The notes below the pieces were generated by a model. It searched no databases. It saw nothing but the letters and a program-made list of their open reading frames with translations, and had not been told where the DNA came from. Below, piece by piece: positions 1-40,044 of a DNA stretch of 40,044 bases; position 1 is the first letter of the stretch; every line of letters begins with the position of its first letter. A program made the translations under genes and the position numbers. The DNA lies in the NCBI GenBank assembly GCA_022843745.1, contig JALHNB010000059.1, positions 1 to 40,044 of the forward strand, in the 5' to 3' direction. Source of the stretch: Anaerolineae bacterium (lineage in GTDB: Bacteria; Chloroflexota; Anaerolineae; Aggregatilineales; Phototrophicaceae).

Positions 1-219
1 AAACACCCAAGACCTTCGCTCTGGTCATACCTGTCCACAATAAATAAGCCCGTTTTGTTGATCGTGGGTGAACTGGATACCAAATTCGTTACCATAGCTC
101 ATAGGATGAATCAACTTATCCCCGATTCTCACTTAGTTGTAATCCCAGACGCAGGGCATACGACGCACCTGGAGAAACCTGATTTATTTGCTCGTCACGT
201 CTTGGAATTTCGAAAATAA
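1..219 (+). CDS. C-terminal part of an alpha/beta hydrolase, MenH-like (truncated by window edge)
   Basis: The frame is open from base 1 to the TAA at 217-219 and encodes the last 72 residues of an alpha/beta-hydrolase. Visible are the late strand with the catalytic acid (VLLIVGELDTKF) and the catalytic histidine loop (PDAGHTTHLEKPD). This combination is typical of MenH, the menaquinone-pathway enzyme 2-succinyl-6-hydroxy-2,4-cyclohexadiene-1-carboxylate synthase, and of close relatives. The nucleophile serine lies outside the window, so substrate assignment is uncertain; a generic esterase or haloperoxidase-like hydrolase is the alternative. It is followed after 57 bases by the GH116 gene, which has its own -10-like box. 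Confidence 0.75.
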   Translation, partial: KHPRPSLWSYLSTINKPVLLIVGELDTKFVTIAHRMNQLIPDSHLVVIPDAGHTTHLEKPDLFARHVLEFRK

Positions 220-230
220 TCCTCGTTGGT

Positions 231-236
231 TATAAT
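231..236 (+). promoter_or_regulatory. -10 box (TATAAT) upstream of the GH116 gene
   Basis: A perfect TATAAT within GGTTATAATCTC lies 40 bases before the ATG at 277. No good -35 hexamer is at 16-18 bases, so this is a candidate only. The ribosome binding site AAAGG is at 263-267. Confidence 0.45.
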
Positions 237-276
237 CTCTCTAGGTTCTCTATTCTCAAAATAAAGGTTTAAAATT

Positions 277-2700
277 ATGCGACCTACTGAAGGCATTCGT
301 ACCTATGACCAGACTGCTACAGCGCTTGCATTTCCGCTGGGCGGCATTGGCACAGGCAATATCTCGCTTGGTGCGCGCGGCGATCTGCGCGACTGGGAGA
401 TTTTTAATAACCCCAATAAAGGCAAGGTACTCCCAAATACATTTTTTGCTATCCGAACACAGACCGCCAGTGGTGAAGCAGTTGCGCGTGTCTTAGAGGG
501 GCCAGTTCAGCCACCCTATAACTTGTCGCATGGCTTTCACCCTTCAACCAGCATCGGCTTTCCCCGAATGATTAATGCAAAGTTCCGGGGTGAATATCCT
601 TTTGCAACGATTGATTTTGAAGAACCTGACCTCCCTCTTAGCGTTCATCTTGAGGCATTTACACCGCTGATCCCCTTGAATCCCAATGATTCGGGTATCC
701 CCTGCGCAATTTTTACTTATACCGTTACGAATACATCAGATGAGCCTGTCAATATGACTATTGTTGGCTCGGTCATGAATCCAGTTGGTGATGCGCCTGT
801 TGATATATTCGGCAATCCGCGTACCAATGCAGCAACTATTAACCACTTCACGACGGGTGATGGCTTCAAAGGCGTCTATATGAGTGCTGATAATTTCGAA
901 GCCGATAACCTCGATTTTGGCAATCTGAGTATCGTTACGGATCATGCCAATGTAACCACGAAACCAACCTGGCTGCGCAGTGGCTGGTGGGATTATATGC
1001 AGGAATTCTGGGATGACTTTACTGAGGATGGCCTGCTCAATGATCTGGGCTACGATACTCCTTCTTCAGAACGGTCTGACACGGGTTCGCTCGGTGTGGT
1101 CGATACACTTGAGCCAGGTGCGACCAAGAGCTACCGTTTCATCATCAGTTGGTATTTCCCGAATCGTGTTAATCACTGGGAAGCAGCTAAGGCATTGGGC
1201 AACACCCGCAATTTTTATGCGACTCTGTTTGATAGCTCATGGGATGTTGCGAGTTATGTTATCTCCAATTATGCCCGTTTAGATGGTGATACTCGCAAGT
1301 TCCATGATGCACTTTTCGGCAGCACCCTCCCGCCAATGGTTCTGGATGCCCTTTCCGCCAATATTGTGCCGGTTCGCAGCACAACCTGCTTCTGGCTAGA
1401 GGATGGGCGTTTCTATGGTTGGGAAGGTTGTTTCGATAAAGCTGGATGCTGCACGGGTAACTGCACGCATGTGTGGTCTTATGTCTATACGGTTGCGTAC
1501 CTGTTCCCTTCGCTTGAACGGGAAATGCGAAAAATTGAGTTTAACGTCGAGACAGATGATACAGGATATATGGCTTTCCGCAGTTTCAAGACGTTTGATC
1601 CGAATTATGTCTGGGCATGGAACAGTGGTCAGTTAGCAGCATTGGATGGGCAAATGGGTTGCATAATCCGGGCTTATCGTGAATGGCAGTTGAGCGCTGA
1701 TAAGGAATGGCTGAGTTCGATCTGGCCTGCGATCAAGCTTTCGATTGACTATGCCAGCTCTCATTGGGATACCGATGGTGATGGGGTTCCTGATGGCAAG
1801 CAGCACAACACCTACGATATTGAATTCTATGGCCCTAACCCACTCTGCACGATTTACTATCTGGCGGCTTTGCGGGCTGTTGAGGAACTCGCGAAGATTA
1901 TGGGTGAGCCGGAGCTTGCGCCCCGCTGTCGTGCGGCCTTTGAGAAAGCCAGCCAGAAGTTTGAGCAGGTTTCCTGGAATGGCGAGTTCTATATTCAGGT
2001 CATCGAAGATGTGAACGCTTATAAGTATCAGCATGGTGTGGGCTGTCTCTCGGATCAGCTTCTTGGTCAGCTACATGCGCGGGCGCTCGGTTTGGGTGAC
2101 CTGTTGCCAGTGGAGCACGTTCGTACTGCGATTAAGTCGGTTTTTGACTATAACTTCCGCAGCGATTTTACAGAGCATGTCAATGCGCAGCGTGTTTATG
2201 CGATCAATGATGAGGAAGGTCTGATCCTCTGTTCCTGGCCGGAGGGTGGTCGTCCGCGTTTCCCCTTCCCCTATTCTGAGGAAGTGTGGACAGGCATTGA
2301 GTATCATGTTGCGGCACATCTTATCTATGAGGGATGGGTTGAGGAAGGGTTGAAGGTTGTTGAGGCGTTACGGGAGCGCCATGAGGGAGTCCGTCGTAAT
2401 CCCTGGAATGAGGTTGAGTGCGGTCATCATTATGCACGTTCGATGTCAAGCTGGACGGTGCTGTTAGCACTTACAGGTACAGCCTCTGATTTGAGTATTG
2501 GCGAACTGCGGTTTGAGCCGCGAGAAGAAATGTTGGCTGGAGTTTCTGAATTTGAGACTTTCTGGTCTTCAGGTAAGGCGTGGGGGATTTACAAGCAGTC
2601 TAAGGATGATTCGGGTTTGTGGCAGCCGTCGGTTGCTGTTTTGGGTGGTAGTTTGGATGGTGTTCGTGTTATTGCGTGTGGTCGTGAGGTTTCTGTATAG
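277..2700 (+). CDS. GH116 family glycosidase (GBA2-type / DUF608)
   Basis: The protein has 807 residues, like bacterial and archaeal members of GH116, which hydrolyse beta-glucosides or beta-xylosides with retention. The N-terminal half (about 15-310) is the beta-sandwich domain starting with FPLGGIGTGNISLGARG, and the C-terminal half (about 350-770) is the (alpha/alpha)6 barrel. Candidate catalytic residues are Glu383 in FYGWEGC and Asp514 in HNTYDIEFYGPN; their spacing is near that reported for the Sulfolobus enzyme SSO1353. Cys-rich GCCTGNCTHVW (390-400) follows the Glu. There is no signal peptide, so it is probably cytoplasmic and acts on imported or internal glycosides. The ATG at 277 is 9 bases after AAAGG. 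The natural substrate cannot be read from the sequence. Confidence 0.88.
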   Translation: MRPTEGIRTYDQTATALAFPLGGIGTGNISLGARGDLRDWEIFNNPNKGKVLPNTFFAIRTQTASGEAVARVLEGPVQPPYNLSHGFHPSTSIGFPRMINAKFRGEYPFATIDFEEPDLPLSVHLEAFTPLIPLNPNDSGIPCAIFTYTVTNTSDEPVNMTIVGSVMNPVGDAPVDIFGNPRTNAATINHFTTGDGFKGVYMSADNFEADNLDFGNLSIVTDHANVTTKPTWLRSGWWDYMQEFWDDFTEDGLLNDLGYDTPSSERSDTGSLGVVDTLEPGATKSYRFIISWYFPNRVNHWEAAKALGNTRNFYATLFDSSWDVASYVISNYARLDGDTRKFHDALFGSTLPPMVLDALSANIVPVRSTTCFWLEDGRFYGWEGCFDKAGCCTGNCTHVWSYVYTVAYLFPSLEREMRKIEFNVETDDTGYMAFRSFKTFDPNYVWAWNSGQLAALDGQMGCIIRAYREWQLSADKEWLSSIWPAIKLSIDYASSHWDTDGDGVPDGKQHNTYDIEFYGPNPLCTIYYLAALRAVEELAKIMGEPELAPRCRAAFEKASQKFEQVSWNGEFYIQVIEDVNAYKYQHGVGCLSDQLLGQLHARALGLGDLLPVEHVRTAIKSVFDYNFRSDFTEHVNAQRVYAINDEEGLILCSWPEGGRPRFPFPYSEEVWTGIEYHVAAHLIYEGWVEEGLKVVEALRERHEGVRRNPWNEVECGHHYARSMSSWTVLLALTGTASDLSIGELRFEPREEMLAGVSEFETFWSSGKAWGIYKQSKDDSGLWQPSVAVLGGSLDGVRVIACGREVSV

Positions 2701-2711
2701 TTAGTTGGCTT

Positions 2712-2735
2712 AAGGGTGGATTTATCTCCACCCTT
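2712..2735 (+). terminator. Stem-loop terminator after the GH116 gene
   Basis: A 9-bp perfect stem, AAGGGTGGA (2712-2720) and TCCACCCTT (2727-2735), with a 6-base loop lies 11 bases after the stop codon. The T-run (GGTTTTTA) begins several bases later than ideal, so termination may be partial. Confidence 0.65.
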
Positions 2736-2768
2736 TCTGCTTGGTTTTTATGACTACGCGAAGTTTAA

Positions 2769-4166
<1,398 letters not shown>

Positions 4167-4203
4167 ATACGGCGCGCGATCTTAAAAGAAAGTAGGAAGC
4201 AAA

Positions 4204-5667
4204 TTGACTCTCAAGCGCATTGATGGCAAAAAAACTAAAATCGTCGCCACAATTGGCCCGACATCACGAGATGAGGAAACCATTCGCCAGCTCATCCGTA
4301 ACGGGATGGACGTGGCCCGCATCAATTTCTCTCATGGCGACCACGAGACGCACGGTACGAACATTGACAATATCCGCCGTATCGCAGAAGAAGAAGATGC
4401 GGTTGTCGCCATCATGTGCGACCTGCAAGGCCCCAAGATTCGTATCGGCAAGATCACCAATGAACCGCTGATGCTCAAACCAGGGGATGAGTTAACGCTG
4501 ACGTTGGGCAATGTTGATGGCAGCGATCCCTGGATCATCGCCCTACCCCACCCGGAGTTTATACGCGACATTGAAGCCGGTATGCAGCTTCTGCTGGATG
4601 ATGGCAATCTGGAATTTGTTGTCCGCGAGACAACCGGCACCGCCCTCATTTGTGAAGTCGTGATCGGCGGCGCACTCACGTCCCGCAAAGGTGTCAGCGC
4701 ACCGAGCGCGAAATTGACGCTCTCCGCGATCACCGACAAAGATCGCGACGATGTGGAATTCGCCCTCAAAAAGCAAACAGATTATCTAGCGATGTCTTTC
4801 GTTCGCAGCCAGGATGACATCCGTGAGCTTCGCTGGCTCATCCGTCATCTGGGTGGCGATACCGCTATCATTGCCAAGATCGAAAAACGCGAAGCTCTTG
4901 AAAATATCGAGTCAATTATTGCGGCTACCGATGGCATCATGGTCGCGCGTGGCGATCTGGGTGTCGAAACACCTGCGGAAGAAGTGCCTGTTCACCAAAA
5001 ACGCATCATCCGCCTGTGTAACATTGCCAGCAAGCCTGTCATTACAGCGACGCAAATGCTCAGTTCGATGGTGGATAATCCCCGCCCAACCCGCGCTGAG
5101 GCCAGCGATGTCTACAATGCGATCATGGACGGTACCGATGCGGTCATGCTGAGTAATGAAACGGCCAGTGGGAAATATCCGATTGATGCCGTCAAAACGA
5201 TGTCAAAAATCGCGCTCATCGCCGAACAGAATTTACTCACCAAAGAAAAAGAACGGGTGCTTTACAAGCCAAACGCTGAGGGTCGGGAAGTCATCTCAGA
5301 TGCGGTTAGTCAGGCAACCAGCCAGATTTCAGAAATCCTGAACTGCAAGGCAATCGTGACATCAACACTGACAGGCTATACGACCCGCCGTGTCGCCAAG
5401 GAACGCCCCAATACGCCGATTATCTGCGTCACGCCCAGCGAGATCACCTATCGCCGGATGGCACTCGTGTGGGGCGTTTTACCCATGATGATCCCGCAGT
5501 TCAATACCATCGACGACATGCTGAGTATCGTGGTGCAAACAGCCCACAATGCTAAGTTAGTCAAACGCGGCGATAGTCTCGTCATCATTGCCGGGGTGCC
5601 CTTCGGCATTGGTGGTCAGACGAACTTCCTTAAGATCCATATTGTTGGCGAATCTGGCGAGATTTAG
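4204..5667 (+). CDS. pyk: Pyruvate kinase
   Basis: This enzyme transfers phosphate from phosphoenolpyruvate to ADP, giving pyruvate and ATP. It has 487 residues, the usual size for the form without an extra PEP-utiliser C-terminal domain. Start is TTG at 4204, with AGGAAG at 4194-4199. Motifs: TKIVATIGPTSRD at the N terminus, the active-site signature IIAKIEKREALENI with catalytic Lys, MVARGDLGVETP, TQMLSSM, and the C-terminal domain ending in IAGVPFGIGGQTNFLKI. It is downstream of eno with no terminator between. No hairpin was seen directly after the stop. Confidence 0.97.
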   Translation: MTLKRIDGKKTKIVATIGPTSRDEETIRQLIRNGMDVARINFSHGDHETHGTNIDNIRRIAEEEDAVVAIMCDLQGPKIRIGKITNEPLMLKPGDELTLTLGNVDGSDPWIIALPHPEFIRDIEAGMQLLLDDGNLEFVVRETTGTALICEVVIGGALTSRKGVSAPSAKLTLSAITDKDRDDVEFALKKQTDYLAMSFVRSQDDIRELRWLIRHLGGDTAIIAKIEKREALENIESIIAATDGIMVARGDLGVETPAEEVPVHQKRIIRLCNIASKPVITATQMLSSMVDNPRPTRAEASDVYNAIMDGTDAVMLSNETASGKYPIDAVKTMSKIALIAEQNLLTKEKERVLYKPNAEGREVISDAVSQATSQISEILNCKAIVTSTLTGYTTRRVAKERPNTPIICVTPSEITYRRMALVWGVLPMMIPQFNTIDDMLSIVVQTAHNAKLVKRGDSLVIIAGVPFGIGGQTNFLKIHIVGESGEI

Positions 5668-5673
5668 CCGGAA

Positions 5674-5811
5674 TTATCCTAACGATAACACGTAGGCTAC
5701 AAGCGCATCAACTTGCTCATCGTTCAGGCTTTGAGCATAATTTTGAAACACAAAGTCGGCGCTGTAGCCAGGTGTAATGAAGCTGTTTAGACTCAACGCC
5801 ATTGTTGGCTG
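5674..5811 (-). pseudogene. Remnant of a cytochrome c-like C-terminal region
   Basis: On the minus strand, between a TGA at 5812-5814 and a TAA at 5674-5676, there are 45 codons. The translation ends in GYSADFVFQNYAQSLNDEQ followed by VDALVAYVLSLG. This is typical of the last helix of class I cytochromes c (the 'LTDEQIADLVAYLLSL' type). No CxxCH haem motif is found upstream in this frame, where stops occur, so it looks like a decayed gene end, not a functional protein. A separate 43-residue ORF from the ATG at 5800-5802 is possible but unlikely. The rest of the 360-base gap (5815-5956) shows nothing recognisable. Confidence 0.5.
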
Positions 5812-5956
5812 TCATACAGTTGGATCTGCTCCTTCTCAATTCCTCTGAGATAATGCTCAAAGTGCCAGACAGTTTTATACACAGGTGATTTTTGCTCTGG
5901 AAATTAGGTGCAACGCGCGAATCAACATTATTCAGCGCTCAGATCACCAAAGGACT

Positions 5957-5986
5957 TTGCTGGATTTACTCTTGGAGTAATATATA
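5957..5986 (+). promoter_or_regulatory. Promoter for the GT-C-like membrane protein
   Basis: TTGCTG (5957-5962), an 18-base spacer and TATATA (5981-5986) form a sigma70-type promoter. Its start site near 5993 rules out the longer reading frame from GTG 5908 and favours translation from 6031. Confidence 0.5.
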
Positions 5987-6030
5987 AACGCTTCTTTATG
6001 TACATTTACTTGAGAGTTTGCATAATCGAC

Positions 6031-8196
6031 ATGCTTAAGCGTCATATCGTTTTACTCGCCACATTCTTTGCAATTTCCTGTTTGTCTATGTATTGGTTGT
6101 TATTGAACGTGACAACGATGATGCCCAATCATATCGTCACGGATTATTATCACTTCAATTGGAATTTCTGGTGGATACGCCACGCACTGACACACGGCAT
6201 GAGCATTTACCAGACCAATTATGTGATGTTCCCCTTTACCTCTAACCTTGCGCTGCATACGTTGGCCGCGTTCTGGTATCCAATATGGGCCTTGTTTGAA
6301 CCACTTGTTGGTTCGATGATAGCCATAGTTGTGATATACATTGCTGCTTATACCATATCGGGTTATGTATTTTTCCGCTTCTTGAGGGCTGAGGGTGTCA
6401 GTCATAAGCTGGCATTTGTGGGTAGTGTTGTATTTGAAATCTCACCCATCATGTTTGTCGCGCTTTTCTATTATGATGTCAATCTGCTGGGCTGGTTCTG
6501 GATCCCTCTCCTGATGCTGATATGGAGGCGGTTAGCGAAGCATGTAATCCAAGATGCTTCGTCTCGATTGTCCGGCGTACTTTGGAGTCTGCTGTTGGCG
6601 GCCTGTGTCTGGGGCATGGTATTAACCGATCTGCAATATCCTCTTCTTGCCCTGTTTATTGTCGTCCCCTACGGATTACGAACACTATGGGAGCTGCCCG
6701 ATTGGTCGGCACGACTACGGTTGGGTGTTTATGGTGTGGTGGCGGTAGCTGGTTCACTGCTGCTGCTGTGGTTTCTTGGGCCTCTCCAATATATCCTCTC
6801 ATTTAATTCTGAAGGCCTGGTTGCGACACCTGCCGACAAAGCTGTCACGATTCCATTTCCCTGGGGATTTATAGGCGTTTTCGATCCCGCGCGTGGCATC
6901 AGTCTGGGAATCGTTCTGCTGCCTGCGCTGCTGCTGGCACTCATCTGGAACTTGCGATCCAGGTATCGCAACAATCGGCATTGGTTCTGGATAGCGCTCG
7001 TGCCTGTGCCATTGGTGTTAGGTGCGGGAGCATACATCATGATCGGGGAAACCCGGATCACGATGCCCTATGTCTGGTTATACCAACTGTTCGGCGGCCT
7101 ATTCCGCTTTCCAGAACGATTTGCGCCGATCATCCTCATTCCCGCGCTGGTCTACATCCTGCTGACCCTGACACTCCTATTAAGGCGTGTGTCGCACCAC
7201 ACACAGCTTATATTGGTGGCAATGCTGATGGTGCTGGTATTTATAGACTCGCGAGTGTTCATTCCAATGATATTGCAGCCTCTACCCCGGCACTATGATT
7301 TTTACGAGGCTATGGGGGAGGAACCGTATGAGTACACCGTCGTTGAAGTGCCTAATGGTGCCCGTAGTGGCGAGGTGATTGTGGGTGACGACGCGCAGGC
7401 CGCACTGCAATTTTATGGAGTGACACATGGCAAGCGGATGATTAACGGCTTAATTTCGCGCGTGAATATCGGTCATTTTTGGTATCTGCGTACAGACGAT
7501 GCCCTGTTGAGTTGGCTAGGTCAGCGGCGTTTTTTAGAACCAGAAGTCGTCGAGGCGCAGCTTCGTGACCGCATCTATAACTGGCCGATTGGATATATCG
7601 TCATTCACCGGGATATGATCTGGCAGGATGGGCCGACGATGCAGGAAATTCTGGGTTATTTTAACAGTTTACTGGATTTACTCTGTCCGGTTTGGGTTGA
7701 GGGCGATGCTGTGGTTTACCGCACATCTTGGCATCCCGATGGCTGTCCACCACGGACTCCTCCCCAAACTGCGCCGGGTGAATACACCATCGATATTGGC
7801 GCAGCACACGATGTCCGTTTTATTGGATGGGGCTGGCATTATGTGGAAGAAGTTGGTGGGTTAAGTGTGCGCTGGGTAGGTGAATATCCTACCACCAAAT
7901 TTTATGTGGATTTACCTCCTGGCTCATACCAGCTTTCACTGTCAGCGCAGGCTTTTTATCGGGATCGCAATCTTGAAGTTTGGTTGAACGGGCGTGTCAT
8001 CGGGAAAGCAAACGTATCTTCTAATGGCCTGTCAACCTTAAAGTTTGACCTTGCAGCGGACGATATTGGTAGCGGTCAGAACCTTACCTTTGAACTGATC
8101 TATGATGGCACTAATTCAGCCAAAGAGCTTGGAATTTCTGACAACGACAGACCTTTAGCTCTCATGTTGGACTGGGTGAAGTTCAATCAAAAGTAA
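6031..8196 (+). CDS. Polytopic membrane protein, GT-C glycosyltransferase-like, with C-terminal extracytoplasmic domain
   Basis: About 721 residues. The first half has a dozen or so hydrophobic segments, beginning just after MLKRHIVLLATFF. The first loop carries an acidic-aromatic motif, VTDYYHFNWNFWWIRHALTHG, like the Asp-containing loop of GT-C-fold lipid-linked sugar transferases and YfhO/PMT-like proteins (motif shown here runs about residues 39-59). After the membrane part, about residues 420-721 form a soluble region ending in a beta-rich segment (from about 590) that resembles a carbohydrate-binding or sandwich domain. Start choice: ATG 6031 precedes a basic residue and the first helix and lies after the predicted transcription start; ATG 5998 is the alternative. 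The donor and acceptor are unknown. Neighbours give no pathway context. Confidence 0.6.
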   Translation: MLKRHIVLLATFFAISCLSMYWLLLNVTTMMPNHIVTDYYHFNWNFWWIRHALTHGMSIYQTNYVMFPFTSNLALHTLAAFWYPIWALFEPLVGSMIAIVVIYIAAYTISGYVFFRFLRAEGVSHKLAFVGSVVFEISPIMFVALFYYDVNLLGWFWIPLLMLIWRRLAKHVIQDASSRLSGVLWSLLLAACVWGMVLTDLQYPLLALFIVVPYGLRTLWELPDWSARLRLGVYGVVAVAGSLLLLWFLGPLQYILSFNSEGLVATPADKAVTIPFPWGFIGVFDPARGISLGIVLLPALLLALIWNLRSRYRNNRHWFWIALVPVPLVLGAGAYIMIGETRITMPYVWLYQLFGGLFRFPERFAPIILIPALVYILLTLTLLLRRVSHHTQLILVAMLMVLVFIDSRVFIPMILQPLPRHYDFYEAMGEEPYEYTVVEVPNGARSGEVIVGDDAQAALQFYGVTHGKRMINGLISRVNIGHFWYLRTDDALLSWLGQRRFLEPEVVEAQLRDRIYNWPIGYIVIHRDMIWQDGPTMQEILGYFNSLLDLLCPVWVEGDAVVYRTSWHPDGCPPRTPPQTAPGEYTIDIGAAHDVRFIGWGWHYVEEVGGLSVRWVGEYPTTKFYVDLPPGSYQLSLSAQAFYRDRNLEVWLNGRVIGKANVSSNGLSTLKFDLAADDIGSGQNLTFELIYDGTNSAKELGISDNDRPLALMLDWVKFNQK

Positions 8197-8306
8197 GATT
8201 TTAACAAAACCCATTCCGGCTTTACACCTGCTGCGTTGTCAAATATGGCGGCATCAGGATACCGCCCACGAAAATATTCAATTGTCGCACAATCGCTCTC
8301 TTGCCT
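8187..8306 (-). other. In-frame coding-like segment beyond the stop of the zinc-ribbon gene
   Basis: Directly after the TAA (8307-8309) of the zinc-ribbon gene, the same frame stays open for 39 codons to TGA 8187-8189. The text is protein-like, including EYFRGRYPDAAIFDN and GVKPEWVLLKSYF. It could be a lost C-terminal extension created by a stop mutation, the end of another decayed gene, or chance. It overlaps the last 10 bases of the convergent membrane-protein gene. No terminator hairpin is visible in this convergent gap. Confidence 0.25.
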
Positions 8307-8858
8307 TTAATATTCGTCACCCTCGACAAATTCAAGCGCTTGTCCAGTGCGTTGAGAAGCATCGTAAGTGGTCGTTGTCCGGCCTGGTGTAGGGGCATAA
8401 CGAGTAGTCAAAGCATCGTCAGTCTTATAAGACACTTGACTTGCAGTACAGTGCGGACACATATTCCACGATAAATCCAGGACATGACCGCAATTAATAC
8501 AAGGCTTCTTGAGGCGGGTATGGCACGCAGGGCAGGCCTGCCAGCTTTCCTTCACCCGCTGTCCGCACGCTGGACATACTGGTTTTTCTTCTATATCTTG
8601 CAGAAGGGCTTCTTCTTCGAGCGAACGTTCATAAGATTCTGAAAGCGTTTCGCGAGGTCGCAAAAAGATGTAAATCAAAAGTCCCGGCAAATTCAATAGC
8701 GCAACCATCAGTGCGACGATGATCTGCGCCAGCGAATCACGGGAACGCGCCCGCATATCCCGATACGCCCAGATAATCATCGCCAACCAGCACGCCGCAA
8801 CGACTGCACCTACATAAATCATCACGACCAGAAAAAGATCTTCTGGTTTAATTTGCAT
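8307..8858 (-). CDS. Small membrane protein with double zinc ribbon
   Basis: 183 residues. Two hydrophobic segments lie at about 8-29 and 43-65, joined by a basic loop, and the second half is cytoplasmic or extracytoplasmic with paired CxxC knuckles. The knuckles are CPACGQRV, CPACHTRL, CINCGH and CPHC, i.e. two four-cysteine zinc ribbons of the double-zinc-ribbon (DZR) type. The tail from about 150 is low-complexity and Thr-rich. Start ATG 8858 is preceded by GAGGAG (8867-8872) at 8 bases. The protein probably acts as a membrane-bound interaction or sensor module; function is unknown. It is divergent from radC with a good promoter between. Confidence 0.8.
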   Translation of the reverse strand: MQIKPEDLFLVVMIYVGAVVAACWLAMIIWAYRDMRARSRDSLAQIIVALMVALLNLPGLLIYIFLRPRETLSESYERSLEEEALLQDIEEKPVCPACGQRVKESWQACPACHTRLKKPCINCGHVLDLSWNMCPHCTASQVSYKTDDALTTRYAPTPGRTTTTYDASQRTGQALEFVEGDEY

Positions 8859-8901
8859 GTTTATTACTCCTCAGTATCGCTTGCATCGCTCAGATCAAAT
8901 C

Positions 8902-8930
8902 AGTATAACAAGAGCGTTAAGGCGGTGCAA
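8902..8930 (-). promoter_or_regulatory. Promoter for the zinc-ribbon membrane protein
   Basis: Read on the minus strand: TTGCAC (8925-8930), a 17-base spacer and TATACT (8902-8907). This is close to consensus and ends about 40 bases before the start codon at 8858. Confidence 0.6.
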
Positions 8931-8946
8931 TTCATAGAACGAGCTA

Positions 8947-8955
8947 TGTTAAAAT
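8947..8955 (+). promoter_or_regulatory. Extended -10 element upstream of radC
   Basis: TGTTAAAAT is an extended -10 (TGnTAAAAT) 24 bases before ATG 8979. The -35 region is weak. If it is real, the in-frame ATG at 8946 cannot be the start, supporting 8979. Confidence 0.4.
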
Positions 8956-8978
8956 GCTCACATGGATTTCATAATGAA

Positions 8979-9623
8979 ATGATTGGTATGATTGACAACC
9001 TGACTGACCCGTCCAAATTAACAGATGCTGAATTGCTGGCAATGCTCCTGGCTGATGAAAATGCTGTGGATTTAGCTTCCCGCATACTCACACATTATGA
9101 TGGTTTACATGGCCTCACGCGAGCAAATGCCGAAAATTTACAGCAAATTCAAGAGGTAAACAGCACCACACTCATACAAATTCTTGGGCAAATCGAACTA
9201 AGCAAGCGCCTGTTCAGTTATCGCCCGGACGAGCGTCCAATCGTCACCTCAGCAGCAGATGCGGTGCGTCTGGTCACGGATATGACCGAGATGCGGCAAG
9301 AGCATGTTCGTGTTATTTTGCTCGATCTCACCCGGCGAGTGATCGACATCCCGACGATCTACATTGGTACGCTCAACGCTTCAGTGCTGCGAACAGCCGA
9401 GGTTTTCCGCGAGGCAATCGTTCAAAATTGTCCAGCGATGATTCTGGTGCATAATCACCCCGCAGGCGATTCATCCCCCTCCCCCGAAGATGTCGAACTC
9501 ACACATATTTTGATCGCAGCGGCGAAATTGCTGGACATCGTCATGGTCGATCATCTGATTATCAGCCGGAACGGTTGGTCATCACTCAAAGAAATGGGAT
9601 TAGCATTTAACCAGGCTGGATAA
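8979..9623 (+). CDS. radC: RadC family JAMM/MPN+ protein (UPF0758)
   Basis: 214 residues from ATG 8979, near the usual RadC length of about 220. Residues 5-80 form the helix-hairpin-helix-like N-terminal domain (KLTDAELLAMLL), and about 90-210 the MPN+ domain. The JAMM metal site reads HNHPAGDSSPSPED, with His158, His160, Ser168 and Asp171, and an upstream Glu in EVFREAI. RadC proteins are predicted metal-dependent hydrolases; despite the name, a direct role in repair is not established. Alternative starts at 8946 and 8988 exist; the -10 element at 8947-8955 argues against 8946. The last 17 bases overlap the convergent gene. Confidence 0.92.
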   Translation: MIGMIDNLTDPSKLTDAELLAMLLADENAVDLASRILTHYDGLHGLTRANAENLQQIQEVNSTTLIQILGQIELSKRLFSYRPDERPIVTSAADAVRLVTDMTEMRQEHVRVILLDLTRRVIDIPTIYIGTLNASVLRTAEVFREAIVQNCPAMILVHNHPAGDSSPSPEDVELTHILIAAAKLLDIVMVDHLIISRNGWSSLKEMGLAFNQAG

Positions 9624-10938
9624 CTTCATCGACATGCCCGCCGATAAGCGCCACTTCGCTGATTTGTACGTCATACTGATGCCCGGAAGCATAGAACATG
9701 ATCCCAATAATTGACACCGGACGCTGATCCGGCGGAAAAAGTGCAAATAACGAGCCGCTGTCATAGGTATACCAGATGTCTTTGTTAATAAACTCATGTT
9801 CCTGAGCGCAGCTATCACACCGCAGTGGAGACTCTATTTGAGGATTGCTTTCCGCATAAAACCCGTGAAACCAGGTTTTCGCCTCGCCATTTTGGTCAAG
9901 GTAGTCGATTCGCAGCATCAGCGGGCATTCGCTGCCCGTAAAACCGCAGACGTTTAATGATTGATAATGGATGCGAAAGGTTGCCCGCAGTGCGAAATAG
10001 TTATAACTACTCTCAGCAAGATTTAAGCCCGGCTGAAAGGTCTGCAAACAGGATGTGCGTCCATGCGAGGTTGCCCCTTCATAACGTTCCAACCGCAGTG
10101 TCATCATGCCATCCATAAATTGTGAACGGTAGGAGCCTCTGGGGTTATCGGCGGTATCATTCGCGCAAACCCAGCCATCAAGTTCCGCGCCAATCGTCAC
10201 ATTTGGGTTCATCATGCGGAAATAGCTGTTCCTCAGCAGGTTGGAATAACCCGGCTTTAACACAGCCTGATTATCGCTCGTGTCCACAATCCCTTGGTTT
10301 TGCGGTGAGACAGCAATACCGTACTCCAGATTTGGCGGTATGAGAATCGCCTCCCCTTCGCGTGTCACAACGCGCACGCTTGTATCTGAAGTATCAATAC
10401 TATAACGTCCGCTGTTTTTCAGATTGACCAACGCACCTTGTCGGGATGTCAGCCGAACAGACACATCGCGCCCTAATCCTTCCGCAATCAAAATATCAAA
10501 CCTTCCAGAAATACGGGTCAGGTCAACCTCATAGCCCGTCGTACTCCAGTTGAAACGCGGACGTAAGGCACTTTGCAGCCTGAGCGATGAATTCTCTTTG
10601 AGGGTTATAAGCGCAATTAATTGATTATTGACACCTTCATCGGTAAAAGCGAGTATCGCCTGTGATTGAGCAACCGTGCGAATATCCGCATTGAACGATA
10701 GGCTCGTTGGCGCACCGACCAACTGCTCATTTGCCCCGGCGGAGCCACGCGCAACACTTAACGACGATCCCATCGGTATGGTCGATTGGAATAGAAAAAA
10801 GTTCACCCCAATGCCTGTAATTACACAAATGGCGCAAAAAATCGCAAAGGCGATTAACAAAACGCCCCATGCAAGTCGTTGAGGGTCGGTTCGCTGAGGA
10901 GCGTGATTTTTGGGAGGTGCGATAATCGTATTACTCAT
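9607..10938 (-). CDS. Membrane-anchored FecR-like protein of unknown function
   Basis: 443 residues from ATG 10938, preceded by GATGAGG; an ATG nine bases further upstream lacks a ribosome binding site. After a basic, Pro-containing N terminus there is one transmembrane helix (about 24-48), so most of the chain is outside. Residues 55-230 are beta-rich, with a segment VSVRLTSRQGALVNLKNSG and following strands that resemble the FecR domain seen in many Chloroflexota anchored proteins. The rest, rich in Cys, Tyr and Gly, probably forms a sandwich domain; CGFTGSECP and CDSCAQEH are likely disulfide pairs. No sigma factor is adjacent, so classical FecR signalling is not supported. The 3' end overlaps radC by 17 bases. 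Confidence 0.6.
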   Translation of the reverse strand: MSNTIIAPPKNHAPQRTDPQRLAWGVLLIAFAIFCAICVITGIGVNFFLFQSTIPMGSSLSVARGSAGANEQLVGAPTSLSFNADIRTVAQSQAILAFTDEGVNNQLIALITLKENSSLRLQSALRPRFNWSTTGYEVDLTRISGRFDILIAEGLGRDVSVRLTSRQGALVNLKNSGRYSIDTSDTSVRVVTREGEAILIPPNLEYGIAVSPQNQGIVDTSDNQAVLKPGYSNLLRNSYFRMMNPNVTIGAELDGWVCANDTADNPRGSYRSQFMDGMMTLRLERYEGATSHGRTSCLQTFQPGLNLAESSYNYFALRATFRIHYQSLNVCGFTGSECPLMLRIDYLDQNGEAKTWFHGFYAESNPQIESPLRCDSCAQEHEFINKDIWYTYDSGSLFALFPPDQRPVSIIGIMFYASGHQYDVQISEVALIGGHVDEVIQPG

Positions 10939-10972
10939 AAGCCTCATCCGTTAGGAATCGATTTCGGCAGGA

Positions 10973-10978
10973 ATTATA
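10973..10978 (-). promoter_or_regulatory. -10 box for the FecR-like gene
   Basis: A TATAAT on the minus strand lies 35 bases before ATG 10938, in the short divergent region shared with yebC. No clear -35. Confidence 0.4.
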
Positions 10979-11016
10979 ACACACGCTCCATACTCGACGG
11001 TTAGTTCGCAGTCAGG

Positions 11017-11022
11017 TATAAT
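11017..11022 (+). promoter_or_regulatory. -10 box for the yebC-ruvCA operon
   Basis: TATAAT within GGTATAATTTT, 44 bases before ATG 11066. A TCGAC-like element about 18 bases upstream is a poor -35. The same GGTAyAATTTT context recurs at 15545-15555. Confidence 0.5.
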
Positions 11023-11065
11023 TTTGATTAAAGATCATTATTCAGTTCATTATGGAGAGAACGCG

Positions 11066-11821
11066 ATGTCTGGACATAGTAAGTGGTCCACCATTAAGCG
11101 TAAAAAAGGTGTCGCCGATGCACAGCGCGGCAAAATTTTTACGCGCCTCGCACGCGATATTGCGATGGCGGCCCGCGAAGGTGGGAGTGGTGACGAGAAT
11201 GCCAATCCCCGGCTTAAATTGGCAGTTACCAAAGCGAAAGCCAACAATATGCCCAAAGATAATATCGAACGGGCAATCCAGCGCGGCATAGGTGGCGCTG
11301 GCGCAGATGATATGGCCGAAATCACTTATGAGGGCTATGGCACAGACGGTGTGGCGATCCTCGTCGATGTTTTGACCGACAACAAGAATCGCTCGCTGGC
11401 AGAAATTAAACATGCCTTCAGCCGAGGCGGTGGCAGCCTTGTATCTGCCGGTTCGGTGGCGTGGCAGTTTGAGCAAAAAGGCTACCTCAGCGTGAAGGGC
11501 GATGGTGTCGATTACGACGAAATATTCATGGTCGCTGCCGATGCCGGTGCCGATGATGTGGTAGAAGACGAAGGCACGATTTATGTCTATACCCCGCGTG
11601 AGCGCCTGGGGGCGGTAGAACAAGCGCTAACCGATGCCAAATATCAGGTTGAGGAAGCGGAACTCCGCTGGCAGGCCAAAAACGACACCGAACTTGACAC
11701 CGAAAAAGCGCTGCAAAATATGCGGCTCGTTGAGCGCTTGGAAGAATTAGACGATGTCCAGTCCGTAGCTTCGAACCTGCTCATCACCGACGATATTGCT
11801 GCCGCGTTCGAGACGGCCTGA
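11066..11821 (+). CDS. yebC: YebC/PmpR family protein (TACO1 homologue)
   Basis: 251 residues from ATG 11066; GGAGAGA at 11054-11060 sets the start, and the frame opens upstream at 11024 without a better site. The N terminus MSGHSKWSTIKRKKGVADA is diagnostic, followed by LARDIAMAAREGG, MPKDNIERAIQRG and YEGYGTDGVAILVD. Family members are described as transcriptional regulators (PmpR) and, more recently, as ribosome-associated factors that help translation of proline stretches. Placement before ruvC and ruvA is the classic arrangement in many bacteria. The stop TGA shares its last base with the ruvC ATG, so the two are translationally coupled. Confidence 0.95.
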   Translation: MSGHSKWSTIKRKKGVADAQRGKIFTRLARDIAMAAREGGSGDENANPRLKLAVTKAKANNMPKDNIERAIQRGIGGAGADDMAEITYEGYGTDGVAILVDVLTDNKNRSLAEIKHAFSRGGGSLVSAGSVAWQFEQKGYLSVKGDGVDYDEIFMVAADAGADDVVEDEGTIYVYTPRERLGAVEQALTDAKYQVEEAELRWQAKNDTELDTEKALQNMRLVERLEELDDVQSVASNLLITDDIAAAFETA

Positions 11822-12312
11822 TGCTCTCACTGGGTATCGACCCCGGAACAGCGACGATTGGTTTTGGCCTGGTGCATGAGCGCAATGATGGCTCACTCCA
11901 GGCTATACATTTTGGGGTGATTACGACAGCGCCCGGTGTGCCAATGTGGGAACGCTTAAAGCAGATTTACGATCAGGTCACGATGCTCGCAGTCGATTAC
12001 AAACCCGATCACGCCGGAGTTGAAGAGCTATTCTTCGCCCGTAATGTCACGACAGCGATTACCGTTGCACAAGGGCGAGGCGTAATCCTGTTGGCCTTAG
12101 CAAACGCGGGCATACCGATCACCGAGTACAAGCCTAATATGGTCAAACAATCGGTTTCCGGCTATGGAGGCGCAAAAAAGCCGCAAATGCAGGAAATGGT
12201 GCGTATGCTGCTTGGGCTGGATTCCATCCCCAAACCGGATGACGCTGCTGATGCTCTGGCGATTGCAATTACTGATCTACACGTCTCGCGTTATAACACG
12301 CTGCTGGAATAA
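11821..12312 (+). CDS. ruvC: Holliday junction resolvase RuvC
   Basis: RuvC cuts Holliday junctions symmetrically at the end of homologous recombination. The 163-residue protein has the RNase H-like fold with the four acidic residues in place: Asp7 (LGIDPGTATIGFG), Glu68 (GVEELFF), and Asp141/Asp144 (PDDAADALAIAI). The catalytic basic loop KQSVSGYGGAKK (109-120) is present. The ATG overlaps the yebC stop by one base. ruvA follows after 11 bases. ruvB is not in the window and must be elsewhere. Confidence 0.97.
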   Translation: MLSLGIDPGTATIGFGLVHERNDGSLQAIHFGVITTAPGVPMWERLKQIYDQVTMLAVDYKPDHAGVEELFFARNVTTAITVAQGRGVILLALANAGIPITEYKPNMVKQSVSGYGGAKKPQMQEMVRMLLGLDSIPKPDDAADALAIAITDLHVSRYNTLLE

Positions 12313-12323
12313 GGATACCTCAA

Positions 12324-12896
12324 ATGATTGCCAGCATTCAGGGAAAAGTTGCTTCTACTCATACCGATCATGTGGTCGTGGTCGTCGGTGGCATCGGCTA
12401 TAAAGTTTTTGTACCCTACTCGACTCGTGAGCGAATGGATTCGAGTGATGTTTTTCTGCACACGTTGATGATCGTCCGCGAAGATTCGATCACCCTATAT
12501 GGCTTCATGACCATTGCCGAGCGCGAAATTTTTGAAACCCTGCTCAAGGTTAATGGCGTTGGCCCCAAAATGGCGCTGGCGATTCTCAGTACAGTCAGCG
12601 TCGATCATCTGCGTAATGCCGTCTACAGCGAGCGTCATGAAATCCTGACCCGTGTTCCTGGGGTTGGCAACAAAACAGCGCAGAAAATTGTCTTCGAACT
12701 CAAGGGCAAGCTTGGCGGTGGTCTGGATACCGCGCCGGCTATGGCCTTTGATGATATCAATGCCGATGTCGTTGATGCGTTGGTCGGCCTCGGGTACAGT
12801 ATCGTGGAGGCACAGACTGCCGTGCAATCATTACCCATTGATGCGCCAAAAGTCGTCGAGGATCGCATCCGTTTGGCGTTGCAATATTTTACATAG
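12324..12896 (+). CDS. ruvA: Holliday junction branch migration protein RuvA
   Basis: RuvA tetramers bind the four-way junction and load the RuvB motor. 190 residues, standard length. Domain I is the OB fold (MIASIQGKVASTHTDHVVV to about 65), domain II holds two helix-hairpin-helix motifs (LLKVNGVGPKMALAIL and LTRVPGVGNKTAQKIV), and domain III (about 145-190, ending in DRIRLALQYFT) is the RuvB-contacting three-helix module. AAGGAT lies just before ATG 12324. It is cotranscribed with ruvC and a downstream PqqD-like gene. Confidence 0.97.
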   Translation: MIASIQGKVASTHTDHVVVVVGGIGYKVFVPYSTRERMDSSDVFLHTLMIVREDSITLYGFMTIAEREIFETLLKVNGVGPKMALAILSTVSVDHLRNAVYSERHEILTRVPGVGNKTAQKIVFELKGKLGGGLDTAPAMAFDDINADVVDALVGLGYSIVEAQTAVQSLPIDAPKVVEDRIRLALQYFT

Positions 12897-12909
12897 ACGG
12901 TAAAGACTG

Positions 12910-13284
12910 ATGACTGCTACCCTGGATCAATTTCCGCAGCGTGATGGACTCTACCAGATTTTGCCTGAAGGGGTTGCTGTCCAGAATCGTTATCAAAATC
13001 AGGTGATTATGCTGGATTCTTTGAGCAGTGAAATCTGGCTGCGTGCGGACGGTAAAACATCCCTGCGTGAAATCGCCTGTGATATGGCTGGCATCAGCGG
13101 TCTGCCAATGAATGCTATGCTGCGCACTATATCCATTCTGGCTGTCATTCTCAACAGTGAAGGTGTGTTATTTCCTTGTAAGCAGGCTGCTTCCCTTCCC
13201 TATCACCTGACATTGCCCCAGGAAGACCAGGACACTGACCAGATGCGTGAAAGTCTGGTTGCGGCGGGCTGGTTAGATCAATAA
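12910..13284 (+). CDS. PqqD-like peptide-chaperone domain protein
   Basis: 124 residues starting 13 bases after the ruvA stop. The core (about 20-100) has the PqqD pattern: a strand-rich start with NRYQNQVIMLDSLSSEIW, then DGKTSLREIACDMA and a helical stretch. PqqD and related RiPP recognition elements bind leader peptides for radical-SAM or other maturases, and are also found as free-standing domains in many genomes. No maturase, precursor peptide or transporter for a RiPP is adjacent, so a role here is not evident; it may be a passenger of the ruv operon. The last codons lie in a 31-bp tandem repeat. Confidence 0.6.
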   Translation: MTATLDQFPQRDGLYQILPEGVAVQNRYQNQVIMLDSLSSEIWLRADGKTSLREIACDMAGISGLPMNAMLRTISILAVILNSEGVLFPCKQAASLPYHLTLPQEDQDTDQMRESLVAAGWLDQ

Positions 13285-13338
13285 ATTGGTTACATTGGGC
13301 TGGTTAGATCAAAAATTGGTCGCATCAGACTGGTTATA
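13266..13338 (+). repeat. Imperfect tandem repeat across the pqqD-like stop codon and thyX upstream region
   Basis: A unit beginning GGGCTGGTTAGATCA starts at 13266 and again at 13297 (31-base period), with a shortened, diverged third copy from about 13327 (ACTGGTTA). Both full copies continue into an AAATTGGT block. The first copy encodes the last residues AGWLDQ of the PqqD-like protein. The third copy contributes GGTTATAAAAT, a possible thyX -10 (13335-13340). Confidence 0.75.
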
Positions 13339-13355
13339 AAATCGAGTTTAAATCC

Positions 13356-14072
13356 ATGATAGAAATCCCCAAAAGAGTTGACATTCTCGACAAAGGCTTT
13401 ATCGAGCTTATCGACCTGCTTCCTCATCCCCAAACGGGCATCTCCGGCGATCTTGCGATTGTCAACGCTGCTCGCGTGTCCTTTCTGGGCGAAAGCAAAG
13501 GTGAACAAGCTGATAAAAAGCTGTTATTCTATTTACTGCGGAATCGCCATACCTCGCCGTTCGAGATGGTCGAGTTTAAATTTCGCTGCCGAGCACCATT
13601 AGTAACCTACTGGCAGTGGGTGCGGCATCGTATGTGGTCAGCCAATGCCCAAAGTGGACGTTATACGCCATTCGAGGAAAATGATTTTTATGTGCCTTCT
13701 GTCTGGCGTAAACAGGCAAAAAGCAACAAGCAGGCCAGTGAGGGCGAACTGGAAGCTGAACCGAACACTATTCTGACCGAGAAATTGATTAAGCACTATG
13801 AAGAAGGCTTCAAACTTTACCAGGAAGCCCTTACTGCTGGAGTCTCGAAAGAGATGGCACGGCTGTTTCTACCGGGCTTCAGCGTGTACTACACCTGGGT
13901 TTTGAAAGTTGATGCTCATAACCTGATGCGTTTCCTGCATCTTCGCATGGCCTCCGACGCGCAATACGAAATTCGCGTTTATGCCGAAGCCATCTACGAG
14001 CATTTTTTCAAGCCCGCCCTGCCCTGGACAGCGGAAGCTTTTGAGCAGTACGTTCTCAAATCCAACGAATAA
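13356..14072 (+). CDS. thyX: FAD-dependent thymidylate synthase ThyX
   Basis: ThyX methylates dUMP to dTMP using methylenetetrahydrofolate, FAD and NADPH, replacing ThyA. 238 residues; the signature RHRxxSxNxxSxR is present as RHRMWSANAQSGR (90-102). Also seen are FLGESKGEQADKKLLFYL, HTSPFEMVEFKFRCRAP, and the C-terminal LRMASDAQYEIRVYAEAI with the substrate-binding Arg. No ThyA is in the window. The upstream region holds a tandem repeat that supplies a TATAAA. A strong palindrome follows the stop. Confidence 0.97.
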   Translation: MIEIPKRVDILDKGFIELIDLLPHPQTGISGDLAIVNAARVSFLGESKGEQADKKLLFYLLRNRHTSPFEMVEFKFRCRAPLVTYWQWVRHRMWSANAQSGRYTPFEENDFYVPSVWRKQAKSNKQASEGELEAEPNTILTEKLIKHYEEGFKLYQEALTAGVSKEMARLFLPGFSVYYTWVLKVDAHNLMRFLHLRMASDAQYEIRVYAEAIYEHFFKPALPWTAEAFEQYVLKSNE

Positions 14073-14079
14073 ACAAAGC

Positions 14080-14103
14080 GGGACACGGCACTTGTCGTGT
14101 CCC
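14080..14103. terminator. Palindrome between convergent thyX and lipoprotein genes
   Basis: GGGACACG (14080-14087), loop of 8 bases, CGTGTCCC (14096-14103). It lies 8 bases after the thyX stop and 25 bases from the lipoprotein stop. There is no T-run on either strand, so it may be a dispersed repeat or a bidirectional mRNA-end hairpin more than a classical terminator. Confidence 0.55.
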
Positions 14104-14127
14104 CCCAATTTACCGATTTCTATTGAA

Positions 14128-14670
14128 TTATCCTGGGAATAATTCTGCTCCCCGCCCCAGACACATCTGCTGACCGATATTATCAATCGGATAGGCTTCC
14201 CACCCGTATAATTTTCCGGCCTCAAACAACGTAGCTTCGAAAGTGAAGTTCGTGTCTGCCGTGTAATCGACATAAACGGATGCACCAGTCTGGTCAACCA
14301 GCGTAATACTGTATTGCGCCGCGCCCGCAACGGGTGTCCAGAAAACCTGCGCGGGCTGCCCCAGCGTGAATGTCCGTTTATTGAGCGCACGATCTTCGCC
14401 AAATGTGGTGCATACTTCGAGTGCCGTTGCTGGTGGGATAGGCGTATTTACAACCTGTGTAGCGACAGACTCGATGGCGGTGGGTGTGACTTCCTGCTCC
14501 GGTGTCCATGTCGGCGGCAGAGTCGCGCGTTTAATTTCTGTGGCCGTTGGCAACGGGGTGATGATCTCTGGTGTTGGGCTAGGTGGAAGTGTCGGCTGAA
14601 CACCCTGCGCTGGCGCACATGCTGCCAACGAAATACACGCCAGTAAAAAAATAATCAAATAGCGCTGCAT
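14128..14670 (-). CDS. Secreted lipoprotein with Pro/Thr-rich linker
   Basis: 180 residues. The signal peptide has a lipobox ending in SLAAC, with Cys18 as the predicted lipidated residue. Residues about 25-80 are a Pro/Thr-rich stalk (PTLPPSPTPE, PPTWTPEQE), and about 85-180 form a small beta domain with FTLGQPAQVFWTPV and three-strand pattern resembling an Ig or fibronectin-like fold; two cysteines may pair. AAAGGGG precedes the ATG. It is last in a minus-strand group after the truncated globin and a small membrane protein, 16 bases downstream of the latter. Function unknown; a surface-anchored binding protein is an inference. Confidence 0.75.
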   Translation of the reverse strand: MQRYLIIFLLACISLAACAPAQGVQPTLPPSPTPEIITPLPTATEIKRATLPPTWTPEQEVTPTAIESVATQVVNTPIPPATALEVCTTFGEDRALNKRTFTLGQPAQVFWTPVAGAAQYSITLVDQTGASVYVDYTADTNFTFEATLFEAGKLYGWEAYPIDNIGQQMCLGRGAELFPG

Positions 14671-14686
14671 ACATACCCCTTTGAGA

Positions 14687-15076
14687 TTAATTTGCTACAA
14701 AGTTGAGAATCGTTACCCCACGCACAACCAGGATAGCGACTACCGCGAATGCCATCAAACCGAGAGCAATGTACCACAAAACAAATAACCGAGCCTGTGG
14801 TTTTTCTCCCACTGTGCCGATCAGAAATCGCCAGCCCAGCACGTACATCGCCAGCCCAAAGGCCGCCGATACCAGCGAAGGCACGATAACCGTTTCTGGG
14901 TTAAAGAACGACTCCATATAAATCATATCAATCATGGGGCTGAGAGCAAGCGTTACACACAGCGCAAACACAATTGCAATGACAATACGAATGATTCGCG
15001 GCAGGCTCAATATCCAATCAATCACACGATTTATGAGTGAAATCTCAGCTTTCTTCAGGTTTGGTTTGCTGCTCAT
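14687..15076 (-). CDS. Small membrane protein, three predicted helices
   Basis: 129 residues from ATG 15076 (MSSKPNLKKAEISL). The longer open frame up to 15178 lies inside the globin gene and is not credible. Hydrophobic segments are at about 25-45, 55-80 and 95-120. No family was recognised. The first 32 bases overlap the end of the globin gene, implying translational coupling, and the lipoprotein gene follows after 16 bases. Confidence 0.65.
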   Translation of the reverse strand: MSSKPNLKKAEISLINRVIDWILSLPRIIRIVIAIVFALCVTLALSPMIDMIYMESFFNPETVIVPSLVSAAFGLAMYVLGWRFLIGTVGEKPQARLFVLWYIALGLMAFAVVAILVVRGVTILNFVAN

Positions 15077-15470
15077 CGATGTTCTCCGATGGAAAAAGAT
15101 TAACCATAAACGTGGAACCGCGCTCAAAATAATCACGCATCGCGCTGCGGGCAGGCTCGTCAATGCCAACCTCGTCAATGGATTCCAGCATGTGATTCAG
15201 CCAATGATCGCGTGCAGTCTGGTTAATTGGGAACGGCATGTGGCGCATCCGCAGCCGGGGATGTCCTCTTTCCTGGGCATAACGGGTTGGCCCGCCGAAA
15301 AACTGTGTCAGAAACAAAAACTGCCACTGTTTGCCCGGCTCAAGATCATCTGGGAACATCGGGCGCAACACAGGATCAGCCTGGACTTTGTCATAAAACA
15401 GATCGACTAAGCGGCGAAATATGGGATCGCCCCCCACCATATCGTAAACGCTTATCTCAGAATCACTCAT
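15045..15470 (-). CDS. Truncated haemoglobin, group II (TrHbO-like)
   Basis: 141 residues with the 2-on-2 globin pattern. The N-terminal helix carries Phe-Tyr at the B10 region (LVDLFYDKV). The diagnostic block is HPRLRMRHMPFPI, with the proximal His in RMRH, followed by DHWLNHM carrying the group II tryptophan (G8). These proteins bind O2, NO or peroxide and are linked to oxidative or nitrosative stress defence. A hydrophilic tail (EQQTKPEES) ends the chain. The ribosome binding site GAGGTG lies 4 bases before the ATG. It heads a three-gene minus-strand group. Confidence 0.9.
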   Translation of the reverse strand: MSDSEISVYDMVGGDPIFRRLVDLFYDKVQADPVLRPMFPDDLEPGKQWQFLFLTQFFGGPTRYAQERGHPRLRMRHMPFPINQTARDHWLNHMLESIDEVGIDEPARSAMRDYFERGSTFMVNLFPSENIDEQQTKPEES

Positions 15471-15488
15471 GAGTCACCTCTAGTGTTT

Positions 15489-15494
15489 ATCATA
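15489..15494 (-). promoter_or_regulatory. -10-like element for the globin operon
   Basis: TATGAT on the minus strand, about 19 bases before the ATG at 15470. It is divergent from the PstS-like promoter and lacks a clear -35. Confidence 0.35.
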
Positions 15495-15524
15495 TCGCCG
15501 TTATGCCATCCAGAAAAGTGTGGC

Positions 15525-15552
15525 TGGACAATTAACCGCATAAAGGTACAAT
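15525..15552 (+). promoter_or_regulatory. Promoter of the tandem PstS-like gene
   Basis: TGGACA (15525-15530), a 16-base spacer and TACAAT (15547-15552), the latter in GGTACAATTTT. The ribosome binding site AAGGAG is at 15592-15597. Confidence 0.6.
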
Positions 15553-15603
15553 TTTCCCGGCGAACGAACTTTAAACGTCACGCACTGTTGTAAGGAGCAA
15601 AGT

Positions 15604-17526
15604 ATGAAGTTATTTGCGCGCTGTGGGGGGATTCTGATCCTGCTTGCGCTGATTATTAGTCCATCACTCGCACAGGATGATTCGACAATTACAGTTGTCG
15701 GTTCTGGCATTGTACAGCCGCTTTTCCAGGCACTGGCTGATGCCGACGCATCCGCAGCAAGTTTGAATATGAATATCACTGGCACCAGCAGCGGATTCAC
15801 ACAGTTTTGCGCCGGGGAAGCGGACATCACAACCGCAACGCGCACACTTACTGCTGAAGAAAGTGCCAATTGCAACACGAATAACCAGACTTATTTTGAA
15901 ATCCTGATTGGGCAGGACATCGCTGCTTTTGTCGCAAACCCGGCGGCTGATTTCGCACAATGTCTGACCAGCGCCCAATTGAACTCGATTTTCGCACCCA
16001 GCGCAGAAGGCCAAACCACCAACTGGCAGCAAATTTTCCCCGAAGCGCCGGATACACCGCTAACGACACTGCTTCCGCCGGAAAACACGTCTACCTATGC
16101 CATTCTCGATCAGGTCATTGAAGGTGATGGGATTCGCGGAGATGCTTCTGTCACAGCGGATAGCGCCGATTTACTCACGACTGTGAGCGAGACTCCTGGC
16201 GCAATCGGAGTCGTGCGCCTCTCCGATGCTCTATCCACCGATCAATCAGTCATCGTTCTCGATTTGAACGCAGCCGAAGTCGATGGATGCCAATCACCGA
16301 CACCTGAAAATGTCGAAGACAGTCTCTACCCTGCTGCAAATCGCTTACTGCTCTACATCAACACCAATAGCCTGAGTAAGCCCGGCGTAGCCGACTTGCT
16401 CGATTATTTGACCAGTGACGAGTCTGCACAGGTTGTCACCGATCAGGGATTCGTCGCGCCGACGAGTACCGCCTATCAGAAAAACCGCGACACATTGCAG
16501 GCCGCCATCTCCGGCGAACCCATCATCCAGGCGCAAAGCGAGTACACAGTTCCCGTCGGTGTGGCTGGTACCGTCAATATCGGTGGCGCAGCGAACGGTT
16601 TTAACTTCATCAAAACCGCATCGGATACATTCACCGCGACCAACACCGCCATTACCGTAACAACCAAAATTGATGGTGAACCGGCTGGTTTCCGCCGCCT
16701 CTGCAACGGCGAAACCGACATCACGACTGCCTATCGCGACTTCACAGAAGAGGAAGCAGGCAACTGTGCCGCCAACAACATCACCACAATCTCCGTGAGT
16801 TTGGGCAGCCAATCTGTTGTACTGGTTGCCAATAGCGCGAATGATTATCTCTCCTGCCTGACAACCGATCAGATTGCAACGACATGGCGTGCTGAATCTG
16901 CCGACACCGTTGACAGCTGGAATCAGGTCAACGCAGATTTCCCCGAAACACCGATCATGTTATTCGCGCCGGAGAACGGCAGCTCAGACACCGATTTAAT
17001 GCTGCTTGAGGCATCGGGCAGCAATCTCATCAGTCGCGTTGACACAGCCGAGAGCAATGCCGATCCTCTCTACCGCGCGGCAGCGACGGCGAATGTTGAT
17101 GGTGGCCTGACGGTGATGAGTTGGCAGGATTATCAGAATGTTCTGGGCAATAACCAGGCCAATATTCAACTGGTTGCTGTAGACAGCGGCAGTGGTTGTG
17201 TTGCGCCCGATGAGAACTCGATTGTTGATGGCACCTATCCGCTGACACGCTCTGGTCAACTGCTTATCAACAAAGTCTCATTGGCACGGCCCGAAGTTCA
17301 GGCATTTGTGTGGTATCTGATGAGCAACGAAAATTTCCCGAACCTGGAATCGAACGGATTTCTCGGTGTAGGTTTTGGTGATCTCGTGGATATTCGTGCA
17401 AATCTCCAGCAAGCATTTAGCGAGGCTGAGGTCGAAATAATCCAGCGTGCCGCTGAAGCGACACCAGAGGCAACTGTCGAGGCGACTTCGGAAGCAACAG
17501 CCGAAGCGACTGAAGCCGCAGAATAA
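15604..17526 (+). CDS. Secreted protein with two fused PstS-like substrate-binding domains
   Basis: 640 residues. A signal peptide (1-23, ending SLAQDD) is followed by two homologous PstS/PBP-like domains, about 28-300 and 305-605. The paired motifs are SGFTQFCAGEADITTATR in the first and GFRRLCNGETDITTAYR in the second, each followed by a Glu-rich EE..NC segment and later a strand with LLLYIN or LLINKVSLARPEV. The tail is a low-complexity stretch of Ala-Thr-Glu (620-640). PstS-like domains bind oxyanions, but the usual phosphate-contact residues were not verified. No permease or ATPase genes adjoin, so an independent secreted sensor or scavenger is possible. The neighbouring pheA-asd genes are unrelated. 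Confidence 0.7.
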   Translation: MKLFARCGGILILLALIISPSLAQDDSTITVVGSGIVQPLFQALADADASAASLNMNITGTSSGFTQFCAGEADITTATRTLTAEESANCNTNNQTYFEILIGQDIAAFVANPAADFAQCLTSAQLNSIFAPSAEGQTTNWQQIFPEAPDTPLTTLLPPENTSTYAILDQVIEGDGIRGDASVTADSADLLTTVSETPGAIGVVRLSDALSTDQSVIVLDLNAAEVDGCQSPTPENVEDSLYPAANRLLLYINTNSLSKPGVADLLDYLTSDESAQVVTDQGFVAPTSTAYQKNRDTLQAAISGEPIIQAQSEYTVPVGVAGTVNIGGAANGFNFIKTASDTFTATNTAITVTTKIDGEPAGFRRLCNGETDITTAYRDFTEEEAGNCAANNITTISVSLGSQSVVLVANSANDYLSCLTTDQIATTWRAESADTVDSWNQVNADFPETPIMLFAPENGSSDTDLMLLEASGSNLISRVDTAESNADPLYRAAATANVDGGLTVMSWQDYQNVLGNNQANIQLVAVDSGSGCVAPDENSIVDGTYPLTRSGQLLINKVSLARPEVQAFVWYLMSNENFPNLESNGFLGVGFGDLVDIRANLQQAFSEAEVEIIQRAAEATPEATVEATSEATAEATEAAE

Positions 17527-17536
17527 ACCATTGTAG

Positions 17537-17560
17537 GGGCGCACAGCCGTGCGCCCTTTT
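17537..17560 (+). terminator. Intrinsic terminator of the PstS-like gene
   Basis: Stem GGGCGCAC (17537-17544) with GTGCGCCC (17549-17556), tetraloop AGCC and T-run TTTT. On the minus strand there is no T-run, so asd is not clearly terminated by it. Confidence 0.85.
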
Positions 17561-17567
17561 AATTGGC

Positions 17568-18659
17568 CTACATCACACCCGCATACGACTTCGCGGTCAT
17601 CGGCTGAAAATCGCCGAGATAGCCCTGCACGGCCAGTAATTCTGCGTTCAGGATGCTGCACCCGGCTGCGCCACGAATCGTGTTGTGCGAAAGGGCGACA
17701 AATTTATAGCCCAGCAGCGGACATTCGCGTAAACGCCCTATCGAAGTCGTCATGCCTTTGCCCGCATTACGATCCCGACGTGTCTGCGGACGATCAATTT
17801 GCGGTAAATATTCGACTGGATGCAGCGGCGCACTCGGTAGTTGCGGCACTGGCTCTGGCCCTCGGAACGCTTCCCATGCCGCCAGAATTGCGTCAAAATC
17901 CGGTTTTTCGGCCAATTCAATCGATACATTGACGATATGCCCATCGACGACAGGCACACGATTGCAGGAAGCGCCGACGATTGCGGGCAGCCATGTGATC
18001 TGTTCGCCATTCATGCGACCCAGCATTTTCAACGGTTCAGTTTCCAACTTGCCTTCGTCGCCGCTGACATATGGCACAATATTGTCGAGAATATCCAATG
18101 ATGCAACGCCGGGATAGCCTGCCCCACTCACGGCCTGCGCACTCACGACGTGAATTTTGGTCACACCAAATTGGCGCAGCGGAGCGAGTGCCATCACAAC
18201 AGGCATCGCCGTGCAATTCGAATTTGCGACCAGTGCGCCGGATGTCCACCCACGTTTACGACGCTGCACGTCAATCAACTGAATATGGTCAGCGTTGGCT
18301 TCTGGCAGCAGCAGCGGCACATCCTCGACCATACGATTCGCCCCGGCGTTAGTGCAAACCACATGCCCGGCAGCAGCCAATTCAAATTCGCGGGTTTCGG
18401 CGGCTTCTTTGGGCAGCGCCGAAAAAATCAGTGGTGAGTCGAACGAATCATCCAATGACTTAACGGTCAGATTTTTAACAGATTCGGGTGGGTTGCCATC
18501 AATCACCCAGTTCACCATCTCGCCATAGGGACGACCTGCGCTCCGGCTTGAACCAATGACCTCTGCTACCTGAAACCAAGGGTGATTTTCGAGCAGTTCG
18601 ATAAATCGTTGTCCAACTGCGCCTGTCGCGCCCAGGACTGCTACATCCAGTTTTCGCAC
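17568..18659 (-). CDS. asd: Aspartate-semialdehyde dehydrogenase
   Basis: The enzyme reduces aspartyl phosphate to aspartate semialdehyde, the branch step to Lys, Thr, Met and diaminopimelate. 363 residues, the longer class related to archaeal and fungal enzymes. The Rossmann motif is VLGATGAVGQRF (8-19). Catalytic Cys149 lies in ANSNCTAMPV, and the histidine region is GASCNRVPVVDGH. GTG 18659 is preceded by AGGAG at 18668-18672, which sits over the end of pheA. The two are adjacent and probably cotranscribed. A second copy of a diagnostic tail, GKGMTTSIGRLRECP, is normal for this class. Confidence 0.95.
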   Translation of the reverse strand: MRKLDVAVLGATGAVGQRFIELLENHPWFQVAEVIGSSRSAGRPYGEMVNWVIDGNPPESVKNLTVKSLDDSFDSPLIFSALPKEAAETREFELAAAGHVVCTNAGANRMVEDVPLLLPEANADHIQLIDVQRRKRGWTSGALVANSNCTAMPVVMALAPLRQFGVTKIHVVSAQAVSGAGYPGVASLDILDNIVPYVSGDEGKLETEPLKMLGRMNGEQITWLPAIVGASCNRVPVVDGHIVNVSIELAEKPDFDAILAAWEAFRGPEPVPQLPSAPLHPVEYLPQIDRPQTRRDRNAGKGMTTSIGRLRECPLLGYKFVALSHNTIRGAAGCSILNAELLAVQGYLGDFQPMTAKSYAGVM

Positions 18660-18670
18660 GTTTTTCTCTC

Positions 18671-19513
18671 CTAAATTCCGACGGATTCACGTCCCGTTTT
18701 AATCGCGGGATAAGAGCCTAGCATTTTGACAAACGACGCTCGCTGTAACAGCCGTGCCAACGCCTCCTGGCAAACCGGGTCTTGCCAGTGCCCCTCAAAG
18801 TCCAGATAAAACACAGGCTCCCAGGGGCGATTGCGGCGGGGGCGCGATTCGATCTTTGTTAAATTCAGCCCACGCAGCGCAAATTCACCCAGGCAGTGAT
18901 ACAACGCGGCAGGTGTATGGCGCGTAGCAAAAACCAGCGACGTTTTATTATATTCACCCTTTGGCGGGTCATCGTGTCCCAAGACGAAGAAGCGCGTAAA
19001 ATTAAACGGGACATCTTCAATTTCAGTTTGCAGAATATCAAGATTATAGAGTTTCCCGGCCATTTCGCTGGCAATCGCACCCGTATGAGGTACGGGTTCA
19101 GCCGCCAGATCGTGCGCCGATCCAGCCGTATCATGCCAGGGTATCGGCTCGATGCCATTACGTTTCAAAAACCCGGCACACTGGGCAAGCGCCTGTGGAT
19201 GTGAGCGTACATACTTTATATCTTCTAGTGCTGTCCCATGCGGCACCATCAGCGCGTGATGCACGTGGACAATAACCTCGGCCTGAATCCGAAAATCTGA
19301 ATCCATTAATAATTCATAGGCCTGATTCACAGCGCCAGCCAGAGCATTTTCGACAGGCACCATCGCATAAGTAACTTTCTGCGACTCTAAAACCGAGAAT
19401 AGATCACTGATGACCGGACAGGGGTAAACATCAACAGTATCGCCAAAATGTTGGCGGATAGCCTGCTCGGAATAAGCCCCCTGTACGCCCTGAAAGGCGA
19501 CGACATTTCGCAA
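18671..19513 (-). CDS. pheA: Prephenate dehydratase with C-terminal ACT domain
   Basis: This enzyme turns prephenate into phenylpyruvate, the committed step of phenylalanine synthesis. From TTG 19513 it has 280 residues: catalytic domain about 1-180, beginning RNVVAFQGVQGAYSEQA and including NFTRFFVLG with the TRF motif, then an ACT regulatory domain about 190-265 containing LTKIESRP, the classical Phe-binding ESRP site. GAGGAG (19523-19528) at 9 bases fixes the start; a longer frame to 19621 would begin inside the promoter and is rejected. No chorismate mutase domain is fused. The asd gene follows after 11 bases. A hairpin with T-run lies directly before the ribosome binding site. Confidence 0.93.
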   Translation of the reverse strand: MRNVVAFQGVQGAYSEQAIRQHFGDTVDVYPCPVISDLFSVLESQKVTYAMVPVENALAGAVNQAYELLMDSDFRIQAEVIVHVHHALMVPHGTALEDIKYVRSHPQALAQCAGFLKRNGIEPIPWHDTAGSAHDLAAEPVPHTGAIASEMAGKLYNLDILQTEIEDVPFNFTRFFVLGHDDPPKGEYNKTSLVFATRHTPAALYHCLGEFALRGLNLTKIESRPRRNRPWEPVFYLDFEGHWQDPVCQEALARLLQRASFVKMLGSYPAIKTGRESVGI

Positions 19514-19528
19514 AATAAACAGCTCCTC

Positions 19529-19564
19529 AAAAAAGAAAAACGTGGACACAAACTTCCACGCTTC
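19529..19564 (-). promoter_or_regulatory. Terminator-like hairpin in the pheA leader (candidate attenuator)
   Basis: On the minus strand, CGTGGA (19560-19555) pairs with TCCACG (19546-19541) around an 8-base loop, extendable by four A-U or G-U pairs. It is followed at once by TTTTTCTTTTTT (19540-19529). This is an intrinsic-terminator shape located only about 25-45 bases after the predicted transcription start and right before the ribosome binding site. It lies in untranslated leader, so it can stop pheA-asd transcription; how it is controlled is not visible. Confidence 0.6.
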
Positions 19565-19591
19565 AGGGGTTGAATTGTTGAATAAGGCGTT

Positions 19592-19621
19592 ATCGTAGCA
19601 CAGAATATTCAGCCAAGTCAA
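19592..19621 (-). promoter_or_regulatory. Promoter of pheA-asd
   Basis: Read on the minus strand: TTGACT (19621-19616), an 18-base spacer, TACGAT (19597-19592). The predicted transcript starts near 19585, giving a leader of about 70 bases before the TTG at 19513. Confidence 0.7.
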
Positions 19622-19659
19622 CTCATTTTCAAACCGCTAATACCCCAGATTGGCGCTAG

Positions 19660-19690
19660 TTGGTCATACAGTCGTCTGATAAAGTATAAA
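19660..19690 (+). promoter_or_regulatory. Promoter candidate of the ABC exporter operon
   Basis: TTGGTC (19660-19665), a 19-base spacer, TATAAA (19685-19690). An AAGGAAAGG ribosome binding region (19703-19711) precedes GTG 19721. Confidence 0.4.
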
Positions 19691-19720
19691 AACGGTTTCA
19701 CAAAGGAAAGGTTCTGATAA

Positions 19721-21478
19721 GTGACAGATCAAACCCATCCTACCCATGAGGCGGACCTCAAATGGCTGTGGCATTTCATTATGCTGCACCGCATCGCTGC
19801 TGCCGGATCAATTCTGACAGGTGTGCTGGGAGGTATCACCTCAGCAATAGAACCTTATTTGATCGGTGTCATCATCGATCACATCAGTAACAACGTCAAT
19901 CTCGATCAGATTGTTCATGATATTGTCCTGCTGATTGGCTTCTCGATTGTTACCGTCATCGCGTTCTTCGGTCAGCGAATTTTTAGCGGGCAGGTCGCTT
20001 ATGCCGTGAATTTCGACATCCGCCGCACACTGTTTGACAATCTCATTACGCTTGAGCAGTCCTTTTACCAGCGCTACCAGACGGGAGATCTTATATCCCG
20101 CATGTACAGCGATCTGGATATGATCTGGCGCTTGCTGGCAATTGCGTTCAATCGTTTTGGCAGTGCTCTGCTCACCCTGATCGTCACTTTTGTTCTGCTC
20201 GGTGCGATCAATATCCCACTGACCCTGGTTACATTTTTCGTTCTCACTGTCTCCACTGCTTTTCAAATTCGCGCAGGGTTGGCATTAGCGCCTATGTTTG
20301 AAAAAGTACAGGATCAGGCAGGCGCTATTTCCGCACTGGTACAGGACTCGGTAAGCGGTATTCAGACGATCAAGACTTTTGGGCGCGAAGCTGGAGTCGC
20401 GGAAAAATTCCGCGAAGAAAATAACGAATATCGCCGCCGCTGGCTCTTCTTCAAGCGACGAAACGAGCCAGTGGGTATGCTGCCGAACATGATTAGCCAG
20501 CTTACCGCCGGAATTGTGGTACTATTTGGTGGAATCATGACGCTGCAAGGCTCGATCACACTGGGTAATTTCACACAGTTTTTGATCTACCTCTCGCTCA
20601 TCAGCAACGTTTTGCTCCAGCTAGGCACGATCTATCAGCGTTATCAGCAAACACGCGGTGCGCTCACCCGGCTGTCTCCGTTGTTGCAGGATGCCAATAT
20701 CACGAATCATCCCCAATCGCGGCCTATGCCAAACCCACGCGGTGACATCACCTATGAAAATGTCAGTATTCAGGCAGATGGCACCTCGGTTTTGAGCAAT
20801 GTTTCACTGCATATTCCGGCGGGTTCGGTGGTGGCGTTTGTCGGCCCTACAGGGTGTGGCAAAACGCTGCTCGTTAATTTATTAGCACGTGTCCAAGACC
20901 CCTCCGAAGGTCGCATTCTGATTGATGGCGTAGACGTGCGCTCACTCGCGCTGGAAGATTTACGCCGTGCTATCGCCTATGTTCCACAGTCTACATTTCT
21001 TTTCAGCCGTCCGCTACATGAAAATGTGCGTATGGGCAAGCCTGACATTGAAGACGAAGAACTCAAAAGCGCTATCCACATTTCGCGTGTCAGCAACGAT
21101 CTCCCTCAGCTTCCACAAGGGCTGGATACGCTGGTCGGCGAAAAAGGCGTGATGCTCTCCGGTGGTCAAAAACAGCGTGTGGCGATTGCTCGTGCGATTG
21201 TGCGTGACCCGGCCATTCTCGTGCTGGATGATGCCTTATCGAGCGTGGATACCCAAACTGCCGCCGATATTCTTTCCGAACTGCGCGATGTCCTCAGTAC
21301 ACGCACCAGCTTAATTATCGCGCACCGAATCGCTACCGTAAAAGATGCCGATCACATTGTCGTGATGTCTGAAGGCCAGATTGTGGAACAGGGTACGCAC
21401 GTTGAACTGATCGCACAAGACGGACTCTATGCACGCATGGTCGAGCGTGAGTTAAGAGATGATGATGACCCAGAATAA
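19721..21478 (+). CDS. ABC exporter half-transporter, degenerate-site partner (BmrC/YheI-like)
   Basis: 585 residues: six transmembrane helices (about 20-320) fused to one nucleotide-binding domain. Walker A GPTGCGKT is near 373, signature LSGGQKQRV near 477. Walker B reads ILVLDDALSSVD near 500, with Asp in place of the catalytic Glu. Such Asp substitution is typical of the degenerate half of heterodimeric type IV exporters such as BmrC, LmrC or TM287. The next gene carries the complementary changes and overlaps this one by about 20 bases. GTG start after an AAGGAAAGG. Substrate unknown; drugs, lipids or peptides are possible. Confidence 0.93.
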   Translation: MTDQTHPTHEADLKWLWHFIMLHRIAAAGSILTGVLGGITSAIEPYLIGVIIDHISNNVNLDQIVHDIVLLIGFSIVTVIAFFGQRIFSGQVAYAVNFDIRRTLFDNLITLEQSFYQRYQTGDLISRMYSDLDMIWRLLAIAFNRFGSALLTLIVTFVLLGAINIPLTLVTFFVLTVSTAFQIRAGLALAPMFEKVQDQAGAISALVQDSVSGIQTIKTFGREAGVAEKFREENNEYRRRWLFFKRRNEPVGMLPNMISQLTAGIVVLFGGIMTLQGSITLGNFTQFLIYLSLISNVLLQLGTIYQRYQQTRGALTRLSPLLQDANITNHPQSRPMPNPRGDITYENVSIQADGTSVLSNVSLHIPAGSVVAFVGPTGCGKTLLVNLLARVQDPSEGRILIDGVDVRSLALEDLRRAIAYVPQSTFLFSRPLHENVRMGKPDIEDEELKSAIHISRVSNDLPQLPQGLDTLVGEKGVMLSGGQKQRVAIARAIVRDPAILVLDDALSSVDTQTAADILSELRDVLSTRTSLIIAHRIATVKDADHIVVMSEGQIVEQGTHVELIAQDGLYARMVERELRDDDDPE

Positions 21479-23297
21479 ACCAGAAAAACAACCGACGATA
21501 CCTGTACAAACTGAAGAAAAGGTCACAGATCGTTATCTGTTTTGGATGCTTGGGCATTTTCTGAGGCCCTATCTGGGGCAGATTATCGTCGTTTTCGTAT
21601 TGTTAATTGGTGTCTCCGGCTTATCGCTTGTCCTGCCTTACCTCATCCAGAGAGCCGTCGATGGGCCAATCACGGAGGGCAACCTGTCCGACTTGATCCC
21701 TTACGGTATCATTTACTTTGGAACGATTGTCCTGCTTTTCGCGTTTCGTTTTGCACACACCTATATGCTGCAAACCATCGGCCAGAACGCTCTGGTTGAT
21801 CTGCGGCAAACTCTATTTGAGCATTTCCTGCGCCAGGATATGCGCTTTTTCAATACCACCCCTGTCGGTCAGCTTGTCGCACGTATTTCCAACGATATTG
21901 ATGCCCTGACAGAACTGCTTTCAACGAGCATCGTTGTCGTAATCAGCAACATGATTACGCTGGTTGGCATCATCGCCGTGATGTTCATTCTCAACTGGCG
22001 ATTGGCCGTGCTTGGCCTGTGCGTCCTGCCGATTATGACGGTGGCGACGGTTTACTTTCGCATCAGAATTCGCCGCGCATCGAACACATTCCATAAAGTC
22101 GTCGGGGAATACCTGGCGTTCATCAACGAACAGTTTAACGGTATGCTGATCGTACAGCTTTTTGGACGGCAGGAAGTCAGCCGGGCAGAGTTCGATAAAA
22201 TCAATGTGGATTATCGCGATGTCCATATGAAGATGCGCGATTATTACACCTATTACGCCGCGATTTTGCAGATTTTGACCACAGTCGGGTTAGCCGTTGT
22301 GTTGTATGGCGGCGGTCAAGGGCTGCTGGCTGGATGGGCAACGCTGGGTATGCTGATCGCGTTCATCGAATATACGCGGCGCAGCTTTGACCCGATCTTG
22401 CAGCTTTCTGAGCAGTTTGCGCAAATTCAGACCGCGCTTTCGGCAGGTGAGCGTGTTGCGCGTATTCTGCGTGTTGAGCCAACAATCACCGAAAGCGCGA
22501 ACCCCCAGACGATTGAGGATTTCAAGCGATCGGTGACATTCGAAAATGTCGAATTCGGTTATGAACCTGGCAATCTGGTTCTACGCAACGTCAATTTTCA
22601 CATCGAACCGGGGCAGCGTGTCGCGATTGTCGGGGCGACAGGCGCGGGTAAAACATCGCTGGCAGGTCTATTGGCACGTTTCTATGATGTTAACTCAGGT
22701 CGTGTGTTGATCGATAATGTGGACATTCGCGAATTAAAGCTGTCCGATCTCCGCAAGTATGTCAATGTCGTGCCGCAATCGCCCTATTGTTTTAATGGCA
22801 CGATTGCCGACAATCTGCGCTTATTTGACCCCACAGTTACTCGCGAACAGATGATTGAAGCCGCAAAAGCAGCTTCCGCCGCGCCCTTCATAGAGCGACT
22901 ACCCGGCACTTACGATTATCAACTGCTGCCAGGTGGTGCGAATCTCTCGCATGGTCAGCGGCAGCTTCTTGCACTTGCCCGTGCACTTATCCATAGCCCG
23001 AACAGCATCCTTGTCCTTGATGAAGCCACCAGTAATATCGACACTGAAACTGAGGAGTTGATTCAGCTTGGCTTGCAGCATGTTTTACGCAACCGCACCA
23101 GTCTCATTATCGCCCACCGCCTGAGTACCGTGCGCGAGGCGGATCGAATTCTGGTGATGCAGCGCGGCCAAATCATCGAAGACGGCTCACACGATCAACT
23201 ACTGAAGCTGAACGGACTTTATGCACGGCTCTACCGCCGCCAGTTTGCGCAGATGGGCTTACAGCGCGAAGACGAAGCACTGCCTGTCTCACACTGA
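21459..23297 (+). CDS. ABC exporter half-transporter, catalytic partner (BmrD/YheH-like)
   Basis: 612 residues from the first of three consecutive ATGs (21459, 21462, 21465 are all possible). Transmembrane domain about 30-330, Walker A GATGAGKTSLAG near 391, signature LSHGQRQLL near 494 (second Gly replaced by His), Walker B ILVLDEATSNID near 518 with the catalytic Glu intact. It therefore supplies the working Walker B while its signature is altered, the mirror image of the preceding protein. Together they should form one catalytic and one degenerate ATP site. The 20-base overlap with the first gene suggests translational coupling. Confidence 0.93.
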   Translation: MMMTQNKPEKQPTIPVQTEEKVTDRYLFWMLGHFLRPYLGQIIVVFVLLIGVSGLSLVLPYLIQRAVDGPITEGNLSDLIPYGIIYFGTIVLLFAFRFAHTYMLQTIGQNALVDLRQTLFEHFLRQDMRFFNTTPVGQLVARISNDIDALTELLSTSIVVVISNMITLVGIIAVMFILNWRLAVLGLCVLPIMTVATVYFRIRIRRASNTFHKVVGEYLAFINEQFNGMLIVQLFGRQEVSRAEFDKINVDYRDVHMKMRDYYTYYAAILQILTTVGLAVVLYGGGQGLLAGWATLGMLIAFIEYTRRSFDPILQLSEQFAQIQTALSAGERVARILRVEPTITESANPQTIEDFKRSVTFENVEFGYEPGNLVLRNVNFHIEPGQRVAIVGATGAGKTSLAGLLARFYDVNSGRVLIDNVDIRELKLSDLRKYVNVVPQSPYCFNGTIADNLRLFDPTVTREQMIEAAKAASAAPFIERLPGTYDYQLLPGGANLSHGQRQLLALARALIHSPNSILVLDEATSNIDTETEELIQLGLQHVLRNRTSLIIAHRLSTVREADRILVMQRGQIIEDGSHDQLLKLNGLYARLYRRQFAQMGLQREDEALPVSH

Positions 23298-23334
23298 TGG
23301 AGGGGTTTACCGTGCCAAACCCTGTCGAAAAGGT

Positions 23335-24909
23335 CTATGACAAAATCAGCAGCCAATCGCCCTCTCCCGGCGTTTCATAATGCTGCGCATCAGGCGACAC
23401 CGCCTCTAGATACTGCCCGGTGCGTGGATTAAACCATCGGGCAGAAAGCCTCGTTTGCAGTTGATTGCTATCCAAAATAATCTGGCGATCTATCGGTACA
23501 TAAATCACGGCGAGATCATCCTCCTCGGATTGTGCGGCGGCGACATATCGCGCCTTCTCGGTTTCGCCAGGTTGAACCGCTAATAACGCTTGCGCCGGAC
23601 GCAGCCTCCACCATTCAATCGCACTGAAAAAATCCATAAGATGTACAAGTTGCTCCGCCGCAGGCATCACCAACGCCTGCTCCCAGGGCAGCGGAATCTG
23701 AGTAGCAGGATGATTCAGGGGCGGTGTCGTGCCGTCATCCCATCCCCAAACGCCATGCCCCCCATATGTGACCCCGGCAGTAGGCGAAACCAGCAAACTC
23801 CAATACATGGCACGGCGAACATCTAATGCCTCATGCCGTTTATTTTCTATAAACGAGGCGTGATGCTCATACGGCGGCTCAAGATTGATGACGGGTCGCG
23901 CGGGTGTTCGATCCCAACTGGTGGCAGGCGGGCCATTGACGAGCCACGTCTGAGATTTATTGCTACCGCCGTGACCACTCTGATAGCCGACAACATCCAT
24001 CCACATCTCATTCAGGAAATCATCGCCAATCCATATCTCGCCTGCTGGGTGCAAAATAACCGGCGCGTGGGGAGCATCGCCAAAAACAGCCCGCCCGATA
24101 CGTTTCCAGCGTTCGGCTTTTTCGCCGCGATAATCGGCATCCCCCGGCAAAATCCAGGTCACATGATGTGCGCCCCAACGCGCGACCATATACCGCACCA
24201 GCAAAATCGCCTGATCTTCCGGCAGCGAGAAGCCCGGATTTACATCATTGACATCCGGTGGCGACCACGCTGCTGCCCACAACAGCACAGGTACTGCCAG
24301 CAGACCCGCGCGATTAATCGCATCCATTTTTGTATCCAAGCGCTGAAAAAATGCCGCATTAATCTCGATCTGTTCGCGTCCAGTGTAAGCGGTTTGCCCT
24401 TCTATATCGCTGTACGCGGCGACCCATTGTGTTGTCACCCACTGCGCAGCATTAAATTTTTGTCGCACACGTTCGCGGAGATAATGTTCCCACTCCGGTT
24501 CTGTCGAGCGCATTGGCCCATTCCAGACGGTATCTGCCAGCCAGAAAAACGGCTTGCCGTCCGCGTGAACCAGATAGCGGCGATTATCGGATAGACGGAG
24601 CGGCCCATGCTGGTCGAAAATGGTCTGCCCGAAATTTTCTGCGCAGTCAAATTCTCCGATCTGCCCATGTAATCCTGTATTCTGCGCATCGGAACACTCC
24701 GTCTTGAATGTCCACGCACCTATTTCATCGGGCGAAAACCGCACCAGCCACGTCAATCCGCCATCCCAAAAGCCATCGACAGTGCGAGTCTGACCGGACG
24801 GCGACATAAAATGAATTTTCAAAACTGCTTGCTGTGCTGGATTCGAATAGTTGATGGCACTCGTAAAAACTTTTTCAAATCGTCCCCATTTTGCAATAAC
24901 ATTATCCAA
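23335..24909 (-). CDS. DUF5060/DUF4038 glycoside hydrolase, apiosidase-like (GH140-related)
   Basis: 524 residues from TTG 24909; GGAAGG at 24919-24924 is 9 bases upstream, inside the end of the GntR gene. Residues about 1-85 match the DUF5060 N-terminal beta domain (VDGFWDGGLTWLVRFSPDE). The barrel domain (about 100-430) carries DUF4038 landmarks: YLVHADGKPFFWLADTVW, HHVTWILPGDADY, VVGYQSGHGG, PVINLEPPYEHH and TYGGHGVWGWDDG. The C terminus (about 440-524) is a beta domain. DUF4038 includes GH140 apiosidases acting on rhamnogalacturonan II, but other specificities exist. No signal peptide is seen, so it is presumably cytoplasmic. It is coupled to the GntR gene, which ends 3 bases before it. 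Confidence 0.85.
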   Translation of the reverse strand: MDNVIAKWGRFEKVFTSAINYSNPAQQAVLKIHFMSPSGQTRTVDGFWDGGLTWLVRFSPDEIGAWTFKTECSDAQNTGLHGQIGEFDCAENFGQTIFDQHGPLRLSDNRRYLVHADGKPFFWLADTVWNGPMRSTEPEWEHYLRERVRQKFNAAQWVTTQWVAAYSDIEGQTAYTGREQIEINAAFFQRLDTKMDAINRAGLLAVPVLLWAAAWSPPDVNDVNPGFSLPEDQAILLVRYMVARWGAHHVTWILPGDADYRGEKAERWKRIGRAVFGDAPHAPVILHPAGEIWIGDDFLNEMWMDVVGYQSGHGGSNKSQTWLVNGPPATSWDRTPARPVINLEPPYEHHASFIENKRHEALDVRRAMYWSLLVSPTAGVTYGGHGVWGWDDGTTPPLNHPATQIPLPWEQALVMPAAEQLVHLMDFFSAIEWWRLRPAQALLAVQPGETEKARYVAAAQSEEDDLAVIYVPIDRQIILDSNQLQTRLSARWFNPRTGQYLEAVSPDAQHYETPGEGDWLLILS

Positions 24910-24911
24910 AA

Positions 24912-25589
24912 TTATTGACCTTCCATATGTTGCAGCGCTTCCACACAATTTCGCGCTACTCGCTCGTTTATCTGTCGGTTAATCCGGGTAACTTCTGCTG
25001 CGTCACCGCTTTGATACGAGCTTAAAATCGCTTCATGATCTTTCACGACTTGAGTCTCGTCATACTCTGGGTCAGCTTCGGCACGTATATAAAGCAGCGC
25101 GGCAATTTGTGCAACGATGCTGTTCCAACTTTGAATGAGCAGGTCATGCCCGGAAGCCTCAATCAGGTAACGATGAAAATTCATGTCGATGCTTCGAATG
25201 CCTTTTTTATCTTCCCTCTTGATCGCTGCGGCCTGTCTTTCAACCAACTGATAGAGATAGCTATAATCCTTCTCAGCGAGGCGATTTATCGAGATTTCGG
25301 CAGCCAGATTTTCCAGAGAGATACGCAGCGAAAAAATCTCGTGAATATCTTTTTCAGTAAATACGCGAACGAAATACCCTCGATTCGGCGCAAAAACAAC
25401 CAGACGTTCCCGTTCCAGCACAATCAGCGCCTCACGTACCGGAGTGCGGCTCACCCCAAGCTGTTTAGTCAATGCCATCTCTGTGACATGATCGTTCGGT
25501 TTTAAGCGTCCTTCAATAATCGCCGTGCGAACCTGATCGATAATCTGCTCCCGCAGCGTAATCGGACGTATCTCAGAGAAAATCGCCAT
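24912..25589 (-). CDS. GntR-family regulator, FadR/FCD subfamily
   Basis: 225 residues. The winged helix (about 8-75) includes LREQIIDQVRTAIIEGRLKP and LGVSRTPVREAL; the rest is an all-helical FCD domain with conserved acid and His positions (for example DMNFHRYLIEASGH), usually binding a metal and an organic acid or sugar-acid effector. The RBS AGGTGA precedes ATG 25589. A TGTATACA palindrome lies over its promoter, so autoregulation is likely. The downstream apiosidase-like gene is almost certainly in the same transcript, so sugar-dependent control of that enzyme is inferred. Confidence 0.92.
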   Translation of the reverse strand: MAIFSEIRPITLREQIIDQVRTAIIEGRLKPNDHVTEMALTKQLGVSRTPVREALIVLERERLVVFAPNRGYFVRVFTEKDIHEIFSLRISLENLAAEISINRLAEKDYSYLYQLVERQAAAIKREDKKGIRSIDMNFHRYLIEASGHDLLIQSWNSIVAQIAALLYIRAEADPEYDETQVVKDHEAILSSYQSGDAAEVTRINRQINERVARNCVEALQHMEGQ

Positions 25590-25619
25590 ATTCTATGTCA
25601 CCTGAAGCGCATTTTGTCT

Positions 25620-25648
25620 AATGTATACAATTTTACAATTTCTGTCAA
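25620..25648 (-). promoter_or_regulatory. Promoter with overlapping GntR-type operator
   Basis: Minus-strand TTGACA (25648-25643), 17-base spacer, TACATT (25625-25620). The palindrome TGTATACA (25622-25629) overlaps the -10 region; FadR-subfamily proteins often bind TTGTATACAA-like sites. Operator identity is inferred from form and position. Confidence 0.6.
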
Positions 25649-25683
25649 TTTAAGGTTAGTGCTGCTAATGCCTCACCTATCGA

Positions 25684-26658
25684 CTAAGCATTGGTGCGAA
25701 TGAGTCCACCATCCACTTTGCCATTTTCGATGAGCCAGCGCACCGATTCCTGGACAGCTTGCAACGAACTGTAACGGGGTTGATAGCCTATCATCCGCTG
25801 CGCTTTGGCGATACTGCAATTGGGGCTGTGCGCGATGTGATCCCATGTCGCGTTTGCATCATCTTCAGATACCGTTTTGCGCCATTCTTCCCACCCTAAA
25901 AAGTTCAGCCGGGCAGGTTGTCCGAACCATGCTGACATCGCTTCAGCATATCCGCGCAGTGTGACCGCTGCTGGCGAAACCACATGGAAGCTCTCCCCCA
26001 CTGCCGCACTGCGATTCGTCATCACCTGCATAAATGATTGCGCCACATCATCGGCGTGGACATGATGCACGGTTTCTAAACCCAAATTTGGCAGTGTTAA
26101 TTCCTCGCCTCGCGCCAACCTGGAAAACACGTCAAGGTTAAAATTACCTGCGGGGTTAAGCGGCGACCAGCCTGGCCCGACAATATGCCCCGGATGCAGT
26201 AGTGTTGCCGGGAAACCTTGACGACGTGCCTGATCAAGTAAATAGGATTCGATAGCGGCTTTCTGGATTCCATACTCGCCAAATGGATGTTTGGGTTGAT
26301 CTTCAACAGTCGGCACAACCGCGCTGGAACCATGCGTCCAGATCGTGCCGCAGTGGAGAAAATGCTGAACATGACCGCGCAGCGCCTCAACAAGCTGCTG
26401 GGCACTTGCAAGATTAAAACAGATCATATCCATAACAATATCGGGCTGAAGCTCAAGTATGCGTTGACCGAAGATACCAGCAGCATCCTCAGCGTCTTTA
26501 TCGACCACTACCTGCTTGACCGATCTCCAGGCCATATGGGGCTGATAGGGTTCCCGTTGCCCTCGGCTGACGTTCACAACAAGATGCCCCGCTTCCACTA
26601 AACGTGGTATGAGATATGTCCCGATATGACCACTGCCACCGATTACAATGACACGCAT
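25684..26658 (-). CDS. NAD-dependent epimerase/dehydratase (extended SDR)
   Basis: 324 residues from ATG 26658 with GAAAGGAAA upstream; the longer frame lacks a site. The N terminus MRVIVIGGSGHIGTYLI is the nucleotide-binding Rossmann motif. The catalytic pattern YxxxK is present as EYGIQKA, with upstream Thr/Ser in HCGTIWTHGSS. Late features resemble UDP-sugar or sugar-derivative epimerases and reductases. It is last in the transporter/LacI group, so it may process the imported sugar; the true substrate is unknown. Confidence 0.85.
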   Translation of the reverse strand: MRVIVIGGSGHIGTYLIPRLVEAGHLVVNVSRGQREPYQPHMAWRSVKQVVVDKDAEDAAGIFGQRILELQPDIVMDMICFNLASAQQLVEALRGHVQHFLHCGTIWTHGSSAVVPTVEDQPKHPFGEYGIQKAAIESYLLDQARRQGFPATLLHPGHIVGPGWSPLNPAGNFNLDVFSRLARGEELTLPNLGLETVHHVHADDVAQSFMQVMTNRSAAVGESFHVVSPAAVTLRGYAEAMSAWFGQPARLNFLGWEEWRKTVSEDDANATWDHIAHSPNCSIAKAQRMIGYQPRYSSLQAVQESVRWLIENGKVDGGLIRTNA

Positions 26659-26710
26659 AGATAATTTCCTTTCAATACAGGAGTGGAGTTGTACTTCAAA
26701 AAATATGCCG

Positions 26711-27733
26711 TCATTTGCGCGAAGCAGTGCTTTCACGCAAAATCAATTGAGGCTTGAGCAAAATTTGTTCAGGCTCTCCCATATCGTGTTGAACCATGTC
26801 GATCAGCATACGCGCCGCTTCATAGCCCATCTCAGCCGTCGGAAAACTGATCGCCGTCATTGCTGGCGTGATAAGCTGCGCAATTTTGTTCGTCGCGATA
26901 GGCACAACCGAAAAATCGTTGGGTACATTTCGCCCAAGGTGGTGCAAAGCACGGACGATTCCACTGGATGTTGGGCCATGTACTGTCACAATTGCCGTCA
27001 ATTGAGGTTCCGCATCGAGTAAACCGAGTGTTGCCTCATACATATCCTGCACGGTGTGGTTCACCTCGCGGTAGGTCGATTTTAGATCATACATTTCGAG
27101 CGCTTTACGAAAGCCCTCAAGCGAACGTATCGCCGGGCCTAAACCCTGTTCACGCTCGGCAGGCGGGCGCGTCAAAAATCCAATCTCGCGATGTCCCAAC
27201 TCGACCAGATGCTTATATGCCATGATTGCCGCCATCTCAAAATCAAGGTCAATATAGCTTAACCCTGTATTATCGGCACAGCGACCAATCATGACAAATG
27301 GATAGCCGTAATCCCGCAGCATTTCAACGCGCCAATCTTGAATACAGATTCGCATCAAAATAATACCATCGGCGTAAGCGTCCCGGTACATGTTGAGCAG
27401 GTCATCATATGTCATGGAGTTCGTCATCAGATTGAAGAAGTAATTACGCTCTGCCGCTGCCTGCGCTGCGCCAACAAAAAAATCCAGTTCAAGCTGCGTA
27501 AAACCCGCGTCTCTTGCCGGGAATGAGAGAGCAATCGTTCGACTCCGGCCACTGGCGAGGCTTTGCGCCTGGACATGAGGACGATAGCCCAACTCCTGAA
27601 TGATTCCCAACACGCGGTCACGAGTAGATGCCGACACATCCGGTTTATTGTTCAGGATGCGAGATACCGTCGAAACCGATACCCCGGCGGTCTTTGCGAC
27701 ATGTGCAATTGTGATCGTATCACCGCGCATCAT
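26711..27733 (-). CDS. LacI/GalR-family regulator
   Basis: 340 residues. The helix-turn-helix and hinge (about 7-60) read TIAHVAKTAGVSVSTVSRIL and SLASGRSRTIAL; the rest is a periplasmic-binding-protein-like effector domain. It starts at the first or second ATG (27733 or 27730) with only a weak ribosome binding site; the AAGGAG about 40 bases upstream is too far. It lies downstream of the sugar permease. A perfect 14-bp palindrome over the SBP promoter is the probable operator, so it should control the transporter genes. Confidence 0.93.
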   Translation of the reverse strand: MMRGDTITIAHVAKTAGVSVSTVSRILNNKPDVSASTRDRVLGIIQELGYRPHVQAQSLASGRSRTIALSFPARDAGFTQLELDFFVGAAQAAAERNYFFNLMTNSMTYDDLLNMYRDAYADGIILMRICIQDWRVEMLRDYGYPFVMIGRCADNTGLSYIDLDFEMAAIMAYKHLVELGHREIGFLTRPPAEREQGLGPAIRSLEGFRKALEMYDLKSTYREVNHTVQDMYEATLGLLDAEPQLTAIVTVHGPTSSGIVRALHHLGRNVPNDFSVVPIATNKIAQLITPAMTAISFPTAEMGYEAARMLIDMVQHDMGEPEQILLKPQLILRESTASRK

Positions 27734-27780
27734 TATGCCCAGAATGCCCTATCCGGCTGCTCCTTAAAGTAAGCGATGCC

Positions 27781-28788
27781 TTATCGATAGCGACGACCAT
27801 TAAAGCGATGGCCGATCAGCGAAAGAATAATAATCAAGCCGTAGAAAAACTGCGTATAAAATCCTGTCAGACCTGCGGCGATAACGCCTGTTTCAATAAA
27901 CGAAACAATAGTAGACCCTACTGCCCCGCCGACAAGTGTGCCAACCCCGCCCCAAGCCGGAGTGCCGCCTACAAAAACAGCCGCTAATGCAGGCAGTAAG
28001 AAACCATCACCTGTCGTCGGCCACCATACAAAGTTGATAAGAACCGAAAACACGCCTGCCAGCGCCGCACCAACCCCCACAAACATGAACAATGAGATGC
28101 GCACTCGCTTTACGTTAATACCCATCTCAGCCGAGCTATCAGGGTTATCCCCAACGCAGTGTACCCGCGCACCAAACCGATGGCGGTTGTACAAAAACCA
28201 GCCTAGAAGCACAAAGCCAAGTGCCCAGAACATTTGGTACGGGATCGCCGCATTTGCGCCACCCGAAAACACGCTGTACATAAATGTCTTGCGAAGGTCG
28301 GGAATAGCAATCGAGAAGCCTTGAGCGCCAATATTAATCAGGCCTCGTAGAAAAAAGTTCATACCGATGGTGGCAATCAGAGACGACAAGTTTGCGTAAA
28401 CCACTAACATTCCAATGAGCGAGCCTAGAAGTAAACCTAAAACGACAGCAACAGCCATCGCGGCAAATGGATCCCAGCCATCGCGGACCGCAATCGCGAA
28501 AGCCCATGACGAAAAACCCATCGTTGCCGGAAAAGCCAGGTCAATTTCGCCCCCTGTGATAATAAACACCAAAGGTACTACAAGAAAAATCGCAACGGGG
28601 AGCGTCACAAATACCGAGCGATAGGTCAGCGGATTGGTAAATACACTCGGATTCGCCAATGTAAAGCTAGCCAACATAATGATCAGGATGAGGCCAGCAC
28701 TGAACGCACGGCGGTTATCGTTAACAAATGCTCGAATCGGGTTGCGCCGTGGCTTTGCAGGATCGCGCGGGACTGAAACAACAGCCAT
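27781..28788 (-). CDS. Sugar ABC transporter permease (RbsC-like)
   Basis: 335 residues, 8-10 hydrophobic helices, of the branched-chain/ribose permease family (BPD_transp_2). Landmarks include FIITGGEIDLAFPATMGFSS, VVYANLSSLIATIGMNFFLRG and GDNPDSSAEMGINV. AAGGAG 5-9 bases before ATG 28788 sets the start. It works with the ATPase and binding protein upstream in the transcript to import a monosaccharide. The LacI gene follows after 47 bases. Confidence 0.94.
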   Translation of the reverse strand: MAVVSVPRDPAKPRRNPIRAFVNDNRRAFSAGLILIIMLASFTLANPSVFTNPLTYRSVFVTLPVAIFLVVPLVFIITGGEIDLAFPATMGFSSWAFAIAVRDGWDPFAAMAVAVVLGLLLGSLIGMLVVYANLSSLIATIGMNFFLRGLINIGAQGFSIAIPDLRKTFMYSVFSGGANAAIPYQMFWALGFVLLGWFLYNRHRFGARVHCVGDNPDSSAEMGINVKRVRISLFMFVGVGAALAGVFSVLINFVWWPTTGDGFLLPALAAVFVGGTPAWGGVGTLVGGAVGSTIVSFIETGVIAAGLTGFYTQFFYGLIIILSLIGHRFNGRRYR

Positions 28789-28814
28789 TTATAATCTCCT
28801 TAAAAGTATATTCT

Positions 28815-29618
28815 TTAATTATCGCCCAGCCGAATCCCACCGCGTAATTCAACCGGCTCCGCCCCGATATGCCCGGTTCGAGCAATCGAGTGCATATTTT
28901 GAATCAATATTTCCGCAGAAGGAACCTCTGACTTTAGTGCCTCTAAAACGACTTTACCGCGATCCAGAACCGCAAAACGATCCGCAATGTCATAAACGTG
29001 ATAAATATTGTGGCCGATGAAAATTACTGAACGACCTTTGTCTTTAACAGCCTGTATAAAACTAAAGACTTTTTGCGTTTCCGTTAATGATAGAGCAGTT
29101 GTTGGTTCGTCCAGAATAATCAAATCCGCGTCATAATATAAAGCTCTGGCAATAGCGACCCCCTGCCGTTCACCACCCGAAAGCGTCGCCACCAGCGAAC
29201 TGGGGTTGAAAACTTTTGATGTAAAGCCAATCTCACGCATCAGACGCTCGGCTTCACTGTGCTGCTTCTTCATATCCATAAAGCCGAGAAAATTCGTGAT
29301 CTCACGGCCCATGAAGATATTTCTCACAATCGTTTGCTGTGCAACCAGTGCGCGATCCTGGTAAACAGTCTCAATGCCCGCTTCGCGCGATTTTGCCGCA
29401 TTCCAACGGCTGACTTTCTGACCTTTGACATAAATTTCGCCCGAATCTGGCGCATGTACGCCAGATAGAATCTTAATCAGCGTCGATTTACCCGCACCGT
29501 TATCACCTATCAACCCTAGAACTTCGCCCTCATCAACATAAAGGCTCACATTTTCAACAGCATTCACATTGCCATATGACTTGGTGACACTTTTTAGTTC
29601 GACAAGCCGTTTGCTCAC
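28815..29618 (-). CDS. Sugar ABC transporter ATP-binding protein, single domain
   Basis: 267 residues from GTG 29618, which follows AAGGAGG (29624-29630) at 5 bases; the longer frame from 29672 starts before this site and reads through the intergenic hairpin, so it is rejected. Walker A is GDNGAGKSTL, Q-loop TVYQDRALVAQQ, signature LSGGERQGVAIARAL, Walker B LIILDEPTTAL, and H-loop FIGHN. RbsA and related proteins usually have two fused domains; this one has one and should homodimerise (FrcA-like). Confidence 0.94.
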   Translation of the reverse strand: MSKRLVELKSVTKSYGNVNAVENVSLYVDEGEVLGLIGDNGAGKSTLIKILSGVHAPDSGEIYVKGQKVSRWNAAKSREAGIETVYQDRALVAQQTIVRNIFMGREITNFLGFMDMKKQHSEAERLMREIGFTSKVFNPSSLVATLSGGERQGVAIARALYYDADLIILDEPTTALSLTETQKVFSFIQAVKDKGRSVIFIGHNIYHVYDIADRFAVLDRGKVVLEALKSEVPSAEILIQNMHSIARTGHIGAEPVELRGGIRLGDN

Positions 29619-29638
29619 ACCAGCCTCCTTGAAAATGA

Positions 29639-29660
29639 GGGCTGGTATCACGACCAGCCC
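29639..29660 (-). promoter_or_regulatory. Intercistronic hairpin between binding-protein and ATPase genes
   Basis: Stem GGGCTGGT (29639-29646) with ACCAGCCC (29653-29660), 6-base loop. It lies between the SBP stop and the ATPase ribosome binding site. Such hairpins commonly lower downstream expression or stabilise the upstream mRNA so that binding protein exceeds transporter subunits. It lacks a T-run strong enough for complete termination. Confidence 0.65.
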
Positions 29661-29690
29661 CCGAAAATTCACAAACTTTAGTGACTGAAA

Positions 29691-30698
29691 TTAGCGGTAT
29701 CCGGCGCGTGCCATTTCTGCCACACCCTGGTAGTTCGTCGTATCCACGAAACCTGCACCCGTGTCAACGCTCATCGGGCCAAAACCGTAGACCTTCGACA
29801 AGCATAAACTTTGGATCGGCAAATACCCTTGCAGGAATGGCTGCTGGTCGGATGTCAGTTGAATCCAGCCATTGTCAAAGCCTTCCATAATCTGTGGGCT
29901 GGTGTCGAAACCGATGTTGATGATGTCTCCAGCAGCTTTATCAACAGCTTCCATATAGGTTGATGCATTGCCCAGCATTTGACCGCCGGGGTACGCGATT
30001 AACTTGGTAGCAGGATTGGCGAGGAGTGCCGCAGTAATTGCCGGTATAGCCTGGTTGGGGTCTGCTGCCCATTCCGGTGGGCTGTCAAGCCGAACGACTG
30101 TGATACCAGCAGCTTCAAGAGCTTCAGCGGTGCCCAGTTCACGCAGAGCGCGATTTTGTTGTGCAAATGGCCCCACTACAATCGCGGTATCCCCTGCCTG
30201 CAAACCGTACTGCCGGATTGCTTCGTCGCCCAATGCGCGACCCTGAGACGAAAGCTCAGCACCCACATATCCGCCGCCATAGGCTGCGCGTACACGCGGA
30301 ACATCCACATTCTGGTACATCATCAGGATACCAGCAGCAGCGGCTTCCTCAGCTAGCGGCATAATCGCATCATCACCGGGATGTCCCATCATGGCAATAC
30401 CATCCGGACCAGCGGCAACGGCTTCACGAAGCTGCTGAATCATGCGTTCCGAATCCCAACCAGAGAAGATGTAATCAACTGTCGGCCCCAGGTCAGCTTC
30501 TGCCGCCTGTGCGCCGCGCAAAACAATTGAGCCGAAACCATCGCCTTCTGCGCCACCGACAAAAAAGCGAATGTGGACACCTGAACACCACTTGCCACTT
30601 TCCTGAGCGGCTGCCGGAATCAACGCCGTCAGTGGCACGACTGTAGCGAAAACAAGAATGAGTAGAACGGACTTAATAACAAAGCTTTTCTTAGACAC
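29691..30698 (-). CDS. Sugar ABC transporter substrate-binding protein (RbsB-like)
   Basis: 335 residues, Peripla_BP_4 type. The signal peptide (about 1-32) is cleaved near PAAAQESG; no lipobox Cys is at the site. The mature part starts CSGVHIRFFVGGAEGDGFGS and carries paired lobes, e.g. MMGHPGDDAIMPLAEEAAAAG and NIGFDTSPQIMEGFDNG. It captures a sugar for the downstream ATPase and permease. GTG 30698 follows GGGGG (30705-30709) at 6 bases. It is the first gene of the operon, with an operator over its promoter and a leader of about 110 bases. Confidence 0.93.
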   Translation of the reverse strand: MSKKSFVIKSVLLILVFATVVPLTALIPAAAQESGKWCSGVHIRFFVGGAEGDGFGSIVLRGAQAAEADLGPTVDYIFSGWDSERMIQQLREAVAAGPDGIAMMGHPGDDAIMPLAEEAAAAGILMMYQNVDVPRVRAAYGGGYVGAELSSQGRALGDEAIRQYGLQAGDTAIVVGPFAQQNRALRELGTAEALEAAGITVVRLDSPPEWAADPNQAIPAITAALLANPATKLIAYPGGQMLGNASTYMEAVDKAAGDIINIGFDTSPQIMEGFDNGWIQLTSDQQPFLQGYLPIQSLCLSKVYGFGPMSVDTGAGFVDTTNYQGVAEMARAGYR

Positions 30699-30712
30699 TT
30701 TATACCCCCAAA

Positions 30713-30776
30713 CTAAATTTCAAATCGAATACGATCTATTATCCTTGCCAAACTTTTGATGCGACCCACCTCCTCC
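30713..30776 (-). other. Strong Shine-Dalgarno-like run in the SBP leader; possible 12-codon leader ORF
   Basis: The leader RNA contains GGAGGAGGTGGG (30776-30765) without a good start codon at standard spacing. A TTG at 30751, 13 bases away, would begin a 12-codon ORF ending at TAG 30713. It could be a regulatory leader peptide or a ribosome standby/protection element; both are speculative. Confidence 0.25.
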
Positions 30777-30800
30777 GTGTCAACATTATTTCGAATATAA

Positions 30801-30814
30801 CGGTAGCGCTACCG
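30801..30814 (-). promoter_or_regulatory. LacI-type operator
   Basis: CGGTAGCGCTACCG is a perfect 14-bp palindrome with a central CpG, the usual form of LacI/GalR operators. It starts 4 bases downstream of the -10 box, covering the expected transcription start. The LacI-family gene in the same operon is the obvious candidate binder. Confidence 0.75.
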
Positions 30815-30818
30815 GAAT

Positions 30819-30848
30819 AGCATAACACAAAATAATTTTGCTTGCCAA
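30819..30848 (-). promoter_or_regulatory. Promoter of the sugar-uptake operon
   Basis: Minus strand: TTGGCA (30848-30843), 18-base spacer, TATGCT (30824-30819). The -35 is adjacent to the T-run of the upstream giant-gene terminator. Confidence 0.7.
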
Positions 30849-30849
30849 C

Positions 30850-30890
30850 AAAAAAACAGAGACGCAGTCATTTCGACTACGCCTCTGTTT
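30850..30890 (-). terminator. Intrinsic terminator of the giant repeat-protein gene
   Basis: In minus-strand RNA the arms AAACAGAGGCGTAGTC (30890-30875) and GACTGCGTCTCTGTTT (30869-30854) pair over 16 positions with two G-U wobbles and a 5-base loop, then a T-run. On the plus strand the two wobble positions become A-C mismatches, so the element is tuned to the minus direction. Confidence 0.9.
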
Positions 30891-30941
30891 CTATTGATGA
30901 TGGATGTTAGAAAGAGGCAGCTTGCCGCCGCCCCTATTCTG

Positions 30942-33900
30942 TTAATTAAACGTAAATGACTGCGTTAGACTGACAGGACTCAAATTCCCTGCCGGGTCAA
31001 TCGCGCGTACACGCCAGTAGTATGTACCAGCGCCGAGAGCCAGTGCGTTCGGTACGGTATACGTTGCCGACGAAACCTGATTAGCATCAACCACGATTGT
31101 GTTGAAGTTGGAGTCGCTGGCAACCTGCACCCAATAGCGTCGGATTCCGCTGATACTGCGCCATTTTAGAGTCGGCGTGCTGTCGTGGATCGTCGCGTTC
31201 GCCGCTGGTGTCGTAAGAACAGGTGCTGTCGGCGGAATGGTATCGACAGTGAAGGAGCGTGCTGAACTCCAACGTCCCGGTACGCCCAGATTATTGACCG
31301 AACGCACCCGCCACAGATAGCGTCCATCAGCCAGCAGCGTGTTGACGGTTGTAAACGGATTGGTTACGCCAGCAACCGTGAAAATCATCGGATTAAACCG
31401 TGAGGTTCTGGCAAGCTGCACCTCATAGGTCGTTGCCCCAGTGACCGGCATCCAGCTCAATGTTGGCGTGCTGTCATTAGTTACAGCGCTGTTCGCTGGG
31501 TTGACCAGTTTGGGCGCTGCTGGCGCTGGCAAGGTGTAGATGAATGACCAGACATAGGTTGACGGTTGGCTGTTTACATTCACGCGCCAGTAGTAGACCC
31601 CTGGAGTCAGCGCAGTCGTTAACGTACAGCTTGTCTTAGTGGATACTGCGCAGACAGGCACCTGGTTAGCAAAGCCCGCATCAGTAGCAACCTGTAACTG
31701 ATAGGTCGAGCCAGAGCCAGCGGTTCCCCAACGGAATGTGGGTTTTGCGTTAGTCACAATAGCGTCGTCAGCGGGAGAAGACATCAGAATGGCATCAACG
31801 ATAAAGCTACGATACGAACTCCATGGTCCCGGTACGCCGTATTCATTGATTGCGCGTACTTTCCAGTAGTAACGTTTCTCGTCGAGATCGCTGGTAAACG
31901 TGTAGTCTGTGTTGGCAGAAACGGGTGGCGAAACCACTGGAGTTTTGAAGTTTGCAGCATCATCGACCAGCAGTTCATAAGTCATGTTCAAGCCTGCCAC
32001 GGCATTCCAATCCAGAGTCGGCGTAGGATCAGTGACTTTTGCGCCATTGTTTGGCGAAACCAGAGTGGGTTTGCCAGGAATAGAGGGTGTCATGATAAAC
32101 GACCAGACGACTGGTGAAACAACACCGTTGATATTGACTTTCCAATAATACGTTCCCGGTGTCAGCGCACTGGTCGGTGTGCAGGTTGTTTTGGTCGGTG
32201 ATGTGCAGAAATCTGCTATCGGGCTGCTAAAGTCATCGTCATTATCAACCAGCAGCGTATAGGCTGTCGTGCCTGCCACAGCGTACCAGGTAAATGTCGG
32301 AGTCGGATCAGTAGTGAAAGCCTCATCACGCGGTGATTTTAGAATGCTTACGGTGAAAGTTCCCGTTTCGCTCCAGTCAGTCACCGGATTGCTATTTGCA
32401 TCCAGCGCACGAACGCGCCAATAAATCTCACCTTGCCCCAACGCTGTCCCGCTGGCAGGTATTGTGTAGCTTGCTGCGGTGGGCTGCGCAGACTGAGGCG
32501 AGGTGAAGCCAGAGTTATCGTCGATCTGGATTTCATACCTACGGATATTGCGAATTGACCTCCACGTAAACGTTGGCCGCACTTTGGTAACGATGCTGTC
32601 AGCTTTGGGCGCGGTAAGCTGTGGTGGCGCGAGAATAACCGTCAGGACAAATGTATCGGTTGATGATCCGCCTTCGTCATCCCACACCGTGAGCGTGATT
32701 GTTGCGGTTCCGGTCTGACCAGTGGCAGGCTTCACATAGAGAGAACGATTCGCACCCACACCGCCGATCAGAATATTCTGATTGGGCACAAGTGTTTGAT
32801 TCGATGAAGTGCCTACGACATAGAGTGAATCTACACTGGTTATATCGTCGTCCAGAACGAGCGCCACCGGGCCAAGCTGGACGTTAGGCGGTGTCGTTTG
32901 GTCAACGACATCGTTAATCTCTGGGTTAGCATTCGGCGCAACCGTCAGCTTAAACGATGTGCTGTCCGTTGATAAGTCTTCATCAGTGATGATGATGCTG
33001 ATGGTCGTCTCACCCACCCCAGCCCCAATCGGCGCGATTGTGAGGGTACGGTCCGCACCAGTTCCGCCGATGCTGATATTCCCAACCGGAACAAGTGTCG
33101 TATTGCTGGACAAAACAGTGAACGTCAGATCAGCCAGCGGCCTGTCATCAGCGATGATGAACGGAATTGGCCCCTTGCTCGCTGTATTGGGTCGCGCGAT
33201 CTGGTCAGGGATAGCCGAAATTTCCGGCGCTTCATTGGGCAGCTCAATCACAGTCAGAACAAAAGTGTCCGATTTTATGCGCCCCTTGTTATCGTCAACG
33301 GTAACGGTTATCGTCGTGGTGCCGATTTCATCAGTGGCAGGCGTAAGACTGATCGTGCGATCACCAGTGGTTGGTGTGGCTGGGCCAATGGTAATGGCTC
33401 CATCAGGCACAAGTGTATCATTGGAGGATTCTGCTGTTACCGTCAAATCTTTGGCTGCCGTCAGACCACCCCCTGTGTCTGCAACGATAAATCCAATGGG
33501 TGCCATCGAGGTATTGACGATGATTTCCTGGTCAGATATGTCTGAGATCGTCGGATCACCCGTATTGGTAGCCACAGTAACACCGACTATAAACGAAGCG
33601 GTAGTCGATAAGCCGCCACCCGGCTCACTCAACGTAACTGTGATCTGCGCTGTTCCGAACTTCCCATCTACTGGGTCAATATTCAAGGTACGCGCACCCG
33701 TCGTTCCGGTCACAGTTGGGTTGGGAATAAGGGTGAGGTTATCCGATGTGGCAGTCACATCCACTCCGGAAACGAAAGACGCAACTGGTGTAAAGTCATC
33801 AGCGATAGTGATAGCCTTAGTAAACGCGGTTGAGTTTGTTCGACTCACATTGGTGAGTGGGTTGGGAGTGATCGTCGGCGCAGCATTAGCCTTGACCGTC

Positions 33901-36900
33901 AACCGGAAAGATTTGAAGGCAATACCACCCTCACCATCGTGAGCAATGATGTCGATGTCAGTAAAGCCGACTTGTCCCGGTTCTGGCACAATCTGAACTT
34001 CGCGGGTTTCATCATTTCCACCCGTCAAAAGCACGTTATCACCTATTGAGTTGTTGGGAACCAAAGTAGTATTGCTTGAAACATATACCAGTTCAACAAA
34101 TGAGATTGCGTTATTGTTATCGGTAATGTTCGTAATCTCAAATGCTCGCGTGGAGCTGCCGAGTTGAATTGTCGTATCAGTGAAATCACCTGACTTCCAG
34201 GTCACGACAGGTAATGCATTTACCGGTGTCGGGATGTTGCGATTGACAGCCAGCATGAAAGTCTCAGTAGCCGTTAAACCGCCACGATCTGCAACGGTGA
34301 GGGTAATTAACGTTAGCCCATATTCGCCATTTACAGGTGTGAATCGGATATTCCGGCTGCCAGTTCCCGCCGTCACGCCAATTACGATGGCCGAGTTTTG
34401 TACAAGAGCTTGATTTGATGAGGTAGCTGTAACCGTCAAATCACCTAATGCCTCCGGTTGGTCGGGGTCTGTCACCGTATACGGTATGTTCAGCGTTGAC
34501 AGCACATTCATGCTAATCGATTTAGCACCAACAACCTGAGTGAGGAAACTAGGGTGATTGAGGTTTTCAGTGACAACCACATTAAACGTTCGGCTAAACT
34601 GCGTACCATCCTGATCGGTAGCGGTAACAGTAATAACCGCTGTTCCGGTGCCACTGAGCGCAGGTGTAACAACCAACTGGAAAGTGTTTGCCAAAGTCGG
34701 GTGCGGGCTGATCGCCAGATTCGTCGAGTTATTCGGTACAAGCACCGGATTGGATGATGTTGCCGTCAAAGTGACAAGCGCCGCATTACCATCTGGATCG
34801 GCAACTGTGATCGCAATCGGCTTGGTTGCAATTCCAACATGCGTACTTTGACTTTGGAGAGAGTTAAATGAGGGTGGCGCACTGACCTTTAAGCTAAACG
34901 AGGTCGTGGCGCTCTCATTCCCCCCGTCAGTGACGGTGATTGTAATCATCGTTGTCCCGGATTGTCCGTTCACAGGTGTAATTGTGAGCGTGCGGTTAGT
35001 GCCAGAGCCGCCAAAAAGGAAGCCTGTAGCATTTGAGACAAGTGTCCCATTAGAAGAATTGGCTGCAAGAGTCAGGCTGCCCACCGCAGTTTCCACATCT
35101 GCAATCGTGAAATTGACGGTAATCGGTGTTTGATAGGGTGTCGTCGCATTCGACATGGGCGATGGTGTAATCGTCGGCGGGTTGTTATTGCGGTTGATAC
35201 ATCTTGAAAATTCAGATGTGCTGAACTCTTTATCACTCCCACCAATGGGTCGCTTCTCAGTAGCGGTAAAGGTGATGAAGTCGAAACCAGCAGCGGGGTC
35301 AGTAAAGGTCTGGTCGAATGTCAGAACACCGCTACCGTCAGTAGAAATATCCAAGATTGATCCCAGGTAGTCTTGGCCCTCACCATACTTCGATGGGTCG
35401 CACGACGAATTTTTGAAGAAGTCAATCCGGTATGCCATGTTCGCGGTACTGCTCAAACGCCCTTGAATGCGAAGTGTTCCCCCTCCTTGATTACGGGTGA
35501 CGAGAGTCAGCTCCGGGTAATTCTGCAAGTAGTTCGCCCCGGTATCAACGTCTCCAGCATCATTCGGGTTAGGGCCAATTGTGCCGATATCAATCCCCAT
35601 ATCATCATTTTGGTACAGTTGATTCTTCATGATGGAGTTGCCAACGCCAGTGCTATCAACAGCTACACCAGCGCCACCATTGAATGCAATAATGTTGCCG
35701 CTACCATCAGTTTCCAGGCTAGGATCTGCGCCGATTTGGTTTCGACGCGCACTATTCGTGATGTAGACACCGTTACCATTATTCGGTAATGCAGCCTGGT
35801 TGTCATTCAGACCAATCCAGTTGTTCTGGATACGTGAGCCTTCAGTCAAAGCACCTGTAAGTTCGATGCCATCGCCACCATTACCGGCAATGATGTTGAT
35901 ATCCAGTGGATCCGGGCCACCTACAAAGTTATTCGGCGCACCATTGATCCGAACACCATCACCGCCATTACCCAGGTCGGCTAGACCATTGACATCCGTT
36001 CCGATGTAGTTACCGCGAACACGATTATTGGTGGTGCCTGAACCAAAAATATCAATACCAACACCTTCATTGCCAGAGATCAGATTGCGTTCTCCATTTG
36101 CCGTCCCGCCTACCAGAACATTGGCAGGCCCCGTTGATGCGCTGCCAAGAAAAATACCGCCTGTCTGGTTTGGAACTGCGCCTGTACCCGCCGCGTCAGT
36201 GCCAACAAAATTGCCAAGAATCTGGCTGTTGTTAGCATTATTGGTAACATAAATACCATAAACATCTGTAGCAGAGTCAGGGCCTTGGTTGCCGGAAATC
36301 ACATTCCCTTCGCCTGTACCCGCTCCACCAACGATGGATGAGGCACAGCCTTCAACACGTACCCCGCCCTTTGCGTTTCCAGCAACCGCCGCAGCGCCTG
36401 TGCCAGTAGTAAGCAAGCCCGTACCGGATGTATTCGTGCCAATGTAGTTGCCAATAATACGATTTTGAACACCGCACAGGCCTGCATTTGCCGTAATTCG
36501 AATACCAAAGAGATCATTTCCCGTAATGATATTGCGTTGTGCGGCTGTAGTACCTCCAATGATGTTACTTGCACCGCCAGCGATAATAATGCCATCAAGG
36601 GTATTCCCGATGCGACTTGCCCCATCAGCCGACAAGCCAATGTAATTATTAAGAAGCACGTTGTCATAAGCAGTAGCACCACGTATTTCGACACCATACT
36701 TCGTATTGCCAGAAATGATGTTGCGTGTCCCTAAAACACTGCTTCCGATCACATTATCGGGCGCATTATTGAGATAAATGCCACTGGCCGTATTGCCAAA
36801 GTCTGTCACTGTTACCAGGCCGGATCGGTCAAGGCCGATATAATTGCCATAGATTAGATTGTTTACCGAGGTTGGGCCTGTAATTTCGATTCCATCACTA

Positions 36901-38549
36901 TCATTACTTGAAATGATGTTACGCTCACCTGGCGTAGAACCACCAATCCGATTTCCTGTCGAATCGTTGGCAACATCTATGAGGATTTGGATTCCGTCAT
37001 CATTATTATTGACAAACGGTACTGTACCTGCCGCATCCACACCAATGTGATTGCCAACAATCACATTATTATCAGACCCCAAAATATGGATACCATCGCC
37101 TTCGAATCGGTTGATAGCAATACCTTCGATACGACTCCCGCTTCCACCAGACCGCAATCTGAATCCATGAGAATTCCCAGCGAGGCAGCTTCCATATGCG
37201 CTGGATCCAAGCAGCTCGATCAGGATCACTGCTGGTTGGTTAGTGGTCGCTCTGCGTGCGCCATTGGTTGTGCTGTTGGGATCACCCTGGGTGTAGCCGT
37301 TGATATGAACCGGGTCGGTAATATCAGGCATGGGACACGCTTCCGGCGCAATGCTGTAAGGCGGGTTGCCATAAGTGACCGTATCGGTGATATTAAAAAC
37401 GATACGATCCGGGCTACCTGCCGATGCACGAGCACCAATACAATCATTTGCAGTCAGCGTATTCTCATTTGCTATCGTAATAGCCTCAGACAAGGTGCAG
37501 ATTCCATCACCGACTACAACAGATGCGATATCCCCTTTTGATGAGGTAACGACAAGATCGGTTGCCAAGATTGCATCTTCACCGAGCGCCATTGGCATCA
37601 TCGGGTCTTCCTGCGTTGTTGCCAACGAATTGTCTACTGTTGGAATCGGCGTTGCGAAGAATGAGAGCAATTCGGTTGGCACCCAGATTTGCAGATCGTC
37701 CGCCCATACAACTGCGCCAGCCTGACCAACGCCAAATGACACCATACCCGGAGGCAGCGGCGCAGCATCGAGATAGGTTATCACTTCGATGCCATCAACG
37801 GCGACACGCAAACCACCAGCAACCGCCAAAAGGCGCAATGTATACCACTGTCCTGGCAGGAGAGCGTTCACGGATGCAGATTGAACAACCTGTCCTGCAC
37901 GGTAGAGATCAACTTGACCATCCGCAGAAAGCGTGACGCTGTAACTGCCTACGTCACTCTGGCGGATATTCAAACGTGCAGCCCCGCTGCTCACCTGGAA
38001 ACGGCCTATGACAGCGCCGTCGAAAATATTGTTGTAAATCGAAATGACAGGCGTATCGCTAAATATCGTCTGAAGTGCCTGCCCACCTTCGCTGGGAACA
38101 AATGCCCAACCAGCGACACCTACCCAGTTTGCGAGCGATCCACTGTTGAAATCGTCGTTTACCAACTGGCTTAAAGACGGGACAGCGGGCATTTCAGGAG
38201 TCGCTGTCGGTGTCTCAACTGTAGCTTGAGCCGTCGGTGTTACTTCCTGAGTAGCTTCTTCAGTTACCGAAACCTCGTCTGTAGCTTCAACGGTAGGTTC
38301 GAGGGTAGGCTCGGATGTGGGAATTTCCGTCGGTACATCCGTCGGAATAGCCGTAGGAACATCTGTAGGGATTTCCGTCGGCACTTCAGTAGGCGCTTCT
38401 GTCGGCAACTGCTCCTGCGTAGCTTCCGCAGTGGTTTCTGCGGGAGCACTTTCCTGAGCCACTGTCCGACCCTGCACTGCCAAACCCCAGAATAATAAGG
38501 ATAAGATAATGGCAAATGCAATTTGATAAACGGAGAACCGTTTCAGCAT
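30942..38549 (-). CDS. Giant secreted protein: CSLREA, right-handed beta-helix, Ig-like and fibronectin-like repeats
   Basis: About 2535 residues from ATG 38549 (TGGAG at 38556-38560); a TTG 12 bases earlier is less likely. Order of parts: signal peptide (about 1-32); Pro/Thr-rich stalk with PTEIPTDVPT repeats (35-120); a concanavalin-like beta domain (about 125-295); a CSLREA-type segment CTLSEAITIANE (near 352); a long right-handed beta-helix (about 460-1010) built on NIISGN and GNYIG repeats; a short insert IDFFKNSSCDPSKYGEG; eight Ig/cadherin-like repeats of about 107 residues (1120-1980) with SSNxTLVPN and GTTTITVTV; and six fibronectin-like repeats of about 93 residues (1980-2535) with PTLxW and GTYYWRVRA. 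No sortase signal or membrane anchor is seen at the end. A surface adhesin or matrix protein is likely. Confidence 0.88.
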   Translation of the reverse strand: MLKRFSVYQIAFAIILSLLFWGLAVQGRTVAQESAPAETTAEATQEQLPTEAPTEVPTEIPTDVPTAIPTDVPTEIPTSEPTLEPTVEATDEVSVTEEATQEVTPTAQATVETPTATPEMPAVPSLSQLVNDDFNSGSLANWVGVAGWAFVPSEGGQALQTIFSDTPVISIYNNIFDGAVIGRFQVSSGAARLNIRQSDVGSYSVTLSADGQVDLYRAGQVVQSASVNALLPGQWYTLRLLAVAGGLRVAVDGIEVITYLDAAPLPPGMVSFGVGQAGAVVWADDLQIWVPTELLSFFATPIPTVDNSLATTQEDPMMPMALGEDAILATDLVVTSSKGDIASVVVGDGICTLSEAITIANENTLTANDCIGARASAGSPDRIVFNITDTVTYGNPPYSIAPEACPMPDITDPVHINGYTQGDPNSTTNGARRATTNQPAVILIELLGSSAYGSCLAGNSHGFRLRSGGSGSRIEGIAINRFEGDGIHILGSDNNVIVGNHIGVDAAGTVPFVNNNDDGIQILIDVANDSTGNRIGGSTPGERNIISSNDSDGIEITGPTSVNNLIYGNYIGLDRSGLVTVTDFGNTASGIYLNNAPDNVIGSSVLGTRNIISGNTKYGVEIRGATAYDNVLLNNYIGLSADGASRIGNTLDGIIIAGGASNIIGGTTAAQRNIITGNDLFGIRITANAGLCGVQNRIIGNYIGTNTSGTGLLTTGTGAAAVAGNAKGGVRVEGCASSIVGGAGTGEGNVISGNQGPDSATDVYGIYVTNNANNSQILGNFVGTDAAGTGAVPNQTGGIFLGSASTGPANVLVGGTANGERNLISGNEGVGIDIFGSGTTNNRVRGNYIGTDVNGLADLGNGGDGVRINGAPNNFVGGPDPLDINIIAGNGGDGIELTGALTEGSRIQNNWIGLNDNQAALPNNGNGVYITNSARRNQIGADPSLETDGSGNIIAFNGGAGVAVDSTGVGNSIMKNQLYQNDDMGIDIGTIGPNPNDAGDVDTGANYLQNYPELTLVTRNQGGGTLRIQGRLSSTANMAYRIDFFKNSSCDPSKYGEGQDYLGSILDISTDGSGVLTFDQTFTDPAAGFDFITFTATEKRPIGGSDKEFSTSEFSRCINRNNNPPTITPSPMSNATTPYQTPITVNFTIADVETAVGSLTLAANSSNGTLVSNATGFLFGGSGTNRTLTITPVNGQSGTTMITITVTDGGNESATTSFSLKVSAPPSFNSLQSQSTHVGIATKPIAITVADPDGNAALVTLTATSSNPVLVPNNSTNLAISPHPTLANTFQLVVTPALSGTGTAVITVTATDQDGTQFSRTFNVVVTENLNHPSFLTQVVGAKSISMNVLSTLNIPYTVTDPDQPEALGDLTVTATSSNQALVQNSAIVIGVTAGTGSRNIRFTPVNGEYGLTLITLTVADRGGLTATETFMLAVNRNIPTPVNALPVVTWKSGDFTDTTIQLGSSTRAFEITNITDNNNAISFVELVYVSSNTTLVPNNSIGDNVLLTGGNDETREVQIVPEPGQVGFTDIDIIAHDGEGGIAFKSFRLTVKANAAPTITPNPLTNVSRTNSTAFTKAITIADDFTPVASFVSGVDVTATSDNLTLIPNPTVTGTTGARTLNIDPVDGKFGTAQITVTLSEPGGGLSTTASFIVGVTVATNTGDPTISDISDQEIIVNTSMAPIGFIVADTGGGLTAAKDLTVTAESSNDTLVPDGAITIGPATPTTGDRTISLTPATDEIGTTTITVTVDDNKGRIKSDTFVLTVIELPNEAPEISAIPDQIARPNTASKGPIPFIIADDRPLADLTFTVLSSNTTLVPVGNISIGGTGADRTLTIAPIGAGVGETTISIIITDEDLSTDSTSFKLTVAPNANPEINDVVDQTTPPNVQLGPVALVLDDDITSVDSLYVVGTSSNQTLVPNQNILIGGVGANRSLYVKPATGQTGTATITLTVWDDEGGSSTDTFVLTVILAPPQLTAPKADSIVTKVRPTFTWRSIRNIRRYEIQIDDNSGFTSPQSAQPTAASYTIPASGTALGQGEIYWRVRALDANSNPVTDWSETGTFTVSILKSPRDEAFTTDPTPTFTWYAVAGTTAYTLLVDNDDDFSSPIADFCTSPTKTTCTPTSALTPGTYYWKVNINGVVSPVVWSFIMTPSIPGKPTLVSPNNGAKVTDPTPTLDWNAVAGLNMTYELLVDDAANFKTPVVSPPVSANTDYTFTSDLDEKRYYWKVRAINEYGVPGPWSSYRSFIVDAILMSSPADDAIVTNAKPTFRWGTAGSGSTYQLQVATDAGFANQVPVCAVSTKTSCTLTTALTPGVYYWRVNVNSQPSTYVWSFIYTLPAPAAPKLVNPANSAVTNDSTPTLSWMPVTGATTYEVQLARTSRFNPMIFTVAGVTNPFTTVNTLLADGRYLWRVRSVNNLGVPGRWSSARSFTVDTIPPTAPVLTTPAANATIHDSTPTLKWRSISGIRRYWVQVASDSNFNTIVVDANQVSSATYTVPNALALGAGTYYWRVRAIDPAGNLSPVSLTQSFTFN
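38190..38450 (-). repeat. Low-complexity Pro/Thr/Glu repeat region in the giant gene
   Basis: Repeated 12- and 24-base units encode PTEIPTDVPT-like tetrapeptides. Such tracts change length easily by slippage, so stalk length may vary between strains; assembly of this stretch should be checked. Confidence 0.6.
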
Positions 38550-38595
38550 ATCAATCTCCAAATAATAGCGTTCGTATAGAACTCGTACACCACTT

Positions 38596-38627
38596 ATTAT
38601 AAAGGATTAATGACCAAAAAAATCCTT
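38596..38627 (-). promoter_or_regulatory. Promoter region of the giant gene with inverted repeat
   Basis: A TATAAT lies on the minus strand at 38601-38596, about 47 bases before ATG 38549. Just upstream, AAGGATT (38602-38608) and AATCCTT (38621-38627) form a 7-bp inverted repeat with a 12-base centre, a possible operator in the spacer and -35 region. No clear -35. The rest of the divergent gap (38628-38746) shows a TATACA at 38712-38717 that may serve recQ. Confidence 0.4.
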
Positions 38628-38746
38628 AAGCCAGTTGGTAATGAAACGCTTTTTCGAAAAAATTCATACTTTTAGGAAAATAATCATGTCACCATCATAA
38701 CGTCATGTTAATATACAGATATCAACTGACGGGATTTTAGAATTTT

Positions 38747-40044
38747 ATGCGCGCAAATGCGGAACAATGGTTGCAGCAAGCGACAAAATCGAATACACAG
38801 TTTCGAGATGGGCAATGGGAAGCTATCGAGGCTTTAGTCAATAAACGACAGCGTATCCTGGTCGTGCAGCGCACGGGCTGGGGTAAAAGTCTCGTTTATT
38901 TTGTGGCGACGCGGCTGCTTCGTGACCAGGGCGCGGGTACGACCATCCTCATCAGCCCTCTCCTCTCGTTGATGCGTAACCAGATACAGGCCGCCGAGAG
39001 TTGGGGGTTACGCGCCGAAACGATTAACAGTTCCAATTATGTCGATCACCCTCGCATCCAGGCTGACCTGTTGGCCGGAAAAATCGACCTGCTGCTGATC
39101 TCTCCTGAACGGCTGGGAAATGACCAGTTTCAGCAAAATGTCTGGCCGAAATTACGGCGGCGTGTCGGAATGTTGGTGATTGATGAAGCACATTGTATCT
39201 CCGATTGGGGGCATGATTTTCGCCCCAATTATCGTCGGATCATGCGCATTTTGAGCGATCTCCCCGCTGGCACACCCGTCCTCGGCACAACAGCAACGGC
39301 GAATGACCGCGTGGTCGCCGATGTAAGCGAGATCATGGGCGCTGGCATCAATATCCTGCGCGGCCCACTCACCCGCGACAGTCTGCGCCTTTATGTCTAC
39401 CCCGAATCCTACGATCATGGCTATCGTTTGGCGCTCCTCACCCATCTGATGAAGCATATCCCCGGCAGCGGCATTATTTACTGCACGACCACGCGCGACT
39501 GTCGCCTCGTAGCAGAATGGTTGCAAAAACAAGGATTTAACGTCAAGCCATACTATGCCGATGTCGAAAATGATGCAGAATCCAGCCGCGTCCAGTTGGA
39601 AAACCAGCTTCTCAAAAATGAGGTCAAAGCGCTCGTTGCCAGCGTCGCGCTGGGCATGGGCTTCGATAAGCCCGATCTACACTTCGTCATTCATTACCAG
39701 CAGCCGGGAAACATCATCAGCTATTATCAGCAGATTGGTCGCGCCGGACGTGGGATTGACCAGGCACACATAATCTTGATGCACGGCCCCGGCGATGACG
39801 ATATTCAAAAACATTTCATCGAAACCGCATTCCCCCAGCCGACACAAGTCCAGGAAACGATTGACGCGCTTGAGGAGACAAATTCTGCGACTCGTAACCA
39901 GTTGCAGCGGCGTGTGAATGTCCGGCAGTCCACACTTGAGAAAATTCTGACTCACCTGGAAGTCGAGAAAATCATCGAAAAACTGGATGATGGCTACCAA
40001 CTACTCAACAAACATGCCTCGCCGGATTACAAACGATGGGAGCT
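38747..40044 (+). CDS. RecQ-family ATP-dependent DNA helicase (5' part, cut by window edge)
   Basis: Open from ATG 38747 to the window end, 432 full codons. Helicase motifs are in order: Q-motif region FRDGQWEAIEAL, motif I QRTGWGKSLVYF, Ia LISPLLSLMRNQ, motif II VIDEAHCISDWGHDFRP (DEAH plus the RecQ-type aromatic-rich loop), III GTTATAND, IV region GIIYCTTTRDC, V ASVALGMGFDKPDLHFVIHY and VI QQIGRAGRG. After the core, a winged-helix-like region begins. RecQ enzymes unwind DNA in recombination and repair. The C-terminal zinc and HRDC parts, if any, lie outside. It is divergent from the giant gene. Confidence 0.93.
   Translation, partial: MRANAEQWLQQATKSNTQFRDGQWEAIEALVNKRQRILVVQRTGWGKSLVYFVATRLLRDQGAGTTILISPLLSLMRNQIQAAESWGLRAETINSSNYVDHPRIQADLLAGKIDLLLISPERLGNDQFQQNVWPKLRRRVGMLVIDEAHCISDWGHDFRPNYRRIMRILSDLPAGTPVLGTTATANDRVVADVSEIMGAGINILRGPLTRDSLRLYVYPESYDHGYRLALLTHLMKHIPGSGIIYCTTTRDCRLVAEWLQKQGFNVKPYYADVENDAESSRVQLENQLLKNEVKALVASVALGMGFDKPDLHFVIHYQQPGNIISYYQQIGRAGRGIDQAHIILMHGPGDDDIQKHFIETAFPQPTQVQETIDALEETNSATRNQLQRRVNVRQSTLEKILTHLEVEKIIEKLDDGYQLLNKHASPDYKRWE

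Follow-up and report, generated by a model that had tools for sequence, protein, structure and literature searches.

Does the hairpin that lies between the promoter and the ribosome binding site of the pheA-asd gene pair in this Anaerolineae bacterium work as a regulated attenuator, or is it something simpler? A first-pass annotation had described a promoter, a hairpin, a ribosome binding site and a TTG start upstream of pheA as the layout of an attenuated biosynthesis operon, and all of the listed elements were found in the sequence of the window (the whole stretch of DNA analysed, 40,044 nucleotides), as follows.

19592-19621, minus strand: sigma-70-like promoter, with the -35 hexamer TTGACT at 19621-19616, an 18-nt spacer and the -10 hexamer TACGAT at 19597-19592
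19565-19585, minus strand: predicted transcript 5' end (about 19584, placed about 7 nt past the -10 hexamer) and pre-stem leader
19537-19564, minus strand: terminator-like hairpin, identified from a terminator scan, folding, compensatory changes and recurrence before pheA
19529-19540, minus strand: T-rich tract TTTTTCTTTTTT, whose first four bases double as outer stem pairs
19523-19528, minus strand: ribosome binding site GAGGAG, from the sequence
18671-19513, minus strand: pheA, prephenate dehydratase (Pfam PF00800), with its TTG start at 19513-19511
17568-18659, minus strand: asd, aspartate-semialdehyde dehydrogenase (Pfam PF01118 and PF02774), second gene of the operon

The promoter has an extended -10 element, TGC preceding TACGAT with the TG at 19600-19599 of the minus strand, and the predicted leader before the stem comprises 20 nt, so that the stem begins at +21 and its core lies 24 nt from the start. 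On the minus strand the hairpin (19564-19537) reads GAAGCGTGGA-AGTTTGTG-TCCACGTTTT; its core arms are CGTGGA (19560-19555) and TCCACG (19546-19541), and its ten pairs include A-U and G-U pairs and four G-C pairs. The divergent neighbour of pheA, an ABC transporter gene, begins at 19721 on the plus strand. In 42 of the 43 family loci examined, asd lay behind pheA in the same orientation (the exception being G011), and the strict promoter form TTGAC/TTGTC, N17-18, TGN, TANNAT was the best match before pheA in 22 of 45 loci.

The window hairpin has the structural mark of an intrinsic terminator, a stable stem with a U tract immediately after it. Its terminator score was 12, a positive value below those of the aroH terminator of the same genome (31) and of all 21 sites found in the class (13.0-52.9); the ten hairpins of the family ranged from -27.6 to 44. 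The short leader segment folded at -12.5 kcal/mol (z of -2.4 against its own shuffles); folded together with the start of pheA it was unremarkable (z of -0.8). A general terminator scan of 2.8 kb returned 5 terminator-like sites against 3.0 (sd 1.6) in shuffles. The pattern CGTGGA-N3..12-TCCACG had one site in the window, where 0.03 were expected, and occurred at four places in the 8-Mb genome, the level of the reversed control; a genome-wide family of the pheA hairpin was rejected on this count, and the palindrome alone is not special in its own genome because its frequency matches that control.

The scan and the genome-wide frequency of the six-base palindrome are what would be seen if a fortuitous hairpin had merely fallen beside a T-rich stretch, but this explanation was already largely refuted by the recurrence of the hairpin before pheA in relatives, and we consider it very unlikely. 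A pheA match was found in 80 of 98 family genomes, the nearest named relatives being mostly metagenome assemblies labelled Anaerolineae or Chloroflexi and none of the genomes retrieved being a second one of the window's genus, and the table of 45 leaders was obtained from these 80 by leaving out the fragmentary G040 and G072 and 33 of the 34 genomes of genus g18. Six g18 loci fetched by region (L124-L127, L134 and L135) bore no hairpin. A terminator-like hairpin lay at most 110 nt from pheA in 10 of the 45 leaders, where 0.56 were expected from segment-swap shuffles (100 per locus, kinship ignored); positions in these tables are counted from PheA residue 3, 6 nt inside the TTG start. It is this recurrence that places the hairpin above chance. 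Furthermore, the extended pattern CGTGGAG-N3..8-CTCCACG-NTTT, of which the window hairpin carries the shorter CGTGGA form, had five sites in the 98 family genomes, all directly before pheA, and none in the reversed control.

When the ten hairpin leaders were aligned, five of the seven stem pairs had changed on both sides with all cells remaining paired. The rows were picked for having the hairpin, and 100% pairing is therefore there by construction; the compensatory changes are the better evidence, in a set where G044 and G029 nearly duplicate each other and G012 is closely similar. Non-conservation in close relatives had been named in the first-pass annotation as what would refute its reading, and the presence of the hairpin in 10 of 45 leaders together with these changes does not bear this out. 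The CGTGGA/TCCACG arms were common to six family loci, with 7 to 9 bases between them, and no conserved loop or flank was seen among the family leaders, in which loop, flanks and promoter-to-stem distance all vary.

On the PheA tree the hairpin was clustered in the window, G021 and seven of the eleven members of the neighbouring clade, plus G003 elsewhere. Counting all family rows it needed four changes, and the position of the window had no strong support. The intact stem was kept across PheA sequences about 73-79% identical to that of the window. A sub-clade of G079, G074, G065 and G071 had a promoter of the same kind and no hairpin, and six of the ten hairpin leaders (G041, G062, G044, G029, G012 and G003) were without a promoter of the window's form. 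The pheA hairpin is therefore genuine, retained by some members of the family and dispensable to others, and on these comparisons it is a real 5'-UTR element of the predicted pheA-asd mRNA.

If this element is an attenuator, its sensor should be recognisable. Amino-acid operons of enterobacteria, trp, his and pheA among them, are controlled by ribosome-mediated attenuators with leader peptides, and the pheA leader of the window resembles these in its order of promoter, stem with T tract, and ribosome binding site of an aromatic-amino-acid gene. No leader peptide was found at pheA of the window when every start codon of the predicted leader was examined, in keeping with the first-pass annotation, which had seen no ATG-started Phe-rich peptide there. 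The start codons ahead of the pheA TTG (GTG at +26, TTG at +34, GTG at +36 and TTG at +55) are all in or after the stem and have no clear Shine-Dalgarno sequence by eye. The predicted start lies 2 nt from the stem core in G047, 4 nt in G068, 12 nt in G021 and 24 nt in the window, and this closeness leaves no room for an open reading frame before the stem. The TTT-TTC-TTT-TTT run was considered as Phe codons of an N-terminal extension of PheA and rejected, since in G047 and G003, whose pheA open frames have 283 and 281 aa, it is closed at a point downstream of the hairpin. As the frame is not kept open in these two, the Phe codons read in the T run are most likely the coincidence that had been suspected.

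The other half of such a switch, an antiterminator, was sought as a duplex partner (mononucleotide shuffles, with 90 nt upstream searched for the family and 150 nt for the class) and by folding. In the window the best duplex, of -8.0 kcal/mol, was matched by 64.5% of shuffles, and the pairing of the 5' arm in the folding test was 0.60 against 0.59 in shuffles. In none of the ten family leaders was a partner within 90 nt upstream matched by as few as 5% of shuffles, G003 (duplex, 0.095 of shuffles) and G012 (arm pairing, 0.03 of shuffles) being borderline. Over seven family loci, G021, G047 and G068 being excluded for having too little upstream RNA, arm pairing was on average slightly above shuffles (0.63 vs 0.49). 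Five f7 pheA leaders gave 0.26 to 0.73 in the duplex test, which was not significant. These tests are not fully sensitive, as the aroH leader of the same genome itself gave 0.425 in the duplex test and 0.08 in the folding test. In the comparison of leaders among relatives proposed earlier, the compensatory stem changes speak for covariation, and no alternative antiterminator stood above shuffles in the window.

A T-box riboswitch would likewise place a terminator between the promoter and the ribosome binding site of an amino-acid gene, but the 20 nt before the stem leave no space for a tRNA-binding stem I, as had been pointed out from the sequence, and the window gave no Rfam match. At the gathering score there were no matches in the window and none in 14 related loci; a permissive Rfam search of eight loci returned one chance-like miRNA match (E of 0.17, 28 bits against a gathering score of 100). 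A T-box or other known RNA at the pheA leader was rejected for want of such a match.

The origin of the hairpin became clearer outside the family. The pattern AGCGTGGAG-N3..8-CTCCACGCT occurred in 21 of 199 class genomes, at a single site in each, with none in the reversed control. Since these loci were collected by the stem pattern, they bear on the genes and leaders that accompany the stem, not on how frequent attenuators are. An AroH-type open reading frame followed the stem at 19 of the 21 sites, 18 with the motif RG[VI]RGA and L181 with QGVRGA; the motif was present in all 12 loci fetched by the chorismate-mutase family PF07736. Just upstream, at least six Phe, Tyr or Trp codons fell within a 10-codon window at 19 of the 21 sites (L166 having five and L173 four), for example YYYYYYY in L178 and FSFYYYFYF in L163; the five family sites of the extended pattern had 2 to 5 such codons per 10-codon window. 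Among 124 distinct pheA loci, with L002 (the window), L023 and L139 set aside, aromatic stretches at most 1000 nt upstream were found in 26.

The antiterminator was examined in 37 class loci, many of them close kin, made up of the 21 stem-pattern sites and 16 hand-picked hairpin-bearing pheA loci, from which the hairpin-bearing L085, L093, L106 and L144 were omitted. In 36 of the 37 a partner complementary to the 5' arm and loop was placed 52-69 nt ahead of the stem (at 122 in L167), and it was matched by at most 5% of shuffles in 31 of the 37; the folding test was weaker, with 12 of the 21 class loci not exceeding 0.05. By this anatomy, which is that read from the DNA, the class loci are ordinary ribosome-mediated Tyr/Phe attenuators. 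The same stem that stands alone at pheA of the window has, in these other Anaerolineae, both Phe/Tyr codons and an antiterminator; the window differs from them in having neither a leader peptide nor an antiterminator above shuffles. With its promoter, stem and gene in place but no antiterminator above shuffles, a variable loop and promoter distance, and four close relatives lacking the hairpin, pheA-asd does not appear as the actively attenuated operon that had been proposed.

An inverted repeat just downstream of a promoter, with a partly conserved stem sequence, could also be an operator at which a repressor binds the DNA at about +20 to +48. We regard this as highly improbable, because the two arms, where they recur in the family (six loci), stand anywhere from 7 to 9 bases apart, the T tract is one-sided, and in other loci of the class this repeat, T tract included, serves as the terminator of attenuators with leader peptides.

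Several class loci showed further arrangements. In L173 and L176, where a Tyr- or Tyr/Phe-rich stretch lies upstream of the terminator stem, the stem precedes genes other than aroH, which we take to encode a B3/4 (PheT editing-like) domain protein and a LysE-type exporter, respectively. In L077, L092, L097 and L110 the aromatic stretch NLR..WRGFSFGNFWFGYYF upstream of pheA forms part of a more extended open frame that carries DGPT or EGPT on its upstream side. This frame seems to be conserved across the four loci, and what reads as a leader peptide may be the end of a larger predicted open reading frame. L182-L186 (same order, f7) had a conserved leader peptide RP(F/M)..TDS(T/I)C, preceded by WW in four of the five loci, then a terminator and then pheA; the open reading frame after their pheA is presumably threonine-synthase-like. 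L197 and L198, with the gene order of L182-L186, had no such leader among the listed open reading frames. A pairing of Phe and Asp-family genes recurs in these genomes, pheA being accompanied by asd in the family and, in the f7/f8 loci, by a threonine-synthase-like gene.

The genome of the window carries an attenuator with a leader peptide elsewhere. Its aroH locus (L211, about 1770-2000 of G000:C7), unlinked to the window, has the anatomy of a Tyr/Phe leader-peptide attenuator: the peptide contains FSYYYYFK and reads ...LNPQTFSYYYYFKSDIVKGWALPLGQMGLVR, and the terminator is GGCGCAGGGC..GCTCCGCGCC-TTTTTT. By eye, leader and terminator were present in 10 of 11 family aroH loci (the exception being L206); the AroH motif was not found in L215. 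The aroH attenuator and its relatives share with the pheA leader a T-tract terminator ahead of an aromatic gene, and for this aroH the two stand within one genome; they differ in having a leader (...FSYYYYFKSDIVKGWALP...) and another stem, GGCGCAGGGC..GCTCCGCGCC, whereas pheA has the hairpin alone.

Stem-loops at the 5' end of bacterial mRNAs, such as that of E. coli ompA, are known to stabilise the message, and the pheA leader is like them in carrying such a structure close to its 5' end, with the ribosome binding site in the single-stranded RNA that comes after it. The stem might then protect the mRNA from 5'-end-dependent decay, or space the ribosome binding site, with the T tract incidental. 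Known stabilisers have their stem at the very start of the transcript, and the stem starts at about +2 in G047 and about +3 in G068 of the predicted transcript; moreover, the three hairpins of different stem sequence (G044, G029 and G012) score below zero as terminators with the stem intact. In the window, however, 20 nt stand ahead of the stem and a strong, terminator-like T tract follows it, and the stem is common to the class terminators. We think it improbable that stabilisation or spacing is the whole explanation.

From the computed layout, the recurrence, the stem shared with class attenuators, the absent leader peptide and a window without an antiterminator above shuffles we infer descent, partial termination and a fixed, unregulated role. 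The pheA hairpin would be the terminator half of an ancestral Tyr/Phe attenuator, now a sensorless, weak fixed terminator or 5' stem-loop, a reading of the sequences to which we give about half of our belief. The hairpin would descend from the terminator of the Tyr/Phe attenuators that precede aroH and pheA in the class. The sensor half, leader peptide and antiterminator, would be missing from pheA because transcription now starts from a promoter lying right before the stem. Some polymerases would stop at about 19530 and others would read on into pheA-asd, with a fixed reduction to a basal pheA-asd level as the result, or else the stem may be retained for mRNA stability; amino-acid sensing would remain on the unlinked aroH leader. 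In the simplest account, the family pheA, now before asd, kept only the terminator of the old aromatic attenuator and fires from a promoter next to it. Descent is not proven, because the hairpin needs four changes and the place of the window on the PheA tree is weakly supported, and the ten hairpins need not all share one origin, as G044, G029 and G012 differ in stem.

Some results count against a sensorless terminator. An intact stem kept at the PheA identities given above makes some function likely, and the borderline alternative pairings of G003 and G012, the limited sensitivity of the antiterminator tests and the six hairpin leaders without a window-type promoter also weigh against this reading. 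Because of them a trans-acting sensor was kept in consideration: the hairpin might belong to a working attenuator without a leader peptide, stabilised or melted by a trans-acting protein or a small RNA in response to Phe or, given asd in the operon, an Asp-family amino acid. Such an attenuator would be in line with the compensatory maintenance of the stem, the long T tract and positive score in the window, the place of the hairpin directly between promoter and ribosome binding site, the pheA-asd order (42 of 43 family loci) and the pairing hints just mentioned; the variable loop, flanks and promoter distance, the 35 of 45 family leaders without a hairpin, including those of four near relatives whose promoter is of the same kind, and the absence of an outstanding antiterminator in the window all weigh against it. 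We judge it unlikely overall. A more specific and rather doubtful form of it is that after the loss of the leader peptide a trans-acting protein or RNA responsive to Phe or the Asp family came to control the terminator within the first 60 nt; if true, such a sensor would couple Phe and Asp-family synthesis through pheA-asd.

The class attenuators were undescribed in the literature searched on leader peptides of Chloroflexi, Chloroflexus and Anaerolineae; this search did not cover the attenuator survey of Lopatovskaya et al. (2010), and we claim no priority. No description of these attenuators was found in PMC2965389, and the mentions of Chloroflexi found in PMC4833913 and PMC9413887 concern other matters.

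The analysis points to a set of aromatic attenuators of Chloroflexota without an Rfam family in the loci searched. Taken with the sensorless terminator that we favour at pheA, these would form a natural series, from the Tyr/Phe attenuators of the class, through the attenuated aroH of the same genome, to a sensorless pheA terminator in one clade, with losses beside it. With such a series, how a ribosome-mediated switch decays or is replaced can be tested in related genomes.
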